From Mycolicibacterium fortuitum subsp. fortuitum (GTDB lineage Bacteria > Actinomycetota > Actinomycetes > Mycobacteriales > Mycobacteriaceae), in the NCBI RefSeq assembly GCF_022179545.1, contig NZ_AP025518.1, positions 1,984,001 to 2,048,000 of the forward strand: a DNA stretch of 64,000 nucleotides. The letters are read 5' to 3'. Made by a program: the position numbers and the translations under genes. The notes beneath the pieces were generated by a model. It saw only the letters and a program-made list of their open reading frames with translations, searched no databases and was not told where the DNA came from. Of the stretch, positions 1 through 64,000 are shown piece by piece. Position 1 is the first letter of the stretch; each line of letters starts with the position of its first letter.

Positions 1-756
1 CTCAAGACGCTGTACCCGGTCGGGATCGACCACCACGACCTGATCGACTCCGATGCAGTGGGTGAGCCCGGCGAGCTGACTCGCGATGAGCTGCTCGAAG
101 CGCTGATCGCCGACGCCGACCGGGCCTACGCCGAGCGCGAGAAGCAGCTTGAGGAGCTGGCCGGCGAGGGCGCCATGCGTCAGCTGGAGCGCAATATCCT
201 GCTCAACGTGATCGACCGCAAGTGGCGCGAGCACCTCTACGAGATGGACTACCTCAAGGAGGGCATCGGCCTGCGTGCGATGGCCCAGCGCGATCCGCTG
301 GTCGAGTACCAGCGCGAGGGCTACGACATGTTCGTCGGCATGCTCGACGCGCTCAAGGAGGAATCGGTCGGGTTCCTGTTCAACGTTCAGGTCGAGGCGG
401 CGCCGCCGCCCCCGAGCGCTCAAGTCGCACCCGTGGCGGCGCCCAGCGGTCTGGCCGAATTCGCCGCGGCTGCCGCGGCGAAGGCCGGTGAGGCCACCGC
501 CGCCGATGCCGAGTCGGGTGCGGTGGCCACCAAGGAGCGTCCGGCACCGGCCTTGCGCGCCAAGGGGATCGAGAACGAGGCGCCTCCGCTGACCTACACC
601 GGTCCCGCCGAGGACGGTAGCGCTGAGGTGCAGCGCTCAGGCGGCGGCGGTGGACGGCATTCCGCTCCGGCCGGTGGTACCCGGCGTGAGCGTCGTGAAG
701 CGGCCCGTAAGCAGGCCAAGACCGGCCGGCCGTCGAAGTCGCACCGTAAGGGCTAA
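1..756 (+). CDS. secA1: Preprotein translocase ATPase SecA1, C-terminal part
   Basis: This is the last 251 residues of SecA, the ATPase that drives unfolded preproteins through SecYEG; the 5' end lies outside the window. What is visible is the helical scaffold region, with the stretch [20 protein letters not shown] near residues 63-82, then an Ala/Pro-rich linker and a very basic Gly/Arg/Lys tail. No cysteine occurs anywhere in the visible part, so the C-terminal zinc SEC-C motif of many SecA proteins is absent. Identification as SecA1 rather than SecA2 rests on this tail and on the conserved neighbour (Rv3235-like gene). Its TAA stop overlaps the stop of the convergent downstream gene in the tetranucleotide CTAA. 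Confidence 0.95.
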
Positions 757-1358
757 CCCAGCTGCAGCGCGGTGAGCTGCCAACGGCCACTGCGGAATTC
801 GATACGCCCGGCGATGGCACGCACGCGGGCCCCGCGGGTGTAGGTGGCGAACAGCTCGGCGGCCTCGGGCGAGGCTGCCGGGCGCAAACCCACCCGGCGC
901 AGGCTTGCGGTGGTGCCGTGGCGGGCGGCGGTGGAAGAGACGACCGCGTCGAGCAGTAGCTGGCTCATGAACGTTTTCAGCTGAGCCGGTGGGCGGCGCC
1001 GGTCGACGACCTCAAGGACCCGGCGCAGTGCCATATCGGCGAACTGTGCGGCGCCCGGCTGCAATTGCCGTTCCGGCTCGGGGCTCACCGAGCGCAACCG
1101 GCGCGGGCCGTGGCCGCGCAGCAGGGTGGGCGCCGGGCATGCCGCGAGAGCAGTCAGATGAGGTTGGCTGCCCAGAGGCAAGGCCGGTGGCTCACAGTCG
1201 ATGACCGGGGCGGTCAGTGACTGCGCAGCGGGTTTCGGGGTGGGCACGGACAACCTCCAGCGGGTCGGCATCACGGACGACATCTGCTGGAGAGGTGCAG
1301 ACCTACCCATGATCGCACGCGTTCGGCGTGCCGGAAGCACGGATAATCCCGCGCTCAT
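753..1358 (-). CDS. Rv3235-family conserved hypothetical protein
   Basis: This is a 201-residue Arg/Ala/Pro-rich protein with no recognised catalytic motif. In H37Rv the Rv3235 family lies in the same secA1 neighbourhood, which together with composition and length is the basis for the name. The first 80 residues look disordered. The C-terminal half (about 85-201) is better ordered, with a helical segment around [10 protein letters not shown] and a predicted strand-rich end, [17 protein letters not shown]. The start is uncertain: ATG at 1358 has GGAG three bases upstream, while ATG codons at 1310, 1283 and 1271 are also in frame. It converges on secA1, the two stop codons sharing four bases. 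Function is unknown. Confidence 0.7.
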
Positions 1359-1363
1359 TTTCT

Positions 1364-1378
1364 CCGGTTAGCGTGACG
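1364..1378. promoter_or_regulatory. Repeated upstream element CCGGTTAGCGTGACG (copy 1)
   Basis: A 15-nt element 26 bases before the ABC transporter start. An almost identical copy (14 of 15 bases) stands 36 bases before the next gene, the DGAT-like protein. It also lies just upstream of the divergent Rv3235-like start. It could be a shared activator or repressor site or part of a promoter for an alternative sigma factor; it matches no consensus I can name with confidence. Confidence 0.4.
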
Positions 1379-1404
1379 AGAGTCGTCGAACCAGGGGGAG
1401 CGGA

Positions 1405-3252
1405 ATGGTTCAGCCCAGCATCGATTGGCCGTCCGAGCCCCTGCGCTCGCTGATGTGGACCATGCAGGCGTGGGTCATCACGTTCGTGGTGTTTCTTGCG
1501 GTGGCGTTTCTGATCGCGAGGTTCACTCGATGGGGACAACAGTTCTGGCGGGTCAACGCGCCGTTCTTCACCGGAAGTTGGCGCACCTGGGCACTGCTGG
1601 CGGTCATCCTGTGGCACACCGTCTATGCGGCGCGGGTGGTGGTGATCTTCACCTACCAGTACGCGGATCTGATGAATGCCGTGCAGGCCGGATCGGAAGC
1701 GCTGGCCACTCACGACGACGCCAAGCTCGACGCCGCGCGCCAGGCGTTCATGACGTCGTTTGCGATCAGCGGGATTCTGGTGGCGCTCACCGTGATCTAC
1801 ACCGTCGTGGACCTGTTCCTGCGCCGGGTTTTCTCGATCCATTGGCGGGTCTGGCTCAACGCCCGCCTCGTCGACGACTGGATGAGCGGTGATGCGTTCT
1901 ATCGCAACCGCTTTCTGCACCCGCCGGTGGAGAACCCCGATCAGCGCATCCAGACCGACATCGAGACGTTCACCACCAAATCGGTCGACCTGAGCATCGG
2001 GGCGGTGAGCAAGTCTTTGTTGATCGTCATGTTCACCGGGGTTTTGTGGCAACTGTCGGGACCATTGCAGTTGGGTGGCTGGGTGATTCCGCGGGCCATG
2101 GTCTTCGTGGCGTTCATCTTCTCGATCACGGTGACGGTCATCGCGTTCTGGATCGGCCGTCCGCTGGTGCGGTTGAACTTCCTCAACGAGAGGTTCAGTG
2201 CCAGTTTCCGGTACGCGTTGGTGCGCTTGCGCGACAGCGCCGAGCGGGTGGCGTTCTATCGCGGTGGGGAACGTGAACGGCAACTGCTGCACTCCCGCTT
2301 CGCCGAGATCATCGCCAACATGTGGCGCATCGTGTTCGCCCAGCTGCGGCTCAACGGCTGGAACCGGGGTGTCGGTGATGTGACGACGGGGATGATCCCC
2401 TACATCGTGCAGGCGCCCCGGTTCTTCACCGGCCAGATCACACTGGGTGGTCTGCTGCAGACCGTGGCGGCGTTCGGAAACGTCTGTGCGGCAATGGCGT
2501 TCTTCCGGGACAGCTACGACGAATTCACCGTGTACCGCGCCGCCCTGATGCGCATCGACCAGATGCTCGCTCATGATCACTTGGCCAGGGAGTTGCCCCG
2601 GATCGCGGTCACCTCGAGCCCCGATTCATTGGCACTGACCGAGGTGCGTGTCGACGACCTGCAGGGCAGCCCGCTGATCACCGATCTGTCGATGGTGCTG
2701 AACCCGGGTGACAGCGTGGTGGTGAAGGGACCGTCCGGGTGCGGTAAGACCACCCTGTTGCGCAGCTTGGCCCAGTTGTGGCCGCAGAGCACCGGACTGG
2801 CGCAGTATCCGTCCGGATGGGAGACGCTGTTTCTGCCCCAGCTGCCGTACCTGCCTCTCGGTGACCTGCGGGCGGCGGTGGTGTATCCGCTGCCGATTGC
2901 CGACGTGAGCGACAGCGAACTACGGGATACGTTGCGCGCGGTGGCACTTGGGCACCTCACGAACCGCCTGGACGAGGAGGCCGACTGGGCGTCGGTGCTG
3001 TCCCTGGGTGAACAGCAGCGGGTGTCCTTCGCGCGGGTGCTCCTGGTCCGCCCGAAGGTGGTGTTCCTCGACGAGTCGACCTCGGCGCTCGACGAGGGCC
3101 TCGAGGACGCGATGTATGAGTTGGTGCGCGAACGGTTACCCGACTCGGTGGTGGTCAGCGTGGGGCACCGGTCCACCATCGACCGTCATCACCGGTCGCG
3201 ACTACAGCTCGAGGGCGACGGGCGATGGGAGCTCTCGGTGATTGCGGCATGA
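1405..3252 (+). CDS. BacA/SbmA-type ABC transporter, fused permease and ATPase
   Basis: A 615-residue half-size ABC transporter with an SbmA/BacA-type membrane domain (about residues 1-385, several hydrophobic helices) fused to a nucleotide-binding domain. The ATPase motifs are complete: Walker A GPSGCGKTT starting at residue 442, signature LSLGEQQR from 532, Walker B VVFLDES with Asp556-Glu557, and the H-loop VVSVGHRS. The closest named mycobacterial relative by architecture and length is Rv1819c (BacA, 639 residues), implicated in uptake of vitamin B12 and hydrophilic peptides; this copy is at a different locus, so it is either a paralogue or a relocated gene. GGGGGAGCGGA precedes the ATG. 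The substrate is not predictable. It probably acts as a homodimer in the inner membrane. Confidence 0.85.
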   Translation: MVQPSIDWPSEPLRSLMWTMQAWVITFVVFLAVAFLIARFTRWGQQFWRVNAPFFTGSWRTWALLAVILWHTVYAARVVVIFTYQYADLMNAVQAGSEALATHDDAKLDAARQAFMTSFAISGILVALTVIYTVVDLFLRRVFSIHWRVWLNARLVDDWMSGDAFYRNRFLHPPVENPDQRIQTDIETFTTKSVDLSIGAVSKSLLIVMFTGVLWQLSGPLQLGGWVIPRAMVFVAFIFSITVTVIAFWIGRPLVRLNFLNERFSASFRYALVRLRDSAERVAFYRGGERERQLLHSRFAEIIANMWRIVFAQLRLNGWNRGVGDVTTGMIPYIVQAPRFFTGQITLGGLLQTVAAFGNVCAAMAFFRDSYDEFTVYRAALMRIDQMLAHDHLARELPRIAVTSSPDSLALTEVRVDDLQGSPLITDLSMVLNPGDSVVVKGPSGCGKTTLLRSLAQLWPQSTGLAQYPSGWETLFLPQLPYLPLGDLRAAVVYPLPIADVSDSELRDTLRAVALGHLTNRLDEEADWASVLSLGEQQRVSFARVLLVRPKVVFLDESTSALDEGLEDAMYELVRERLPDSVVVSVGHRSTIDRHHRSRLQLEGDGRWELSVIAA

Positions 3253-3317
3253 ACTGCCGGTAGCTGGGGAATGAAATTGACGCGCGGTACCACCCGTGGT
3301 GCGCGGCGGCAGAATCG

Positions 3318-3332
3318 CCGGTTAACGTGACG
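3318..3332. promoter_or_regulatory. Repeated upstream element CCGGTTAACGTGACG (copy 2)
   Basis: Second copy of the 15-nt element at 1364-1378, differing at one base, here 36 bases before the DGAT-like gene. The preceding bases (about 3280-3310) also hold an imperfect GTACCAC/GTGGT inverted repeat. The recurrence in front of two adjacent genes suggests co-regulation. Confidence 0.4.
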
Positions 3333-3368
3333 GGTTCAAGGGGAGCGAGAAGGGGAGGTTGGCGCCGA

Positions 3369-4778
3369 ATGGTGAACAGGCTGTCGGCGTCCGACGCAGC
3401 GTTCTTCCACCTGGAGAACACCGCTACGCCGATGTACGTCGGGTCCTTGTCGATCCTGCGCAAGCCGCGGGCCGGCTTGAGTTACGAGACCCTGCTGGAG
3501 ACGGTCGAGCACCGGCTGCCACAGATCCCTCGCTACCGGCAGAAGGTGCGCGAGGTGACGCTGGGCCTGGCCCGGCCGGTCTGGGTGGACGACCGCGATT
3601 TCGACATCACCTACCACATCCGGCGCTCGGCACTGCCGTCCCCGGGCAGCGACGCCCAGCTGCACGATCTGATCGCCCGCCTCGGTTCGCGGCCGTTGGA
3701 CCGGACCCGGCCGCTGTGGGAGATGTATCTCGTCGAAGGACTCACGAAGAACCGCATCGCGATCTACACCAAGACCCACCAGGCCCTGGTCAACGGGATG
3801 ACCGCGCTCGAGATCGGGCACGTGATCGTGGACCGGACGCAGAAGTCGCCCGAGTTCGGTGAGGACATCTGGATCCCGGCCCGCGAACCCAGCGACCGTC
3901 AGCTGGTGCTCGGCGCGATCGGGGAATGGATCACCCGGCCGACCACCCAGCTCGCCGCCCTGCGTGACACCGTGACCGAGGTGGCCACCAGCGCCAGCGA
4001 ACTGGCGGCGGTGGGCCGTCGGGTTGCCGATGTGGCTCGCACGGTGGCGCGCGGGACCGCCCCCAGCAGCCCGTTGAACACCAGGGTGTCGCGCAACCGC
4101 AGATTCTCGGTCGATGAGCATCGGCTGGAGGATTACCGGCTGGTGCGGGCCCGGTACAACTGCGACATCAACGACGTGGTGCTGGCAGTGGTGGCCGGTG
4201 CGCTGCGCAACTGGCTGTTGTCGCGCGGGGAGCCGGTGACTCCCACCACCACGGTGCGGGCGATGGCACCGATGTCGGTGTATCCCGATGCCGAACTGGA
4301 CTCGACGGGACCAGGGCAGGCGATCAGTGAGGTCTCTCCGTTCCTGGTCGACCTCCCCGTCGGCGAGGGCAACGCGGTGGTGCGACTGTCCCAGATCGCG
4401 CACGCCACCGAGTCCCATCCCACCGCGGCCAGCCTCGTCGATGCGCGGACCATCGTGACGCTGTCCGGATTCGCACCGCCGACCTTGCACGCCATGGGTA
4501 TTCGGGTGGCGACAGGTTTCTCGGCGCGGCTGTTCAACCTGTTGATCACCAATGTGCCCGGGGCTCAGAAGCAGATGTACATCGCGGGTACCAAGTTGCT
4601 GGAGACGTACGCGGTGCCGCCGTTGCTGCAGAACCAGGTGCTGGCCATCGGGGTCACGTCGTACAACGGCATGTTGTATTTCGGCATCAATGCCGACCGC
4701 GACGCGATGAGCGACGTCGACGTCCTGCCGAGCCTGTTGCGCGAATCCCTCGAAGAGTTGTTGGAAGCGGCTAAGTAG
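3369..4778 (+). CDS. Wax-ester synthase/diacylglycerol acyltransferase-like protein
   Basis: A 469-residue WS/DGAT-family protein. The family makes triacylglycerol or wax esters from acyl-CoA at the membrane or lipid body. The start ATG at 3369 follows GGGGAGG and gives the family-typical N-terminus MVNRLSASDAAFFHLE. The family's catalytic motif HHxxxDG appears here as HQALVNG (residues 137-143): the first His and the Gly are kept, but the second His, considered catalytic, is Gln and the Asp is Asn. Other family blocks are present, including RPLWEMYLVEGL before the motif and the N-D-V-V-L-A-V-V-A-G-A-L segment of the C-terminal domain. It occupies the place of the tgs3 genes Rv3233c/Rv3234c. 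It may have lost or altered acyltransferase activity. Confidence 0.85.
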   Translation: MVNRLSASDAAFFHLENTATPMYVGSLSILRKPRAGLSYETLLETVEHRLPQIPRYRQKVREVTLGLARPVWVDDRDFDITYHIRRSALPSPGSDAQLHDLIARLGSRPLDRTRPLWEMYLVEGLTKNRIAIYTKTHQALVNGMTALEIGHVIVDRTQKSPEFGEDIWIPAREPSDRQLVLGAIGEWITRPTTQLAALRDTVTEVATSASELAAVGRRVADVARTVARGTAPSSPLNTRVSRNRRFSVDEHRLEDYRLVRARYNCDINDVVLAVVAGALRNWLLSRGEPVTPTTTVRAMAPMSVYPDAELDSTGPGQAISEVSPFLVDLPVGEGNAVVRLSQIAHATESHPTAASLVDARTIVTLSGFAPPTLHAMGIRVATGFSARLFNLLITNVPGAQKQMYIAGTKLLETYAVPPLLQNQVLAIGVTSYNGMLYFGINADRDAMSDVDVLPSLLRESLEELLEAAK

Positions 4779-4796
4779 GTTCTGGGCAGGTTCTGG

Positions 4797-4815
4797 CAAA
4801 TACTTCAAGTATTTG
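4797..4815. promoter_or_regulatory. 19-nt palindrome upstream of the BCCT transporter
   Basis: CAAATACTTCAAGTATTTG is a perfect inverted repeat (arms of 9, centre C) starting 18 bases after the DGAT-like stop and ending 35 bases before the transporter start. It is AT-rich in a GC-rich region, which argues for an operator rather than a terminator. A dimeric repressor of the transporter is the simplest reading. Confidence 0.45.
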
Positions 4816-4850
4816 ACCTCGCGCTCGGTTCGCGATCTGATGAATTCACC

Positions 4851-6629
4851 ATGGCCACTGAGATACGAAAAAGTAGATCCGACAAGCACGCGCAAGAAGC
4901 CAAGGAAGCAACAAAGAAGGCGCTGAAGTCGCCCACCGGCGATGTGGTGCCGCGTCACCCCGTGCTCGACGTTCCGGTCGAGCAGAAGGCGTACACCCGG
5001 CGGGCCGGGATGGACTGGGTCGTGTTCGGCGTCACCGCCGTGATCGCCATCGCCTTTTTGGTCTGGGGGTTCGTCAGCACCGATTCTCTTGCCACCGCCT
5101 CGAAACATGCCCTCGGCTGGGTGATGGACGATGTCGGTTGGCTGTTCGTCCTGACCGCATCCGGTTTTGTGGTGTTCGTGATCTGGCTGGCCATGAGCCG
5201 CTACGGGAACATCCCACTGGGCCGCGACGACGACGAACCCGAATTCCGCACCACGTCCTGGGTGGCCATGATGTTCAGCGCCGGGATGGGGATCGGCCTG
5301 ATGTTCTTCGGGGTTTCCGAACCGCTGTCGCACTTCGCCTCGCCGCCACCGGGAACCGGAGGGCCCGGTAATCCCCGGGCGGCGGAGACCGCGATGGCGA
5401 CCACGATGTTCCACTGGACGTTGCACCCGTGGGCGATCTACGCCGTCGTCGGCCTGACCATCGCCTACGGCGTGTACCGCAAGGGCCGGCTGCAGTTGGT
5501 CAGCGCGGCATTCGAGCCGCTGCTGGGCAAACGGGCCAACGGACCGTGGGGCAAGGTGATCGACATGCTGGCGATCTTCGCCACGCTGTTCGGGTCTGCG
5601 GCCTCGCTGGGCCTCGGTGCGCTGCAGATCCGCAGCGGTCTGCACATCGTCGCGGGAATCGGCGAGACCGGCAATGCAATCCTGATCGGCACCATCACGA
5701 TCCTCACCGTGGCGTTCGTGTTGTCGGCGGTATCCGGTGTCGCGCGCGGTATCCAGTGGTTGTCCAACATCAACATGGTGCTGGCACTGGTCATGGCGCT
5801 GTTCATCTTCCTGGTCGGTCCGACCATGTTCATGCTGAACATGATCCCGACCTCGATCGGCAGCTATGTCGATCAGTTGGCGCAGATGGCCGCGCGGACC
5901 GGGGCCGAGGGCCCCGAGGTGAGCGCCTGGCTGGAGGACTGGACCATCTTCTACTGGGCCTGGTGGATCTCCTGGACCCCGTTTGTCGGGATGTTCATCG
6001 CCCGGATCTCCCGCGGCCGCACCATCCGGCAGTTCGTGACCGGCGTGCTGCTGGTGCCCAGCGTGGTGTCGGTGATCTGGTTCTGCGTCTTCGGCGGCGC
6101 GGCCATCTTCGAGCAACAGAACGGGGTCGACCTGGCCGGCATGGGCAGCCAGGAGCGGCAGCTGTTCAGCTTGCTCGGCGAGTATCCGATCGCGACAGTC
6201 ACCAGCGTGGTGGTGATGGTGCTGGTCGCCATCTTCTTCGTGTCGGGTGCCGACGCGGCGTCGATCGTGATGGGTTCGCTTTCCGAGCGCGGCACGATCA
6301 AGCCGACCCGGCCCACGGTGATCTTCTGGGGTGTCGCCACCGGCGCGGTGGCCGCGGTGATGCTGCTGGTCGGCGGGGCCGACGCGCTCAACGGCTTGCA
6401 GTCGATCACCATCATCGTGGCGGTCCCGTTCGTGTTGGTGATGATCGGGCTCGCGGTGGCGTTGGTTCGAGACCTGCGAAATGACCCGTTGGTGGTGCGT
6501 CGCCAGTACGCGGTGGAGGCCGTCAACGACGCCGTGGTCGCCGGAGTCACCCAGCACGGCGACGACTTCGTGATCGCGGTGGAGAAGGACCCGCAAGCCG
6601 ACGATCGGGAAAACGCCGAAGACAGCTAG
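4851..6629 (+). CDS. BCCT-family betaine/choline/carnitine transporter
   Basis: A 592-residue secondary transporter of the betaine-choline-carnitine family, which imports compatible solutes with Na+ or H+. About 12 hydrophobic helices are visible. Family hallmarks are the glycine-rich segment SAGMGIGLMFFGVSEPLSHF and the Trp-rich block WTIFYWAWWISWTPFVGMF starting at Trp364, which forms the aromatic substrate box and the family signature. The N-terminal 55 residues are charged and cytoplasmic (Lys/Glu-rich), and the C-terminal tail is acidic and short, unlike the long osmosensing tail of Corynebacterium BetP. It resembles mycobacterial Rv0917 by family. The next gene starts 10 bases after its stop, so the two may be cotranscribed. 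Confidence 0.9.
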   Translation: MATEIRKSRSDKHAQEAKEATKKALKSPTGDVVPRHPVLDVPVEQKAYTRRAGMDWVVFGVTAVIAIAFLVWGFVSTDSLATASKHALGWVMDDVGWLFVLTASGFVVFVIWLAMSRYGNIPLGRDDDEPEFRTTSWVAMMFSAGMGIGLMFFGVSEPLSHFASPPPGTGGPGNPRAAETAMATTMFHWTLHPWAIYAVVGLTIAYGVYRKGRLQLVSAAFEPLLGKRANGPWGKVIDMLAIFATLFGSAASLGLGALQIRSGLHIVAGIGETGNAILIGTITILTVAFVLSAVSGVARGIQWLSNINMVLALVMALFIFLVGPTMFMLNMIPTSIGSYVDQLAQMAARTGAEGPEVSAWLEDWTIFYWAWWISWTPFVGMFIARISRGRTIRQFVTGVLLVPSVVSVIWFCVFGGAAIFEQQNGVDLAGMGSQERQLFSLLGEYPIATVTSVVVMVLVAIFFVSGADAASIVMGSLSERGTIKPTRPTVIFWGVATGAVAAVMLLVGGADALNGLQSITIIVAVPFVLVMIGLAVALVRDLRNDPLVVRRQYAVEAVNDAVVAGVTQHGDDFVIAVEKDPQADDRENAEDS

Positions 6630-6638
6630 GGTCGCGGT

Positions 6639-7139
6639 GTGCGCGTCTACATCCCGACGACCCTGGTCGCCTTGCAGCAGCTTGTCGCCGACCGCCACCT
6701 GCTCGTCGTGAACGGAACCGCCTTCGCGGTCACCCCGACGCTGCGGGAGGCCTACTCCGAGGGCGACGAGGACGAACTCGCCGAGGTGGCCCTGCGGGAA
6801 GCCGCATTGGCATCGCTACGGCTGCTCGCCGGAGCGGACCCGGATTCGGGTATGCCGCCGCGGCGGGCGGTGGTGGTGGCCGACGCCGATGACGTCACAG
6901 TGCGTCCTGACCTGGACGACGCCGTGGTGCGCCTGTCCGGACCGTTGCCGATCGATGCCGTGGTCGCGGTGTACGTCGACAACGCCGATGCGGAATCGGC
7001 GGTGCTGGCCGCCGTCGACGTCATCGACGAGGCGGACATGGGGGACGAGGACGCCGAACTCACCGTGGGAGACGCCCAGGATCACGACCTGGCCTGGTAC
7101 GCCCCGCAGGAGTTGCCGTTCCTGCTCGAACTGCTCTGA
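6639..7139 (+). CDS. Rv3231c-like conserved hypothetical protein (DUF6912 type)
   Basis: A 166-residue acidic soluble protein with no catalytic motif that I recognise. The N-terminus MRVYIPTTLVAL and the C-terminus WYAPQELPFLLELL are characteristic of a family found in mycobacteria next to the desaturase pair, corresponding to Rv3231c. The middle is rich in Asp, Ala and Val in an alternating pattern suggesting an alpha/beta fold. The GTG start lies 10 bases downstream of the BCCT stop. It is followed by the operator-controlled ferredoxin reductase, but probably belongs to the preceding transcript. Function unknown. Confidence 0.75.
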   Translation: MRVYIPTTLVALQQLVADRHLLVVNGTAFAVTPTLREAYSEGDEDELAEVALREAALASLRLLAGADPDSGMPPRRAVVVADADDVTVRPDLDDAVVRLSGPLPIDAVVAVYVDNADAESAVLAAVDVIDEADMGDEDAELTVGDAQDHDLAWYAPQELPFLLELL

Positions 7140-7194
7140 TCGACGAGACAGGGATTTGGTGCGGCGGCAGCCGTACGACTAGCTACGGGGCAGT

Positions 7195-7214
7195 AACCTA
7201 CGGTACCGTAGGTT
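7195..7214. promoter_or_regulatory. Palindromic operator before the reductase gene
   Basis: AACCTACGGTACCGTAGGTT is a perfect 20-nt palindrome ending one base before the start codon of the reductase. The same arms (AACCTACG / CGTAGGTT) separated by four bases recur upstream of desA3. A repressor bound here would cover the start region. Confidence 0.7.
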
Positions 7215-7215
7215 C

Positions 7216-8361
7216 ATGGCCAAGAACTCGATCAAGGTCTCGGCCAATGTGGCCGACACGGTCCGTCCGACCATCGCGGGCGCCGATCGGCGCCCCGGCT
7301 GGCACGTTCTGCGCCGCATCGTGGGCCAGGTGACCACGCCGCTGCTGCCCGATGATTACCTCAAGCTGGCCAATCCGCTCTGGTCGGCGCGGGAACTGCG
7401 CGGCCGGGTCGTCGAGGTCCGGCGGGAGACCGCGGACTCGGCGACGTTGGTGATCAAGCCGGGATGGGGATTCTCATTCGACTATCAGCCCGGCCAGTAT
7501 GTCGGCATCGGCGTGCTGATCGACGGGCGCTGGCGCTGGCGGTCCTATTCGTTGACCTCTACGCCGGAGGCTTCCACCACGGGCGCGCGCACCATTTCGA
7601 TCACGGTCAAGGCGATGCCCGAGGGCTTCCTGTCGACACATCTGGTCGACGGCTTGCGGCCGGGTACCGTGGTGCGGTTGGCCGCGCCGCAGGGCAACTT
7701 CGTCATGCCCGAACCCGCCCCGGCCACCGTGTTGTTCGTGACGGCGGGTTCTGGCATCACCCCGGTGATGTCGATGTTGCGTACCCTGGTGCGTCGTGAC
7801 CAGATCACCGACATCGTCCACATCCATTCGGCCCCAACGGAATCGGATGTGATGTTCGGTCCGGAGCTGGCCACCCTGCACGATGAGCACCCTGGCTACC
7901 GGCTTCTGGTGCGCAGTACGCGCACCGAGGGCAGGCTGGACCTCTCGCAGATCGGCGACGTCGTCCCCGATTGGCGGGAACGTCAGGCGTGGGCGTGCGG
8001 GCCGGAGGGCATGCTCAACGACGCCGAGCGAGTGTGGACCGCCGCCGGTGTCGTCGAGAACCTACATTTGGAACGGTTCGCGGTGTCGCGGGCGGCGCCG
8101 CACGGCGCAGGCGGCACTGTCACGTTCGAGCGCAGCGGTAAGGAGATCGCTGTGGACGGCGCGACACCGCTGATGGACGCGGGGGAGCGGGTCGGCATCC
8201 AGATGCCGTTCGGCTGCCGGATGGGTATCTGTCAGTCGTGCGTGGTCGGCTTGGTCGACGGACATGTGCGTGATTTGCGCACCGGCGTCGAGCATGACCC
8301 GGGTACCCGGATCCAGACATGCGTTTCGGCTGCGTCCGGCGACTGCGTCCTGGACGTCTAA
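7216..8361 (+). CDS. Flavin/2Fe-2S reductase partner of the DesA3 desaturase
   Basis: A 381-residue oxidoreductase that matches Rv3230c, the NADPH-dependent electron donor of the stearoyl-CoA desaturase DesA3. Domains in order: an N-terminal extension of about 55 residues, an FAD-binding barrel with the RxYS motif (RSYSLTS), an NAD(P)-binding domain with [14 protein letters not shown], and a C-terminal plant-type ferredoxin domain with cluster ligands Cys334, Cys339, Cys342 and Cys369 (C-x4-C-x2-C spacing). Electrons would run NADPH to FAD to 2Fe-2S to the di-iron desaturase encoded next. It is separated from desA3 by 68 bases containing a second copy of the operator, so the two genes are probably controlled by the same regulator from separate promoters. 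Confidence 0.9.
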
Positions 8362-8374
8362 ACTTTACTGGCTA

Positions 8375-8411
8375 GTAACCTACGGAATCGTAGGTTACGC
8401 TACCGTAGGTA
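8375..8411. promoter_or_regulatory. Operator region before desA3: one palindrome plus a half site
   Basis: Arms GTAACCTACG and CGTAGGTTAC flank the four bases GAAT (8375-8398), followed immediately by an extra half site CGTAGGTA (8404-8411). The core AACCTACG-N4-CGTAGGTT is the same as at 7195-7214. A GAGAGGAGG ribosome binding site and the desA3 ATG follow. Confidence 0.7.
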
Positions 8412-8429
8412 ATTGAGAGGAGGCTGACG

Positions 8430-9668
8430 ATGGCAGTAACCGACGTTCCCGCATTCGCGCATCTCACCGATGCCGATGTGGAGAATCTCGCCCTAGAACT
8501 GGATGCGATCCGCCAAGACATCGAAGACTCCCGCGGTGAGCGCGATGCGCGCTACATCCGCCGCACCATCGCGGCGCAACGCGCGCTCGACGTCGCCGGC
8601 CGCGTCATGCTCGCGGCGAGCTCGAAGCGTTCCGCATGGTGGGCAGGCACCATCACCCTGGGCGTGGCCAAGATCATCGAGAACATGGAGATCGGCCACA
8701 ACGTCATGCACGGCCAGTGGGACTGGATGAACGATCCCGAGATTCACTCCTCGTCGTGGGAGTGGGACATGAGCGGGGCGTCCAAGCACTGGCGGTTCAC
8801 CCACAACTTCATGCACCACAAGTACACCAACATCCTCGGTATGGACGACGACGTGGGCTACGGCGTCATTCGCGTCACCCGGGATGCCAAGTGGAAGCCG
8901 TTCAACCTCTACGGCAATCTGCTGTTCAACACCCTTCTCGCGATCGGCTTCGAGTGGGGCGTGGGACTGCAGCACCTGGAGCTCGGCAAGATCTTCAAGG
9001 GCCGCGACAACCGCAACGCCACCTTGGTCAGGATGCGTGAGTTCGGCGTGAAGGCCGGACATCAGCTCGCCAAGGACTACGTGGTGTGGCCGGCACTCAC
9101 CTCACTGTCGCCGGGGGCGACCTTCAAGTCGACGCTGAAGGCCAACGCGGTCGCCAACGTGATCCGCAACGTGTGGGCCAACGCGGTGATCTTCTGCGGC
9201 CATTTCCCTGATGGCGCAGAGAAATTCACCAAGACGGACATGGTGGGTGAGTCCAAGGGCCAGTGGTATCTGCGCCAGATGCTGGGCAGCGCCAACTTCG
9301 ACAACGGCCCGGCGCTGGCCTTCATGAGCGGCAACCTGTGCCACCAGATCGAGCATCACCTGTTCCCGGATCTGCCGAGCAACAGGTACGCCGAGATCGC
9401 GGTCCGGGTGCGGGCGCTGTGCGACAAGTACGACCTGCCGTACACCACGGGCCCGTTCCTGGTGCAGTACGCGAAAACCTGGCGCACGATCGCCAAACTG
9501 TCGCTGCCGGACCGGTTCCTGAAGGACACGGCCGACAACGCCCCTGAGACCCGCAGTGAGCGGATGTTCACGGAGCTCGACGGGTACGGCGTCACCGACC
9601 CGGCGACGGGACGTCGTCGCGGACTGAAGACGGCCATCGCGACGGTGCGGGGCTGGCGCCATCGCTAG
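8430..9668 (+). CDS. desA3: Stearoyl-CoA delta-9 desaturase DesA3
   Basis: A 412-residue membrane fatty-acid desaturase that introduces the delta-9 double bond in stearoyl-CoA to give oleate for membrane and storage lipids. The three histidine boxes that bind the di-iron centre are intact: HNVMH (His90-His94), HNFMHH (His125-His130) and HQIEHH (His305-His310, followed by LFPD). Hydrophobic segments lie between the boxes. It is the Rv3229c orthologue by sequence, length and neighbours, and works with the reductase encoded upstream. An excellent Shine-Dalgarno, GAGAGGAGG, precedes the ATG. Expression is probably set by the palindromic operators at 7195 and 8375. Confidence 0.95.
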   Translation: MAVTDVPAFAHLTDADVENLALELDAIRQDIEDSRGERDARYIRRTIAAQRALDVAGRVMLAASSKRSAWWAGTITLGVAKIIENMEIGHNVMHGQWDWMNDPEIHSSSWEWDMSGASKHWRFTHNFMHHKYTNILGMDDDVGYGVIRVTRDAKWKPFNLYGNLLFNTLLAIGFEWGVGLQHLELGKIFKGRDNRNATLVRMREFGVKAGHQLAKDYVVWPALTSLSPGATFKSTLKANAVANVIRNVWANAVIFCGHFPDGAEKFTKTDMVGESKGQWYLRQMLGSANFDNGPALAFMSGNLCHQIEHHLFPDLPSNRYAEIAVRVRALCDKYDLPYTTGPFLVQYAKTWRTIAKLSLPDRFLKDTADNAPETRSERMFTELDGYGVTDPATGRRRGLKTAIATVRGWRHR

Positions 9669-9731
9669 GTTCCAAGCAATTGCCCGACGCACTCCCAGGG
9701 TCTTTGCAGCCGTGATTCATATTCTTCGTTC

Positions 9732-10154
9732 GTGAGGAAGCTACTTGGGGCGGCCCTGGTGCTCGGCGCTTCGGCCGTTCCGGTGGGCGTACTGGCCACC
9801 GGCGTCGCAGCAGCCGACGACTACGCCGGACAGAAGTACTCCGACGTGCAGTCGGAGCTGTCCGATGCTGGGATGAAGGGTGTTGTCGCGACCCGCTCAG
9901 GGGATTCCGAGGCCGACGATGACTGCGTAGTGGCCAGCTCGGAGAAGGCGTCCTGGCACAAGGGCGACGACTTCGCGCCGGTTACCGACACCGTGCTGCT
10001 CAACCTGAACTGCAACGCCGGGGTGGCCACCGCCAAGACCCCGGGCAACTCCGCGGCCAGCGCGGAGGGCCGCGCCGCCATCGCGGCTGCCAAGCAACAG
10101 GCCGAACAGGAGCAGCAGCAGGCGGCGGCCGACCAGGCCAAGCCCAAGCACTGA
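9732..10154 (+). CDS. Secreted PASTA-like protein with a Gln/Ala-rich tail
   Basis: A 140-residue exported protein starting at GTG. It has a signal peptide of about 28 residues (positively charged start MRKLL, hydrophobic core, cleavage near GVAAADD). The mature N-terminal domain, with GQKYSDVQSELSDAGMKGVV and two cysteines (in DDDCVV and LNCNA), resembles a single PASTA repeat, the fold that binds peptidoglycan or muropeptides. The last 45 residues are a low-complexity Ala/Glu/Gln helix. It has its own short upstream region and converges on the SDR gene 11 bases later. The exact role is unknown; the PASTA assignment is by pattern only. Confidence 0.65.
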   Translation: MRKLLGAALVLGASAVPVGVLATGVAAADDYAGQKYSDVQSELSDAGMKGVVATRSGDSEADDDCVVASSEKASWHKGDDFAPVTDTVLLNLNCNAGVATAKTPGNSAASAEGRAAIAAAKQQAEQEQQQAAADQAKPKH

Positions 10155-10164
10155 GGCCCGTGCG

Positions 10165-10971
10165 TCACATGCCGATTTCCCAGACCTTCGGCCAGTCCTT
10201 ACCCCGGAACGCGGCATCGATGCCACCGTCGACGAAAATGACCGATCCGACGAAGTAGCTCGCCTCGGGGCTGAGCAGGAACGCCACCAGAGCGGCCACC
10301 TCTTCGGGCCGGCCACCGCGTCCGGCGGGGATCGTCTTGAGGAACTGGTCCATCCCCTCACCGGTCAGCGGGTCCTTGCGGCCTTCCTGGGTCATCGGGG
10401 TATCGATGAGCCCGGGCGCGATCGCGTTGAGCCGGATGCCCTCGGCGATGTACTCCGCGGACTTGGTGCGGGCGTAGTACGCCAGCGCTGCCTTGGTCGC
10501 CGGATAGGCCTGCAGCGCAGCGAAATCGCCATAGCCGGAGGCCACCGTGTTGGCACCCACCTCATCGCCGGCCAAGCAGGCATCAGCCAGCTCGGTCGGC
10601 CAATTGGGTTGGGTGGTGGTCGAATTCGAGCTGATGAGTACCGCCGACGAGTTCTCGCGATTGGCCATCAGCGGGCGCAGACCTTCGAGGAGCTCGACGG
10701 CGCCGAAGTAGTTGACGGCGATGAGCAGATTCGCGGGCCGGCCGGTGGCGGCCGCCACGCCGGCGAACGGGACGAAACCGTCGATGCCGCCGTCGGCGAG
10801 TTTTGTGACCTTGACGATCGCTTCCGCGCGCCCTTCCGGCGTGCTCAGATCCACGTTGACCTCGGCGCCGCGCAGGTCGACCCCGATCACCCGATGTCCG
10901 TCGGATTCCAGCCGCTTCTTGGTCGCTGCCCCGAGTCCAGAGGCGCTGCCGGTGAGAACGTAAGTAGCCAC
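10165..10971 (-). CDS. Short-chain dehydrogenase/reductase
   Basis: A 268-residue SDR-family NAD(P)-dependent oxidoreductase. The cofactor motif TGSASGLG begins at residue 7, an acidic residue in VIGVDLRG after beta-2 suggests NAD(H) preference, and the catalytic Tyr-x3-Lys is YPATK near residue 156 with a Ser in SSNSTT before it. The C-terminus ends with FVGSVIFVDGG, as in classical SDRs. The GTG start has no clear ribosome binding site. Some steroid or alcohol dehydrogenases share this pattern, but the substrate cannot be assigned. It lies between the PASTA-like gene (convergent) and rsgA, on the same strand as rsgA with 36 bases between. Confidence 0.8.
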   Translation of the reverse strand: MATYVLTGSASGLGAATKKRLESDGHRVIGVDLRGAEVNVDLSTPEGRAEAIVKVTKLADGGIDGFVPFAGVAAATGRPANLLIAVNYFGAVELLEGLRPLMANRENSSAVLISSNSTTTQPNWPTELADACLAGDEVGANTVASGYGDFAALQAYPATKAALAYYARTKSAEYIAEGIRLNAIAPGLIDTPMTQEGRKDPLTGEGMDQFLKTIPAGRGGRPEEVAALVAFLLSPEASYFVGSVIFVDGGIDAAFRGKDWPKVWEIGM

Positions 10972-11007
10972 GATCAGCGACCCTAGTCGCCGGGTCGCCG
11001 GGGCAGG

Positions 11008-11988
11008 TCAGGCGTCCCGCAGAGCGGACAACAGGCGTCGAGTTGCCGCGACGCGGCCCGCTGCCGGGCCGGTCAAGGTGTCCAGCGCGCACTCGGGATC
11101 TGCCGGTGGCCCCATGTGACCGCAGCCGCGCGGGCAGTCCTCGATGGTGTCGGCCAGATCCGAGAATGCCCGGATCACGTCGTCCGGCTGGATGTGTGCC
11201 AGGCCGAACGACCTGATGCCGGGAGTATCTATCACCCAGCCCTGCCCATCGAGCGGGAGCGCCACCGACTGGGTGGAGGTGTGCTTGCCCTTGCCGACGC
11301 CGGACACTTCGCCCGTGGCTCGGTCCGCCTCCGGGACAAGACGATTCACCAGTGTGGACTTGCCCACGCCGGAATGTCCGAGGAACACGGTGACCTGGTC
11401 GGTGAGCAGGGGAGCGACCGCGTCGAGCGGATCTTCTCGGCCCGCCGTGACGATGGTGAGGTCCAGATCTTCGAACTGTGCGGCGAACGGTTCGGGCGCG
11501 GCCAGATCGGATTTCGTCAGGCACAGCACCGGGGTGAGCCCGCCGGCGTACGCGGCGATCAGAGCTCGTTCGACGAATCCGGTGCGCGGCGGCGGGTCGG
11601 CCAGGGCCACCACGATCAGCAGTTGGTCGGCGTTGGCGACCACCACCCGTTCGGTCGGATCGGTGTCATCGGCGGTGCGGCGCAACACTGTTCGGCGCTC
11701 ACCGCGGCGCACGATCCGGGCCAGCGTGTCCGGGCGACCGGACAGGTCGCCGACGATGTCGACGTCGTCGCCCACCACGATGGGGGTGCGGCCCAGTTCG
11801 CGTGCCCGCATCGCGACCACGCGGTGGTGCGGGTCTCGGTCCAGGGCACAGCCCCACCGGCCACGGTCGACGGTCACCACCATCGCGGACTGGGCATCAG
11901 CGTGGCCCGGGCGGATCTTGGTGCGTGGACGTGAGCCTTTACCCGGCCTGATCCGGACGTCGGACTCGTCGTAATCCCGCGCTCCCAA
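11008..11988 (-). CDS. rsgA: Ribosome small-subunit-dependent GTPase RsgA
   Basis: A 326-residue circularly permuted GTPase that acts in late 30S subunit maturation. An OB-fold N-terminal part is followed by the GTPase domain with motif order G4 (TKSDL) then G1 (GHSGVGKS, about residue 202) then G3 (DTPG), as expected for the permuted family. The C-terminal zinc site is present as CPRGCGHMGPPADPEC, with Cys, Cys, His and Cys in the family spacing. It matches Rv3228. The start appears to be TTG six bases after the aroA stop, so aroA and rsgA form an operon. Confidence 0.92.
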   Translation of the reverse strand: MGARDYDESDVRIRPGKGSRPRTKIRPGHADAQSAMVVTVDRGRWGCALDRDPHHRVVAMRARELGRTPIVVGDDVDIVGDLSGRPDTLARIVRRGERRTVLRRTADDTDPTERVVVANADQLLIVVALADPPPRTGFVERALIAAYAGGLTPVLCLTKSDLAAPEPFAAQFEDLDLTIVTAGREDPLDAVAPLLTDQVTVFLGHSGVGKSTLVNRLVPEADRATGEVSGVGKGKHTSTQSVALPLDGQGWVIDTPGIRSFGLAHIQPDDVIRAFSDLADTIEDCPRGCGHMGPPADPECALDTLTGPAAGRVAATRRLLSALRDA

Positions 11989-11994
11989 GGTGGT

Positions 11995-13308
11995 TTACTT
12001 CCTGTTTTCGTGCGGGCCCGACGGCGTGTCGCCCGCCAGCATCTGCACCCACATCAGCGGGAAGTCGGGCAGGGTCTTGGCCGTGGTCTCGATGTTCTCC
12101 ACCTCCACGCCGGGCACCCGCAGGCCGATGATCGCGCCGGCGGTGGCCATGCGGTGATCGGCATAGGAACGCCAGGTCCCGCCGTGCAGCGGCCGCGATG
12201 TGATCAGCAGACCGTCCTCGGTCTCTCGGCAGTCTCCGCCGAGTCCGTTGATCTCGGTGGTCAGAGCCGCAAGCCGGTCGGTCTCGTGTCCGCGCAGATG
12301 CGCGATGCCCCGCAGCCGTGATGTGGCGCCTTCGGTGGCCAGCGCGGCCAGTGCCGCGACCGTGGGGGCCAGCTCGCCCACGTCGTGCAGGTCGGCGTCA
12401 AATCCGTCGTAGCCTTCGGCGCCGCTGACTTCCAGGTGTGAATCACGTTGATGGACAGTCGCGTTCACCTTCGCGAGCAGGTCCAGGATGGTGCCGGCCG
12501 GCTGGATGCTCACCGACGGCCAGCCGGCGATCCGCACGGTTCCACCGGTGACGATCGCCGCGGCCAGGAACGGCGTCGAATTCGACAGGTCCGGCTCGAT
12601 GCTCCACTCCCGTGCGCCGACCGGCCCGGGTGTGACATGCCAGCGATTCTGGACCGAGTCGTCGACGTGCACGCCGGCGTCGCGCAGCATCGCCACCGTC
12701 ATCGCCACGTGCGGGGCAGAGGGCACCGACGTTCCGGTGTGCACGATGGTGAGCCCGTCGGTGAACGTCGCACCGGACAACAACAGTCCGGAAACGAACT
12801 GCGAGGAGCCCGAGGCATCGATCTCTACGGTGCCGCCGGACACAGCGCCGCGGCCGCGCACGGCGAACGGCAGCGCGTCTCCGTCGACGTCCACGCCCAG
12901 GCCGCGCAGTGCGTCGAGTAGCGGCGCGATGGGCCGGGCCCGAGCTTGCTCGTCGCCGTCGAACAACACCGCGGTGGTGCTCAGGGCGGCAACCGGCGGA
13001 ACGAACCGCAGCACGGTACCCGCCAGGCCGCAGTCGACCCGGGCATCGGCGGCCGGCGCGATCGAGCCGCTGACCGTCAGCTCGGTGTCGTCGTTCTCGG
13101 CTTCCGTGACATTGACGCCCAGGGTGCGGATGGCATCGATCATCAGATCGGTATCGCGGCTGCGCAACGCGCCGTGAACGGTCGAGGAACCTTGAGGCGT
13201 GGCCAACGCGGCCAGCACGAGTGCGCGGTTGGTCAGAGACTTCGAACCGGGCACGGTCACGGTGGCGTCGACGGGGCCTGTCGCCGACGGAGCCGGCCAG
13301 TGTGTCAT
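11995..13308 (-). CDS. aroA: 3-phosphoshikimate 1-carboxyvinyltransferase (EPSP synthase)
   Basis: A 437-residue enzyme of the shikimate pathway that joins shikimate-3-phosphate and phosphoenolpyruvate. The N-terminal substrate loop [11 protein letters not shown], the segment [12 protein letters not shown] (equivalent to the glyphosate-sensitive loop), [10 protein letters not shown] and LRGHETDRL near the C-terminus are all conserved, as in Rv3227. The start ATG at 13308 is chosen because GAGGAG lies four bases upstream and the N-terminus MTHWPAP matches the family; an in-frame ATG at 13329 would add seven residues. The downstream gene rsgA follows after six bases. The gene is divergent from the SRAP gene. 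Confidence 0.93.
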
Positions 13309-13374
13309 CTGCTCCTCACGTGCGCTCACGCACTACATCCTGCCTTGTCCGCGGATTCTGCAACCATGGGCACT

Positions 13375-14133
13375 ATGTGTGGACGTTTCGCGGTGACCAC
13401 CGATCCGGCGTTGCTGGCGCAGAAAATCCAGGCCATCGACGAGAGCACGGCGAGCTCGGGCGACAAGGACGTCGCGGGAGCCAACTACAACGTGGCTCCG
13501 ACGACGACCATCTCCAGCGTCGTCAAACGGCACACCGAACCGGAGGATGAGTCGACCCGCCGGGTCCGGTCCATGCGGTGGGGTCTGATCCCACCGTGGG
13601 TGAAAACGGCCGAGGACGGCGGTCCCGACACCAAGGGCCCGCTGCTGATCAACGCCCGTGCCGACAAGGTCACCAGCTCGCCGGCATTCCGCAATTCCGC
13701 CAAGAACAAGCGCTGCCTGATCCCGATGGACGGTTGGTACGAATGGCGGCCGAACGCGGACAAGAAGTCCAAGACGCCGTTCTACATGTACGGCGCCGAC
13801 GGTGAGCTGCTGTTCATGGCGGGCCTGTGGACCACCTGGCGTCCGCAAGGCGCACCGAAAGATGCACCGCCGCTGCTCAGCTGCACGATCATCACGACCG
13901 ATGCCGCCGGTCCACTCGCCGAGATCCACGACCGGATGCCGCTGACCATCAGCGCACCCGACTGGGACCGCTGGATGGATCCCGACGCCCCCATCGACGA
14001 GGGGCTGCTGCGCGGGCACGGGGACCTGGACCGGATCGCCGTGCGCGAGGTGTCGCGATTGGTCAACAGCGTCCGCAACAACGGTCCCGAGCTGATCGAA
14101 CCGGCCGAACCCGAAGAGATGGGGCTGTTTTGA
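13375..14133 (+). CDS. SRAP/YedK-family abasic-site crosslinking protein
   Basis: A 252-residue SOS-response-associated peptidase (HMCES/YedK) family protein, the Rv3226c homologue. These proteins form a thiazolidine crosslink between an N-terminal cysteine and abasic sites in single-stranded DNA. The start must be ATG at 13375, giving Met-Cys-Gly-Arg-Phe, because the chemistry requires Cys2 after Met removal; the ATG nine bases upstream would bury it. The other active-site blocks are present: LINARADKV (Asn), GWYEWR (Glu) and IHDRMP (His). Its stop overlaps the TTG start of the next gene in TTGA, indicating translational coupling. Confidence 0.93.
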   Translation: MCGRFAVTTDPALLAQKIQAIDESTASSGDKDVAGANYNVAPTTTISSVVKRHTEPEDESTRRVRSMRWGLIPPWVKTAEDGGPDTKGPLLINARADKVTSSPAFRNSAKNKRCLIPMDGWYEWRPNADKKSKTPFYMYGADGELLFMAGLWTTWRPQGAPKDAPPLLSCTIITTDAAGPLAEIHDRMPLTISAPDWDRWMDPDAPIDEGLLRGHGDLDRIAVREVSRLVNSVRNNGPELIEPAEPEEMGLF

Positions 14134-15635
14134 GCGGGGCCGGCGGAGGCGTCGACCCGGGCGTGGTGGACGCCATCGGCACCGATCTGCGCTCGGCCGG
14201 TTTCACCACCTCTCGCGTGGCCGAGCTGCTCGGCCCTGACGTCAACGCCGCGCTGGGCCGGGGCGTCTGGTGGCCGGTCGTGCGCGCCACCCATGGCGCT
14301 CCGGCGGACCGGCAGCGCCTGGCCGTCCTGGTGCGCCTGCTGCTGCTCGGCACAGAGGAGTCACCCGATCTGGTCGCGTCGGCCTTCCCGTCGACCAGCC
14401 TGGAGACCTTGGCTGCCAACGGCGTCCTGGAGTTCACCGGCGACAAGGTTCGGGCCGCCCTCGACATCCGCCCGCACAGCGACGGAACCCGGGAGTTCTA
14501 TGTGGTCTCCGATCAGGATGCCGCAGTGCGCCGCGGGCCGCTGCGCCACGATCATGTGCTGGGGATCGGCGGGGCGTCGGTGTCCTTGGCCCGTGCGGTC
14601 ATACGTAAGCCCGTCGGCCGCGCGCTCGACCTCGGGACCGGGTGCGGTATCCAAGCTTTGCATCTGAACGCGCACTGCGAGGAGGTCGTCGCGACCGACA
14701 CCAACGAGCGGGCGCTGGCACTGGCGGCGATGACCGCGCGGTTGGGCGGCATGTCATGGGACCTGCGGCGCGGCAGCATGTTTGAACCGGTGGGCGGGGA
14801 GCGCTTCGATCTGATCGTCTCCAACCCGCCGTTCGTGGTCGGATCGGGCGCCCGCGACTACATCTATCGAGATTCCGGTATGGCCGGAGATGCGGTGTGC
14901 CAGAGCCTGATCGAGCAGGTCGGTGATCACCTGCTGCCGGGCGGAACCGCGCACATCATGGCCAACTGGATCGTGCGTGACGGTGCGGAGTGGCAAGAAC
15001 GGGTGCGCGGCTGGCTGGCCGGCACCGGCCTGCACGCCTGGGTGGTGCAGCGTGAACTTGCCGATCCGGTCAGCTACGTCTCTCTGTGGCTGGCCGATGC
15101 CGGAGAGGATCTCGAACGGCAGGCACAACGCGGCGGGCAATGGCTCGACTGGTTCGCGGAGCAGGACATCGTGGGCATCGGCATGGGCATGATCTCCCTG
15201 CGCGTTCCGCGCGCCGGGGAAGCACCGGAACAGATTCTCGAGGAGATCACCGGCGCTGACGAGGCGCTCACCGGAAGTGAAGTGGATGCGTTCTTCGCCC
15301 GCCGTGCCTACTTGCGCGACACCTCCGACGACGCATTGCTGGCGGCCCGGCTGTCGACGGCGCCGGTTTTCCTGGAGGCCCAGTCGCTGCCCGGGCCGGA
15401 TGGGTGGCAGGAGGTCGGGGCCGCGGTGCGCCGTCCGGGCGGTCCGGCCGCGGTCATCGGCGTCGATGATGTCCTGCGGGCACTGCTGGCCGGTTGTCGA
15501 GGGGAAGTGCCGCTGGGCGCCTTGATCCAGCTGCTGGCGGCGCACCACGGCGTGGATGCCGATGCACTGGCGCAGGCTGCGCTGCCGGAGGTGCGTGAGG
15601 CGATCGGTCGGGGAATCCTCTACCAGGCAGAATGA
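14130..15635 (+). CDS. Class I SAM-dependent methyltransferase, HemK/RlmG-like
   Basis: A 501-residue protein with a helical N-terminal domain (about 1-145) and a Rossmann methyltransferase domain. The SAM-binding glycine motif is LDLGTGCG and the catalytic motif is SNPPF (Asn232-Pro-Pro-Phe235), the form used by enzymes that methylate an amide or exocyclic nitrogen in glutamine, rRNA or DNA. The C-terminal 150 residues are helical and acidic. The start is inferred to be TTG at 14130 inside the TTGA overlap with the SRAP gene; GTG codons a few residues later (14163, 14166) are alternatives. The target is unknown, and pairing with a DNA-lesion protein does not by itself prove a DNA substrate. 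Confidence 0.8.
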   Translation: MSGAGGGVDPGVVDAIGTDLRSAGFTTSRVAELLGPDVNAALGRGVWWPVVRATHGAPADRQRLAVLVRLLLLGTEESPDLVASAFPSTSLETLAANGVLEFTGDKVRAALDIRPHSDGTREFYVVSDQDAAVRRGPLRHDHVLGIGGASVSLARAVIRKPVGRALDLGTGCGIQALHLNAHCEEVVATDTNERALALAAMTARLGGMSWDLRRGSMFEPVGGERFDLIVSNPPFVVGSGARDYIYRDSGMAGDAVCQSLIEQVGDHLLPGGTAHIMANWIVRDGAEWQERVRGWLAGTGLHAWVVQRELADPVSYVSLWLADAGEDLERQAQRGGQWLDWFAEQDIVGIGMGMISLRVPRAGEAPEQILEEITGADEALTGSEVDAFFARRAYLRDTSDDALLAARLSTAPVFLEAQSLPGPDGWQEVGAAVRRPGGPAAVIGVDDVLRALLAGCRGEVPLGALIQLLAAHHGVDADALAQAALPEVREAIGRGILYQAE

Positions 15636-15645
15636 CGAGACTTTA

Positions 15646-15656
15646 GAGGAATCCTC
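15646..15656. promoter_or_regulatory. Small palindrome upstream of the TetR gene
   Basis: GAGGAATCCTC (5-base arms, centre A) lies 21 bases before the TetR start. It is a plausible autoregulatory operator for the TetR-crotonase unit. It is short and could be chance. Confidence 0.35.
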
Positions 15657-15677
15657 GGTATTGATAGAGTATTTCTC

Positions 15678-16268
15678 GTGCCAGCGTCCAGGGCGACAGG
15701 CGCGCGCGACCGGCTGATGTCGGTGGCGCGTCGCCGTTTCGCAGCGGAGGGGATGATCGCCCCGACGCTCGATGAGCTGCGACGTGAGGCCGAGGTGAGC
15801 GTCGGGTCGCTCTACCACCACTTTCCGGACAAGCCTGCGTTGGCCGCGGCGGTCTACGCGCAGGTGATGGCCGAATATCAGGACGGTTTCCTGGCGATGC
15901 TGCGTGAGCAAGTCACCGCCGAGGACGGGATCCGTGGTGGTGTCCGCAACCATCTGGGTTGGGTCGCTGCTCATCGCGGCGAGGCCGCGCTGTTGCTCGG
16001 CGACCGCCTGGACAGCGCCGCGCTACGCGAATCCAACGGGAACTTCTTCGCCGGTATCCGAGATTGGTGGCGGCCGCACCACACCTACGGGGCCCTGGTG
16101 GCCATGCAGCCAGGGGTCACGGCTGCGCTGTGGTTGGGGCCGGCGCAAGAGTACGCCCGCTACTGGGTGGCCGGCCGGGTCCCCGACATGGACAACGAGG
16201 TCGTCGAGACATTCGCCGATGCGGCCTGGAAAGCGTTGCGTGGTAAACGAATTGAGGAGAATTTCTGA
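15678..16268 (+). CDS. TetR-family transcriptional regulator
   Basis: A 196-residue regulator. The N-terminal helix-turn-helix is typical (FAAEGMIAPTLDELRREAEVS then GSLYHHFPDKPALAAA, residues about 17-60) and the C-terminal ligand domain is divergent and Trp-rich. It starts at GTG. Its stop TGA shares one base with the ATG of the following crotonase gene (TGATG), so the two are translationally coupled and the regulator probably responds to an acyl-CoA or related ligand handled by that enzyme. That link is inference. Confidence 0.88.
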   Translation: MPASRATGARDRLMSVARRRFAAEGMIAPTLDELRREAEVSVGSLYHHFPDKPALAAAVYAQVMAEYQDGFLAMLREQVTAEDGIRGGVRNHLGWVAAHRGEAALLLGDRLDSAALRESNGNFFAGIRDWWRPHHTYGALVAMQPGVTAALWLGPAQEYARYWVAGRVPDMDNEVVETFADAAWKALRGKRIEENF

Positions 16269-17113
16269 TGGACAAGCCTCTGTACCGCAGCATGGTGGCC
16301 GACGGTGACGATCCGGCTGCCCCGCAGCGGGTTCGCGTTGTCCGCACCGACGATCGCGCGGTGGTCACTCTCGACGAACCCGACCGGCTGAACGTCCTGT
16401 CCGCACCCCTGGTGCGGCAATTGCGCAGGGTTCTGGAAGATCTGGCGGCTGACAGCGCCGTTCGGGCCGTGGTGCTGACCGGTGCGGACCCTGGTTTCAG
16501 CGCCGGTGGAGACCTGCGGATGATGCGGGCCGCCGTCGAACAGCGATATGCCGCTGAAGGCACCGCGGACGTATGGCGTTGGATACGACGCGAATTCGGT
16601 GGCATCGCCCGACTCATCGCCGGTTCGGACACCATCTTCGTCGCGGCCCTGAACGGCCCGGCGGCTGGTGTCGGATTGGCCTGGGCGCTCACGTGCGATC
16701 TGACCATCGCCAGCGATAAGGCCGTGATCGTGCCTGCCTTCGCCCGCCTCGGTCTGATTCCCGAGGTCGGTACCAGTTGGGCGTTGACCAGGCGACTCGG
16801 CTATCAGGGTGCGCTGGCCTACTACCTCAAGGGCGAGCACATCGACGCCGAAACCGCACAGCGGCTGGGCCTGGTGCACGAGGTCGTCGCCCACGAGCAA
16901 CTGCTTGCCACCGCCGACGAATGGTGTTCCCGGGTCGCCGCGCTGCCGCCGCACGCGGTGGCGATGGCGAAACCGCTGCTGCGTGCCGCGGCCGACGCCG
17001 GTTGGAACGATGCGCTCACCCTCGAAGAGTTCGCCGAACCGACCTGCTTCACCACCGCGGCCTTCGCCGACAGCGTCGAGACCATGCTGTCGGACGGGAC
17101 GCGTCCGCGCTAA
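16268..17113 (+). CDS. Enoyl-CoA hydratase/isomerase family protein
   Basis: A 281-residue crotonase-fold enzyme. Oxyanion-hole segments SAGGDLRMM and GPAAGVGLAWALTCDLTIAS are recognisable, and the second conserved acidic position is kept in RLGLIPEVGTSWAL. The N-terminal 30 residues are an extension before the core. Family members hydrate, isomerise or cleave enoyl-CoA thioesters; the substrate cannot be predicted. It is coupled to the upstream TetR gene and converges with a methyltransferase gene, the stop codons overlapping in CTAA (17110-17113). Confidence 0.85.
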   Translation: MDKPLYRSMVADGDDPAAPQRVRVVRTDDRAVVTLDEPDRLNVLSAPLVRQLRRVLEDLAADSAVRAVVLTGADPGFSAGGDLRMMRAAVEQRYAAEGTADVWRWIRREFGGIARLIAGSDTIFVAALNGPAAGVGLAWALTCDLTIASDKAVIVPAFARLGLIPEVGTSWALTRRLGYQGALAYYLKGEHIDAETAQRLGLVHEVVAHEQLLATADEWCSRVAALPPHAVAMAKPLLRAAADAGWNDALTLEEFAEPTCFTTAAFADSVETMLSDGTRPR

Positions 17114-17898
17114 CCGGTCTTCCGGGCCGTCACCACCGCATAGGGCGCCTCGAAGGAGACCCGTCCCTCAGCGTTGGTTGCCGCGCTCAGCGCGGCGGTG
17201 AACGCATCGAGAAGACGATCCCGTGTCGCCTCGTCCAGCCGGCCGAGCAGGTCGACGTGCATCGGCGATTCGTCGGCGATGAAGCGCACCGCGGACTCGA
17301 CGGAGTCGAACGCCCAGGTATGTGAACCGGTTTCGAACCGTACGTCATGGAACCGATCGGCCAACCGTGAATGCACGACGTCGAGATCGCCCCACTGATC
17401 GGGCGAATACCCAGAGGCCGGCGGTTGACCCAGGGTTTCGACGATCGGAGTGAAGAACGGGCTGCCGGCCTCATCGCGCACCCACGTGGAGAACGCGAAA
17501 ACACCACCGGGAGCCAACAACCGGCCGACCTCGGCAACCAGGCTGGTGGGCTCGACGAAGATGATGCCCATGTTCGACACCACGGTGGCGAATGCGCCGT
17601 CGGGCAAACCGGTGTCGGAGGCGTCGGCGACCACCCACCGCACCGCGTCGGCCCCTGGCCGCTCGGCGGCGATGGCGATCAGCTCAGGGGTGAAGTCGAC
17701 GCCGGTGACCTCGGCGCCGGCCTCCGCTGCGGCCAGTGCGGCACTTCCGGTTCCGCAGGCCAGATCGGCCAATGCGGTGCCGCGTACCGGCTGCAGGCGT
17801 TCGGCTGCGGCGACCACCTCGCGTGCGATGACGGAGATGCGTTCGGCGACGGACTGGTAGCGGCCGGCGGCCCAGTTCGTGGGTTGGGGGTCAGGCAT
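17110..17898 (-). CDS. Class I SAM-dependent methyltransferase
   Basis: A 262-residue small-molecule-type methyltransferase (UbiE/methyltransferase type 11 pattern). Motif I is ADLACGTGSAALAAAEAG, followed by an acidic residue in VTGVDF for SAM ribose binding and a post-I motif around VVSNMGIIF. No lipid- or DNA-specific motif is visible. It is monocistronic, between a convergent crotonase gene and the DUF222-HNH gene on the same strand. Substrate unknown. Confidence 0.82.
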   Translation of the reverse strand: MPDPQPTNWAAGRYQSVAERISVIAREVVAAAERLQPVRGTALADLACGTGSAALAAAEAGAEVTGVDFTPELIAIAAERPGADAVRWVVADASDTGLPDGAFATVVSNMGIIFVEPTSLVAEVGRLLAPGGVFAFSTWVRDEAGSPFFTPIVETLGQPPASGYSPDQWGDLDVVHSRLADRFHDVRFETGSHTWAFDSVESAVRFIADESPMHVDLLGRLDEATRDRLLDAFTAALSAATNAEGRVSFEAPYAVVTARKTG

Positions 17899-17961
17899 AT
17901 CGACGAGCCTAGATGTGCTGCGCGGGTACGTGGCCGCTCGCCCGCACGGGAACCGGTTCGG

Positions 17962-19545
17962 TCAGAAGGGCGGGGGCTTGTCTTGTTCGGTGTTGAGTCG
18001 GCGTTCGGTGTTGATGCGCTGGGCGCGGGATTGTTGTCGGGTTTGTTGGCGGAGCGGCATTTTGGTGCGCCGGTCGGTGGTGGTGGTTGCGGGCGCCGGT
18101 GTTGCGGGCGGGGTTGGGGTGTGGATGGTCCAGTCGGGGAACAGGATCTGGCTGAACGGTGTGATGCGGTAGCTGTTGCCGGTGGGGGAGGTCCAAGTGT
18201 GGCTGCCGTCGGGATGTTGGATGTCGGTCCAGCCGTTTTCGCCGGCCTCGAATGTCTTGATCAGGTGGTGGGTGCGGCATTTGGGGCCGAGGTTGCCTGG
18301 GTGGGTGGGGCCGGCCGGCCAGGGCGTGGTGTGGTCGAGATCGCAATGGTGCGCTGATACCCCGCATCCGGGGAACATGCACACGAGGTCGCGCAGGCGG
18401 ACGTACGTGGCCAGTTTCGCCGACGGGCGGTAACTGGCTTGGGCGGCGAGATCGTCGGGGTGGCTGATGTTGGTGACGGTGGCGCCGGTGGCGATCAGTT
18501 CGGCCAAAAGCGGTGCGGGGACGATCCCGCCGCCGAGAATGATTGCGGGGTGGCCGGTTACTGCAGGGGTCCGGTCAGCGGTGTGGTCGCCGGCGGCGGC
18601 TTCGCCGTGGATGCGGGGGTCGCGGGGTGGTTCTTCGGGTGCGGCGGGCTCGTCGGCAGGTGTCTCAACCGTGGTGTCCGGGCCCGCACTGTCTTCGCTC
18701 TCGTCGTTGCCTGCGTCGGCGGCGGGTCGGGGTAGGAGTTGGGTCAGAAGGTGAATCACCACGGCGCGGGAGCGGGGGCCGATGCCGGTGGCTGGGCAGT
18801 CGGGGTTGCCGCATTGGCAGGTGAGGTGGTCGGCTCCGGCGCCGAGGGCGCCCAGTGCGTCGGAGCGGCGTTGCCCGACGGTGCGCGGGTCGTTGTCGCA
18901 AACGCCGCGCGCCATGGTGTTGAGCAGGTGCTTGAGTAGGGCGGCGTCGGTGGACAACAGCCGACCCCAGATGGACACGGTGCCATTGGGATCGTCGAGG
19001 TCACCGAAGTGGATGTCGCGGTCGCGGGCGGCGGTGCGGGTCCTGCGTACAGCGTCTGGGTCGAACTTCTCCACCCAGACGTCGATGGCTTGTTCTGCCT
19101 TGGTTGCGGTCAGTGCGCCGTAGGTGGTGGCTGCGCCGGCCAGGGCGGTGTCGATCAGGTTGAGTGCATCGCCGTCGGTGACGAGTTGGGTGCGCCAGGT
19201 GATGGTGGAAACTACAGCCGCCGAGATATCACCGTGGGCAAAGACGGCAGCGACCTTTGGGAGGCGTTCGCGCAGTGCTTGGGCGATGCGCATCTGGGCG
19301 GAGGCGGCGCGGCGGGTCAGGTTGCAGGCGGCGCTGATCGCAGCAGCGGCGGTTTCCCAACCGTCGATGGCGCGCATGGCCGATATGTCGTCTTCGTCGT
19401 CGCAGTGACGGGCCACGATTTCGGCGATGGTGGCCAGGCGCCCGGCGGCTTCGATGGCTTCTGCGCGGGTGTGGTGTTCGAGGGTGTCGATCAGTGCGGC
19501 GTCAGGGTATTCACCGAGCGCCGACCGATTTAGCAATTCGAACAT
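17962..19545 (-). CDS. DUF222 (13E12-type) protein with HNH endonuclease domain
   Basis: A 527-residue member of the family repeated many times in mycobacterial genomes as REP13E12/DUF222. The N-terminal and middle parts (about 20-330) are the helical DUF222 region, followed by a Pro/Glu/Asp-rich linker, then a C-terminal HNH nuclease with CMFPGC, CDLDHTTPW and CRTHHLIKTF, which keeps the Cys pairs and the His-Asn-His framework. The C-terminal 80 residues are Thr/Arg/Gln-rich. No inverted terminal repeats or target duplications were found around it, so I do not call it mobile. Biological role unknown; the copy looks intact. Confidence 0.85.
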   Translation of the reverse strand: MFELLNRSALGEYPDAALIDTLEHHTRAEAIEAAGRLATIAEIVARHCDDEDDISAMRAIDGWETAAAAISAACNLTRRAASAQMRIAQALRERLPKVAAVFAHGDISAAVVSTITWRTQLVTDGDALNLIDTALAGAATTYGALTATKAEQAIDVWVEKFDPDAVRRTRTAARDRDIHFGDLDDPNGTVSIWGRLLSTDAALLKHLLNTMARGVCDNDPRTVGQRRSDALGALGAGADHLTCQCGNPDCPATGIGPRSRAVVIHLLTQLLPRPAADAGNDESEDSAGPDTTVETPADEPAAPEEPPRDPRIHGEAAAGDHTADRTPAVTGHPAIILGGGIVPAPLLAELIATGATVTNISHPDDLAAQASYRPSAKLATYVRLRDLVCMFPGCGVSAHHCDLDHTTPWPAGPTHPGNLGPKCRTHHLIKTFEAGENGWTDIQHPDGSHTWTSPTGNSYRITPFSQILFPDWTIHTPTPPATPAPATTTTDRRTKMPLRQQTRQQSRAQRINTERRLNTEQDKPPPF

Positions 19546-19605
19546 ATGTTCGATACTACGCGCGCATCAATGCATCGACGACGCTTTTCGGTATGTCGCT
19601 CATTT

Positions 19606-19641
19606 GTCGCTCGCCAGGCGGGCAAACGCCTGGCGAGCGAC
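19606..19641 (-). terminator. Hairpin after the Rv3224-type SDR gene
   Basis: GTCGCTCGCCAGGCG and its exact complement CGCCTGGCGAGCGAC form a 15-bp stem with a six-base loop, five bases beyond the SDR stop codon. There is no U-tract, as is common for mycobacterial intrinsic terminators. It separates the SDR from the HNH gene on the same strand. Confidence 0.75.
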
Positions 19642-19646
19642 ACGGA

Positions 19647-20495
19647 TCAGGCCCCGGTGTATCCCGGCGGGTTCGGGGTGTCCACCCACAGGTCCACGCC
19701 GAGGTCCGAGCCGGGCACGCAGTCGTACACCGACAGGTCGGTGACGCCGTTGTCCAGCAGGACGTCCTCACACAACAGGCTCTGGCCGGTGTATTCGCGC
19801 GCGGGCTTGTTGAAGATCGCATACGCCGCGTCGGCGTACACGTCGGGCTTGCGGGCCCGGCCCATGGCCTCATCCCCGCCGAGCAGGTTCTGCACCGCTG
19901 CGGTGGCCACCAGGGTGCGCGGCCACAGCGTGTTCGACGCGATGCCCGCCTCACGCATCTCTTCGGCGATACCCAAGGCGCACAATGTCATTCCAAACTT
20001 CGCCATCATGTACGCGGTCGGCTTGAGCCACTCGGACTCCAGCCGGATGGGCGGGGACAGCGTCAGGATGTGCGGGTTCTCCCGGCCCTTCATATGCGGG
20101 ATACACGCCTGCGACACGGCATACGTGCCGCGGATCTGGATGCCGTTCATCAGATCGAAGCGCTTGAGCGGCACCTCCTCGATCGAGCCGAGGTTGATGG
20201 CCGAGGCGTTGTTGACGCACAGGTCGATGCCGCCGAACTGCGCCACCGCCTGCTCGACGGCGGCGGCCACCGAATCGCCGTCACGCACGTCGCCGACGAT
20301 GGGCAGGGCCTGACCACCGGCTTCCTCGATCTCCTTGGCCGCCGTGTAGACGGTGCCCTCGAGCTTGGGATGCGGTTCTGCGGTCTTGGCGACCAGCGCG
20401 ATGTTGGCGCCGTCGGCGGCGGCCTTCTTGGCGATCGCCAGGCCGATACCGCGGCTGGCGCCGGAGATGAACATGGTCTTCCCGGACAGAGTCAT
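19647..20495 (-). CDS. Short-chain dehydrogenase/reductase, Rv3224 type
   Basis: A 282-residue SDR of the same length as Rv3224 and in its syntenic position. Cofactor motif SGASRGIG near residue 11, the NNAS motif, and an SDR active site in which the usual YxxxK is AYMMAKFG (Tyr-Met-Met-Ala-Lys). Members resembling hydroxysteroid dehydrogenase-like protein 2 share the SPP motif after the Ser (LTLSPP, seen here). The N-terminal extension of the cofactor domain, with EPHPKLEGTVYTAA, is typical of that subgroup. Substrate unknown. Divergent from the metallothionein gene, with 109 bases between the starts. Confidence 0.85.
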   Translation of the reverse strand: MTLSGKTMFISGASRGIGLAIAKKAAADGANIALVAKTAEPHPKLEGTVYTAAKEIEEAGGQALPIVGDVRDGDSVAAAVEQAVAQFGGIDLCVNNASAINLGSIEEVPLKRFDLMNGIQIRGTYAVSQACIPHMKGRENPHILTLSPPIRLESEWLKPTAYMMAKFGMTLCALGIAEEMREAGIASNTLWPRTLVATAAVQNLLGGDEAMGRARKPDVYADAAYAIFNKPAREYTGQSLLCEDVLLDNGVTDLSVYDCVPGSDLGVDLWVDTPNPPGYTGA

Positions 20496-20604
20496 GAAGA
20501 CACGATAGGCCGACCGAGTTGTATCGATATCGACGGTTCACCGGCTCTGACAGGCGGACGATGGAGACAGCGTCATCGAACTGCACCGGAAATGGAGGAG
20601 AACC

Positions 20605-20754
20605 ATGAGCGCCGTCCCCGCCGGAACCGTCTTGACCTGTGCCCACGAGGGCTGTGGCTGCCGGATCCGTGTCGAGTCCGAATGTCACTGCGAGGGGCCC
20701 GAGAGCAGCTACAAGTGCACCTGCGGCGCCGACATGGTGCCGGTCACCCAATAG
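20605..20754 (+). CDS. mymT: MymT-like copper metallothionein, 49 residues
   Basis: A very short gene with a strong ribosome binding site (GGAGGAG, five bases before ATG). The product has seven cysteines (12, 17, 19, 27, 29, 38, 40) arranged as C-x4-C-x-C, C-x-C and C-x-C, plus His14 and His28. The core TCAHEGCGCRIRVES and CHCEGP is closely similar to M. tuberculosis MymT, which binds Cu(I) and protects against copper. The gene lies between the divergent SDR and the convergent VanY-like gene, whose stop is only two bases away. No obvious RicR-type TACCC/GGGTA box is visible in the 109-base upstream region; a 10-nt palindrome TCGATATCGA is present there. Confidence 0.88.
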   Translation: MSAVPAGTVLTCAHEGCGCRIRVESECHCEGPESSYKCTCGADMVPVTQ

Positions 20755-20755
20755 A

Positions 20756-21328
20756 TCAGCCTGCGGCGTTGGGCTGCAGCGGGGGACAGTTGCCCGCCGC
20801 ATCGGCCACGAGCTCGAAATGCCACAGCTCGTTGGCGTAGATCTGGCACAGCCCGAAGCGGGCGCCGTTGGCGATCAGCCAGTGATCGGCCTGCGGACCC
20901 CCGACATCAACCGCCTCACCGGTCACATGCCGGGACGCGGTCGGGGTCTGCACGTACTGGCGGGCGGCCGCGAGGCTGCCATAGGTCTGCACGGCCTGAT
21001 CGAGCAGTGACTGCTGGAACTCGGCCGACCGCCATCCTGAGTTGATCGTCATGGTGACGCCGTCGGCGGCCGCGGCATCGGCGGCGTTCTGGATGGCCGC
21101 CAGCAGGCGCGGATCCAACCGGCCGATGGCGGGATTCTGCACGTCGAACGGGGTCAGCACCTGTCCGTCGGACAGCGAGCCGTCGCCCTGGGTCATCGGA
21201 ACGGTGTCGTCGGCCAGGCTGATCAGCGGTCCGGTCGGTGCCGGTGCGGACGTGCCGAACACGACGGCCAACGCGGCCACGCCCGAGGCCACCGTCGTCC
21301 CCATCATCATCGGCATCACCGTGACCAC
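20756..21328 (-). CDS. Secreted VanY/M15B-type D,D-carboxypeptidase-like protein
   Basis: A 190-residue exported protein. The N-terminus has a hydrophobic segment (about residues 8-28) that acts as a signal peptide or anchor. The M15 zinc-peptidase motifs are present: SRHVTGEAVDVG (the SxHxxGxAxD pattern, supplying His and Asp ligands) and ELWHFE near the C-terminus (third ligand and catalytic Glu region). Two cysteines may form a disulphide (GLCQIY and GNCPPL). It should trim D-Ala from peptidoglycan stems. The GTG start at 21328 begins one base after the LysR gene's stop, so it may be cotranscribed with that regulator; GTG 21319 and ATG 21316 are alternative starts. Confidence 0.82.
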   Translation of the reverse strand: MVTVMPMMMGTTVASGVAALAVVFGTSAPAPTGPLISLADDTVPMTQGDGSLSDGQVLTPFDVQNPAIGRLDPRLLAAIQNAADAAAADGVTMTINSGWRSAEFQQSLLDQAVQTYGSLAAARQYVQTPTASRHVTGEAVDVGGPQADHWLIANGARFGLCQIYANELWHFELVADAAGNCPPLQPNAAG

Positions 21329-21329
21329 A

Positions 21330-22250
21330 CTACTGCTCGCGCCCAGCGGTCAGGGAGTTCGCGAGCTCGGTCACGAGCGCCTCGATCTGGTTGGGGTCGT
21401 TCAGCCGGTCGGGCACCCAGGCCAGGGCGATACGGGCCGGTGCCCAGGTGCTCTGGTCGATGGGCACCAGGGTGAACTCCGGCGGGGAGAAGATCTTTCC
21501 GATCAGCGATTCGGGCGCATACGGCACCACGGCGACGAGGTGACGGTTGAACACCTGGGCAGCCATCTCCAGTTCGCCGCCGAACTGGTTGGTGGTACGC
21601 ACGATCCGGGTCACCCCGCGCGCGTTGAGTGCACGGGTCAGGCCGGCCAGCATCACCGGATTGGGCCGGGCGAAGTCGATCACCACGTCTCGATCGCGAA
21701 GCTCCTCGATCGAGACCAGGCCCCTGGACGCCAGCGCATCGTCGAAACGCACCGCCACTGCGCCGCCGAAGGTGGCCACGACGCGATACTGGAGCCGCTT
21801 GTCCGCGGTGGGCAGGTGGATCAACCCCAGATCGAGGTGGCCGGACACCAGCTTGGCCGTCACCTCGGCGGCCGACCCGGGCACGCTGAACTCGGTCGGC
21901 ACCGGCAGATCGGTCACGGCGGCCTGGACCTGCGCCACGAAATCCGAGGGTGCGTACGCGGTGGCCCCCACCCGGACCGTCGCGGCTCCCTCGGTCAGTC
22001 TGGTCGCCGTGGCCTTCAAATCCTCGACCTGGCGCAGGATTTCGCGTGCCGGCCCGAGTAGCTTGGCGCCGAGCGGAGTCAGCCGGACGTCGTGGTAGTT
22101 GCGCTCGAAGAGCTGCCCGCCCAGTTCCTTCTCCAGCAGCTTGATCTGCTTGCTCAAGGGCGGCGGCGTGATCAGCAGCCGATCGGCGGCCCGCTTGAAA
22201 TGCAGCTCCTCGGCAACCGCCACGAAGTAGCAGAGTCGGGTGAAATCCAT
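21330..22250 (-). CDS. LysR-family transcriptional regulator
   Basis: A 306-residue LTTR. The N-terminal winged helix-turn-helix reads LCYFVAVAEELHFKRAADRL followed by SKQIKLLEKELGGQLFER, and the rest is a periplasmic-binding-like effector domain. It is encoded directly upstream of the VanY-like gene with a one-base gap and downstream of the CoA-transferase operon on the same strand. Whether it controls the peptidase or the CoA-transferase operon cannot be told from sequence. Confidence 0.88.
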   Translation of the reverse strand: MDFTRLCYFVAVAEELHFKRAADRLLITPPPLSKQIKLLEKELGGQLFERNYHDVRLTPLGAKLLGPAREILRQVEDLKATATRLTEGAATVRVGATAYAPSDFVAQVQAAVTDLPVPTEFSVPGSAAEVTAKLVSGHLDLGLIHLPTADKRLQYRVVATFGGAVAVRFDDALASRGLVSIEELRDRDVVIDFARPNPVMLAGLTRALNARGVTRIVRTTNQFGGELEMAAQVFNRHLVAVVPYAPESLIGKIFSPPEFTLVPIDQSTWAPARIALAWVPDRLNDPNQIEALVTELANSLTAGREQ

Positions 22251-22308
22251 GCGATCATTTCCGGCGATTCGAGGGCGAGGTGACCTTCGAATGCTACGAG
22301 ACGCGCGA

Positions 22309-24735
22309 TCAGCGTCCCGCGAGTTGCGTGCTCTGCGGCACTTCGAGCACTCCGTTGGCGATCAGCTCGTCGATGGCGATCTCGTCGAGTCCCAACAGTT
22401 CGGCGGCGATCTCACGGGTCTGCTCGCCGAGCAGTGGCGCCTGCAACAGGGGTGGGTCAGCGATGCGATCCGAATGGATCTGGACGTTCTCCATCGTGAA
22501 CGGCTCGTCGGCGTGCGGGTGCAGCTCTTCGCGAAAAGCGCGGCGCTGCACGTAGTAATCCCAACCGGCGACGTCGTCAGCGTGTAGTACTGCGCCGGCC
22601 GGCACTCCGGCCGACTGCAGCAGATCCATGGATTCGGCCGCCGGGCGCCGGGACGTCCAGGCCCGCACGGCTGCGTCGACGCGACCGCGGTGGGCGTCTC
22701 GACCGGAACGGGTGGCCAGGTCTGGCTCGGTGGCCAGGTCCGGACGGTCGATGACCGTGCACAGCGCGTGCCAATCGGCGTCGTCGCGCACGGTGACCGC
22801 GAGCCAGGCGTCTTCACCGGCGGCCGGGAACAGGCCCCAGGGAGCGTCGTGGGGTCGGAGCGAGGGGACGCTGCCGCGACGTGTGAGGACGTCGGCTGCG
22901 ATCTCTGCGGCCAGATGGCTCAGCATCACCTCCGACTGGGCCACGCTGACAGATCCACCGGTTCCGGTGCGTTCGCGGCGAAGCAGCAGCGCCAGCGCAC
23001 CGAGAGCGCCGACCCGGGCCGCCACGTGGTCGGGGTAGACGGTGACCGTGTCGCAGAACGACTCCGGCTCGTCGGGATACACCCACAGGTCGGTGAAACC
23101 TGCGGCGGCGCGTACCAGCGGTCCGTAGCCCATCCGCTTCGCCCAGGGCCCGGTGGGACCGAAAGCTGAACTGTCCGCCACCACGATGCCGGGGTTGAGC
23201 TCCCGCAGGGTCTGGTAGTCCATGCCCAACGCCTCGGCCACGCCCGGTTTGAAGTTGGTCAGCACGACGTCGGACATCGCGACCAATCGGTGCGCCAGCT
23301 CCCGGCCCCGCGGTGTGCGCAGATCGATGCCGATCGAGCGCTTGTTGCGATGGCCGGCGGCGTACGTCGGCGACATCGAGGTCAGGTTGCCGCGCAGACC
23401 GTCCGGGAACGCGGAGTTCTCGATCTTGATGACTTCGGCGCCGAGATCGCCGAAGAGCCGTCCGGTGTCGGAGCCGACGACGATCACACCCAGGTCCAAC
23501 ACCCGCACACCCTCCAGCGGAAGGCCCTCGTTGCGGCGATCGCGCGCCGCGAGCAGCGGTGCCACGTCGATGTGGCGTGGGCGGCGCCGACCGTCGGCCT
23601 CCTCGTGGCTGGTTCGGGTGAGCGCAACGGCCCGGTGCCCGTCGATCTCGACGACGCCTGCGGGCACCGGTGCCGACACGCCCGGGGCCAGCTCGACCTC
23701 GCGGAAACACCCGCGGCTGCGGACCTGCTCTGTGCCAAGCGTTTCGGCCAGCGTCAACACGGCCGCAGTCGGCACGCCGTGGCGCTGACCGGCGACCTCC
23801 AACTCGGCGCGGGTCTTGCCGGCGCAGAACCGGCCCACAGCTGCCAGCAGCTCCGGCGAACTCAGCCGCACCCGAAGCCGGTCGAACGAGGGGTCGGCGA
23901 ACTCGGCGGGCCGGCCCATCCAGTCGAACATGCCGTGCCACTGGCGTTTCGCCAGCAGGCAGATCCGCACATGCCCGTCCTTGCACGCGATGATCGGATA
24001 GCGCAATCGTTCGGCGTTCCAGTCGCGTCGCTGACGGCTCAATGCCACCCCGGCCGAGGCCGTACCGACGGTTCCGTGCGGAGGATCGAGGGTCTGCATT
24101 GCCCCGTCGAGAATCGAGAAGTCGATCAAATCGGCTTCCCCCGTACGCAACCGGTCCAGATACACGCTCACAGTCATCACCGCGGCCTGCGCGGCCGCGA
24201 CGTGGTACGGAAGCTGCCCCGCCGGTGGCACCAGCGGCTCCCGCCCCGGGATGCCCGAACGGGACAGCTCGCTGGTCAGTGCATGCAGCACCGGGGTGGT
24301 GGCCTGCCAACCGCGGTAGCTTGTGTCGCGGCCGAAATCGCTGATCGACAAGATCACCAGGCCGGGATGTTCGGCGCGAATGGTACGGGCCGCCAACGCT
24401 TTCTCGGCGTCCGACCCGGGCCGGGTGTCCTCGATCAGGATGTCGGATCCGGCCAGCAGGTGCACCCAGCGTCGGCGGTCGTCGGCAATCGAGGGATCGA
24501 TCACCACGGTGCTCAGGCCGTGCCGGTTGATCGCGATGCCCACCGAATCGGCATCGACCCCGGCGCCCTCGGCGATGGGGGCCGGGGGTTCGTCGGTGAC
24601 TCCGGGCAGATGCACCTGGGTCACCGAGGCGCCGAGATCGGCCAGCAGACGCCCGACGGCCGTCATCGGGCCGCGGGACAGATCGAGGATGCGGACCCCG
24701 GCCAGCGGTGGATCGTAGTGGTTCGGGCTGGCCAC
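22309..24735 (-). CDS. Tandem family III CoA-transferase (CaiB/BaiF), two fused domains
   Basis: An 808-residue protein containing two CaiB/BaiF-type CoA-transferase halves. The first (about 1-370) begins PLAGVRILDLSRGPMTAVGR; the second (about 400-790) begins LEGVRVLDLGVIVVGSDTGR, the standard opening of the family, and keeps GHRNKRSIGIDLRTPRGREL. Domain 1 has DFSILDGAMQ at the position of the catalytic Asp; domain 2 has SVAQSEVML, where an acidic Glu stands instead. Single-domain members transfer CoA between carboxylic acids, usually as dimers; this fusion would be a built-in dimer. The GTG start is three bases after the stop of the acyl-CoA dehydrogenase, so it is the last gene of that operon. 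Substrate unknown. Confidence 0.85.
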   Translation of the reverse strand: MASPNHYDPPLAGVRILDLSRGPMTAVGRLLADLGASVTQVHLPGVTDEPPAPIAEGAGVDADSVGIAINRHGLSTVVIDPSIADDRRRWVHLLAGSDILIEDTRPGSDAEKALAARTIRAEHPGLVILSISDFGRDTSYRGWQATTPVLHALTSELSRSGIPGREPLVPPAGQLPYHVAAAQAAVMTVSVYLDRLRTGEADLIDFSILDGAMQTLDPPHGTVGTASAGVALSRQRRDWNAERLRYPIIACKDGHVRICLLAKRQWHGMFDWMGRPAEFADPSFDRLRVRLSSPELLAAVGRFCAGKTRAELEVAGQRHGVPTAAVLTLAETLGTEQVRSRGCFREVELAPGVSAPVPAGVVEIDGHRAVALTRTSHEEADGRRRPRHIDVAPLLAARDRRNEGLPLEGVRVLDLGVIVVGSDTGRLFGDLGAEVIKIENSAFPDGLRGNLTSMSPTYAAGHRNKRSIGIDLRTPRGRELAHRLVAMSDVVLTNFKPGVAEALGMDYQTLRELNPGIVVADSSAFGPTGPWAKRMGYGPLVRAAAGFTDLWVYPDEPESFCDTVTVYPDHVAARVGALGALALLLRRERTGTGGSVSVAQSEVMLSHLAAEIAADVLTRRGSVPSLRPHDAPWGLFPAAGEDAWLAVTVRDDADWHALCTVIDRPDLATEPDLATRSGRDAHRGRVDAAVRAWTSRRPAAESMDLLQSAGVPAGAVLHADDVAGWDYYVQRRAFREELHPHADEPFTMENVQIHSDRIADPPLLQAPLLGEQTREIAAELLGLDEIAIDELIANGVLEVPQSTQLAGR

Positions 24736-24738
24736 CTT

Positions 24739-25941
24739 TCAGCTCCGGCGGGCCTGGCGGAAGGGGATGTCGCGATCGACCTCGGGCTCCTTGGCCAGGC
24801 CGAGGACGCGCTCACCGATGATGTTGCGCTGGATCTGGTCGGTGCCGCCTCCGATCGAGGTGAAGAACGCATTGAGGGTGAGGAAGTTGATGTCATCGGC
24901 CTCGGGGTTCTCGCTCCCGGCCAAAAGCGCTTCGGCGCCGATGATCTCGGTCTTCAGGCGGGCCTCGGAGTGCAGGATGTTCGACATCGCCAGCTTGCCC
25001 AGCGACATGATCGAGCTCGACGTTCCTTGCGCAGCAGCGGCTTTGGCCCGCGCGTTGTTGAGCGAATTGAGTTCGCGCAATGCCAGCACGTTGGCCAGTT
25101 CCTTGCGCACCGCCGGGTCGTCGAGCCGACCGTGATCGCGGGCCAGTCCGATGAGATCGTCGGCGCGGGTGCGATTTCGTGAGCCGCGCCCGGCGTCGCC
25201 CATGAGCGAACGTTCGTAGGCCAGCGCGGTCTGCAGTACCCGCCACCCGTTGCCCTCGCCGCCGAGCAGATAGGCATCGGACACCCGCGCGTCGGTGATG
25301 AACACCTCGTTGAAGTGGGACTCTCCGGTGATCTGCACCAGTGGACGCACCTCGATACCGGGCTGGCGCATCGGAATCATGAAGAAGCTCAGGCCCTTGT
25401 GCTTGGGCACATCCCAGTCGGTGCGGGCGATCAGCAGCGCGTATTCGGCGGTGGTGGCACCCGAGGTCCACACCTTCTGGCCGTTGACCACCCACTCATC
25501 GCCATCGCGGACTGCGGTCGTGCGCACGGCGGCCAGATCCGATCCGGCTCCTGGTTCGCTGTAGAGCAGGCACGTGCGGATGCGTTCGGTGAGGAAGTCA
25601 CGCACCAGATCGTTCTTGAGCTGCTCTGTGCCGAACTTGAGCGCGGTGTTGGCCGGGATGCTGTATTTGTCCTGACGCGCACCGGGGGCCTTGACCGCCC
25701 GGAATTCCTGCTCGACGACCGCGGCGAGCTTGTTCGGGTAGTCCCGTCCGAACCATTCGGTGGGGTAGGTGGGCACGGCGTATCCCGCGTCGAGGACCTT
25801 CTGCAGCCACGCCACCCGCTCGGGCGAACTGACCCACGGATTGGTGGATTTCGGCAGCCCGGACCAGTTCTGGGTGAGCCAGTCACGCACCTCGGCGCGC
25901 AGCTGATCGGCGCTGGGCAGGTCGTTGCCGGTCATCGTCAT
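24739..25941 (-). CDS. Acyl-CoA dehydrogenase, large subunit type
   Basis: A 400-residue FAD-dependent acyl-CoA dehydrogenase. Family blocks include CLLYSEPGAGSDLAAV (flavin and substrate contact), VVNGQKVWTSGA, and the C-terminal GGGTDQIQRNIIGERVLGL. The start at 25941 is set by the ATGA overlap with the upstream dehydrogenase stop. Pairs of adjacent ~400- and ~370-residue dehydrogenases in mycobacteria commonly form alpha2beta2 enzymes, for example in cholesterol side-chain degradation; the same is inferred here. It is followed after three bases by the fused CoA-transferase, suggesting a pathway in which an acid is activated by CoA transfer and then desaturated. Confidence 0.9.
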   Translation of the reverse strand: MTMTGNDLPSADQLRAEVRDWLTQNWSGLPKSTNPWVSSPERVAWLQKVLDAGYAVPTYPTEWFGRDYPNKLAAVVEQEFRAVKAPGARQDKYSIPANTALKFGTEQLKNDLVRDFLTERIRTCLLYSEPGAGSDLAAVRTTAVRDGDEWVVNGQKVWTSGATTAEYALLIARTDWDVPKHKGLSFFMIPMRQPGIEVRPLVQITGESHFNEVFITDARVSDAYLLGGEGNGWRVLQTALAYERSLMGDAGRGSRNRTRADDLIGLARDHGRLDDPAVRKELANVLALRELNSLNNARAKAAAAQGTSSSIMSLGKLAMSNILHSEARLKTEIIGAEALLAGSENPEADDINFLTLNAFFTSIGGGTDQIQRNIIGERVLGLAKEPEVDRDIPFRQARRS

Positions 25942-27044
25942 GCACCTTTCGACGAGAGGTAGCGCTCGCGGTGCAGCCCCGAACCGCCGAGCAGTTGCAG
26001 GCCGGTGCGGGCTCGGCGCAGGTACAGGTGGGCCGGGTGCTCCCAGGTGAACGCGATGCCGCCGTGCATCTGGATCGCCGACATCGCGGTCGTGTGGTAG
26101 GCCTCTGCGCAGGTGAATCCGGCCAGACCGATTGCACCACTGGTCTTTTCGCTTCCAGCGTCGTATTCGGCGGCGGCGTGCTGGGCCGCCGAGGTGGCTG
26201 ATTCCACCTGGAGCAGCAGATCGGCCGCCATGTGCTTGAGGGCCTGGAAACTGCCGATGGGGCGGCCGAACTGGATCCGGGTCTTGAGGTAGTCCACGGT
26301 GATCTCGAAGATTCGCCGTGTCCCGCCGACCTGTTCGCCTGCCAGCGCGATCACCGCGAGGTCCAGCGCCTGCTGCACCGCGTCCCATCCCGCAGTGCCG
26401 AGACGACGCGCCGCAACGGCGTCGAACGTAAAGGTCGACAGTGGGACCGTCTGGTCGAAAACCGTTGCGGCCGTGCGCTCGAAACCTTCAGCGTCGGCGG
26501 CGACCTGGAACACCCCGAAGCCTCCGTCGGTGCGGGCCACGACCAGGATGAGGTCGGCGACCTGGCCGTGGAGGACGTAGTGCGCCGTGCCGGTCAGCGT
26601 GTAATCCGGGCCTTCTCCGGGGCAAGCGCGCACTGCCACGCCCTCTGGCGCCCAGGTGCCGCGGGAACCGGTGACCGCCACCGTGCCCACCGAGCTCCCG
26701 TCGACCAGGCCTGGCAGCAGGCGCTGCTTGTCCTCGTCGCTGCCGGCCGCGCCGATCAGCGCCGAGGCCAGGACCGCGCTGGACAGGAACGGTGCGGGCA
26801 GCAGGGCGGCGCCGGTCGCCTCGGCGACGGCCTCGAGCTCGCGGGCTCCCAGCCCGACGCCGCCGTACCGAGCGTCAACCAGCAGGCCCGCTACGCCCTG
26901 GGCGGCGAGCTTTCGCCAGAGTTCGCGGTCGAAGCCGTCGTCGCTGCTCATCGTCCGGCGCACGTCCTGTTCGGTGCACTCCTCGTGGAGCAACCCGGAG
27001 ACCGCGGCGGCCAGTTCCGCTCGCTCGGCCACGCTGATCGTCAT
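25938..27044 (-). CDS. Acyl-CoA dehydrogenase, small subunit type
   Basis: A 368-residue acyl-CoA dehydrogenase-like protein. It has the N-terminal helical domain (LWRKLAAQGVAGLLVDARYG) and a C-terminal domain with RIQFGRPIGSFQALKHMAAD and MHGGIAFTWEHPAHLYLRR, typical of the second subunit of heteromeric mycobacterial enzymes. The start ATG at 27044 follows AGGAAGGCGGG; an in-frame upstream codon at 27113 would add 23 basic residues without family similarity. First gene of the operon with the large subunit and the CoA-transferase, and preceded by a CRP-type site. Confidence 0.88.
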   Translation of the reverse strand: MTISVAERAELAAAVSGLLHEECTEQDVRRTMSSDDGFDRELWRKLAAQGVAGLLVDARYGGVGLGARELEAVAEATGAALLPAPFLSSAVLASALIGAAGSDEDKQRLLPGLVDGSSVGTVAVTGSRGTWAPEGVAVRACPGEGPDYTLTGTAHYVLHGQVADLILVVARTDGGFGVFQVAADAEGFERTAATVFDQTVPLSTFTFDAVAARRLGTAGWDAVQQALDLAVIALAGEQVGGTRRIFEITVDYLKTRIQFGRPIGSFQALKHMAADLLLQVESATSAAQHAAAEYDAGSEKTSGAIGLAGFTCAEAYHTTAMSAIQMHGGIAFTWEHPAHLYLRRARTGLQLLGGSGLHRERYLSSKGA

Positions 27045-27089
27045 GGGCACCCGCCTTCCTCGTCGGGTCCATGCAATCCGGCCATGGTC

Positions 27090-27103
27090 GTGATGTAAAT
27101 CAC
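27090..27103. promoter_or_regulatory. CRP-family binding site
   Basis: GTGATGTAAATCAC fits the CRP consensus core GTGA-N6-TCAC exactly and extends by one base pair on each side (C...G). It is 46 bases before the first dehydrogenase gene of the 27044-22309 operon, a position suited to control by a cAMP receptor protein in response to carbon supply. Confidence 0.6.
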
Positions 27104-27155
27104 GGATTCGCACACCGGTACGTTTCCGATTGCGACATGCCGCGGCCGGAGCTGC

Positions 27156-27641
27156 TCAGACGGCGATGTCGGCGGTCACCGCACCGGTGGCCCGGATCAG
27201 GTCCGCCGGCGCCAGCGCGATGTCCCAGCCCCGCTTTCCTGCGCTGCACAGCACCTTGTCGAATGCCAGTGCCGAGGCGTCGACGACGGTGGGAAGCGGC
27301 TTGCGCTGCCCCAGCGGGGAGATGCCGCCCACCACGTAGCCGCTGGAGCGCTGCGCGGCGGCAGGGTCGGCCATCTCGGCCTTGGTCACCCCGAGCGCGG
27401 CGGCTGCGGCCTTGAGAGACAGCTTCGACGGCACCGGCAGCACGGCCACGGCCAGGCCTTTGGGCAGTGCGATCACCAGCGTCTTGAACACCTGCTCGGC
27501 GGCGAAGCCGTCCGCGGCCAGCTGGGCCACTGCTTCCGCGCCGAAGGAGTCGTTGCGGGGATCGTGGTGGTACTGGATGACCTGATGATCGATACCGGCG
27601 GCGACCAGGGCGGCGATGGCCGGGGTTGCTGTGCGTGCCAT
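27156..27641 (-). CDS. YbaK/EbsC-type Cys-tRNA(Pro) deacylase
   Basis: A 161-residue protein of the prolyl-tRNA editing superfamily, which hydrolyses mischarged Cys-tRNA(Pro). Conserved features are FKTLV (the invariant Lys region), GVTKAEMADP, SSGYVVGGISPLGQRKPLPTV and the C-terminal LAPADLIRATGA. The start ATG at 27641 gives MARTATPAIAALVAAGI, the usual family opening; the reading frame continues upstream to 27734 but overlaps the sigH promoter region. It is divergent from sigH, so its 5' region and the sigH promoters share about 200 bases. Confidence 0.88.
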   Translation of the reverse strand: MARTATPAIAALVAAGIDHQVIQYHHDPRNDSFGAEAVAQLAADGFAAEQVFKTLVIALPKGLAVAVLPVPSKLSLKAAAAALGVTKAEMADPAAAQRSSGYVVGGISPLGQRKPLPTVVDASALAFDKVLCSAGKRGWDIALAPADLIRATGAVTADIAV

Positions 27642-27666
27642 CGGGACACGGTAGCCGGGCACGCCG

Positions 27667-27693
27667 GGAACAGAGCGGCCCCTACATGCTGTT
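27667..27693 (+). promoter_or_regulatory. SigH-type autoregulatory promoter of sigH (P1)
   Basis: GGAAC (27667-27671) and GTT (27691-27693) are separated by 19 bases, matching the SigH/SigR promoter pattern GGAAY-N18/19-GTT. Transcription should start near 27701, giving a message that contains both candidate sigH starts. Confidence 0.6.
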
Positions 27694-27721
27694 ATTGCTC
27701 TCGACATCTGCTCAGCGCTAC

Positions 27722-27744
27722 TTGTCGGTAGCACGCTCTAGGAT
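27722..27744 (+). promoter_or_regulatory. PafBC-type (RecA-NDp) promoter of sigH (P2)
   Basis: TTGTCGGTA, eight bases, then TAGGAT fits the mycobacterial RecA-independent DNA-damage promoter pattern TTGTCRGTG-N8-TAnnnT in every position but the last base of the upstream box. The predicted transcript start is near 27751, inside the ribosome binding site of the upstream GTG start. The same element occurs before adnA. Confidence 0.55.
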
Positions 27745-27748
27745 CTGT

Positions 27749-27764
27749 AAGGAGGATTCTGGTG
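27749..27764 (+). promoter_or_regulatory. Ribosome binding site and GTG start of a long SigH isoform
   Basis: AAGGAGG, six bases, then GTG at 27762 opens a frame that runs into sigH and adds 31 residues before the ATG at 27855. The Shine-Dalgarno here is stronger than the GGGAAGG before the ATG. Only the longer P1 transcript would carry it intact. Confidence 0.5.
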
Positions 27765-27854
27765 CCAACCGCATGCCTGGAACGGACACCGGATACCCAG
27801 TGGTATTCCGGATCTCTTGGTGGCGCCGTGACAGAAGGGAAGGTGTTTCCCACG

Positions 27855-28499
27855 ATGACTGACGTCGAGCAGGCTGAGCCTGACACGCCGCAGCCGACCG
27901 AGACCGATGCCGAGCTGACCGCCCGATTCGAACGCGATGCCATCCCGCTGCTGGACCAGCTCTACGGCGGTGCCCTGCGGATGACCCGCAATCCGGCCGA
28001 CGCTGAGGACCTGCTGCAGGAGACCATGGTCAAGGCGTATGCCGGCTTCCGGTCATTCCGCGAGGGCACAAACCTCAAGGCCTGGCTGTACCGCATCCTG
28101 ACCAACACCTACATCAACAGCTACCGCAAGAAGCAGCGCCAACCCGCCGAGTATCCGACCGACGAGATCACCGACTGGCAGCTGGCTTCCAATGCCGAGC
28201 ATTCTTCGACCGGTCTGCGATCGGCAGAGGTCGAGGCGCTGGAGGCGTTGCCCGACACCGAGATCAAAGCGGCGCTGCAGGCACTGCCCGAGGAATTCCG
28301 GATGGCGGTGTACTACGCCGACGTCGAGGGCTTCCCCTACAAGGAGATCGCCGAGATCATGGATACTCCCATCGGGACGGTGATGTCCCGACTGCACCGT
28401 GGCCGCAAGCAGTTGCGGGATCTGCTGGCGGACGTGGCCAGGGACCGCGGCTTCATCCGAGGTCAGCAGCTTGGTGAGCCGGAGGAGGTGTCGTCGTGA
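27855..28499 (+). CDS. sigH: ECF sigma factor SigH
   Basis: A 214-residue extracytoplasmic-function sigma factor that controls the thiol-oxidative and heat stress response. Region 2 includes [20 protein letters not shown] and the -10 binding segment [18 protein letters not shown]; region 4 includes [20 protein letters not shown]. From [18 protein letters not shown] onward it is nearly identical to M. tuberculosis SigH as I recall it. The ATG at 27855 fits the known 216-residue protein, but an in-frame GTG at 27762 with a better ribosome binding site would give 245 residues. The stop overlaps the GTG of rshA in GTGA. Two promoters are seen upstream. Confidence 0.96.
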
Positions 28500-28801
28500 G
28501 CGACAAGCACGATGAGGACGAGCGCTGGACCCCGCCGATCGGTCCTGTCGACCCCGAGCACCCGGACTGCGCCGCGGTGATCGCCGAGGTATGGACGCTG
28601 CTCGACGGTGAGTGCACGGCCGAAAGCCGTGACAAGCTCAAGCATCACCTCGAAGAATGCCCCGCCTGCCTACGTCATTACGGCGTGGAGGAGCGCGTGA
28701 AGCGGCTGATCGCCTCCAAGTGCAGCGGCGAGAAGGCCCCGGAAGGGCTGCGGGAGCGGCTGCGCATCCAGATCAGCCAGACCACGATCATCCGGGGCTG
28801 A
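28496..28801 (+). CDS. rshA: Anti-sigma factor RshA
   Basis: A 101-residue zinc-associated anti-sigma factor that binds and inhibits SigH and releases it on oxidation or after phosphorylation by PknB. The ZAS motif His-x3-Cys-x2-Cys is His51, Cys55 and Cys58, with additional cysteines at 25, 40 and 75. It starts at GTG in a four-base overlap with sigH, ensuring balanced translation of sigma and anti-sigma. Confidence 0.95.
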
Positions 28802-28834
28802 CCAGGCGATTCGGACCTGGTTGCCCAACGACAA

Positions 28835-28865
28835 ACCGCCCGATCTCCGAGGGGAGTCGGGCGGT
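28835..28865. terminator. Bidirectional hairpin between rshA and bL37
   Basis: ACCGCCCGA and TCGGGCGGT form a 9-bp stem with a 13-base loop, located 34 bases after the rshA stop and 18 bases beyond the stop of the convergent bL37 gene. It could terminate both transcripts. Confidence 0.6.
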
Positions 28866-28883
28866 CACAGTCAGCCGAAGCGG

Positions 28884-28976
28884 CTAGCGCACTGACTTCG
28901 AACCGGCGTTGGGGCGCTTGCCGTGGTTCGCCTTCGAGTGCTTGCGGTCCCGCTTCTTGCGGCCACGCTTGGCCAT
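28884..28976 (-). CDS. Mycobacterial large-subunit ribosomal peptide bL37
   Basis: A 30-codon gene, ATG preceded by GGAGGATCATC. The product MAKRGRKKRDRKHSKANHGK, followed by ten more residues, is extremely basic and matches the tiny peptide bL37 seen in mycobacterial 50S subunits, which sits in the large subunit. It is transcribed opposite to sigH-rshA. Its size and Lys/Arg bias make it easy to overlook; the reading frame and ribosome binding site are clear. Confidence 0.85.
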   Translation of the reverse strand: MAKRGRKKRDRKHSKANHGKRPNAGSKSVR

Positions 28977-29111
28977 GATGATCCTCCAGATGGTCTAAGA
29001 ACTTGCTCCCTAGTGTCTCATGCCCCGGGGGCAGCACTGTCCACCCGGGGTTGTGGTTCGATATAGGCCGCACAAGTAGTCGGGTTAGCGCCGGAGTGAA
29101 GTGGGGTGAAG

Positions 29112-29327
29112 ATGGCCGAGGACGTTCGCGCCGAAATCGTGGCCAGTGTGCTCGAGGTCGTGGTTCACGAGGGCGATCAGATCGGTGCGGGGGACACCCT
29201 GGTGCTGCTCGAATCGATGAAGATGGAGATTCCCGTCCTCGCCGAGGTCGCGGGCACCGTCACCAAGGTCAACGTCGCCGAGGGTGACGTCATCCAGGCC
29301 GGCGATCTCATCGCGGTGATCGACTGA
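29112..29327 (+). CDS. Biotinylated protein TB7.3
   Basis: A 71-residue single biotinyl/lipoyl domain protein, the Rv3221c (TB7.3) orthologue. The biotin-acceptor motif ESMKMEIP places the modified lysine at residue 37 between two short beta-sheet repeats, and GDVIQAGDLIAVID closes the domain. It lacks any carboxylase domain, so it would serve as a stand-alone biotin carrier; the partner is not encoded here. ATG 29112 gives the known N-terminus MAEDVRAEIV; a GTG six bases earlier is also in frame. Confidence 0.95.
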   Translation: MAEDVRAEIVASVLEVVVHEGDQIGAGDTLVLLESMKMEIPVLAEVAGTVTKVNVAEGDVIQAGDLIAVID

Positions 29328-29391
29328 CTCGGTTCGTTTCGTTGCTCCCGGCTGACGGTGGTCTCTCTGCTCCTCGCGTGCGCGGTGCCTG

Positions 29392-30891
29392 ATGTCCACC
29401 CTCGGTGATCTTCTCGCCGAGCACACCGTGTTGCCCGGCAGCGCGGTGGACCATCTGCATGCGGTGGTCGGGGAGTGGCAGCTGTTGGCGGATCTGTCGT
29501 TCGCCGACTATCTGATGTGGGTGCGCCGCGACGACGGCGTGCTGGTGTGTGTGGCGCAGGTGCGGCCCAACACCGCCCCCACCGTCCTGCTGGCCGACTC
29601 GGTCGGCACCCTGGCGGCCGCGGCGGATCTCCCCGTCGTCACCACGGCCTTTGAGTCGGGCGCGATCGGGCGGGGAAGCGGTGGGACCCAACGGCATTCG
29701 CCCGACCTGCCCGGTCTGAACGTAGAGGCAGTGCCGGTGCGGCACCGCGATCATGTGGTAGCCGTGCTCACCCACCAGACGGCTCTGGCCACCCGTCGGA
29801 TGGCCAGCCCGCTGGAGGGTGCCTACCTGGACTGTGCGAGCGATCTGCTGCACATGCTGTCCGAGGGCACCTTCCCCAATGTCGGCGATCTGGCGATGTC
29901 CCGTTCCAGCCCACGAGTGGGCGACGGGTTCATCCGCCTCGACGAGGTCGGTGACGTCGTGTTCGCCAGCCCCAACGCCATCTCGGCGTATCACCGCATG
30001 GGCCTGGCCTCCGAGCTCGACGGGCACAATCTGGTCACCATCACCCGGCCGTTGATCTCCGACCCTTTCGAGGCGCAGGAACTGGCCAACCACGTGCGCG
30101 ACTCACTGGCCGGCGGTTCCAGCATGCGGATGGAGGTCGACGCCGGAGGTGCGGCAGTGCTGTTGCGCACCCTGCCGCTGGTCGTGCACGGCGCCGCAGT
30201 CGGCGCGGCCGTCCTGATCCGCGACGTCACCGAGGTCAAGCGACGTGATCGTGCCCTGCTGAGCAAGGACGCCACCATCCGGGAGATCCATCACCGGGTG
30301 AAGAACAACCTGCAGACGGTGGCGGCCCTGTTGCGGCTGCAGGCGCGCCGGACCAACAACCTGGAGGCCCGCGAGGCGCTGATCGAATCGGTCCGCCGGG
30401 TGTCCTCGATCGCACTGGTTCACGACGCGTTGTCCATGTCGGTCGACGAGGAGGTCAACCTCGACGAGGTGATCGACCGGATCCTGCCGATCATGAACGA
30501 CGTCGCCTCGGTGGATACCCCGATCCGGATCAACCGCGAAGGCGCCCTCGGCGTGCTCGACGCCGATCGCGCGACCGCGCTCATCATGGTGATCACCGAA
30601 TTGGTGCAGAACGCCATCGAGCACGCCTTCGACGCGAACACGCCGCAGGGGTGTGTGACGATCAAGGCCGAGCGGTCGGCCCGCTGGCTCGACGTCGTCG
30701 TCCATGACGACGGCCGTGGGGTGCCCGACGGATTCAGCCTCGAGAAGTCGGACCGGTTGGGCCTGCAGATCGTCCGGACGCTGGTCACCGCGGAACTGGA
30801 CGGGTCGCTCGGCATGCACGATGTCGCGTCGGGCGGAACCGATGTGGTGCTGCGGGTGCCGATCGGCAGGCGGAGTCGCGGCACCCAGTGA
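29392..30891 (+). CDS. pdtaS: Sensor histidine kinase PdtaS
   Basis: A 499-residue cytosolic histidine kinase, the Rv3220c orthologue. An N-terminal GAF-like domain (about 1-145) is followed by a PAS-like domain (about 175-285), then a HisKA_2 dimerisation domain with EIHHRVKNNLQTVAALLRLQ (phospho-acceptor His300 or His301) and an HWE/HATPase domain with the N box ELVQNAIEHAF and G box DDGRGVP. Its cognate regulator in mycobacteria is the RNA-binding antiterminator PdtaR, encoded elsewhere; the pair responds to copper and nitric oxide and tunes ribosome and cell-envelope genes. It is separated from TB7.3 by 64 bases and from whiB1 by a strong hairpin. Confidence 0.95.
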   Translation: MSTLGDLLAEHTVLPGSAVDHLHAVVGEWQLLADLSFADYLMWVRRDDGVLVCVAQVRPNTAPTVLLADSVGTLAAAADLPVVTTAFESGAIGRGSGGTQRHSPDLPGLNVEAVPVRHRDHVVAVLTHQTALATRRMASPLEGAYLDCASDLLHMLSEGTFPNVGDLAMSRSSPRVGDGFIRLDEVGDVVFASPNAISAYHRMGLASELDGHNLVTITRPLISDPFEAQELANHVRDSLAGGSSMRMEVDAGGAAVLLRTLPLVVHGAAVGAAVLIRDVTEVKRRDRALLSKDATIREIHHRVKNNLQTVAALLRLQARRTNNLEAREALIESVRRVSSIALVHDALSMSVDEEVNLDEVIDRILPIMNDVASVDTPIRINREGALGVLDADRATALIMVITELVQNAIEHAFDANTPQGCVTIKAERSARWLDVVVHDDGRGVPDGFSLEKSDRLGLQIVRTLVTAELDGSLGMHDVASGGTDVVLRVPIGRRSRGTQ

Positions 30892-30979
30892 CCCAGAGCG
30901 TTCAGAGCCATTGCCCGGCTGCGTCAATTGAAGATGTGACGACAATTACGCAATTTGCTGCAGAAATTGTCGCCGAAAT

Positions 30980-31015
30980 AAGCTACGGCCCCGACATTTG
31001 TCGGGGCCGTAGCTT
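30980..31015. terminator. Strong bidirectional terminator hairpin between pdtaS and whiB1
   Basis: AAGCTACGGCCCCGACA and its exact complement form a 17-bp stem around the two bases TT. It lies between the convergent pdtaS and whiB1 genes, 22 bases beyond the whiB1 stop, and has A/T-rich flanks on both sides. It is the strongest hairpin I see in the window. Confidence 0.85.
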
Positions 31016-31037
31016 GCGTCGGGTTCTGAACCGAAGG

Positions 31038-31292
31038 TCAGACTCCGGTGCGGGCCTTGGTGCGGGCGTTGCGACGCTTGAGCGCGCGACGCTCGTCCTC
31101 GCTCATCCCGCCCCACACGCCGGCGTCCTGGCCGGAGTCCAAGGCCCAGGTGAGGCACTCAGTGGTCACGGGGCAACGGTTGCACACCAGCTTCGCGTCA
31201 GCGATCTGAGCAAGCGCCGGGCCGCTGTTTCCCACGGGGAAGAACAGCTCCGGATCTTCGTCGCGACAGACGGCCTTGTGGCGCCAATCCAT
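31038..31292 (-). CDS. whiB1: Iron-sulfur transcription factor WhiB1
   Basis: An 84-residue Wbl protein that binds a nitric-oxide-sensitive 4Fe-4S cluster and the sigma-A subunit of RNA polymerase. Cluster ligands are Cys9, Cys37, Cys40 and Cys46; the GVWGG turn and the basic tail RRALKRRNARTKARTGV follow. The start MDWRHKAVC is chosen by near-identity with M. tuberculosis WhiB1. The gene has a long 5' region (257 bases to the lipid-kinase stop) containing a CRP-type site. Confidence 0.96.
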   Translation of the reverse strand: MDWRHKAVCRDEDPELFFPVGNSGPALAQIADAKLVCNRCPVTTECLTWALDSGQDAGVWGGMSEDERRALKRRNARTKARTGV

Positions 31293-31396
31293 AAGATCAA
31301 ACTCCTCGTTAGACATGTATGCGTGCGCGGCGAAGCGCACCAGATTTTCTTCGGCTGTTAACGCGTGCACACGAATGTTTCTGCACTGTTGCATTG

Positions 31397-31424
31397 ATGC
31401 TTTCACAGGCTGAACAGATGTCAA
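31397..31424 (-). promoter_or_regulatory. Possible whiB1 core promoter
   Basis: On the minus strand TTGACA (31424-31419) is followed after 16-17 bases by AAGCAT/AGCATC, a poor -10. A start near 31390 would put the CRP site at about -58, the distance expected for a class I activated promoter. The poor -10 fits a promoter that depends on an activator. Confidence 0.3.
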
Positions 31425-31440
31425 TAGCATTGAGTTAACA

Positions 31441-31456
31441 CGTGGGCAAAGTCACT
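31441..31456 (-). promoter_or_regulatory. CRP (Rv3676-type) site of whiB1
   Basis: Read on the minus strand, AGTGACTTTGCCCACG matches the CRP site known upstream of M. tuberculosis whiB1 (half sites AGTGA and CCCACG with the same spacing). It is about 156 bases before the whiB1 start codon. Confidence 0.6.
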
Positions 31457-31549
31457 GGGCGGGGCGGTGACCAGAACCCCTGGTCCTGTGTACTACACTC
31501 TGGATCTAGCTGCGCCCTAATTCCACCCTAAGCGGTGTGTTTGCGCAGG

Positions 31550-32512
31550 TCAATCACTTTTCGCAGTCGGCGCGACGACGCTCAGCGCCTCGGGGACCGA
31601 CGTGAACGTCATGGTTTCGCGCGTGCCGATGTAATCTCCGTCAATCTGACAGGCGGCAGGCGTGTTGCTCGTCACGGTGACCGACGAGACGTTGTCGTCA
31701 CGGATCAGATGCTTGGCTTCCAGGCGCGGGTTGCGGGCCACCATCTGACGGACCAGTCGCAGGTTCGACCAGATGTTCATGTTCGTGGTGGCGAACACGC
31801 CCAGGCCGGTGTCGAAAGTGGTGTCCGGGTTCGTCCACACCGGACGGCTGTTCGCATACGTCCAGGGACTCGAGTTCGAGACGAAGGCGAAGTGCACGCC
31901 GCTGACGGGTTCGGCACCCGGCAGGTGCAGCGTCAGGGTCGGCTCCCTGCGAGCGCTGGTCAGGAACTCGCGCACCGCGACGCGGATGTAGCGCGACGCG
32001 GTGACCTTGCGGCCCTTCGCGCGCTGGGCCTCCACGGCCGCCACCACGTCACCGTCCACACCCATGCCGGCGGTGAACACGCCCCAGCGTTCGCCGCAGT
32101 CCATCAGGCCGATCCGGCGCCATGGGCGTCCCATTCGGTAGCCACCGAGCAGGTCGACGAGTTGGTTGGTGGCCTCGATCGGATCCGGGCTGATGCCCAG
32201 TGCCCGGGCGAACACGTTGGCCGAGCCACCCGGTACGACGGCCACCGCAGGCGCCACGCCGGCGTCGGGCCGGGTCCCGCAGTCCCCGAGCACACCGTTG
32301 ACGACCTCGTTGACCGTGCCGTCGCCACCATGCACGATCAGCACATCCACTCCGTCGCGAGCCGCGTCGCGGGCGATCTCGATGGCGTGACCTCGGTGAT
32401 TGGTGTGTTCGACGGTCAGCGTGACCCGGCTTTCCAGCGCGTGGGCCAGCAGGTCACGCCCGGCCGGAGTGGTCGAGGTCGCGTTGGGATTGACGATCAG
32501 CACGGCACGCAC
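31550..32512 (-). CDS. Diacylglycerol/sphingosine kinase-family lipid kinase
   Basis: A 320-residue DAGK-catalytic-domain protein, the Rv3218 orthologue. The nucleotide motif GGDGT is at residues 62-66 within VLIVHGGDGTVNEVVNG, followed by VVPGGSANVFARALG and the C-terminal beta-sandwich with QIDGDYIG. It would phosphorylate diacylglycerol or a related lipid, perhaps in phosphatidylinositol mannoside or phospholipid turnover. GTG at 32512 gives MRAVLIVNPNATSTTP, the family start; upstream in-frame sequence has no similarity. It is upstream of whiB1 on the same strand. Confidence 0.9.
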   Translation of the reverse strand: MRAVLIVNPNATSTTPAGRDLLAHALESRVTLTVEHTNHRGHAIEIARDAARDGVDVLIVHGGDGTVNEVVNGVLGDCGTRPDAGVAPAVAVVPGGSANVFARALGISPDPIEATNQLVDLLGGYRMGRPWRRIGLMDCGERWGVFTAGMGVDGDVVAAVEAQRAKGRKVTASRYIRVAVREFLTSARREPTLTLHLPGAEPVSGVHFAFVSNSSPWTYANSRPVWTNPDTTFDTGLGVFATTNMNIWSNLRLVRQMVARNPRLEAKHLIRDDNVSSVTVTSNTPAACQIDGDYIGTRETMTFTSVPEALSVVAPTAKSD

Positions 32513-32547
32513 GGGGCATGAGCCTAATGGGGCAAGGTGTACGGCCG

Positions 32548-32934
32548 TTATTCGTAAATCTGTCCATCCAGGTAACGCCACCGACCTTTCACCCGTTCGA
32601 AACGGCTGCGTTCATGCAGGATGTGGCGTTTGCCGTCGTGGACATACTGGGCGCGGAATTCGACCACACCGTCGGTGGACTCCTCGCCTCCGGCTTCTGC
32701 GTCGACGATCTGCAGCCGCCGCCACACGATGTCCTCGTCCAGGGACAGCTCGGCGGGGCGGGTGTCGGGATGCCAGGACGTCAGCAGGTAGTCGACATCA
32801 CCGAGGGCGAACGCGCTGAACCGCGACCGCATCAATGCGACGGCCGTGGCGGCCTGCCGTGCGCCGCTGTGCAGCGGGCCGCAGCACTCGTCGTAGGGCA
32901 GGCCGGTGCCGCACGGGCAGGGGTGGTCGGTCAC
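32548..32934 (-). CDS. YchJ/UPF0225-family SEC-C protein
   Basis: A 128-residue protein with an N-terminal SEC-C zinc motif, [17 protein letters not shown] (Cys6, Cys8, Cys17, Cys18), followed by an NTF2-like domain with [12 protein letters not shown] and the C-terminal [16 protein letters not shown]. This domain order is that of the YchJ family, whose function is unknown; the zinc motif resembles that of SecA and some hydrolases. The GTG start at 32934 places the motif at the N-terminus as in the family. Divergent from aroQ with 47 bases between starts. Confidence 0.85.
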
Positions 32935-32981
32935 GCGGCCAAGTATCCCGGTCTGTCCTGCGCGCCGGTACGGTACAGGAC

Positions 32982-33422
32982 GTGACCGCACGCCGATTAC
33001 TGCTCGTCAACGGACCGAATCTCAACATGCTGGGCACCCGGCAGCCCGAGATCTACGGTTCCACCACGCTGGCTCAGATCGAGCAGCGGGTGGCCGAGCT
33101 GGCCGCCGAATTCGGCTTCGAGATCCGCGCCGTGCAGAGCAACCATGAGGGTGTGCTCGTCGACGCCATTCAGGCGGCGCGCTCCGACTGCACGGGCATC
33201 ATCATCAATCCCGCGGCCTACAGCCACACCTCGGTGGCCATCCGCGACGCGCTCAGCGCGGCGGAGCTGCCGGTGGTCGAGGTGCACCTGAGCAACATCC
33301 ACACCCGCGAGGCCTTCCGTCATCACTCCTACGTGTCGGCCGTCGCGCAGGTCGTCATCGCCGGCGCAGGCCCGGCCGGATACGAATACGCGGTGCGCTA
33401 CCTGGCGGAGCGGCAGTCGTGA
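32982..33422 (+). CDS. aroQ: Type II 3-dehydroquinate dehydratase
   Basis: A 146-residue dodecameric-type dehydroquinase of the shikimate pathway. The active-site elements are all kept: [17 protein letters not shown] with Arg20 and Tyr25 in the lid loop, QSNHEG, the [16 protein letters not shown] segment with the catalytic His, and [17 protein letters not shown] with His and Arg. It appears fully active. In H37Rv the single aroD gene (Rv2537c) lies with aroK and aroB, so a copy here is either a second enzyme or a relocated one. GTG start; its stop overlaps the GTG of the next gene by four bases. Confidence 0.92.
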
Positions 33423-33796
33423 TTCAGCCGCCCTCGATCCGGTATGCGGGCTTTCTGACCGCCGCCGAAGGAATCGCCGGGCTGATCATGGCGGTCGTGC
33501 TGTTGGTGCGAGGGCTCGGCGGCGCGGACCAGCACATCGTCAGTGGCTACGGCACGGCGATCTGGTTCGTGTTGATCGGCGGTGGGGTGCTGGCCGGCGG
33601 GTGGGCGCTGATCACCGCCAGGCGCTGGGGCCGGGGGATCGCAGTGCTGGCCAACCTGCTGTTGTTACCGGTGGCCTGGTATGTGATCACCTCGCACCAC
33701 GTGGTGTACGGCGTGCTGGTCGGGTTACTCGCCCTGGTCACCCTCGGACTGCTGTTCAGCCCGTCCTCCGTGGACTGGATCGCCGGGCGCGACTAG
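33419..33796 (+). CDS. Small integral membrane protein, Rv3217c-like
   Basis: A 125-residue protein with four hydrophobic helices (about residues 10-30, 45-65, 72-90 and 94-114) and short loops, of unknown function. It corresponds to Rv3217c by position and topology. GTG start in a GTGA overlap with aroQ indicates coupled translation, although no functional link is evident. Its stop overlaps the convergent acetyltransferase stop in CTAG (33793-33796). Confidence 0.8.
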
Positions 33797-34281
33797 GTAC
33801 GGCGCTCGGCGGCCAACGCGCTGAGCTCCGGACCCGATACCCGGTAGGTGGTCCATTCGGTCTGTGGTTTGCCGCCCACTGCGTCATACAGGGCGATGGC
33901 GTTGACGTTCCAGTTCAGCACCGCCCAGCTCATCCTGGAGTAGCCGTTCTCGACGCACTCGGCGGCCAAGGTGGACAACAACTTCCGGGCCAGGCCCCGG
34001 CGCCGGAAGGCCGGGCGCACGTAGAGATCCTCCAGGTAGAGGCCTGCGACACCGTCCCAGGTGGAGAAGTTCAGAAACCACACCGCCGTCGCGGCGATCT
34101 GTCCGTCGACCTCGACCATGTGTGCGTGAGCCACCGGGTTGTCACCGAAAAGTGCTGTGTACATCTGCTTTTCGGTCACGGTGCACTCGTCGCTGGCCTT
34201 TTCGAACTCGGCCAGCTCGCGGACCATCGCGGTGATCTCGACCTCGTCGCCGGGGTGTGCCCGACGAATCAACTCGCTCAT
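33793..34281 (-). CDS. GNAT-family N-acetyltransferase, Rv3216-like
   Basis: A 162-residue acetyltransferase of the spermidine/diamine acetyltransferase-like branch. The N-terminal IRRAHPGDEVEITAMVRELA, the YLEDLYVRPAFRRRGLARKL segment with the acetyl-CoA P-loop RRRGLA, and WAVLNWNVNAIALYDAVGG are typical of that group. It is last in the gpm2-entC-GNAT operon, its ATG overlapping the entC stop in ATGA. Substrate unknown. Confidence 0.87.
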   Translation of the reverse strand: MSELIRRAHPGDEVEITAMVRELAEFEKASDECTVTEKQMYTALFGDNPVAHAHMVEVDGQIAATAVWFLNFSTWDGVAGLYLEDLYVRPAFRRRGLARKLLSTLAAECVENGYSRMSWAVLNWNVNAIALYDAVGGKPQTEWTTYRVSGPELSALAAERRT

Positions 34282-35363
34282 GTCGCCCCTAGTCCGGTCA
34301 GGATCGTTCGGAATTTCGTGGTGGTCTCGTCGACTTCGTCATCGGGATCGGATTCGGCGACAATACCGCCGCCGGCACTGGCCAGTGCCGTGTATCGGTC
34401 TGCCGACAACACCGCGCAGCGGATCGAGACCACCCACCGTCCGTCACCGCTGCTGTCGCACCAGCCGACAGCGCCCGCATAGAAGCCGCGGTCGCCCTCC
34501 AATTCGCCGATCAGCGCGGCGGCCCGGTCGGCGGGCACTCCGCCCACCGCGGGCGTAGGGTGCAGTGCCAGGGCAAGATCGATTGCAGTGGTGCGCTTTT
34601 CGCGGAGCCGGCCGACGACGGGTGTGCTCAGGTGCCACAGGGCGTCCGTGCCGTGCAGCTCGGGTTCGTCGGCGATCTGCAGATCCACGCACAACGGCTC
34701 CAGCGCCTGACGCATGACGTCGACCACCAACTGATGTTCGTGCCGGTTCTTGGCCGAGGCGGCCAGCGCGGTCGCGTTGGCCGCGTCGACAGCAGGATCA
34801 TCCGATCGCGGTGCGGACCCGGCGAAGGGCCGGCAGATCACCATCTCGCCCTCGCGGGCCACGAGCAACTCGGGGCTGGCGCCGACGAGCGCGGTGCCGG
34901 TGTACGTGCCCCCAGCTGGGGTCAGATCCGCCAGATAGACCGTGGCGGCCGGGTCGGCATCGGCGAGTCGGCGCAGCACACTGCGCACGTCCCACGCAGA
35001 ACTCGCGGTCAGTCGCAGCGCGCGGGCCAGAACCACCTTGTCGATCGGGACCAGGGGGTCGCGCAGCTGTCGGATGGCCTCGGCCACGCGCTCGCGGTGC
35101 ACCGAACCCGGTGGCAGGGTTTGGCGGTCCACCACCGCCGGCGGCGGGCTCGCTGTCCAATCCGGTAGCGATTCGGTGAATCGGACCGTGTCGGGTTCAT
35201 ACAGCGCGGCAGCCGCCGCCGGGTTGAACGGCAAGGCGCCCAACACTATTGGCGTCCCTGAACGTAACGCTGCCTGCGCGTCGGCGATATCGGCGAATCC
35301 GGTGCGCATGCCTTCGGCGAGGACGACTCCGTCGGGCCCGGCCAACACGAACGACGGATTCAC
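34278..35363 (-). CDS. entC: Isochorismate synthase EntC/MenF type
   Basis: A 361-residue chorismate-utilising enzyme that converts chorismate to isochorismate, the entry to menaquinone and possibly salicylate. Conserved blocks are IDKVVLARAL, GASPELLVAREGEMVICRPFAGS, SAKNRHEHQLVVDVMRQAL, HLSTPVVG, ALHPTPAVGGVP and the C-terminal GAVGWCDSSGDGRWVVSIR with GGGIV and the final Glu. It is the Rv3215 orthologue. The GTG start at 35363 is fixed by a four-base overlap (GTGA) with gpm2. It sits in a tightly packed operon between gpm2 and an acetyltransferase. Confidence 0.92.
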   Translation of the reverse strand: MNPSFVLAGPDGVVLAEGMRTGFADIADAQAALRSGTPIVLGALPFNPAAAAALYEPDTVRFTESLPDWTASPPPAVVDRQTLPPGSVHRERVAEAIRQLRDPLVPIDKVVLARALRLTASSAWDVRSVLRRLADADPAATVYLADLTPAGGTYTGTALVGASPELLVAREGEMVICRPFAGSAPRSDDPAVDAANATALAASAKNRHEHQLVVDVMRQALEPLCVDLQIADEPELHGTDALWHLSTPVVGRLREKRTTAIDLALALHPTPAVGGVPADRAAALIGELEGDRGFYAGAVGWCDSSGDGRWVVSIRCAVLSADRYTALASAGGGIVAESDPDDEVDETTTKFRTILTGLGAT

Positions 35364-35971
35364 AGCGACAGGCACGGGTTGGGGTGACCGGTCAGACCGA
35401 GCGCGGTGATCTGGCGCACACCGTGCTCGAATCCGCACACCGCGAGCGAAGCGGGCACCATCGACAGTCGGATCCCTTCGGCCACCGGCAGTTCCACCCA
35501 GCGGGTCAGCATCGCGCGGGAGAAATGGCCGTGCCCGACGAACACCACGTCTCGACCGGGCAGGTGCTCGAGCGCCAACGCCACCGCCCGGTCGGCGCGG
35601 GCGGCGACCTCGTCGAGGCTCTCCCCGCCGGGACAGCCGTGTGTCCACACCAGCCAGTCGGGCACGCTCTCGCGGATCTGCGGTGTGGTCAATCCCTCGT
35701 ATTCGCCGTAATCCCACTCGGACAGCACCGGGTTGACCTCGTCGACGTGCAGGCCGGCAAGTTCGGCGGTGTCCAGCGCGCGGCGTCGTGGGCTGCTGAT
35801 CACCAGCGGGTCGGTCAACTGCAGTTCGGCGAGCGCGGGCCGGGCCAGCACGGCTTGTTCCCGTCCGGTCTCGGTCAGGTCCTGCTCGGTGCGCCCGGTG
35901 TGCCTGCCGGTGGCCGACCACTCGGTCTCGCCGTGACGTAGCAGGATCAAACGGTGCAGGCGGTCGCTCAC
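35360..35971 (-). CDS. gpm2: Histidine phosphatase Gpm2-like (Rv3214)
   Basis: A 203-residue histidine-phosphatase-superfamily enzyme, the same length as Rv3214. The RHG motif LILLRHGETEWS holds the phospho-accepting His, and HGHFSRAML near the C-terminus supplies the second His. Although annotated in H37Rv as a phosphoglycerate mutase, Rv3214 has been reported to act as an acid phosphatase. The GTG start at 35971 gives MSDRLHRLILLRHGE. First gene of an operon with entC and the acetyltransferase; divergent from parA with 58 bases between starts. Confidence 0.9.
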   Translation of the reverse strand: MSDRLHRLILLRHGETEWSATGRHTGRTEQDLTETGREQAVLARPALAELQLTDPLVISSPRRRALDTAELAGLHVDEVNPVLSEWDYGEYEGLTTPQIRESVPDWLVWTHGCPGGESLDEVAARADRAVALALEHLPGRDVVFVGHGHFSRAMLTRWVELPVAEGIRLSMVPASLAVCGFEHGVRQITALGLTGHPNPCLSL

Positions 35972-36029
35972 ACCGGCGATTCTGCCGCACGTTCCGGCAA
36001 TGCCGCCGAGAGCGTGCTTGGATGAAGGT

Positions 36030-36827
36030 GTGACGCGAGTATTAGCGGTCGCCAATCAAAAGGGTGGGGTAGCCAAGACGACGACGGTGGCGTCGCTGGG
36101 CGCGGCGATGGCCGAGCAGGGGCGGCGCGTACTGCTGGTCGATCTGGATCCGCAAGGCTGTCTGACGTTTTCATTGGGCCACGACCCGGACAAGCTGCCG
36201 GTTTCGGTACATGAGGTGTTGCTCGGCGATGTCGAGCCAGGCGCGGCGTTGGTCGAGACGGCCGAGGGGATGACGCTGCTGCCGGCCAATATCGATCTGG
36301 CCGGCTCAGAAGCCATGCTGCTGATGCGGGCGGGGCGGGAGTACGCGCTCAAGCGGGCCCTGGCCAAGGTGGAATCCGATTTCGACGTGGTGATCATCGA
36401 CTGCCCGCCGTCACTGGGCGTGCTGACGCTCAATGGTCTGACGGCCGCGCACGAGGTGATCGTGCCGTTGCAGTGCGAGACCCTGGCGCATCGCGGTGTG
36501 GGTCAGTTCCTGCGCACCATCGCCGATGTGCAGCAGATCACCAACCCTGATCTGGCGCTGCTGGGCGCGTTGCCGACGCTCTACGATTCGCGGACCACTC
36601 ACAGTCGCGACGTGCTGCTCGATGTCGCCGACCGGTACGAACTGCCGGTGCTGGCGCCGCCGATTCCACGTACCGTCCGGTTCGCCGAGGCCAGCGCGTC
36701 AGGATCGTCGGTGCTGGCCGGCCGTAAGAGCAAAGGCGGCATCGCCTATCGCGAGCTGGCCCAGGCGCTGCTCAAGCATTGGAAATCCGGCAAGAAGTTG
36801 CCGACGTTCACACCCGAGGTGGTCTAG
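36030..36827 (+). CDS. ParA/Soj-family ATPase, orphan
   Basis: A 265-residue deviant Walker-type ATPase. The motif ANQKGGVAKTT (signature Lys11 and P-loop Lys16), VDLDPQGCLTFSLG and VIIDCPPSLGVLTLN are the three ParA boxes. It is the Rv3213c orthologue, one of the mycobacterial ParA-like proteins without a ParB next to it; the chromosomal parA-parB locus lies elsewhere. The gene upstream on the other strand is gpm2, and a MerR-PP2C fusion follows after 50 bases. Cargo unknown. Confidence 0.9.
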   Translation: MTRVLAVANQKGGVAKTTTVASLGAAMAEQGRRVLLVDLDPQGCLTFSLGHDPDKLPVSVHEVLLGDVEPGAALVETAEGMTLLPANIDLAGSEAMLLMRAGREYALKRALAKVESDFDVVIIDCPPSLGVLTLNGLTAAHEVIVPLQCETLAHRGVGQFLRTIADVQQITNPDLALLGALPTLYDSRTTHSRDVLLDVADRYELPVLAPPIPRTVRFAEASASGSSVLAGRKSKGGIAYRELAQALLKHWKSGKKLPTFTPEVV

Positions 36828-36877
36828 GCGCGGCTCGACCTTGACCTTGACCTATGGGCAGACCCGATGCTGGCGAC

Positions 36878-37957
36878 ATGAACGAGCAGGACTTGCTGAG
36901 CATCGGGGAGTTCGCGGCCCGGACCGGGTTGTCGGCCACGATGTTGCGCTCATATGCGGCGTCGGGACTGTTGGTGCCGGCCGCGGTCGACGCGCTCACG
37001 GGATACCGGTACTACGCCCGGGCGCAGGTTGCGGAGGCGCGCACGGTGGCATTGCTCCGGGGAGCGCAGATTCCGGTCGCCGAGATCGCCGAGTTCCTGC
37101 TCGGTCCCACCGAACAGCAACTGGCCGCGTGGTGTGAGGCGCTCGATGACGAATATGCCCGCCGCTGCGAGGCACTCGGAGTGGTCCGGCGCTCGTTGCC
37201 GGCCCACGCTTCTCCAGTGGCAGGGGGCCGCTGGACCGACGAGAGGACGATCGGGATGGTTTCGGTGTTGAGGGCTGCGACGGCCACTGATCAGGGCCCG
37301 GTCCGCGCGACGAACCAGGACTCATTGCTCGCCGACGGCATTCTGTACGCGGTGGCCGACGGTTTCGGGCCCGAGGGCGACCATGCCAGCCGGATCGCGG
37401 TGGAGACGCTGGCCGCCGGCTTCACCGCCGCGCCGGACCGCGACGGGTTGATCGGCGCGGTCCAGCAGGCCAACGAACGCGTGTTCGCCCATGTCGACGC
37501 GTCGGGAACCAGTTCGGGCGCCACGCTGACCTTGGTGGCCCTCTTCGATGACGAGCAGGGCGGACCGCTGGCCGTCAACATCGGGGATTCGCCGCTGAAC
37601 CGAATTCGCGACGGGGGGATGAGTCAGCTCACCAATGATCACAGTGTTTCCGGCGAACTCGTGCGGGTCGGTGAGATCACCCGCGAGGAGGCCCGCTTCC
37701 ACCCGCACCGGCATCTGCTGACCCGGGCGCTCGGCATCGGCCCCGTCATCCGTCCCGATGTGTTCGACCTGGACTGCCGGCCCGGAGACCGGCTGTTGAT
37801 CAGCAGTGACGGGCTGTTCGCCGGGGCCGACGATGCCGACATCGTCGCTGCGGCCACGGAGGCCGAACCCGAGGTTGCGGCGCAGCGGTTGGTGCAGGTG
37901 GCCAACGAGGCCGGTGGCAGCGACAACACCACCGTGATCGTGATCGACCTCGGCTGA
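36878..37957 (+). CDS. MerR-type regulator fused to a PP2C-family phosphatase
   Basis: A 359-residue fusion. Residues about 6-75 form a MerR winged helix-turn-helix (LLSIGEFAARTGLSATMLRS, then GYRYYARAQVAEARTVALLR), residues 76-115 a helical coiled segment, and residues about 125-359 a PP2C Ser/Thr phosphatase domain. PP2C motifs with metal-ligand aspartates are kept: ATNQDSLLADG, AVADGFGPEGDH, SGATLTLVAL, NIGDSPLNRI, LISSDGLFAG and GSDNTTVIVI. ATG at 36878 starts directly before the MerR domain; ATG 36854 adds eight residues. Such a protein could couple dephosphorylation, for instance of Ser/Thr-kinase substrates, to DNA binding. No target is evident. Confidence 0.85.
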   Translation: MNEQDLLSIGEFAARTGLSATMLRSYAASGLLVPAAVDALTGYRYYARAQVAEARTVALLRGAQIPVAEIAEFLLGPTEQQLAAWCEALDDEYARRCEALGVVRRSLPAHASPVAGGRWTDERTIGMVSVLRAATATDQGPVRATNQDSLLADGILYAVADGFGPEGDHASRIAVETLAAGFTAAPDRDGLIGAVQQANERVFAHVDASGTSSGATLTLVALFDDEQGGPLAVNIGDSPLNRIRDGGMSQLTNDHSVSGELVRVGEITREEARFHPHRHLLTRALGIGPVIRPDVFDLDCRPGDRLLISSDGLFAGADDADIVAAATEAEPEVAAQRLVQVANEAGGSDNTTVIVIDLG

Positions 37958-37973
37958 GCCCGGCCCGGCTCAG
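37954..37973. terminator. Hairpin spanning both convergent stop codons
   Basis: CTGAGCC and GGCTCAG flank the loop CGGCCC. The left arm contains the TGA of the MerR-PP2C gene and the right arm contains the TGA of the convergent Rv3212-like gene. A compact bidirectional terminator. Confidence 0.6.
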
Positions 37974-39196
37974 GCGGCGCCGAGGGCCACCAGTTGGGTA
38001 CCGCGTTGTTCGAGCACGGTGTCTCCGGCCACGGCCGGAACCACCGGTGCGACGCTCGGTGTGCGCGGCAGCGCGATGTGGCGCTGGCCGGCGCCGGTCG
38101 TCTGATCGAAGATGTCGTAGCCGTCGCTCACCGGCACCAACAGCTGACCGGCCATCACGGTGGCAGGCCCGACGGGTATTTGCGGCCCCGATGCGGTGAC
38201 GGTGAACTTGTACTGGAGGCCGGAGGCCCCGGTGGTGCTGAAGACCAGCACCGAGTCGCCGGTCCACCAGGTGATCAGGTCCCCGGCGCGGGTGGTGGTC
38301 GACTGCGGCGCCGCCGGCTTGGCCAGCGGCAGGCTGGCGAGCGTCTTACCCGTCTCGTCGATGATGTTGACCATCGGCCTCGGGAGGGGCAGGTATACCG
38401 CGGTGGTGGTGCCAGACACGGCGATCACCTTGGCGCCCGACTCGTCGGTGATGTCCTGCAGTTCGACGTATCGCGTGTCCGGAGTGTCTTCTTCGTCGGC
38501 TGGGCGCAGCAGGGTCAGCCGGATGAACTTGCTCTTCGGGCAGGACTCCAGCACCGACACCGCTGACGAGCTCGCCGCCGCCGACAGCTGTCGGCACACC
38601 GGTGAGGCCGGCACGTCCGGCTTGATGCGGGCGTCCAGCGCGCCGTAGGACAGCATCCGGACCATGTCCGAGCGCCACAGCTCCAGCCGGCTGTCACCCG
38701 CCGAGAGCACGGTGGTGCCGTCGGAAGACAGCCGGACCTCGGGGTCGGCGAAGGCGGTGCGGGCGGGCCCGCGCTTGCCCGTCTTGCCGTCGACGGTGCT
38801 GACCTGTCCGCAACCGCGAACGTCGGGATAGACCGCGACGGCGTATTGGTACACCGCGGTCACCCCGCACAGTTCGAGGTCGCGGGCATAACTCCACAGG
38901 ACCGCTCCGCTGACGGGATCGCGGCCTTCGACCGTGGAACCGTCGGCGGTCACCACCGATCCGCCGGCGAGCACCGGCTCGGCGGTCCTCGGACTGTTGG
39001 CGACCCACAGCTGCTGAAGGCCGGCCGGTATCGCGCGGGCCGGAGTCAGATAGGGGACCGGCGCAGCCGCGGGCCTGCTGATGGTGGCCCGTGCGTCACT
39101 GGTCCACCAGATCAGACCGGCCGCCAGCGCGACGATCGCGACGATTGCCGCCGCGGCGGCCATGTCGGCGCGAGTGCGGCGTTCGGGTTTGACCAC
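37970..39196 (-). CDS. Membrane-anchored beta-propeller-like protein, Rv3212 type
   Basis: A 408-residue protein, close to the 407 residues of Rv3212. A short basic N-terminus (KPERRTRADM) is followed by one transmembrane helix (AAAAAIVAIVALAAGLIWW) and a large extracytoplasmic region rich in repeated beta strands with GDS, DGT and TTAVY-type turns, resembling a PQQ-like propeller. Cysteines in LCGV, RGCG, VCRQ and SCPK could form disulphides. The start is set at GTG 39196, just downstream of the rhlE stop; the frame is open upstream to 39295 but would overlap rhlE. Function unknown, probably envelope. Confidence 0.78.
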   Translation of the reverse strand: MVKPERRTRADMAAAAAIVAIVALAAGLIWWTSDARATISRPAAAPVPYLTPARAIPAGLQQLWVANSPRTAEPVLAGGSVVTADGSTVEGRDPVSGAVLWSYARDLELCGVTAVYQYAVAVYPDVRGCGQVSTVDGKTGKRGPARTAFADPEVRLSSDGTTVLSAGDSRLELWRSDMVRMLSYGALDARIKPDVPASPVCRQLSAAASSSAVSVLESCPKSKFIRLTLLRPADEEDTPDTRYVELQDITDESGAKVIAVSGTTTAVYLPLPRPMVNIIDETGKTLASLPLAKPAAPQSTTTRAGDLITWWTGDSVLVFSTTGASGLQYKFTVTASGPQIPVGPATVMAGQLLVPVSDGYDIFDQTTGAGQRHIALPRTPSVAPVVPAVAGDTVLEQRGTQLVALGAA

Positions 39197-39221
39197 TGAC
39201 CGGAGCTCTGGTGTGCGCCGG

Positions 39222-40721
39222 TCAGCCGGCCGTCGCGGTCTCGGTCTTGCGGGGGCGGCGCCGCCTGCGGCGTCGTCCGGCGGTCGATGCCTCACCGGTG
39301 GAGTCCTGGTCGGTCACCGGTGCCGAATCGGTGCTCTCCGTCTCCGGGGCGGAAGTGCCCTCGGGATGCCCGGTGGCCGCCTGGCCGCCGCGGGTGCGCC
39401 GACGGGTGCGGGTGCGAGTCTTGGCGGGGCGATCAGCGGAATCTGCCGAGGAGATGCGCTTCTCGTCGGGGTCGCGCTTGGCCGCCGCCTTGGGCGGCTC
39501 GCCGATCCGGCCGGTGGCATCGCTCGGGATGCCGAGCTCCTCGTAGATGTGCGGTGAGCTGGAATAGGTTTCGGCGGGATCGGGGCAACCCAGTGCCAGC
39601 GCCTTGTCGATGGTCTCCCAGCGGGTCAGCTCGTCCCAGTCGACCAGAGTGATCGCCACACCGGTCTTGCCGGCACGCCCGGTGCGCCCGATGCGGTGCA
39701 CGTAGGCCTGCTCATCCTCGGGGCACTGGTAGTTGATGACGTGCGTGACGTCGTCGATGTCGATACCGCGGGCCGCGACGTCCGTCGCGACCAGCACGTC
39801 GACAGCGCCGGTACGGAACGACTTGAGCGCCTTCTCGCGGGCACCCTGGCCCAGGTCGCCGTGCACGGCACCGACCTTGAACCCACGCTCGGCGAGTTCG
39901 TCGGACACCTTCTGCGCGGTGCGCTTGGTGCGCGTGAAGATCATCGTCGCGCCGCGGCCCTCGGCCTGCAGGATGCGGCTCACCAGCTCGGACTTGTCCA
40001 GGGCGTGGGCCCGGTAGACGAACTGCTCGGTGGTGTCGTGGGTGGCCGCCGAGTGCGGGGCCTCGGCCCGGATGTGGGTCGGCTGGTTCATGAAGGTGCG
40101 GGCCAGCGTGATGATCGGGTCCGGCATGGTGGCCGAGAACAGCATCGACTGCCGGTCGTCGGGAGTCAGCCGGAGGATGCGTTCGATATCGGGCAGGAAG
40201 CCCAGATCCAGTATCTCGTCGGCCTCGTCGAGCACCAGCACGGACAGCCCGCCCAGCTGCAGGTGTCCCTGCTGGGCCAGGTCGAGCAGCCGGCCCGGGG
40301 TGCCGACGACGACGTCGACGCCCTTGCGCAGCGCCTCGATCTGGGGCTCGTAGGGACGGCCGCCGTAGATCGACGTCACGGAGAACTTGCGGTCCGGGCC
40401 GGACAGATACTTCGCGGCGCCGGCGAGGTCGCCATAGACCTGAATGCAGAGCTCGCGGGTGGGCACCACGATCAGCGCGCGCGGCGTGCCGTTGAGCGGG
40501 CGGGTCTCGTCGGTGGAGACCCGGTGCAGAAGCGGGATACCGAATGCGTAGGTCTTGCCCATCCCGGTGCGGGCCTGACCGATCAGGTCGTCACCGGCAA
40601 GTGCCAGGGGGAGGGTCAGTTCTTGGATGGCAAACGGGTGCTCGATGCCGTTCTCGCTGAGAGCGCGGACGATTTCGTCGCGAACGCCGAGTTCGGCAAA
40701 TGTTTTATTTACATGCGTCAT
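39222..40721 (-). CDS. rhlE: DEAD-box ATP-dependent RNA helicase RhlE
   Basis: A 499-residue DEAD-box helicase, the Rv3211 orthologue. Motifs in order: Q motif FAIQELTLPL, motif I ARTGMGKT, Ia PTRELC, II VLDEADEIL, III SATM, IV MIFTRTKRTA, V ATDVAARGIDID and VI HRIGRTGRAG. A C-terminal tail of about 100 residues is highly basic (RTRTRRRTRGG, GRRRRRRRPRKT) and likely binds RNA. It unwinds structured RNA in cold stress or RNA decay. The start MTHVNKTFAELGV at 40721 matches the family; upstream in-frame sequence is not similar to the helicase. Confidence 0.93.
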   Translation of the reverse strand: MTHVNKTFAELGVRDEIVRALSENGIEHPFAIQELTLPLALAGDDLIGQARTGMGKTYAFGIPLLHRVSTDETRPLNGTPRALIVVPTRELCIQVYGDLAGAAKYLSGPDRKFSVTSIYGGRPYEPQIEALRKGVDVVVGTPGRLLDLAQQGHLQLGGLSVLVLDEADEILDLGFLPDIERILRLTPDDRQSMLFSATMPDPIITLARTFMNQPTHIRAEAPHSAATHDTTEQFVYRAHALDKSELVSRILQAEGRGATMIFTRTKRTAQKVSDELAERGFKVGAVHGDLGQGAREKALKSFRTGAVDVLVATDVAARGIDIDDVTHVINYQCPEDEQAYVHRIGRTGRAGKTGVAITLVDWDELTRWETIDKALALGCPDPAETYSSSPHIYEELGIPSDATGRIGEPPKAAAKRDPDEKRISSADSADRPAKTRTRTRRRTRGGQAATGHPEGTSAPETESTDSAPVTDQDSTGEASTAGRRRRRRRPRKTETATAG

Positions 40722-41016
40722 GGTTGGAAGAGGTGGCCTTTCACTGTCAAACCTCATGGGCATCCAGCGCACACGGAGTTTGACGATGAAACGGTCGGGT
40801 TCACCCGGATACGGCTCGTATCCGTCGGCGCTGCCGATCCGCTGGGCCCAGCTCCACAGGGCGGGCCAACTGCGTGCACGCACATTTCCTGGTAGCGGTT
40901 CGGGCGCTGAAACAGTCGGCTCGAAGCCGTTACCACCTGCCATTGTAGCTGGTCGCGGGATGTGGGCCGATTTGCCAGCCGTTCGCGGCGCCTCGGCGGC
41001 GTCTAGAGTTGGCCTC
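40722..41016. other. 295-base divergent intergenic region
   Basis: It lies between rhlE (minus) and the ferritin-like gene (plus). Both frames run open through part of it, but neither extension resembles the adjoining proteins, so I treat it as leader and promoter DNA. A long rhlE 5' leader, common for cold-responsive helicases, could be encoded here. TAGAGTT just upstream of 41017 is a possible -10 for the plus-strand gene. No clear operator or hairpin was found. Confidence 0.4.
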
Positions 41017-41715
41017 ATGAATTCGCCTCATCCTGCCGCAGACCAGATCGTCAAGCCGGTCGATTCGGGCGTGACGGCGGATCATCCCGGCGTCAACGAA
41101 CTGTTCGCGGTGCTGGCCTACGGCGAGGTCGCCGCGTTCTACCGGCTCACCGAAGAGGCGCGCATGGCGCCGAATTTGCGTGGGCGCATCAACATGGCGA
41201 GCATGGCCGCCGCCGAGATGGGCCACTACGAGTTGCTTCGAGATGCTTTGGAGCACAGGGGAGTTGACGTCGTCTCGGCGATGACGAAGTACGCCTCGGT
41301 GTTGGAGAACTACCACCGGATGACCACGCCGAGCACGTGGCTGGAGGCCTTGGTCAAGACCTATATCGGCGACGCACTCGCTGCCGATTTCTATCTGGAG
41401 ATCGCCGACGCGTTGCCCGAGGAAGTGGCCGCGGTGGTGCGGGCAGTGCTGTCCGAGACGGGGCATTCACAGTTCGTGGTCGCCGAGGTGCGGGCCGCGG
41501 TGACCGCCAGCGACCGCCAGCGCCATCGGTTGGCGCTGTGGGCGCGGCGTCTGCTCGGCGAGGCCGTGACCCAGGCGCAGTTCGTGCTCGCCGATCACGA
41601 CGAACTTGTCGACCTCGTGATGTCCAGCGGGGAGGGACTGACCCAGCTGGCAGAGTTCTTTGGCCGGCTGCAGAACACGCACCAGGCCCGGATGCAGGAA
41701 CTGGGCCTGGCGTAG
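41017..41715 (+). CDS. Ferritin-like (MiaE-type) protein, Rv3210c-like
   Basis: A 232-residue protein of the ferritin-like family related to tRNA-(ms2io6A) hydroxylase. The four-helix bundle ligands are suggested by FAVLAYGEVAAFYRLTEEA (Glu), MASMAAAEMGHYELL (Glu...His) and the later helix YIGDALAADFYLEIADALPE with VLSETGHSQFV (Glu...His). These give two E-x2-H-type elements as in di-iron proteins. ATG at 41017 starts before the conserved core. Rv3210c orthologue by position. Substrate unknown. Confidence 0.82.
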   Translation: MNSPHPAADQIVKPVDSGVTADHPGVNELFAVLAYGEVAAFYRLTEEARMAPNLRGRINMASMAAAEMGHYELLRDALEHRGVDVVSAMTKYASVLENYHRMTTPSTWLEALVKTYIGDALAADFYLEIADALPEEVAAVVRAVLSETGHSQFVVAEVRAAVTASDRQRHRLALWARRLLGEAVTQAQFVLADHDELVDLVMSSGEGLTQLAEFFGRLQNTHQARMQELGLA

Positions 41716-41751
41716 TCCGCCAGACCCAGTCGCTGCTGAGAGGTTGAGCCG

Positions 41752-42516
41752 TTACTGCGTGCAGGTGGTGATCATCGTGTTGTTGTTCTGCGCGATGAGC
41801 ACGGCCCCTGCGGCATCGGTGATCGAGCAGTTGAGCTGACCTGCGACGCTGGTCGCGGTGACCGACTTGAGGGTCACGCCGGGGTTGAGCACCACGGTCT
41901 TGGCCCAGGGCAGCGCAACGTTGATGTCGGTCTGCAGTGCGCCCTGCGCGTCGGTGTAGACGATGGTCACCAGGTCCAGGAGCTGCCGGTTGCCGGTCAC
42001 GCGGTAGGTGACGGTGTTCGGACTCACGGCGGCTGCCGGCGGGGCCGCTTCGGCCGGCGGGGCGGCGGGCGCCGGCGCCGCGGTAGCGGTGGGCGATGGC
42101 GTCACGGTGGTCACCGTTTCTGGCGAGAGCGGTGCGGTCGGCGCTGCGCGGGGCGGAACCGGCTTGGAGGTGGCGTCCTGCGCGGGTTGGGTGGTCTGCG
42201 TCGGCTGGGCCGACGGCGAGGTCAAGGTGGCCGAAACCGAACCGCTGTCACCGCCGCCCAGGATCACCACGGTGCAGATCACCGCGACCAGCAGGATCGC
42301 GCCCGCCACGGCGGCCACCCAGATCCAGCGCCGGTCGATCGGATCCTCGTAGAAGGTGACCTCATCGTCGTAGTCGGCGTCGTAGTCGGCTTCGTGGCCG
42401 GTGTGGTAGGCCGACTCGGGGTCGGGGGTGTAACCGGAGTATCCGCCCGGCTCGTACGGGTAGTCCCCGAAGCGCTCGGTAGGGGCGGTGTCATACGGCG
42501 AATAATGCCTGGTCAT
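41752..42516 (-). CDS. MmpS-family-like membrane protein, Rv3209 type
   Basis: A 254-residue protein with a cytosolic Tyr/Asp-rich N-terminus of about 62 residues, one transmembrane helix (about 66-88, WIWVAAVAGAILLVAVICTVV), a Thr/Pro/Ala-rich extracytoplasmic linker (about 95-170) and a C-terminal domain that ends with two cysteines (LNCSITD and ITTCTQ). The C-terminal domain (YRVTGNRQLLDLVTIVYTDA, LPWAKTVVL) resembles MmpS proteins, the periplasmic partners of MmpL lipid exporters, but no mmpL gene is near. Corresponds to Rv3209. Probable envelope role. Confidence 0.8.
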   Translation of the reverse strand: MTRHYSPYDTAPTERFGDYPYEPGGYSGYTPDPESAYHTGHEADYDADYDDEVTFYEDPIDRRWIWVAAVAGAILLVAVICTVVILGGGDSGSVSATLTSPSAQPTQTTQPAQDATSKPVPPRAAPTAPLSPETVTTVTPSPTATAAPAPAAPPAEAAPPAAAVSPNTVTYRVTGNRQLLDLVTIVYTDAQGALQTDINVALPWAKTVVLNPGVTLKSVTATSVAGQLNCSITDAAGAVLIAQNNNTMITTCTQ

Positions 42517-42747
42517 GTGGCTGTCCCAGTCGTCTCGTCCAATATCGAAGCTGATGCTATCGAGGCAGAAGTGACAGATGAGGTCGAGCTCGGTGCGTGT
42601 CGGTCACGGTCCGGACTCGGTTCGATATCTGCGTTTCGCGCACGGCGTACCTCGCCGCGGCCCCGCTCGCGGCGGGCGGACCGGGCCGTCCACTAGCCTG
42701 CTCAGGGAAGTCGACAAAACCTTGTGAGAAAGAAAGAAGGGTCCAGC

Positions 42748-42987
42748 GTGGAGGTCAAGATCGGTGTCACGGACAGCCCGCGCGAGCTGACCTTCAACAG
42801 CGCGCAGACACCCAGCGAGGTGGAGCAGCAGGTCACCGAGGCACTCAGCAAGGATTCGGGTGTGCTGGCGCTGACCGATGAGAAGGGCCGGCGATTCCTC
42901 GTGCAGAACAGCCGGATCGCCTATGTCGAGATCGGCGCCGCCGACGTGCGCCGGGTCGGCTTCGGCGTGGGCGCGGAATCCGCCTGA
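42748..42987 (+). CDS. TB9.4 family protein (DUF3107)
   Basis: A 79-residue protein, orthologue of Rv3208A (TB9.4), a known T-cell antigen of unknown function. The sequence VEVKIGVTDSPRELTFNSAQ and RIAYVEIGAADVRRVGFGVG is highly conserved in actinobacteria. GTG at 42748, preceded by GAAAGAAGGG, gives the expected N-terminus; ATG-less upstream codons are open but not conserved. It converges on fasR with three bases between stops, as in H37Rv. Confidence 0.92.
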   Translation: MEVKIGVTDSPRELTFNSAQTPSEVEQQVTEALSKDSGVLALTDEKGRRFLVQNSRIAYVEIGAADVRRVGFGVGAESA

Positions 42988-42990
42988 GAT

Positions 42991-43653
<663 letters not shown>

Positions 43654-43846
43654 TCAATCTGTATTTCTCTGGCGCACTTGGACATGTTCATCCGAGCCGC
43701 TGATCGCACCGACACTACTACCGTGAAGCGCCACTCCCGTCGTGCGGGCGATGCGAAACGGGCACGGATTTCGAAATGACACCGGCGAGGTCACGGCATA
43801 GCTGCGCTGAGAACCGATCCTCAGGAGTCTGTGCCATTCTGGTCCG

Positions 43847-44884
43847 GTGACCTACGACCCGGGACGTCGCGGGGGTGGCCGTGTCCCGGCGCTGCGCAAC
43901 GAATGGCGGGAGCCACTGCGCGCTCAGCGAGATCCGATCGCCTCCGATTCAGGACGAGCCAGATCCAACAGGGACGACCACCAGCAGTGGCGCAAGCAGA
44001 CGTGGATCGGCCGCTTCGTGTCGACCTACGGCTGGCGTGCCTACGCGTTGCCGGTGCTGATCGTGCTGACCGTGGTGGTCATCTACCAGACCATCACCGG
44101 CACCAGCGCGCCGCACTCCGCTCAAGAGGACGAGGGCCCGGTGCAGGGCCCGCCGACCATCGACGTGGCCAGCACCGCCATCATCGGTGCACCGCCGAAA
44201 GGCCTGACCCAGTTCGACGCGAACCTGCCCACCGGCATCCTGCCCGCCGGAGGCCAGTTCACCGAGGCCGGTACGCGCACCTGGCGGATCGTGCCGGGCA
44301 CCACGCCCAAGGTCGGCGAGGGCACCACGAAGTCGTTCACCTACACCGTCGAGATCGAGGACGGTGTGGACACCACATCGTTCGGTGGCGATGACGGTTT
44401 CGCCCGGATGGTCAGCGAGACCCTGGCCAACCCGAAGAGCTGGACACACAACGGACTGTTCGCCTTCACCCGGGTGGATGAGACCAGCGGCGTCGAACCT
44501 GACTTCCGGGTGTCGCTGACCTCCCCGATGACGGTGCGGGAGGGCTGTGGCTACGACATCGAGCTCGAATCGTCGTGCTACAACCCGTCCTACGACGGCC
44601 ATCAGCCCCGCGTCTTCGTCAACGAGGCCAGGTGGGTGCGCGGCGCGGTGCCTTTCCAGGGTGACATCGGGTCCTACCGCCAGTACCTGATCAACCATGA
44701 AGTTGGTCACGCCATCGGATACCAGCGCCACGAGGCCTGCGAGGGCAACGGAAAGCTGGCCCCGATCATGATGCAGCAGACGTTCTCCACCTCGAACGAC
44801 GATGCCGCCAAGTTCGACCCGGGAACCGTCAAGGCCGACGGTCTGACGTGCAAGTTCAATCCCTGGCCGTATCCGATCGCCTGA
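43847..44884 (+). CDS. Membrane-anchored zinc-protease-like protein (DUF3152)
   Basis: A 345-residue protein, the Rv3207c orthologue. A charged cytosolic N-terminus (about 1-65), one transmembrane helix (about 66-86, AYALPVLIVLTVVVIYQTI) and an extracytoplasmic domain. The zinc-metalloprotease motif HExxHxxGxxxH is intact as His284-Glu285, His288, Gly291 and His295. Cys residues in GCGYD, SSCYN, EACEG and LTCKF may form disulphides. GTG start. The substrate is unknown; the domain is a metzincin-like family specific to actinobacteria. Confidence 0.9.
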   Translation: MTYDPGRRGGGRVPALRNEWREPLRAQRDPIASDSGRARSNRDDHQQWRKQTWIGRFVSTYGWRAYALPVLIVLTVVVIYQTITGTSAPHSAQEDEGPVQGPPTIDVASTAIIGAPPKGLTQFDANLPTGILPAGGQFTEAGTRTWRIVPGTTPKVGEGTTKSFTYTVEIEDGVDTTSFGGDDGFARMVSETLANPKSWTHNGLFAFTRVDETSGVEPDFRVSLTSPMTVREGCGYDIELESSCYNPSYDGHQPRVFVNEARWVRGAVPFQGDIGSYRQYLINHEVGHAIGYQRHEACEGNGKLAPIMMQQTFSTSNDDAAKFDPGTVKADGLTCKFNPWPYPIA

Positions 44885-44995
44885 TCAGTCCGGGTGGCCG
44901 GGGACCCGGGGGCGGGAAGCATCGGGGCCGGATTACCGTTGTGGATACGAGCAGCTGGGACGATGAGCTGATCATCAAAACTGAGGAGACATGCG

Positions 44996-46186
44996 GTGTC
45001 CGCGAATTTGGACGTGTCGTTACCGCCGTTGGTCGAGCCGGCCGCCGAGCTGACCCGCGAAGAGGTGACGCGCTACAGCCGGCACCTGATCATTCCGGAT
45101 GTCGGCGTGATCGGGCAGAAGCGGCTGAAGAACGCCAAGGTGCTGGTGATCGGGGCCGGTGGGCTCGGTTCACCGACGTTGTTGTACCTGGCCGCGGCCG
45201 GGGTGGGCACCATCGGCATCGTCGAGTTCGACGTGGTCGACGAGTCCAACCTGCAGCGGCAGATCATCCACGGACAGTCCGATATCGGCCGGTCCAAGGC
45301 GCAGAGCGCCAAGGAGTCGGTGCTGGAGATCAACCCGCTGGTGACGGTCAATCTGCACGAGTTCCGGCTGGAACCCGACAATGCGGTGGAGCTGTTCAGC
45401 CAGTACGACCTGATCCTGGACGGTACCGACAACTTCGCCACCCGCTACCTGGTCAACGATGCCGCGGTGCTGGCCGGAAAGCCCTACGTGTGGGGTTCGA
45501 TCTACCGGTTCGAAGGCCAGGTGTCGGTGTTCTGGGAGGATGCGCCGGACGGTCTGGGCCTGAACTACCGCGATCTGTACCCCGAGCCGCCGCCACCCGG
45601 GATGGTGCCCTCGTGCGCCGAGGGCGGGGTGCTCGGCATCCTGTGCGCCTCGATCGCGTCGATCATGGGTACCGAGGCGATCAAGCTCATCACCGGTATC
45701 GGTGTGCCGCTGCTCGGCAGGCTGATGGTCTACGACGCGCTGGACATGACCTACCGCACCATCCGAATCCGCAAGGACCCGGCCACCCCGAAGATCACCG
45801 AGCTGATCGATTACGAGGCGTTCTGCGGTGTGGTTTCGGATGCGGCCGCCGAGGCAGCTGCCGGGTCGACGGTCACCCCGCTGGAACTGAAGGAGCTCAT
45901 CGACTCCGGGAAACCGTTGGCGCTGATCGATGTCCGCGAGCCCGTCGAGTGGGATATCAATCACATCGAGGGTGCCGAGCTCATCCCGAAGCCGACGTTC
46001 GAATCGGGTGACGCCCTGGCCAAACTCCCGGTGGACCGGACACCGGTGCTGTACTGCAAGACCGGAATACGTTCTGCCGAGGTGCTTGCCATCGTCAAGC
46101 AGGCCGGTTTTTCCGACGCGGTGCACCTGCAGGGCGGAATTGTGGCCTGGGCCAAGCAACTCGAGCCCGACATGGTCATGTACTGA
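44996..46186 (+). CDS. moeZ: Adenylyltransferase/sulfurtransferase MoeZ (MoeB1)
   Basis: A 396-residue fusion of a ThiF/MoeB/E1-type adenylyltransferase (about 1-270) and a rhodanese domain (about 285-396), the Rv3206c orthologue. It activates the C-terminus of ubiquitin-like sulfur carriers such as MoaD, CysO and ThiS and loads sulfur. The ATP motif GAGGLGS is at about residues 51-57, and the rhodanese active-site loop is CKTGIRS with Cys354. Interestingly the carriers and the molybdenum cofactor genes are not in the window. GTG start; the next gene is 33 bases downstream. Confidence 0.95.
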   Translation: MSANLDVSLPPLVEPAAELTREEVTRYSRHLIIPDVGVIGQKRLKNAKVLVIGAGGLGSPTLLYLAAAGVGTIGIVEFDVVDESNLQRQIIHGQSDIGRSKAQSAKESVLEINPLVTVNLHEFRLEPDNAVELFSQYDLILDGTDNFATRYLVNDAAVLAGKPYVWGSIYRFEGQVSVFWEDAPDGLGLNYRDLYPEPPPPGMVPSCAEGGVLGILCASIASIMGTEAIKLITGIGVPLLGRLMVYDALDMTYRTIRIRKDPATPKITELIDYEAFCGVVSDAAAEAAAGSTVTPLELKELIDSGKPLALIDVREPVEWDINHIEGAELIPKPTFESGDALAKLPVDRTPVLYCKTGIRSAEVLAIVKQAGFSDAVHLQGGIVAWAKQLEPDMVMY

Positions 46187-46219
46187 CGGCTGGTTTGCCG
46201 GTCAACACCTTAGGCTGAG

Positions 46220-47077
46220 GTGGTGAGTGTGGAACGGCCGCCGGAACATGTGCTGGCGGCGTTCGGCCTGTCCGGGGTGCGCCCGGTACCGCTCGGCTCG
46301 AGCTGGGAGGGTGGCTGGCGCTGCGGCGAAGTGGTGATGTCGATGGTGCCCGAGCACGCCCGTGCGGCGTGGTCGGCCAAGGTTCGAGAGTCGCTGTTCG
46401 TCGACGGGGTACGGCTGGCCCGGCCGGTCCGTTCGACCGACGGCCGCTATGTGGTTGCCGGGTGGCGGGCCGACACCTTTGTCGCGGGCACACCCGAGCC
46501 CCGTCACGACGAGGTGGTATCGGCGGCCGTGCGCTTGCACGAGGCCACCGCGAAGTTGGAGCGGCCACGGTTCCTGACCCAACCGCCCGTCGCGCCGTGG
46601 GCCGATGTCGACGTGTTCATCGCCGCCGACCGGGCCGCCTGGGAAGACCGGCCGCTGCATTCGTTGCCACCGGGTGCCAGGGTCTCGCCCGGATCGTCGG
46701 ATGGGCAACGCTCGGTGGAGCTGATCAATCAGTTGGCCGGCTTGCGCAGGCCGACCAAGAGCGCCAGCCAGCTGGTGCACGGTGATCTCTACGGCACAGT
46801 GCTTTTCGCCGGCACGGCGGCGCCGGGTATCACCGACATCACGCCGTACTGGCGTCCGGCGCCGTGGGCTGCGGGTGTGGTGGTGGTCGATGCGCTCTCC
46901 TGGGGCGACGCCGACGACGGACTGATCGAACGCTGGCAGTCACTGCCCGAATGGCCGCAGATGTTGCTGCGGGCGTTGATGTTCCGACTGGCCGTGCATG
47001 CGCTGCATCCGCGGTCGACTGCGGCGGCCTTCCCGGGGCTGGCCCGTACGGCCGCGCTCGTCCGGTTGACCCTCTGA
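46220..47077 (+). CDS. Rv3205c-like conserved protein (TIGR02569 family)
   Basis: A 285-residue protein of an actinobacterial family that I recognise from the position and from segments such as PPEHVLAAFGLSGVRPVPLG and QLVHGDLYGTVLF. The HGDLYGTVLF segment and ITDITPYWRP, with a conserved His-Gly-Asp and later Asp, resemble the catalytic loop and metal site of aminoglycoside-phosphotransferase-fold kinases, so a small-molecule kinase role is possible. GTG codons at 46220, 46223 and 46229 are all plausible starts. Function unproven. Confidence 0.75.
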   Translation: MVSVERPPEHVLAAFGLSGVRPVPLGSSWEGGWRCGEVVMSMVPEHARAAWSAKVRESLFVDGVRLARPVRSTDGRYVVAGWRADTFVAGTPEPRHDEVVSAAVRLHEATAKLERPRFLTQPPVAPWADVDVFIAADRAAWEDRPLHSLPPGARVSPGSSDGQRSVELINQLAGLRRPTKSASQLVHGDLYGTVLFAGTAAPGITDITPYWRPAPWAAGVVVVDALSWGDADDGLIERWQSLPEWPQMLLRALMFRLAVHALHPRSTAAAFPGLARTAALVRLTL

Positions 47078-47092
47078 ACCGCCGTCCTCGCG

Positions 47093-47389
47093 CTAGAAGG
47101 CGTGGCGGTACTCGGTCAGGCGCACCCGGCCGTCGACGGCCAGTACCCCCTCGGCGCGTAGCCGTTCCAACTGTCGGGTGGCCAGGTGCGGGGCCGGCCG
47201 TCCAGAGGCCGTGATGACGCGGTGCCAGGGCAGGTCCGAGGAATCGGTCCGCATGATCCAGCCGACGATCCGTGGACTGGAAAGCTCTGCGGCATCGGCA
47301 ATGTCGCCGTACGTGCAGACCCGGCCCGGCGGGATCGCGGCGACCAGCGCCCGTACGGCCTCGACCTGTTCCTCGGTGACGGCAGGCAT
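47093..47389 (-). CDS. Alkyltransferase-like protein (ATL)
   Basis: A 98-residue homologue of the O6-alkylguanine-DNA methyltransferase C-terminal domain, the Rv3204 orthologue. The active-site motif PCHRV of true methyltransferases is PWHRV here (Trp55), so it cannot accept an alkyl group. Such ATL proteins bind O6-alkylguanine lesions and hand them to nucleotide excision repair. The helix-turn-helix-like segment RVCTYGDIADAAELSSPR is kept. Its ATG is one base after the lipV stop, indicating an operon with lipV. Confidence 0.92.
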   Translation of the reverse strand: MPAVTEEQVEAVRALVAAIPPGRVCTYGDIADAAELSSPRIVGWIMRTDSSDLPWHRVITASGRPAPHLATRQLERLRAEGVLAVDGRVRLTEYRHAF

Positions 47390-47390
47390 G

Positions 47391-48164
47391 TCAACCCAGT
47401 TGCTCGCGGATCAACTTCGCGGTCTCGGCAGGTTTGGCCTGGGCCACCATGTGGTCGCAATCCCAATCCAGCAGCGTGAAATCCGGGCCGAGGTGCGCAT
47501 TGAGCGCATTGATCAGACCGTCGCCGGCGTACGGCGGGCTGGTTCGGGTGGCGCGGACCAGAACCGTGGGAGTGCCCTTGCGAGGCAGGGCAACAGGGCG
47601 GGCCAACTCGCTCCAGTAAGACATCATGGCGGGGATGCTGATCCGCCAGCCGTAGCGACCGCCGGCCAGTTCGACGAGGTGCTCGTCGAGGTCACGGTCC
47701 AGCTCCTCCGGTGCGACCTCGCCCCACGAACCGTTGGCCTTCTCCGCGCGTGCCTCGGCACGGTCGGGATAGTCGGGAGAGGCCAGCATGGCATCGGCGA
47801 TCTCCCGCATCCATTCACCGTCGAGTTCCACCGCGGGATCCAGCAGCACCAGCTTGCTGACCAGATCAGGATGTGCGGCAGCGAGATTGAGTGCCACCGC
47901 ACCGCCGAACGAGTGCCCGGCCACCACGGTCGGGCCGTCCAGTAGTGCGGCCAGGGCCTCGACGTTGGCGTCCAGCGTCCAAGGGGCGGCCCAGGACGAG
48001 CGGCCGTGCCCGAGCAGATCGGGGGCCAGCACGGCCACCTCGGGCAGGTGTTGCTCGGCCAGCGTCTTCCAGCGCCGGCCGTGCCCGGTCAATCCGTGGA
48101 CGAGCAACAACCGGGCAGGTTCGGTGGGGCCGTAGCGATGGACGTGCAACTTCTCGGCTGACAT
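47391..48164 (-). CDS. lipV: Alpha/beta hydrolase LipV
   Basis: A 257-residue alpha/beta hydrolase, the Rv3203 (LipV) orthologue. Oxyanion motif HG at His23-Gly24, nucleophile elbow GHSFGG with Ser85, and the probable catalytic His238 in DWDCDHMVAQ; an acidic residue in DPAVELDGEW or near residue 210 completes the triad. It hydrolyses short to medium acyl esters. It is first in the lipV-ATL unit and divergent from adnA, with 98 bases between the starts containing a duplicated DNA-damage promoter element. Confidence 0.88.
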   Translation of the reverse strand: MSAEKLHVHRYGPTEPARLLLVHGLTGHGRRWKTLAEQHLPEVAVLAPDLLGHGRSSWAAPWTLDANVEALAALLDGPTVVAGHSFGGAVALNLAAAHPDLVSKLVLLDPAVELDGEWMREIADAMLASPDYPDRAEARAEKANGSWGEVAPEELDRDLDEHLVELAGGRYGWRISIPAMMSYWSELARPVALPRKGTPTVLVRATRTSPPYAGDGLINALNAHLGPDFTLLDWDCDHMVAQAKPAETAKLIREQLG

Positions 48165-48189
48165 TCGTTCATGCTGCCAGGAGGTCGGC

Positions 48190-48239
48190 CTCCGCTACTT
48201 GTCGGGCTGTCCGCTCCAATCCGCTCCGCTACTTGTCGG
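48190..48239. repeat. 16-nt direct repeat in the lipV-adnA interval
   Basis: CTCCGCTACTTGTCGG occurs at 48190-48205 and again at 48224-48239, exactly 34 bases apart. The second copy is the upstream half of the adnA promoter element; the first copy lacks a matching TAnnnT. Confidence 0.8.
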
Positions 48240-48255
48240 TCCCCTCTGGTGTCAT
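48233..48255 (+). promoter_or_regulatory. PafBC-type (RecA-NDp) promoter of adnAB
   Basis: TTGTCGGTC, eight bases, TGTCAT resembles the RecA-independent DNA-damage promoter TTGTCRGTG-N8-TAnnnT, with the A of the -10 replaced by G. It ends eight bases before the adnA ATG, so a transcript from here would be nearly leaderless. A related element sits before sigH. Confidence 0.5.
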
Positions 48256-48262
48256 GCTTCCC

Positions 48263-51200
48263 ATGACCACACACCATGTCGAGCCCGCACTTTCGGGCAC
48301 CGAGCTGCTGGTACCAGGGCGCGGTGGGATGGTTCGGGTGCTGGGTGGTCCCGGCACGGGCAAGAGCTCGCTGTTGATCAACACTGCCGCCGAGCACATT
48401 GCGGCAGGCACCGATCCCGAGTCGGTGCTGCTGCTGACGGGTTCGGCGCGGTTGCGCGGTGAGGCCAGGGCTGCCATCACCGCCCGGCTGCTCGGGGCCG
48501 GTAACCACGGCGTCGTGCGGGAGCCGATGGTGCGCACCGTGCATTCGTACGCATTCGCGCTGCTGCGGCTGGCTGCCCAGCGCAACGGTGATCCGCCGCC
48601 GCGCCTGATCACCACCGCCGAACAGGACGGCATCATCCGGGAACTGCTGGCCGGAGATATCGAGGACGGTGCGGATTCGCCCGTGGGCTGGCCCGAGCAG
48701 CTGTGGCCCGCGCTGAGCACCGCGGGTTTCGCCACCGAGTTGCGTGATCTGATGGCCCGCTGCACCGAGCGCGGTGTCGATCCGCGTGCGCTGCAGCGGT
48801 TGGGGCGTTCGGCGGGCCGGCCGGAATGGTTGGCGGCGGGCCGTTTTGCGCAGGCCTATGAACAGATCATGCTGCTGCGGTCAGCTGTCGGCATGGCCGC
48901 GCCGCAGGCCACCATTCCGGCGCTCGGAGCTGCCGAACTCGTCGGCGCGGCGCTGGAGGCGCTGGGCACCGATGCGGAGCTGCTGGCCGGCGAGCGGGCA
49001 CGGATCAGCCTGCTGCTGGTCGACGACGCCCAGCACCTCGACCCGCAGGCGGCCCTGCTGGTCCGGGTCCTGGCTGCCGGCGCGGGTTTGACCGTGATCG
49101 CGGGTGATCCTGATCAGGCGGTGTTCTCCTACCGTGGCGCCGATCCGGTGCTGCTGCGCGATCACGGCGACGCGGTACCGGCCATCACCCTCACCCGGTC
49201 GCACCGTTGCGCACCTGCGATCGCGTCGGCGATCGCAGGCGTGGCCCGCCGGTTGCCGGGTGTGGGTGCCGGCCGTGCGCTGGAAGGCAACCCGGAGCGC
49301 GGCCGCGGTGAGGTGACCATGCGGTTGGCGGCCACACCGCATGCCGAGAACGCGTTCATCGCCGATGCCTTGCGCCGCGCCCATCTCGTGGACGGGGTGC
49401 CCTGGTCCGAGATGGCTGTGGTGGTGCGCTCGGTTCCACGGGTGGGTGCGGCACTGGCACGGGCGTTGAGCGGGGCCGGGGTGCCGGTGCACGCGACGGG
49501 CCCCGATCTGGGGCTGGCGGAGCAGCCCGCCGTCGCCGCCTTGTTGACGGTGCTGGAGGTGACGGCGACGGGTGAGTTGGACGGTGACAGCGCCGTCAGC
49601 CTGCTCACCGGCCCGATCGGGCGCGTCGACCCGGTGACGTTGCGGCAGTTGCGGCGGGCCCTGCGCCGCGCCGACGGTTCCACACCGCCAAGGGATTTCA
49701 CCGATCTGCTGGTCGCTGCCATCGATGTGGAGCCGGCGGGACTGTCGGCCGAACACGTCAAGCCGCTGCGTCGGCTCCGGTCGGTACTGGCCGCCGCCCG
49801 CCGCAGCGAGCAGGACGGTGCCGATCCTCGCTACACGCTGTGGCAGGCGTGGAACGCCTGTCGGTTGCAGCCGCGCTGGCTGGCGGCCAGTGAGCGGGGC
49901 GGCACCATCGGGGCACAGGCAGACCGTGACCTGGACGCGGTGACGACGCTGTTCGATGTGGCCGATCAGTATGTGAACCGTACCGCGGGAGCTACGCTGC
50001 GCGGGCTGGTGGATCACGTCGCGACGCTCGGGGCGTCGATCTCGGCGGCGGATGCGACCCCGCAGACCGAGGCGGTCTCGGTACTCAGCGCCCACGCCGC
50101 GCTGGGCCGGGAGTGGGATTTCGTGGTGATCGCCGGTGTGCAGGAAGGGCTGTGGCCCAACACCATTCCGCGCGGCGGCATCCTGGGCACACAGAATCTG
50201 GTGGATGTGCTCGACGGGGTGGCCGCGGCGGATGACCGTGCGGTCTCGACGCGGGCACCCCTGCTGGCCGAGGAACGGCGACTGCTGATGGCCGCCATGG
50301 GACGGGCGCGGACCCGGCTTCTGGTGACCGCGGTCGACAGCGACGGTGGGGACGAATCGCTGCTGCCGTCGCCGTTCTGCGCCGAACTGGCCGAGGTGGC
50401 AACCGAATCCGTACCGCTGCCGCCGTTGGCCGCTCCGCGGGTGCTGGCGCCCTCGGCGGTGGTCGGTCGGCTGCGGGCCGTCGTGTGCGCGCCCGAAGGT
50501 GCCGTCGATGACGAGTCCCGGTCTTGCGCGGCAACTCAATTGGCCAGGCTGGCCGCGGCGGGAGTGCCAGGGGCAGACCCGTCGCAATGGCACACCAAGA
50601 CCACCCTGTCCACCGAGGAGCCGCTGTGGTCGGATCCCGATCATGTGGTGAAGCTGTCACCGTCGACGCTGCAGATGCTCACCGACTGCCCGTTGCGCTG
50701 GCTGCTGGAGCGGCACGGCGGCAGCGACGGGCGTGACGTACGTTCGACGGTCGGGTCGTTGCTGCACGCTCTGGTCTCGGACTCCGGCAAGACCGAGAGC
50801 CAGCTGGTCAACGATCTGGAAAAGGTCTGGGAAGACCTGCCGTTCGAAGCGAAGTGGTATTCGGACAACGAGTTGTCCCGCCATCGGGAGATGCTGGAGA
50901 CCTTCACCCGGTGGCGTGCGGACACGCGAGCGCAGCTGACCGAGGTCGCCACCGAGATCGATGTCGAGGGCGTGATCGTCGAGGCGGGGTCCGACGGCCC
51001 GGGTGTGAGGGTGCGGGGTCGGTTGGACCGCCTCGAGCGTGACCAGGCGGACCGGCTGGTGGTGGTCGACCTCAAGACCGGCAAGAGTCCGGTGACCAAG
51101 GACGACGCACAGAAGCACGCGCAGCTGGCCACCTATCAGCTGGCGGTGGCCGCGGGGTTGTTGCCGCATGGCGATGAGCCGGGCGGCGGCCGGTTGGTAT

Positions 51201-51406
51201 ACCTGGGCAAGGCCGGGGCGGCGGGCGCCACCGAACGCGAACAGGATCCGATGACACCAGACACTCGCGCCGACTGGCTCGGCACGGTCCGCAGCGCGGC
51301 GGCTGCCACCGCAGGCCCGCAATTCGTGGCCCGCGTCAACGACGGCTGCGTGAACTGTCCGGTGCGTTCGTCATGCCCGGCGCAGGCCGCGGGGGACCGC
51401 TCATGA
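48263..51406 (+). CDS. adnA: AdnA subunit of the AdnAB helicase-nuclease
   Basis: A 1047-residue subunit of the heterodimeric AdnAB motor-nuclease that resects DNA double-strand breaks in mycobacteria (Rv3202c type). The N-terminal UvrD-like motor has Walker A GGPGTGKSS at 28-36 and LLLVDDAQHL for motif II; the C-terminal RecB-like nuclease has VVVDLKTGKSP with Asp936 (known family catalytic Asp). An iron-sulfur cluster is expected from CPLRW and the C-terminal CVNCPVRSSC. The start ATG at 48263 fits the family; ATG 48254 is in frame. The stop overlaps the adnB start in ATGA. Confidence 0.95.
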   Translation: MTTHHVEPALSGTELLVPGRGGMVRVLGGPGTGKSSLLINTAAEHIAAGTDPESVLLLTGSARLRGEARAAITARLLGAGNHGVVREPMVRTVHSYAFALLRLAAQRNGDPPPRLITTAEQDGIIRELLAGDIEDGADSPVGWPEQLWPALSTAGFATELRDLMARCTERGVDPRALQRLGRSAGRPEWLAAGRFAQAYEQIMLLRSAVGMAAPQATIPALGAAELVGAALEALGTDAELLAGERARISLLLVDDAQHLDPQAALLVRVLAAGAGLTVIAGDPDQAVFSYRGADPVLLRDHGDAVPAITLTRSHRCAPAIASAIAGVARRLPGVGAGRALEGNPERGRGEVTMRLAATPHAENAFIADALRRAHLVDGVPWSEMAVVVRSVPRVGAALARALSGAGVPVHATGPDLGLAEQPAVAALLTVLEVTATGELDGDSAVSLLTGPIGRVDPVTLRQLRRALRRADGSTPPRDFTDLLVAAIDVEPAGLSAEHVKPLRRLRSVLAAARRSEQDGADPRYTLWQAWNACRLQPRWLAASERGGTIGAQADRDLDAVTTLFDVADQYVNRTAGATLRGLVDHVATLGASISAADATPQTEAVSVLSAHAALGREWDFVVIAGVQEGLWPNTIPRGGILGTQNLVDVLDGVAAADDRAVSTRAPLLAEERRLLMAAMGRARTRLLVTAVDSDGGDESLLPSPFCAELAEVATESVPLPPLAAPRVLAPSAVVGRLRAVVCAPEGAVDDESRSCAATQLARLAAAGVPGADPSQWHTKTTLSTEEPLWSDPDHVVKLSPSTLQMLTDCPLRWLLERHGGSDGRDVRSTVGSLLHALVSDSGKTESQLVNDLEKVWEDLPFEAKWYSDNELSRHREMLETFTRWRADTRAQLTEVATEIDVEGVIVEAGSDGPGVRVRGRLDRLERDQADRLVVVDLKTGKSPVTKDDAQKHAQLATYQLAVAAGLLPHGDEPGGGRLVYLGKAGAAGATEREQDPMTPDTRADWLGTVRSAAAATAGPQFVARVNDGCVNCPVRSSCPAQAAGDRS

Positions 51407-54400
51407 CGGAAGCGACGCGCCCCGGTGTGCGGTACAGCCCCGCGGAGTTGTCGGCCGCATTGGGTCTGTTCCCTCCGACCGAGGAGCAGGCCGCGGTGAT
51501 CGCCGCGCCACCCGGGCCCGTGGTGGTCATCGCGGGCGCGGGCGCGGGCAAGACCGAGACCATGGCGGCCCGGGTCGTCTGGCTGGTGGCCAACGGCTAC
51601 GCCACGCCCTCACAGGTTCTCGGTCTGACCTTCACGAGGAAAGCCGCGGGCCAGTTGTTGCGCCGGGTACGGACCAGGCTGGCCCGGCTCGCCGGCACCG
51701 GTCTGGCGCCCGCGGCCGATGGTGCGGACGAGATCGCCACCGTCAGCACCTATCACGCGTTCGCCGGCACGCTGCTGCGTGAGCACGGCCTGCTGCTCCC
51801 GGTCGAACCGGACACCCGGCTGCTCAGTGAGACCGAGCTGTGGCAGCTGGCCTTCGACGTGGTGTGTGCCCATCCGGGGGAGTTGGCCATCGAGAAGACC
51901 CCGGCCGCGGTCACCGGGATGGTGCTGCGCCTCGCCGGCGCACTGGCCGAGCATCTGGTCGACACCGATCAATTGCGTGACACCCATGTGGAGTTGGAGC
52001 GGCTGGTACACACCCTGCCCGCCGGTCCCTATCAGCGTGACCGCGGGCCCAGCCAGTGGCTGCTCAAGATGCTGGCCACCCAGACTGAACGCACCGAGCT
52101 CGTACCGTTGATCGACGCGCTGCACCAGCGGATGCGCGCCGACAAGGTGATGGATTTCGGCATGCAGATGTCGGCGGCCGCGCGGCTGGCCTCGACCTTC
52201 CCTCAGGTCGGTGAGCAACTGCGGCAACGTTTCCGGGTGGTCCTGCTCGATGAGTACCAGGACACCGGTCACGCGCAGCGGGTGGCGCTGTCCTCGCTGT
52301 TCGGCGGAGGTGTCGACGACGGCCTGGCGCTGACCGCGGTGGGAGATCCGATCCAGTCGATCTACGGCTGGCGGGGCGCGTCGGCGACCAATCTGCCCCG
52401 ATTCACCACCGATTTTCCGCTGGCCGACGGCACCCCGGCCCCTACCCTCGAACTGCGCACCAGCTGGCGTAATCCGCCCGGTGCACTGCATCTGGCCAAC
52501 GCGGTGTCGGCCGAGGCGCGACGTCGCTCGGTGACCGTGCACGAGCTGCGGCCCAGGCCCGACGCCGAGCCGGGCACCATCCGTTGTGCGCTGCTGAACG
52601 ACGTCGAAGCCGAACGCGACTGGGTCGCAGATCATCTGGCCCGGATCTACCACGGTGCGGTGGCCGAGGGGACGGCCACGCCGACGGCTGCGGTACTGGT
52701 GCGACGCAACGCCGACGCCGCCCCGATGGCCGAGGCGCTGAGCGCCCGGGGGGTGCCGGTCGAGGTGGTCGGGGTGGCCGGACTGCTGGCCGTGCCCGAG
52801 GTCGCGGACCTGGTTGCCATGTTGAGGCTGGTGGCCGATCCCGCAGCGGGGTCCGCGGTGATGCGGGTGCTGACGGGGCCGCGGTGGCGATTCGGTGCCA
52901 GGGACATCGCGTCGCTGTGGCGTCGGGCCAGGGAACTCGACGACCGCCCCTCGGGGGAGCCGAGTGCGGCCGAGATCGTCGCTCAGGCCGCGCCCGATGC
53001 CGATTCGGCCTGCCTTGCCGACGCGATCTGCGATCCCGGTGCCGCTGAACACTATTCGCCGGCCGGTTATCAGCGGATCGAGGCGCTCGGACGTGAGCTG
53101 ACCATGCTGCGTGCGCACCTGAGCCACCCGCTGCCCGAGTTGGTCGCCGAGGTGCGACGCGTCGCCGGGTTGGATGCCGAGGCACGCGCGGCCCGCCCGG
53201 TGGCTGCGGGCTGGACGGGGACGGAGAACCTCGACACCTTCTGTGACCTGGTCGCCGATTTCGCCGGGCGGCCAGGTGCCTCCGTGCTCGCGTTGCTGGC
53301 CTACCTGGACGTGGCCACCGAGGTGGAAAACGGCCTGGCGCCGGCCGAATTGACAGTGTCCCATGACCGGGTGCAGATACTGACCGTGCACGCTGCCAAA
53401 GGGCTGGAGTGGCAGGTGGTCGCCGTTCCTCACCTCAGCGGACGGGTTTTTCCGTCGACCGCTTCGGCCCGTACGTGGCTCACCGATTCGTCGGACCTGC
53501 CTCCGCTGTTGCGCGGCGATCGCGCGACGGAATCGGAGCTGGGTGTGCCGGTGCTCGACACGTCCGACATCAACGACCGGAAGATCTTGTCGGACAAGAT
53601 TTCTGATCACAAGCGCAGCCTCGAGCAGCGTCGCATCGACGAGGAGCGCCGGCTGCTCTACGTCGCGATCACCCGCTCCGAGGACACCCTGCTCATCTCC
53701 GGACACCACTGGGGCGCCACCGAGAGCAAGCCACGGGGTCCCTCGGAGTTCCTGTGCGAGATCAAGGCCATCATCGACGATGCCGCGGCGCAGGGCCATC
53801 CGTGCGGGGAGATCGAGCAGTGGGCACCCGAACCGTCCGCCGGAGTGGTCAACCCGTTGCGGGACAAGGCCGTCGAAGCCCTCTGGCCGGCGGCCCCGGC
53901 CAGGGCATCCGATGTCGACCGTGGGGCGACACTGGTGGCGCAGGCGCTGGCCGGCGGCACCGGGGCAGAGGCAGTCCGCGACGCAGATACCGAGGGCTGG
54001 GCCACGGACGTCGACGCGCTTCTGGCCGAGCGGGAGCGCGCGCCTCGGGCCGCGCCGCTTGAGCTGCCCGGCCAGCTGTCGGTCAGCACGTTGGTGGAGT
54101 TGAGTCGTGACCGCCAGGCTGCGCTGCAACGCCTGCATCGCCGGCTGCCGCAGCGACCGGATCCGCATGCCCTGTTGGGGACCGCGTTTCATGAGTGGGT
54201 GCAGCGGTTCTTCCACTCCGAGCGGCTGTTCGACCTCGACGATCTACCCGGTGCGGTGGACAGTGACAGTGGTCGAGCCGGCGCGGCCGAATTATCCGAA
54301 CTCCAGGACGCTTTCGTGATATCGCCGTGGGCTGCGCGCACTCCGATCGAGGTAGAGGTGCCGTTCGACATGGCCATCGGGCAGGCCCGCACCACCGTCG

Positions 54401-54741
54401 TGCGCGGTCGTATCGACGCGGTGTTCGCAGACGAGGACGGCGGGACCACGGTCGTGGACTGGAAGACGGGGGACCCCCCGGCCACTCCGGAGGCCATGGC
54501 GCACGCGGTTGTTCAGCTCGCGGTGTACCGCCTGGCGTGGGCGGCGTTGCGTGGGTGCGCGCCGGAATCGGTGCGGGCCGCGTTTCACTACGTGCGATCG
54601 GGGCAGACTGTCAGCCCGGAATCGCTGCCCGGCGAGGACGAATTGGTTGCTCTGCTGACAGAGCCGACGGCCGCCGCGGCGGGCTCAGGTGATGGTGGTG
54701 CCGACCAGCAGGCCGATCAGATAGGTGATCGCCAGGGCTAG
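51403..54741 (+). CDS. adnB: AdnB subunit of the AdnAB helicase-nuclease
   Basis: A 1112-residue partner of AdnA (Rv3201c type) and the main translocase. Walker A is GAGAGKT at 45-51, motif II is VVLLDEYQDT, and later motifs AVGDPIQSIYGWRGA and LTVHAAKGLEW complete the UvrD set. The C-terminal nuclease keeps VVDWKTGDP with Asp1019. The last residues (rich in Ala, Asp, Gln) overlap the 3' end of the convergent VIT-family gene by 57 bases. ATGA overlap with adnA ensures equal synthesis of the two subunits. Confidence 0.95.
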   Translation: MTEATRPGVRYSPAELSAALGLFPPTEEQAAVIAAPPGPVVVIAGAGAGKTETMAARVVWLVANGYATPSQVLGLTFTRKAAGQLLRRVRTRLARLAGTGLAPAADGADEIATVSTYHAFAGTLLREHGLLLPVEPDTRLLSETELWQLAFDVVCAHPGELAIEKTPAAVTGMVLRLAGALAEHLVDTDQLRDTHVELERLVHTLPAGPYQRDRGPSQWLLKMLATQTERTELVPLIDALHQRMRADKVMDFGMQMSAAARLASTFPQVGEQLRQRFRVVLLDEYQDTGHAQRVALSSLFGGGVDDGLALTAVGDPIQSIYGWRGASATNLPRFTTDFPLADGTPAPTLELRTSWRNPPGALHLANAVSAEARRRSVTVHELRPRPDAEPGTIRCALLNDVEAERDWVADHLARIYHGAVAEGTATPTAAVLVRRNADAAPMAEALSARGVPVEVVGVAGLLAVPEVADLVAMLRLVADPAAGSAVMRVLTGPRWRFGARDIASLWRRARELDDRPSGEPSAAEIVAQAAPDADSACLADAICDPGAAEHYSPAGYQRIEALGRELTMLRAHLSHPLPELVAEVRRVAGLDAEARAARPVAAGWTGTENLDTFCDLVADFAGRPGASVLALLAYLDVATEVENGLAPAELTVSHDRVQILTVHAAKGLEWQVVAVPHLSGRVFPSTASARTWLTDSSDLPPLLRGDRATESELGVPVLDTSDINDRKILSDKISDHKRSLEQRRIDEERRLLYVAITRSEDTLLISGHHWGATESKPRGPSEFLCEIKAIIDDAAAQGHPCGEIEQWAPEPSAGVVNPLRDKAVEALWPAAPARASDVDRGATLVAQALAGGTGAEAVRDADTEGWATDVDALLAERERAPRAAPLELPGQLSVSTLVELSRDRQAALQRLHRRLPQRPDPHALLGTAFHEWVQRFFHSERLFDLDDLPGAVDSDSGRAGAAELSELQDAFVISPWAARTPIEVEVPFDMAIGQARTTVVRGRIDAVFADEDGGTTVVDWKTGDPPATPEAMAHAVVQLAVYRLAWAALRGCAPESVRAAFHYVRSGQTVSPESLPGEDELVALLTEPTAAAAGSGDGGADQQADQIGDRQG

Positions 54742-55398
54742 GCCACCGCCGACCACGTTGCGCAACACCGCGCGTCCCTTCGGCGCCCCGCCCAGCCCGG
54801 CCGATACCGCCCCGGTCAGCATCAGCGCCAGCAGCACCGCCACCACGGTCACCGGAATCCGCCACGTTGTCGGCGGGATCAGGATGGCGATCAACGGCAA
54901 CAGCGCGCCGATGGTGAACGACAATGCCGAGGATCCGGCCGCCTGCCACGGGTTGGTCAGTTCCTTGGGGTCGATACCCAATTCGACCTCCGCGTGCGCG
55001 GCGAAGGCGTCGTGGTCGGTGAGTTCCTCGGCCACGGTGCGTGCGGTCGCGGTGGACAACCCCTTGGCCTCGTAGAGTGCGGCCAGCTCTTCCAATTCGG
55101 CGGCAGGGTCGTCGCGCAGTTCACGTCGCTCCTTGTGCAACAGTGCGCGTTCGGTGTCGCGTTGCGTGCTCACCGAGACGTATTCGCCCAATGCCATCGA
55201 AACCGCGCCCGCAGCCAGGCCGGCGACACCTGCGGTGAGGATGGGCGCGTGCTCGGCGGTGGCGGCGGCCACACCCACGACGATGCCTGCGGTGGACACG
55301 ATCCCGTCGTTTGCGCCCAGAACGCCGGCGCGAAGCCAGTTCAGCCTGGAGGCCAAGGAACCCACATGTGGTTCGGACGGATGGCTCGGATTCGACAC
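54685..55398 (-). CDS. VIT/CCC1-family iron or manganese transporter
   Basis: A 237-residue VIT-family membrane protein. About five hydrophobic helices, the N-terminal LRAGVLGANDGIVSTAGIVV (family signature) and the segment GAVSMALGEYVSVSTQRDTE with a cytosolic acidic helical domain (KERRELRDDPAAELEEL) are typical of VIT1/CCC1-like Fe2+/Mn2+ exporters to vacuoles or out of the cell. GTG start at 55398. It ends inside the adnB coding region on the opposite strand (57-base overlap). Confidence 0.85.
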   Translation of the reverse strand: MSNPSHPSEPHVGSLASRLNWLRAGVLGANDGIVSTAGIVVGVAAATAEHAPILTAGVAGLAAGAVSMALGEYVSVSTQRDTERALLHKERRELRDDPAAELEELAALYEAKGLSTATARTVAEELTDHDAFAAHAEVELGIDPKELTNPWQAAGSSALSFTIGALLPLIAILIPPTTWRIPVTVVAVLLALMLTGAVSAGLGGAPKGRAVLRNVVGGGLALAITYLIGLLVGTTIT

Positions 55399-55521
55399 AG
55401 CCCGACGATATCGACACAAACCGCCTGCCACCAGCAACGATAGCCTTGCCAAACTTCGGTCCGGGCGAAGGCCGGCTCGCGCGGGCCCGCGAAACCGGTT
55501 GGCGCTGAGCTGTTGTGGCGG

Positions 55522-55911
55522 TTAGGAGTTGCGATAGACCCGCAGCGCCGAGGTGATCATCGGGATCTGCAGCGGCAGTCGGGCGATCGCCACGATGCGC
55601 ATGGGCCACGGCTTGTCCCACCACAGCCGGACCATGTTCAGGTTGCCGGGGAACACCGCGATGAACAGCGCGACGGCGGCCAGCGCGCCGAGGCGGCGGG
55701 TGCGGGGCGCAGCCAGCATGGCGCCGGTGGCCAACTCGCCGACACCGGAGGCGTAGGTGTAGAAGCGGGCAGTGCCGGGCAACTCGGTCGGAATGATGGA
55801 GTCGAACGGTTTGGGGGCGACGAAGTGCAGCGTGCCCATGCCCACGAGCAGGGCGGCCATGCGTCGGGCGGCGGGTGCGGAGGAGATCCGCTGAGCCTCG
55901 GGTGCGGTCAT
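55522..55911 (-). CDS. DoxX-like small membrane protein
   Basis: A 129-residue protein with four hydrophobic segments resembling the DoxX/DUF4267-type family (MAALLVGMGTLHFVAPKPFD, GVGELATGAMLAAP, LGALAAVALFIAVFPGNLNM). Members sit in oxidative-stress membrane complexes in some mycobacteria, but no such partners are next to it here. ATG start at 55911. The next gene on this strand (the VIT family gene) is 123 bases downstream. Function unknown. Confidence 0.78.
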   Translation of the reverse strand: MTAPEAQRISSAPAARRMAALLVGMGTLHFVAPKPFDSIIPTELPGTARFYTYASGVGELATGAMLAAPRTRRLGALAAVALFIAVFPGNLNMVRLWWDKPWPMRIVAIARLPLQIPMITSALRVYRNS

Positions 55912-55986
55912 GGTTACATTGTGGCGTGCGTCTGATCGGAACGATCCCGGCACGCCCCGGGGTGCTTTGCTCGATGATGGGGTCGC

Positions 55987-57081
55987 GTGGCTAAAGGCAG
56001 GCTGCGGCGCCGCCTCGCCGCGATGGACCCGAACCTGACTTCGCGCCCGGATGCCGCGCTCGTGGACGTGCTGCGCATCCCGGAGCCGTTCGTCAGCCCG
56101 GCCCGCAAGATCTTCATGCGGGTGCTCTACGCGTTGGGGGCTCTGTTCGCCGCGGTGCTGATCGTCTATGCGGATCGGTACGGCTACCGCGACAACGACA
56201 GTGTCCCGGATGCCAACAATCCGCTGTCGTTCCTGGACTGCCTGTACTACGCAACGGTCTCCCTGTCGACGACCGGCTACGGCGACATCACCCCGTATAC
56301 GGATTCGGCGCGTCTGGTGAACGTCATCGTCATCACGCCGTTGCGGGTGGCCTTCCTGATCGTTCTCATCGGTACCACCGTGGAAACCTTGACCACCCAA
56401 TCCCGGCAGGCGCTGAAGATTCAGCGATGGAGGAACAAAGTGCGTAACCACACCGTCGTCGTCGGATACGGCACCAAGGGCCGGACCGCGGTCGCGGCAA
56501 TGGTCGGCGACGAGGTCTCGCCCGCCGACATCGTCGTCGTCGACGAGAACGTCGCCGCGCTCGAACGTGCCAAAGGCGCCGGGCTGGTGACCGTGCACGG
56601 CGACGCCACCAATTCCGCTGTGCTCCGGTTGGCCGGCGCCCAACACGCCAAGTCGATCATCGTCGCCGCCGACAACGACGCCAGCGCGGTGCTGGTCACG
56701 TTGACGGCCCGCGAGCTGGCGCCGAAGGCCAAGATCATCGCCGCGGTGCGCGAATCCGACAACCTCCATCTGCTCAAGCAGTCGGGTGCGGACTCCACCG
56801 TGGTGTCGTCGGAGACCGCCGGTCGCCTCCTCGGCATCGCGACGCAGACGCCCAGCGTGGTGGAGATGATGGAGGATCTGCTGACACCGGATGCCGGATT
56901 CGCCATCGCCGAGCGTGAGGTCACCCCGAAGGAGGAGGGCGGCTCCCCGCGCCATCTGCACGACATCGTGCTGGGTGTGGTGCGTGAGGGCCGGTTGGTC
57001 CGGGTGGACGCGCCGGAGGTGGACGCACTGGAGGCCGGTGACCGGTTGCTCTACATCCGCAGCGCGGACGCCGAGCGATGA
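55987..57081 (+). CDS. Potassium channel with RCK (TrkA-N) domain
   Basis: A 364-residue protein of the 2-TM channel plus RCK type, the Rv3200c orthologue. After a cytosolic N-terminus come helix 1 (about 46-63), a pore loop with the K+ selectivity filter TTGYGD (Thr95-Asp100) and helix 2, then a Rossmann-fold RCK domain with VVVGYGTKGRTAVAAMVG and VVDENVAALERAKG, and a TrkA-C-like end. It should gate K+ flow in response to nucleotides or Ca2+. GTG start. Its stop overlaps the nudC ATG in ATGA. Confidence 0.92.
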   Translation: MAKGRLRRRLAAMDPNLTSRPDAALVDVLRIPEPFVSPARKIFMRVLYALGALFAAVLIVYADRYGYRDNDSVPDANNPLSFLDCLYYATVSLSTTGYGDITPYTDSARLVNVIVITPLRVAFLIVLIGTTVETLTTQSRQALKIQRWRNKVRNHTVVVGYGTKGRTAVAAMVGDEVSPADIVVVDENVAALERAKGAGLVTVHGDATNSAVLRLAGAQHAKSIIVAADNDASAVLVTLTARELAPKAKIIAAVRESDNLHLLKQSGADSTVVSSETAGRLLGIATQTPSVVEMMEDLLTPDAGFAIAEREVTPKEEGGSPRHLHDIVLGVVREGRLVRVDAPEVDALEAGDRLLYIRSADAER

Positions 57082-58022
57082 CACATCGAACATTCGGTCT
57101 GCGCAATGTTCCACTGCTGTCGCGGGTCGGTGCCGACCGTGCCGATGTTTTGCGCACCGATATCGACGCCGCGATCGAAGGCTGGAAGGACGCACTGCTG
57201 CTGCGGGTCGACCGGCGCAATCAGGTGCTGATCTCCGGCGGCCAGGTGGTCCTCGGCAAGGCTTCCAGCCTGGGCACCGATAGGCCGCCGGAGAATGCGG
57301 TGTTCCTGGGCCGGTTGGCCGATGGGCGGCACGTCTGGGGCATTCGCAGCGCTCTGGAGGGGCCCGAGGATCCGGATCAGCCGGTGGAGGTGCTCGATTT
57401 ACGCCGGGCGGGCGAGATCTTCGACGATGTCAGCGCTCAACTGGTGGCAACCGCGACGGCGCTGCTGAACTGGCACGACCGGGCCCGGTTCAGCGCGGTG
57501 GACGGTGGTGCTACCAAACCGGCCAAGGGCGGTTGGTCGCGCGTCGACCCCGTCAACGGGCACGAGGAGTTCCCCCGTATCGACCCGGCGGTGATCTGCC
57601 TGGTGCATGACGGCTTCGACCGTGCGGTGCTGGCCCGGCAGACGGTGTGGCCTGAGCGGTTGTTCTCGATCCTGGCCGGCTTCGTCGAGGCCGGTGAGTC
57701 CTTCGAGACCTGTGTGGTCCGGGAGATCTCCGAGGAAATCGGCATCACCGTGACCGATGTGCAGTACCTGGGGAGTCAGCCGTGGCCGTTCCCGCGATCG
57801 CTGATGGTCGGCTTCCATGCCATCGGGGACCCCGAGCAGCCGTTCTCGTTCAACGACGGCGAGATCGCCGAGGCCGCGTGGTTCACCCGGGCCGAGATCC
57901 GGGAGGCGCTGGACCAGGGGGACTGGAGCGCGGCCGACGGCGATTCGCGATCGCGGTTGCTGTTGCCAGGGTCGATTTCGATCGCTCGCGAGATCATCGA
58001 GTCCTGGGCGGCGCTGGACTAG
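57078..58022 (+). CDS. nudC: NADH/NAD+ diphosphatase NudC
   Basis: A 314-residue Nudix hydrolase, the Rv3199c orthologue, which cleaves NAD(H) and can decap NAD-capped RNA; in M. tuberculosis it has been linked to isoniazid-NAD adduct breakdown. The Nudix box begins at Gly201 (GFVEAGESFETCVVREISEE) and the NudC-specific SQPWPFPRSLM follows, the motif that marks NAD specificity. The Cys-rich zinc ribbon of E. coli NudC is not seen. Starts in a four-base overlap with the K+ channel gene, and ends seven bases before mrx1 on the other strand. Confidence 0.93.
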   Translation: MTHRTFGLRNVPLLSRVGADRADVLRTDIDAAIEGWKDALLLRVDRRNQVLISGGQVVLGKASSLGTDRPPENAVFLGRLADGRHVWGIRSALEGPEDPDQPVEVLDLRRAGEIFDDVSAQLVATATALLNWHDRARFSAVDGGATKPAKGGWSRVDPVNGHEEFPRIDPAVICLVHDGFDRAVLARQTVWPERLFSILAGFVEAGESFETCVVREISEEIGITVTDVQYLGSQPWPFPRSLMVGFHAIGDPEQPFSFNDGEIAEAAWFTRAEIREALDQGDWSAADGDSRSRLLLPGSISIAREIIESWAALD

Positions 58023-58028
58023 GGCGTT

Positions 58029-58274
58029 CTAGCCGAGTTTGGCCTTGACCTGCTTGATGGTGGGGTTGGTGAGCGTCGACCCGTCGGCGAACTTCAGGGT
58101 CGGTACCACGTGGTTACCGCCGTTGACCGAACCGACGAATTCGGCGGCGGCCGGGTCCTGCTCGATGTCCACCTCGGTCCAGGCGATGCCCTCTGACTTG
58201 AGGGCCATCTTGAGTCGCGAGCAGTAGCCGCACCAGGTCGTGGTGTACATGGTCACAGTCGGTGTAACAGTCAT
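58029..58274 (-). CDS. mrx1: Mycoredoxin-1
   Basis: An 81-residue glutaredoxin-fold protein that reduces mycothiol mixed disulphides with mycothiol. The active site is Cys15-Gly-Tyr-Cys18 in TTTWCGYC, followed by VNGGNHVVPTLKFADGSTLT, which contains the cis-Pro loop. It is the Rv3198A orthologue. In H37Rv uvrD2 follows in this region; here a different gene block begins 84 bases away on the other strand. Confidence 0.95.
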   Translation of the reverse strand: MTVTPTVTMYTTTWCGYCSRLKMALKSEGIAWTEVDIEQDPAAAEFVGSVNGGNHVVPTLKFADGSTLTNPTIKQVKAKLG

Positions 58275-58358
58275 AGTGCACATAACGTAGCTGAACCGAC
58301 GCCTGATGCCCGCAGTGACGCAGGTCTCGGCTCCGCGCCGGTAAGTTGCTATTCCGCA

Positions 58359-59513
58359 ATGGGACGGGAGCTGAATGTGACCAGGTTGGTGCCGCCGATG
58401 ACCGGCGACCCGCATGCGCTCGACGAGTTGCGGCTGCAGGTGCGCGCGTTCGTGGCCGAGCAGCAGCGGGCCGGAAGGATCGGCCGGTACGCCGACAGCT
58501 GGCTGACGGGATGGGACGAGGACTTCAGCCGGGCATTGGCCGCTCGCGGGTGGCTGGGGATGACGGTGCCGGTTTCGTACGGCGGGCACGGGCGCAGCCA
58601 TCAGGAACGTTTCGTGGTCACCGAGGAGCTGCTGGCGGCCGGGGCTCCGGTGGGGGCGCACTGGATCGCCGACCGTCAGATCGTTCCGTCGTTGCTGAAA
58701 TACGGCACCGAGGAGCAACGGCGAAAGTTCTTGCCGGCCATAGCCAAAGGAGAGTGCTATTTCGGGATCGGCATGAGCGAGCCGGATTCCGGCTCAGATC
58801 TGGCCAGCGTGCGCACCAAGGCTGTGCAGGTGGACGGTGGCTGGACCATAACCGGAACGAAGGTGTGGACCTCGGGAGCGCATCTGGCCCATGCGTTCAT
58901 CTGCCTGGCCCGCACCGCGCCGGTGGATCCAGCGCACCGCCACGACGGACTGAGTCAGTTCATCGTCGATCTGCGCGCACCGGGCGTCGACATCCGGCCG
59001 ATCATCTCGATGAACGGCAAGCATCATTTCAACGAGGTCATCCTGGATGAGGTGTTCGTACCCGACGCCATGGTGTTCGGCGCCATCGGCAACGGCTGGC
59101 AGCAGGTCACCTCGGAGCTGAGCTTCGAACGCAGTGGACCCGAGCGCTTCCTGTCGACGTTCCCGCTGCTGGCCGACATGGCCGAACACGTGCGCGACGG
59201 ATCTCTGCCGCGTCACACCGACCTCGGCCGCTACCTGGCCCGCATCACCGGTCTGCACCAGATGTCGATGGCAGTCGCCGGGGCGCTGGAGCGTCACGAG
59301 CCGGCCGATACGGCGGCCGCGGTGGTCAAGGTGTTGGGAACTGCCACCGAGGGCGACATCGCAGACTTCGCCGACGTTCTCGGTGAGACCGATGACGAAA
59401 GCTACTGCGCGATGCTGGCCGATGCCGTGGTGCAGCGGCCGGGGTTCACCCTGCGTGGTGGCACCAACGAGGTGTTGCGTGGGGTCATCGCGAGGGGACT
59501 GGGGTTGAGATGA
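58359..59513 (+). CDS. Acyl-CoA dehydrogenase, large subunit type (second pair)
   Basis: A 384-residue acyl-CoA dehydrogenase. Blocks YFGIGMSEPDSGSDLASVRT, ITGTKVWTSGA, FNEVILDEVFVP and the C-terminal TLRGGTNEVLRGVIARGLG are typical. ATG at 58359 or GTG at 58377 (after GGGAG) are possible starts. It is coupled by an ATGA overlap to a second dehydrogenase gene, suggesting an alpha2beta2 enzyme. It opens the accessory block that replaces the uvrD2 neighbourhood; no GACAC-N3-GTGTC operator is visible upstream of it. Confidence 0.88.
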   Translation: MGRELNVTRLVPPMTGDPHALDELRLQVRAFVAEQQRAGRIGRYADSWLTGWDEDFSRALAARGWLGMTVPVSYGGHGRSHQERFVVTEELLAAGAPVGAHWIADRQIVPSLLKYGTEEQRRKFLPAIAKGECYFGIGMSEPDSGSDLASVRTKAVQVDGGWTITGTKVWTSGAHLAHAFICLARTAPVDPAHRHDGLSQFIVDLRAPGVDIRPIISMNGKHHFNEVILDEVFVPDAMVFGAIGNGWQQVTSELSFERSGPERFLSTFPLLADMAEHVRDGSLPRHTDLGRYLARITGLHQMSMAVAGALERHEPADTAAAVVKVLGTATEGDIADFADVLGETDDESYCAMLADAVVQRPGFTLRGGTNEVLRGVIARGLGLR

Positions 59514-60523
59514 GTGTCGACACAGAATTGGTCGAGATGATGTCGGCGGTGTTCGCCGCGCACCGTGAACAGTACGCGCCCGGTGAGGGCACGGCCGAAT
59601 TATGGGGCCGGCTGGGCGATCTCGGATTGATCCGGCTGACCGGTTCCGAGGAGTCCGGAGGTAGTGGCGCCGGCTGGGCCGAGGCGGTCGAACTGCTGCG
59701 GGCGGCCGCCTGGCACGGGGTCAGGATCCCGCTGGCCGAACACGACCTGCTGGCATGTTGGCTGCTGCAGACGGCCGGCCACGCCGTTGACGATGCCCGG
59801 CGCACGGCCTGCCTGCTCGACAGCGATGGTGCGGCGCGCGGGGTGCCGTGGGCAGCGGACTCCGATCGGGTGGTGCTGCTCTGGCATGACGGCACGGGAT
59901 ACCGCATGGCCGAGGTAGACCCCGCGGCGCTGACGGTCAGCTCGGGCCACAACAACGCGGGGGAACCGCGCGACGACGTCCGCGCGAGCCTTGCCGATCT
60001 GACCGGAACCCCGCTGCCCGACAACGTGGTCGAGCAGTTCGTCCGACGTGCCGCGTTGGTTCGGGCGGTTCAGGTGTGTGCCGTCTTGGATCGGATCCTG
60101 GCGCTCTCGGTGGCACACACGACCGAGCGCACGCAGTTCGGCCGGCCGCTCGCCAAGTTCCAGGCTGTCCAGAATCTGGTGGCCGACATCGCGGCGGAGT
60201 CGGCGCTGGCACGGGCGGCCACCGATGGTGCGCTGGCCGAGGCGCTCCGTTCGGACTGGAATTCGCCGCACCTGGATTTCTTTGTCGCAGTGGCGCGTTC
60301 CTGCGTGGGCCATGCCGCCTCGGTGGTGGTGCGTAACGCCCACCAGGTACACGGTGCCATAGGCACCACCCGTGAGCATCGGCTGCACGAGTTCACGATG
60401 CCCGCGCTGTCGTGGCGTTCGGAATACGGTTCGGTGGCGCACTGGGACGACAAGCTCACCGAGTACGTCACGCAGGTGGGCTCTGACGGGCTGTGGGCAT
60501 TGGTCACCGCGACCGCTGATTGA
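59510..60523 (+). CDS. Acyl-CoA dehydrogenase, small subunit type (second pair)
   Basis: A 337-residue divergent acyl-CoA dehydrogenase. The N-terminal domain is reduced and the best-kept part is the C-terminal four-helix bundle: TERTQFGRPLAKFQAVQNLV, VVRNAHQVHGAIGTTREHRL and LSWRSEYGS. It has no recognisable catalytic Glu loop of its own that I can point to, which is usual for the minor subunit of heteromeric enzymes. ATGA overlap with the upstream gene. Followed after 81 bases by the XRE-cupin regulator. Confidence 0.83.
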   Translation: MSVDTELVEMMSAVFAAHREQYAPGEGTAELWGRLGDLGLIRLTGSEESGGSGAGWAEAVELLRAAAWHGVRIPLAEHDLLACWLLQTAGHAVDDARRTACLLDSDGAARGVPWAADSDRVVLLWHDGTGYRMAEVDPAALTVSSGHNNAGEPRDDVRASLADLTGTPLPDNVVEQFVRRAALVRAVQVCAVLDRILALSVAHTTERTQFGRPLAKFQAVQNLVADIAAESALARAATDGALAEALRSDWNSPHLDFFVAVARSCVGHAASVVVRNAHQVHGAIGTTREHRLHEFTMPALSWRSEYGSVAHWDDKLTEYVTQVGSDGLWALVTATAD

Positions 60524-60572
60524 TCGGCCGATTCCGGCGATTGACGCCGACATTTTGTGATGTCGACGATAT

Positions 60573-60585
60573 GACACCGATTGTC
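60573..60585. promoter_or_regulatory. Operator copy A (XRE-cupin gene)
   Basis: GACACCGATTGTC, a degenerate copy of GACAC-N3-GTGTC (one mismatch in the right arm), 19 bases before the regulator start and directly followed by C-TATGGG, a possible -10. A second inverted repeat, GACAT-N6-ATGTC, lies just upstream at 60549-60564. This suggests autoregulation. Confidence 0.6.
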
Positions 60586-60604
60586 CTATGGGAGAATGCT
60601 CGTC

Positions 60605-61132
60605 ATGAGTGCTCTGTTGCGTGCTGTGCGTCAACAGCGGGGCATGACCCTCGAGGAGCTCGCTGATGCGACCGGCTTGACCAAGAGTTATTTGTCCAAG
60701 GTCGAGCGGCAGCGTTCGACGCCGTCCATCGCGGTCGCGATGAAACTGGCGCGGGCACTCGAGGTCGATGTGGCACAGCTGTTTTCGGAAGACCCAGCAG
60801 TCACGACGTTGTCTGTTGACCGTGCCGACGGGCGCGGAAGCAGCCGATATCAGGCTGTCGCCGCGGGGATGCTCGGTAAGTCGATGTCGCCGTTCATCGT
60901 GCGGCCGACGCTCAAGTTCGCCGAGCACCCGCACCCCGAGCATGCCGGGCAGGAACTGGTGTTCGTCCATGCCGGGATTGTGGAACTGCGATACCAGGAT
61001 GATCTGGTCACGCTGGAGACCGGCGACTGCGCGTATTTCGACGCCTCCTTGCCCCACCAGCTCCGGCAGCGGGGAAACACGCCCAGCGAGGTTCTGGTGA
61101 TCACCCACACCGAATACGGGCGCAATCGCTGA
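60605..61132 (+). CDS. XRE-family regulator with C-terminal cupin sensor
   Basis: A 175-residue protein. The Cro/C1-type helix-turn-helix spans about residues 4-60 (RQQRGMTLEELADATGLTKS, then YLSKVERQRSTPSIAVAMKL). A short linker leads to a single-domain cupin (about 100-172) with possible metal ligands His108, His110, Glu117 and His151 (EHPHPEHAGQE and LPHQLRQ). Regulators of this build sense small carboxylates, amines or sugars with the cupin. ATG at 60605 is chosen over the open frame from 60581 because it places the helix-turn-helix at the N-terminus. It is the likely reader of the GACAC-N3-GTGTC sites around it. Confidence 0.9.
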   Translation: MSALLRAVRQQRGMTLEELADATGLTKSYLSKVERQRSTPSIAVAMKLARALEVDVAQLFSEDPAVTTLSVDRADGRGSSRYQAVAAGMLGKSMSPFIVRPTLKFAEHPHPEHAGQELVFVHAGIVELRYQDDLVTLETGDCAYFDASLPHQLRQRGNTPSEVLVITHTEYGRNR

Positions 61133-61157
61133 TGGCTTCTGCCCGGGTGTGTGACGG

Positions 61158-61457
61158 TCAGCATTTGAGGTTCACGTGCACGGTGGGAATGGGCTCCAGG
61201 TCGGGCAGACCGTGAATCGTGACCGTCCTCGCCTGCGGGCGTAGCACCACCGACAGGACATCGGTCACCGTGCATTTGTCGAGCGGGCCGCTGCCGACGC
61301 GGTTGATGATCACCCGCTTACCGTCGGCCTGTAGTTGCGCGATGGTCTCGGCTGCCGACGGTCCGGTCGGGGCAGCTGTGGCGACTGCGGCTCCTGCCGT
61401 CAGGCCGCCGACGACGACGGCGACAGATAACGCCGTGATGGTTGCTATGTGCTTCAT
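61158..61457 (-). CDS. Small exported protein of unknown function
   Basis: A 99-residue protein with a clear signal peptide (MKHIATITALSVAVVVGGLT, cleavage near AVATAAPTG) and a 70-residue mature domain with two cysteines (DKCTVT and the C-terminal LKC), probably disulphide-linked. Such small two-cysteine secreted proteins are common in mycobacteria; some belong to DUF-type families of unknown function. The ribosome binding site AAAAGGAG is good. An operator B copy (61506-61518) and a TATGAT -10 stand directly upstream, so it belongs to the XRE-cupin regulon. Confidence 0.75.
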   Translation of the reverse strand: MKHIATITALSVAVVVGGLTAGAAVATAAPTGPSAAETIAQLQADGKRVIINRVGSGPLDKCTVTDVLSVVLRPQARTVTIHGLPDLEPIPTVHVNLKC

Positions 61458-61505
61458 GGCTTCTCACTCCTTTTCGATGGTCTGAGCAATACGCCTCCAT
61501 CATAG

Positions 61506-61518
61506 GACACAATGTGTC
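61506..61518. promoter_or_regulatory. Operator copy B (small exported protein)
   Basis: GACACAATGTGTC, exact GACAC-N3-GTGTC. On the minus strand it is followed by C and then TATGAT (61504-61499), a -10-like hexamer, with TTTCCG 18 bases upstream. The operator thus covers the promoter spacer of the 61457-61158 gene. Confidence 0.7.
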
Positions 61519-61611
61519 ATGACGGAAACGTATTGTCGTCAGGATCGCCGGCGTGAAAGGCTCTTGGTTGGCTTCGGTTTCTGCTCGACGGTTTCGGCTC
61601 TTATGCAAGCG

Positions 61612-62538
61612 CTACCGACGGGCGCCGGCCACGTTGCGTCGGTACCAGGGGCGGCCGTGCCAGCGCTGATAGTGCCAGACCGCGCTCGGCAGCAGGCCGC
61701 GCTTGTGTAGCCAGAACCCGTCGGGCGCCGTCAGGCTGGGATCGTGGCGGCCGACGGTTATCTCGCCGAGTGCCACGCCCTCTCCCTCCTCGGCTCGTCG
61801 CTCGGCGATGATCTCGCCCGATGCCGCGGTGATCAGGGTCGAACCCTCGAAGTGGCCGCGATAGGTCGCCGGCAGCCAGGGCATCGAGCATTCGAGGTTG
61901 CCTGCGTGTGCGGCGTGCACGCAGGGGGCACCGACGTACCGGGAGAACGAGGCCGCCGCGGCGCGGGCGGTGAGGCGGTTGTTGTGCTCGAGGCGGTCGA
62001 ACACGGTCCGTGGTCGCCAGCGGGGAATCGACCACCATCCCGAACCGGTCATGAGCAGGTCGACGCGACCCTGTAGGCGGCGGACCGTGCCTGTGCGCAT
62101 CAGTTCCCAGCACACCGCCGCGCCGACCTGATACCCGTCGGCGTCGATGATTCCGTCATCGTCGCCGCCCATGTAGAACGCGTTCTCCCACATGGTGGGG
62201 AAATCCTTGTCGTGGCGCCCGACAATGCCGGTCGGGTCGGCGAGCAGGTATGCGTTGCGGACATGTCCGTCGGCGTCGCGGCACAAGAAAGAACCGCCGA
62301 CCAGTGCGGCGTGCCGCCGGGCGAGCCTGGTGAGAAGTTGCGCGGCGGGGCCGTCCGGTGGCAACGCAGCGTCCGCCAGTGCGGGCGTGAAACCGATTCC
62401 GGTGGAGAAGAACTCGGGTAGTGCGATGATGCGCGCGCCCGCGCGCCCGGCTTCATCGCCGAGGCGCTCGCAAGCGGCCAGGTTGGCCGCAACGTCGGCC
62501 AGTGACGCCTCGAGTTGAACGGCTGCCGCCAGAACCAT
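61612..62538 (-). CDS. Carbon-nitrogen hydrolase (nitrilase superfamily)
   Basis: A 308-residue nitrilase-superfamily amidase. The catalytic triad is visible as Glu42 (ALPEFF), Lys111 (RHDKDFPTMW) and Cys143 (AAVCWELMR). Members hydrolyse amides such as N-carbamyl amino acids, omega-amides or aliphatic amides. ATG at 62538 is chosen because GAGGAG lies nine bases upstream. An exact operator C lies 36 bases upstream of the start. The C-terminal 60 residues (VWHYQRWHGRPWYRRN) are basic and unusual. Substrate unknown, presumably linked to the aldolase/DapA genes opposite. Confidence 0.85.
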   Translation of the reverse strand: MVLAAAVQLEASLADVAANLAACERLGDEAGRAGARIIALPEFFSTGIGFTPALADAALPPDGPAAQLLTRLARRHAALVGGSFLCRDADGHVRNAYLLADPTGIVGRHDKDFPTMWENAFYMGGDDDGIIDADGYQVGAAVCWELMRTGTVRRLQGRVDLLMTGSGWWSIPRWRPRTVFDRLEHNNRLTARAAAASFSRYVGAPCVHAAHAGNLECSMPWLPATYRGHFEGSTLITAASGEIIAERRAEEGEGVALGEITVGRHDPSLTAPDGFWLHKRGLLPSAVWHYQRWHGRPWYRRNVAGARR

Positions 62539-62573
62539 GATCGAACTCTCCTCGGGTTGTGAATGCATGGGTG

Positions 62574-62586
62574 GACACAGGGTGTC
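62574..62586. promoter_or_regulatory. Operator copy C (nitrilase-family gene)
   Basis: GACACAGGGTGTC, exact GACAC-N3-GTGTC, 36 bases before the minus-strand start at 62538. The divergent intergenic region therefore has one operator for each direction (C and D, 90 bases apart). Confidence 0.7.
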
Positions 62587-62653
62587 ATCCGCTCACGAGC
62601 CTAGCCGCAGGGGGCGTCGAAATGTTCTGGCGTGACGAATCGGCCCTATGCTG

Positions 62654-62683
62654 TTGACATCAGGACACAAGGTGTCCTACGGT
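62654..62683 (+). promoter_or_regulatory. Promoter with operator copy D (aldolase-DapA operon)
   Basis: TTGACA (62654-62659), 18 bases, TACGGT (62678-62683). The spacer holds the operator GACACAAGGTGTC (62664-62676), extended to GGACACAAGGTGTCC as a 15-base palindrome. Binding there would block RNA polymerase, a typical repressor arrangement. Confidence 0.7.
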
Positions 62684-62728
62684 CATTCTTGTGTCGCTGG
62701 TTCCCGCTACCCGGAAAGGCAGGCCGAG

Positions 62729-63514
62729 ATGACGACCACGCTTGGTGATTCGAAACAAGTTCTGATGCAGCGTGCTCTCGAGGGGTTGTCGACCCACATC
62801 GAGGAGTCCACCCTGACGACGCGGCAGAAGCTGGCACTGACATGCCGAGCACTCTTCGATGCCGGCCATGACTCCGGCCTGGCCGGTCAGATCACCGCCC
62901 GGGCCGGAAAACCCGGTACCTACTACACCCAACGGTTGGGACTGGGGTTCGACGAGATCTCCGAAGACAACCTGCTGCTGGTCGACGAAGACCTCAACGT
63001 CCTGGAGGGCGAGGGCATGGCCAACCCCGCCAATCGATTCCATACCTGGATCTACCGCGCCCGGCCCGATGTGCAGTGCATCGTGCACACGCACCCCTTC
63101 CATGTCGCGGCGCTGTCCATGCTGGAAGTCCCGCTGAAGGTGTCCCAGATGGATATCGCGCCCCTCTACGACGACTGTGCGTTCCTGGCCGATTGGCCCG
63201 GGGTTCCCGTCGGCAACGAAGAAGGCGAGATCATCAGCGCCGCGCTGGGAGACAAGAAGGCAATCCTGTTGGCCCACCACGGCCATGTGATCGCCGGAGC
63301 CAGCATCGAGGAATCGTGCTCGCTGGCGATGCTGATCGAACGCGGAGCCAAGCTGCAGCTGGCCGCGATGGCGGCGGGCACGATCGCCGATCTGCCGCCG
63401 AGGCTGGCGCGTGAAGCCCACGACTGGACGTTGCGGCCCAAGCGCAGCCAGGCCAATTTCGCCTATTACGCCCGGCGCGCGCTGCGCAATCATCCCGACG
63501 CGCTTAGCAGTTGA
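62729..63514 (+). CDS. Class II aldolase/adducin-family protein
   Basis: A 261-residue protein of the class II aldolase fold (fuculose-phosphate aldolase, ribulose-phosphate epimerase, decarboxylases). Metal-binding histidines are seen in VHTHPFH (His120, His122, His125 region) and LLAHHGHVIAG (His183-His186). The N-terminus before residue 30 is not family-like. ATG at 62729 follows CAGGCCGAG; the frame is open upstream to 62648, but that part overlaps the operator. First gene of an operon with the DapA-family gene 42 bases later. The substrate is unknown; related members decarboxylate hydroxy acids or cleave sugar phosphates. Confidence 0.85.
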   Translation: MTTTLGDSKQVLMQRALEGLSTHIEESTLTTRQKLALTCRALFDAGHDSGLAGQITARAGKPGTYYTQRLGLGFDEISEDNLLLVDEDLNVLEGEGMANPANRFHTWIYRARPDVQCIVHTHPFHVAALSMLEVPLKVSQMDIAPLYDDCAFLADWPGVPVGNEEGEIISAALGDKKAILLAHHGHVIAGASIEESCSLAMLIERGAKLQLAAMAAGTIADLPPRLAREAHDWTLRPKRSQANFAYYARRALRNHPDALSS

Positions 63515-63556
63515 TCCCCGAAACCAGCCCCGACCGTACGAGAAAAGGACATGAGC

Positions 63557-64000
63557 ATGCCTGCCAACGCTGAGATCCACGGAATTCTCGCCTATCCGGT
63601 GACCCCCTTCACCGACGACCATCAGATCGACACCGGCAAGCTCGCCGCCCTGGTCGAGCGCCTGGTCGCCGGCGGAGCGCACGGTATCGTCCCGCTCGGC
63701 AGCACGGGAGAGTCGGCGTACCTCACCGAAGCCGAGTTCGACACCGTCATCGACACCACGATCGGGGTGGTCGACCGGCGGGTGCCCGTCATCATCGGTG
63801 CCTCAGATCTGACCACTGCCAACACCATTCGGCGGGCGCAATACGCCGAGCGGGCCGGTGCCGATGCGGTCATGGTGCTGCCGATCTCGTACTGGAAACT
63901 GTCCGAACGAGAGATCGCGCAGCACTATGCGGCGATCGGCGCTGCGATCGGCATCCCGATCATGGTCTACAACAACCCGGCGACCAGCGGTATAGACATG
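63557..64000 (+). CDS. DapA/N-acetylneuraminate-lyase family protein, N-terminal part
   Basis: The first 148 codons of a dihydrodipicolinate synthase/NAL-superfamily lyase, cut by the window end. Visible family features are AYPVTPFTDDHQIDTGKLAA, GSTGESAYLTEAEF (the G-S-T-G-E carbonyl-binding loop) and VYNNPATSG, which contains the catalytic Tyr region. The Schiff-base Lys would lie just beyond the window. ATG at 63557 is chosen because AAAAGGAC ends seven bases before it; the ATG at 63551 is too close. It is cotranscribed with the class II aldolase, so both probably act on one carboxylate or sugar-acid pathway under the XRE-cupin regulator. Confidence 0.85.
   Translation, partial: MPANAEIHGILAYPVTPFTDDHQIDTGKLAALVERLVAGGAHGIVPLGSTGESAYLTEAEFDTVIDTTIGVVDRRVPVIIGASDLTTANTIRRAQYAERAGADAVMVLPISYWKLSEREIAQHYAAIGAAIGIPIMVYNNPATSGIDM

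Follow-up and report, generated by a model that had tools for sequence, protein, structure and literature searches.

An XRE-cupin regulator and a palindromic operator predicted to control a pyruvic oxime dioxygenase-family gene in Mycolicibacterium fortuitum and its relatives

A palindromic operator, (TTGAC)NATA(G/T)GACAC-N3-GTGTCCTA(T)NGT, lies between the -35 and -10 promoter boxes of a class II aldolase-fold gene, and comparison across relatives ties it to a gene for an XRE-cupin regulator. Both were found in a stretch of 64,000 nucleotides of Mycolicibacterium fortuitum subsp. fortuitum (contig NZ_AP025518.1, positions 1,984,001 to 2,048,000), hereafter the window, whose relevant features are collected in Table 1. 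The arrangement is probably that of an autoregulated, locally acting one-component repressor, the cupin domain of which would sense a ligand and so derepress the catabolism of an oxime.

Table 1. Features of the predicted regulon, in positions of the window
Feature	Position	Strand	Remarks
Operator A (one mismatch)	60573..60585	+	centre 26 bp before XRE-cupin ATG
XRE-cupin regulator (175 aa)	60605..61132	+	HTH_3 7.8e-17, Cupin_2 8.9e-13
Small exported protein (99 aa)	61158..61457	-	matches no family; accessory member
Operator B (exact)	61506..61518	-	before exported-protein gene; TATGAT follows
Nitrilase-superfamily amidase (PF00795)	61612..62538	-	E42, K111, C143; accessory; alternative start 62568
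Operator C (exact core, weak outer arms)	62574..62586	-	before amidase gene; without clear -10 box
Aldolase operon promoter	62654..62683	+	TTGACA - 18 bp holding operator D - TACGGT
Operator D (exact)	62664..62676	+	core of ~29-bp palindrome; best match in genome
Third conserved half-site GTGTC	62691..62695	+	21-25 bp past operator centre, near expected transcription start
Class II aldolase-fold enzyme, pyruvic oxime dioxygenase family	62729..63514	+	profile and PDB matches, active-site residues
DapA/NAL-superfamily lyase	63551..64000	+	continues beyond window to window-equivalent 64441 (L011:7551-8441)

An earlier note, made from the sequence alone, had described four 13-nt sites of the form GACAC-N3-GTGTC, three exact and one degenerate, each before a gene of the block. 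All four were recovered at its positions with the exactness that it gave, the degenerate one, GACACCGATTGTC, having a single mismatch, and every one of them precedes the gene that it had named. The TATGAT that it placed after copy B was confirmed, on the minus strand, as were TTGACA (62654-62659) and TACGGT (62678-62683) on either side of copy D; sites A and C have no good -10 box. We propose that operator A serves the autoregulation of the XRE-cupin gene, before which a one-mismatch site is also found in the seven closest relatives (L081-L087), 55-61 bp from the start. In a footprint of 61 non-redundant promoters, each base of the third half-site is present in 42-49. The exact pattern occurs three times in the 64-kb window versus 0.12 expected (0 of 100 shuffles reach three), and at up to two mismatches the window shows no excess (36 found versus 52 expected).

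A search of the whole genome, as the earlier note had suggested, found 12 exact copies of the 13-mer core in 6.4 Mb, with about 12 expected by extrapolation from 0.12 per 64 kb; what is unusual is how the cores cluster, not how many there are. The extended form, TAGGACAC-N3-GTGTCCTA, matches 10 places at up to three mismatches, fewer than the 17 of its reversed control, and four places at up to two mismatches, three of which are sites D, A and B; site C is not on that list. Neither the exact-core nor the extended-form search found a convincing distant member in this genome, and a larger regulon was rejected here, given that the other nine exact cores have weak outer arms (three to six of the 16 fixed positions in the extended motif are mismatched) and fit background. 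One of these nine, with three such mismatches (G000:C1:533552), is some 115 bp upstream of a gene for an MspA-type porin, a weak lead.

The comparison across species is decisive for the site, which it strongly supports. It was based on 80 named loci of relatives of the aldolase-fold gene, which are not independent of each other, with a site counted if present within 150 bp upstream at no more than one mismatch. On this basis 73 of the 80 loci have a site, 69 of them with a 3-nt spacer (58 exact) and four with a 2-nt spacer. Control windows elsewhere in the same loci, mostly within coding sequence and with a higher GC content than the windows upstream of the gene (0.665 as locus mean versus 0.579), gave 14/4760 at up to one mismatch and none exact for the 3-nt form, and 26/4760 with 0/4760 exact for the 2-nt form. 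Among all 9216 five-base palindromes with spacers of 0-8, GACAC with a spacer of three ranks first, and in 68 of the 73 promoters a TAnnnT adjoins the operator. In 71 of the 80 loci a homologue of the regulator is encoded no more than 2.6 kb away, and all but one of these (70) also have the site. Genomes were searched for the regulator in the nine cases without a neighbouring homologue and in the one case with a homologue but no site. All 73 site-bearing loci turned out to have an XRE-cupin homologue, nearby in 70; in the other three, a close homologue (E 1.3e-105, 1.9e-96 and 1.7e-83) is encoded at another place in the genome or at a contig end. For the seven loci without a site, no close regulator was found in the genomes (best E 1.7e-17). 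Within the genus, the extended pattern is present in 51 of 56 genomes with an orthologue versus 2 of 92 without (Fisher 2.8e-31), the former count not being a blind test, because some of the 56 genomes had supplied loci used to shape the pattern; the reversed control gave 2/56 and 4/92. In G089, which is 92% complete and where no orthologue was detected, the site adjoins a truncated aldolase gene.

The XRE-cupin regulon with a GACAC-N3-GTGTC operator core, as first suggested, is thus supported by the co-occurrence of site and regulator across genera, from which we infer specific DNA binding by the regulator. The core of the operator stands while its length of 13 nt does not, since the conserved block is longer, a palindrome of about 29 bp, and includes the promoter boxes.

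Both the HTH_3 and the Cupin_2 domain of the regulator score above cut-off, its nearest solved fold is 1y9q, and the cupin residues H113, E117 and H151 are invariant in 36 sequences. By VIA-align, the cupin domain is near Fe(II) cupins; cupins of unrelated function score equally, and the match therefore shows fold, not ligand. Several paralogues exist (seven XRE-cupin matches in genome G000), and some XRE-cupin match is found in 146 of 148 genus genomes. A reading as a defence system was discarded, as only the regulator scores in PADLOC, mainly across its HTH part.

The gene set named in the earlier note holds for the aldolase and the DapA-like gene, which together with the XRE-cupin gene make up the core regulon, whereas the amidase and the exported protein, like a membrane protein, are accessories. 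Across the 80 loci, only the aldolase, DapA and regulator genes recur broadly, which also led us to give up deriving the substrate from gene neighbours. By a home-made gene caller that undercounts, the amidase is next (8 loci, 2 outside Mycobacterium), the membrane protein is found in 6 loci (4 outside Mycobacterium; 11/80 by tblastn), and no further broadly recurring cross-genus gene appeared among the 28 largest neighbour clusters. The aldolase operon extends past the window end, where dapA is followed by the membrane protein gene, whose product matched no named family. An exact site lies within 120 bp upstream of the exported-protein gene in 9 of 13 relatives' copies and of the amidase gene in 6 of 8, two Nocardia amidase genes being without one. 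The amidase belongs to the nitrilase superfamily by its PF00795 match and by E42, K111 and C143, which we take to be the Glu-Lys-Cys triad, in 8/8 sequences (window and seven loci).

For the aldolase, the statement that the gene set had no obvious known match does not hold, as the protein belongs to the pyruvic oxime dioxygenase (POD) family by sequence and by most active-site residues. Its three top PDB matches come from structural work on POD, with E-values from 2.6e-78 (8IL8, the best) to 2.1e-76, and the next match is at 1.3e-25. A published criterion for POD, in the available text of PMC11841055, is an E-value to the A. faecalis enzyme below 1e-60; the 2.6e-78 to 8IL8 is below it, as a value that depends on database size. 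Of the 12 positions in the POD signature, nine show no variation across 89 sequences, one is always aromatic and two depart from the signature. The invariant ones are H120, H122 and H184 of the His triad, Q54, F104, H105, E165, K9 and E229 (each 89/89), and position 233 is Trp (88) or Tyr (1). The positions of POD Met19 and Phe69 hold L20 (Met in 45/89) and L70 (Phe in 4/89, Leu in 85/89). In the available account of A. faecalis POD, Phe69 is important for substrate affinity and Met19 highly conserved, and neither is named as completely conserved. NCBI's equivalog for it (NF005484) carries no more specific name than 'aldolase', and the fucA equivalog is far below its cut-off (64.8 vs 400.25). 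A mycobacterial protein, M. liflandii MULP_00998, is given as a putative POD in a 2017 tree legend (PMC5216522). As described in PMC8629993, a POD homologue in A. faecalis had a rate constant 5.5% that of POD, and roles other than nitrification were left open by the authors. From the residues and matches listed here, we infer that this clade may have POD activity.

The DapA-like protein keeps the Lys and Tyr that we take to be the Schiff-base/DHDPS catalytic residues, and has Thr in 82/82 sequences at what we assign, by the YNxPxxxG motif, as the DHDPS Arg138 position. It is under the TIGR00674 cut-off (185.1 vs 206.15), and its nearest solved relative, by far, is 3na8 (E 3e-108). This structure is PA0223 of Pseudomonas aeruginosa, reported to show no DHDPS activity (PMC3281039). 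With the sub-cut-off score, the missing Arg138 and this relative, a role in lysine biosynthesis was rejected and, by these sequence criteria, the protein is not a DHDPS.

Since the palindrome of about 29 bp fills the space between the -35 and -10 boxes, repression is suggested. A regulator dimer would bind the operator and block RNA polymerase, until a small ligand (an oxime or a 2-oxo acid) at the His-Glu-His metal-type site of the cupin released it. The conserved target would be a two-gene operon encoding a POD-type Fe(II) enzyme together with a DapA-fold lyase that acts through a pyruvate Schiff base, to which the amidase, the small exported protein and the membrane protein would have been added in this species. 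Pyruvic oxime or a related 2-oximino acid would be oxidised to a 2-oxo acid and nitrite, the DapA-like enzyme may handle the pyruvate carbon, and the amidase might feed the pathway. A fuller and rather unlikely version is a hydroxylamine/oxime regulon, in which the amidase would act on hydroxamates to release hydroxylamine, or on the amide of an oximino acid to release the acid, the DapA-like enzyme would make or unmake pyruvic oxime via a pyruvate Schiff base, the POD-type enzyme would yield pyruvate and nitrite, and the repressor would sense the oxime via a 2-His-1-Glu metal centre like that of Fe(II) cupin enzymes.

The same regulator and operator could also govern a zinc class II aldolase/pyruvate-aldolase pathway for a hydroxy- or amide-containing carboxylate, along the lines of the earlier note, which we regard as a possible, though not a favoured, explanation. 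It would agree with the PF00596 fold, the equivalog name and the lack of conservation of POD Phe69, and DapA-fold lyases often split pyruvate from hydroxy-oxo acids. In addition, the A. faecalis pod cluster, as far as PMC8629993 describes it, contains the gene of a GST-type isomerase that is known in connection with naphthalene degradation. The lead of the three POD structures over the next PDB match and the low fucA score argue for an oxime enzyme instead, as do the six residues whose mutation cripples POD, four of which do not vary; the Tyr233 position remains aromatic, and Phe69 is replaced by Leu. An activating or dual role for the XRE-cupin protein appears improbable: the sign of its action is not settled by sequence, and the 18-bp spacing between the boxes at site D is slightly long, but the operator lies between the boxes and adjoins TAnnnT, a position from which an HTH protein on the DNA would be expected to block polymerase, and two mycobacteria (L204, L215) without a close regulator and without a site still keep the enzyme pair.

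Binding of the palindrome by another protein, or its being a promoter or RNA feature that adjoins the regulator by chance, is very improbable. The conserved block consists in part of the -35 and -10 boxes themselves, the genome has several paralogues, and G089 carries the site with no orthologue detected; against this, the site goes with this homologue also where the gene for it is not at the locus, and does not track the paralogues, which nearly all genus genomes would supply. An RNA element was dismissed, as Rfam gave no match with an E-value of 0.1 or lower. Mere chance clustering, with which the genome-wide number of exact cores and the lack of excess at two mismatches would agree, can be ruled out for practical purposes by the conservation over many genera, the near-zero control windows and the site-regulator co-occurrence.

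Some of the genes that underlie heterotrophic nitrification are known. The regulon was called undescribed in the earlier note and, consistent with this, we found no earlier description in the open-licence literature, where the string GACAC-N3-GTGTC was found in no paper, nor was any paper found joining POD and dihydrodipicolinate. If the oxime regulon is true, it would be, as far as that literature shows, the first transcription factor and operator for a pod gene; the regulator of the A. faecalis pod clusters was stated to be unknown in 2021 (PMC8629993, in the part available). Pod-like genes are found in many bacteria, including mycobacteria. A regulator whose operator can be predicted offers a way to approach them: the ligand that it binds would indicate on which substrate this enzyme clade really acts. 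Should nitrite be the product, mycobacteria would possess a source of it that depends on O2.

Among known systems, XRE-cupin one-component regulators such as PuuR are the nearest in type; the regulator here is far under the PuuR equivalog cut-off (41.2 vs 211 bits) and has its own operator and target genes. With 4-hydroxy-tetrahydrodipicolinate synthase (DapA), the lyase shares the fold family and the Schiff-base Lys and Tyr, and differs in having no Arg138 equivalent. The P. aeruginosa genes PA0223 and PA0224 presumably adjoin, judging by their locus numbers. PA0223 is the relative of the DapA-like protein, and PA0224 is listed among putative PODs (PMC5216522, as far as available). The POD of A. 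faecalis and its homologues (8IL8, with 8IX6 and 8IQA named in the same paper) have the class II aldolase fold in common with the enzyme here, which keeps His119/121/183, Gln53, Phe103, His104, Glu164, Lys8, Glu229 and an aromatic residue at 233, and has Leu for both Phe69 and Met19; the latter has as its genome partner a DapA-like lyase, next to an XRE-cupin regulator, whereas the A. faecalis pod cluster, in the available description (PMC8629993), has other genes.

The four sites of the palindrome GACAC-N3-GTGTC claimed by the earlier note are present in the window (bases 1984001-2048000 of a 6.4-Mb genome in a single contig); three match exactly and the fourth has one mismatch. The block in which they lie is closed by a convergent Rrf2 gene, placed after the aldolase-dapA-membrane protein operon. 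Ahead of the regulator, a tandem pair of acyl-CoA dehydrogenase-like genes was observed which, among the relatives' loci compared, is retained only in the closest relatives.

Coordinates of the sites and genes of the block (window positions unless a locus is given)
Feature	Position	Strand	Remark
Tandem acyl-CoA dehydrogenase-like genes	58359-60523		
Site A	from 60573		before XRE-cupin gene; one mismatch
XRE-cupin (regulator) gene	60605-61132	+	
Small exported protein gene	61158-61457	-	
Site B	from 61506		before exported protein gene
Nitrilase-family amidase gene	61612-62538	-	
Site C	from 62574		before amidase gene
Site D	from 62664		before aldolase operon
Third GTGTC half-site	62691-62695		19 bp after second half-site, near expected transcription start
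Class II aldolase-fold gene	62729-63514	+	first of operon
DapA-like gene	63551 on, beyond window end	+	second in operon
146-aa membrane protein gene	L011:8452-8892	+	third in operon

Whether such a motif could be merely frequent by chance depends on the scale considered. The exact core is significantly enriched in the 64-kb window (3 seen versus 0.12 expected), whereas the 12 exact cores of the whole genome are about the number predicted from the window's expected rate; sites with up to two mismatches show no excess over expectation, and the extended motif, with at most three mismatches, occurs at 10 places genome-wide versus 17 for its reversed control, although sites D, A and B are three of the four best places. 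With a genome-wide frequency close to chance, the motif alone is therefore insufficient to identify a regulon, which is identified instead by the clustering of the sites and their conservation across species. One further exact core with symmetric GG/CC arms (G000:C1:533552-533564, locus L012), which precedes an MspA-type porin gene of the same genome by ~115 bp, may be a chance occurrence.

For the conservation analysis, aldolase-fold protein sequences were aligned and the alignment was used to scan named genomes. The best 80 of 126 relatives gave 80 loci, which cover Mycobacterium sensu lato, Nocardia, Rhodococcus, Prescottella, Segniliparus, Tsukamurella, Gordonia, Saccharopolyspora, Sciscionella and a few more. 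Among these best 80 of 126, the DapA-like gene follows the aldolase-fold gene in 77 loci, and 71 have a regulator homologue no more than 2.6 kb away. The site, with a 3-nt spacer and at most one mismatch, is found within 150 bp upstream of the aldolase-fold gene in 69/80 (58 exact), and four more loci (L228, L233, L235 and L241; Tsukamurella twice, Sciscionella and Saccharopolyspora) carry it with a 2-nt spacer, which makes 73 of the 80. In the 2-nt form the half-sites are almost unchanged. Control windows from the same loci gave 14/4760 for the 3-nt form and 26/4760 for the 2-nt form, none exact; since these windows consist largely of coding sequence with a higher GC content (locus mean 0.665 versus 0.579 in the tested windows) and many loci are close kin, the figures should be read as an effect size rather than as a probability. 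When all 9216 five-base palindromes with spacers of 0-8 are compared, GACAC-N3-GTGTC ranks first in the same loci (58), and the runners-up (21, 21 and 15 loci) are other registers of the same palindrome.

The XRE-cupin regulon that had been proposed is supported across genera, as the site is present in 70 of the 71 loci (among the best 80 of 126) that have a neighbouring regulator homologue. The sole exception, Gordonia jinhuaensis, has a homologue 31% identical and 1.9 kb off, versus ~42% identity or more in the other 70. The regulator was then searched in the genomes of G. jinhuaensis and of the nine loci with no neighbouring homologue: three loci with a site and no adjacent regulator have a close homologue at another place in the genome or at the end of a contig (E 1.3e-105, 1.9e-96 and 1.7e-83), and the genomes of the seven siteless loci, including the mycobacteria M. 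celatum and M. shimoidei, gave no match better than E 1.7e-17. Within 148 genus genomes (orthologue cut at E at most 3.3e-48; next match 9.0e-18), the extended pattern AKGAMACNNNGTKTCMTA occurs in 51/56 with an orthologue versus 2/92 without (Fisher 2.8e-31), a test of specificity and not a blind one, since some of the 56 genomes supplied loci from which the pattern was derived and some species are shared with the 80 named loci. The reversed pattern occurs in 2/56 and 4/92, respectively. In the five orthologue genomes missed, the site, 27-67 bp ahead of the gene, has diverged and differs at 3-4 of the 16 fixed bases. Among genomes lacking an orthologue, G115 matches the pattern at a place adjoined by none of the module's genes, and G089 (92% complete) has a site directly before an aldolase gene whose match begins only at residue 29, a locus that has probably decayed. 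Genome G094 carries the aldolase-dapA pair and a regulator-amidase-membrane cluster on separate contigs, with a site at each. M. frederiksbergense has two aldolase-dapA loci (L175, L178) ~270 kb apart on one contig, also with a site at each; partial regulator copies lie beside one of them and the intact regulator is on a different contig.

Information peaks in 61 non-redundant promoters correspond to TTGAC (-35), A(G/T)GACAC-N3-GTGTCCTA and TAnnGT (-10), and TAnnnT adjoins the core in 68/73 promoters (best 80 of 126 loci). Given that conserved -35 and -10 boxes flank the core, the predicted operator occupies the spacer of the promoter, which is where a steric repressor usually binds. An extra GTGTC lies 21-25 bp past the operator centre, each base being kept in 42-49 of the 61 promoters. 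In 53/71 loci (best 80 of 126) the regulator gene and the aldolase gene point away from each other, an arrangement in which a single palindrome could serve both sides. The nearly invariant regulator segment TKSYLSK(V/I)ER is, by position, the putative recognition helix, and its near-invariance would match that of the operator core. In the window, the promoter details noted earlier hold: site D has both boxes and site B has TATGAT, with a weak -35; no good -10 box was found at sites A and C.

Of the gene set proposed in the earlier note, the aldolase and DapA stand with the regulator as the predicted core regulon, but the amidase (exact site upstream in 6/8 copies) and the exported protein (9/13) appear only as accessory members, as does the membrane protein, whose gene lies beside dapA in the window, beside the regulator in Rhodococcus and behind the amidase in G094. 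In G092 and G088 (probably Mycobacteroides), which are related and therefore counted as one case, a site precedes an exported-protein gene far from the regulator; the G092 protein, the one compared, has weak similarity to the window's (32% over 31 residues). G092 has further exact cores, all distant from the regulator, at L263:7450 and 10748 and L265:6111; they lie at the start of a large family-less ORF, before a GDPD-family gene, and between flavin monooxygenase and small exported protein genes.

The DapA-like protein keeps Tyr140 and the Schiff-base Lys169, and has Thr145 at the Arg138 position of 4-hydroxy-tetrahydrodipicolinate synthase (DHDPS) in 82/82 sequences. Its nearest solved relative is 3na8 (PA0223), for which no DHDPS activity was found (PMC3281039). 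The aldolase-fold protein belongs to the NCBIfam equivalog NF005484, named only 'aldolase' (469 versus 261 bits). Against the PDB, it matches three entries at E 2.6e-78 to 2.1e-76 (next 1.3e-25), and all three codes occur in a paper on pyruvic oxime dioxygenase (POD) structures, where 8IL8 is the A. faecalis POD (PMC11841055). Twelve positions, those called catalytic or family signature in that paper, were compared in 89 aligned sequences: 9/12 are invariant, position 233 is aromatic throughout, Phe69 is replaced by Leu in 85/89 and Met19 is variable. By sequence, the enzymes do have a known match, contrary to the 'no obvious known match' of the earlier note. The POD structure paper states, with a citation, that recombinant homologues had POD activity.

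In Proteobacteria with the aldolase-dapA pair (e.g., Grimontia, Acinetobacter and Caballeronia), no regulator match was found in the locus; in Caballeronia an amidase gene lies upstream of the pair. On plasmids of Pantoea and Burkholderia, a POD-like gene adjoins an amidase and a diiron oxygenase gene, respectively, with no dapA match. These contexts are consistent with nitrogen-oxygen chemistry and do not fix the substrate. In the Burkholderia stagnalis plasmid (L249), the POD-like and diiron oxygenase genes lie amid ketosynthases and acyl carrier proteins, in what looks like a biosynthetic cluster.

Judged from sequence, the regulator-operator module is real, well conserved and, as far as our searches reached, undescribed. 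The switch itself is of a familiar type, and the greater interest lies in its predicted target, which is a POD-type enzyme pair.
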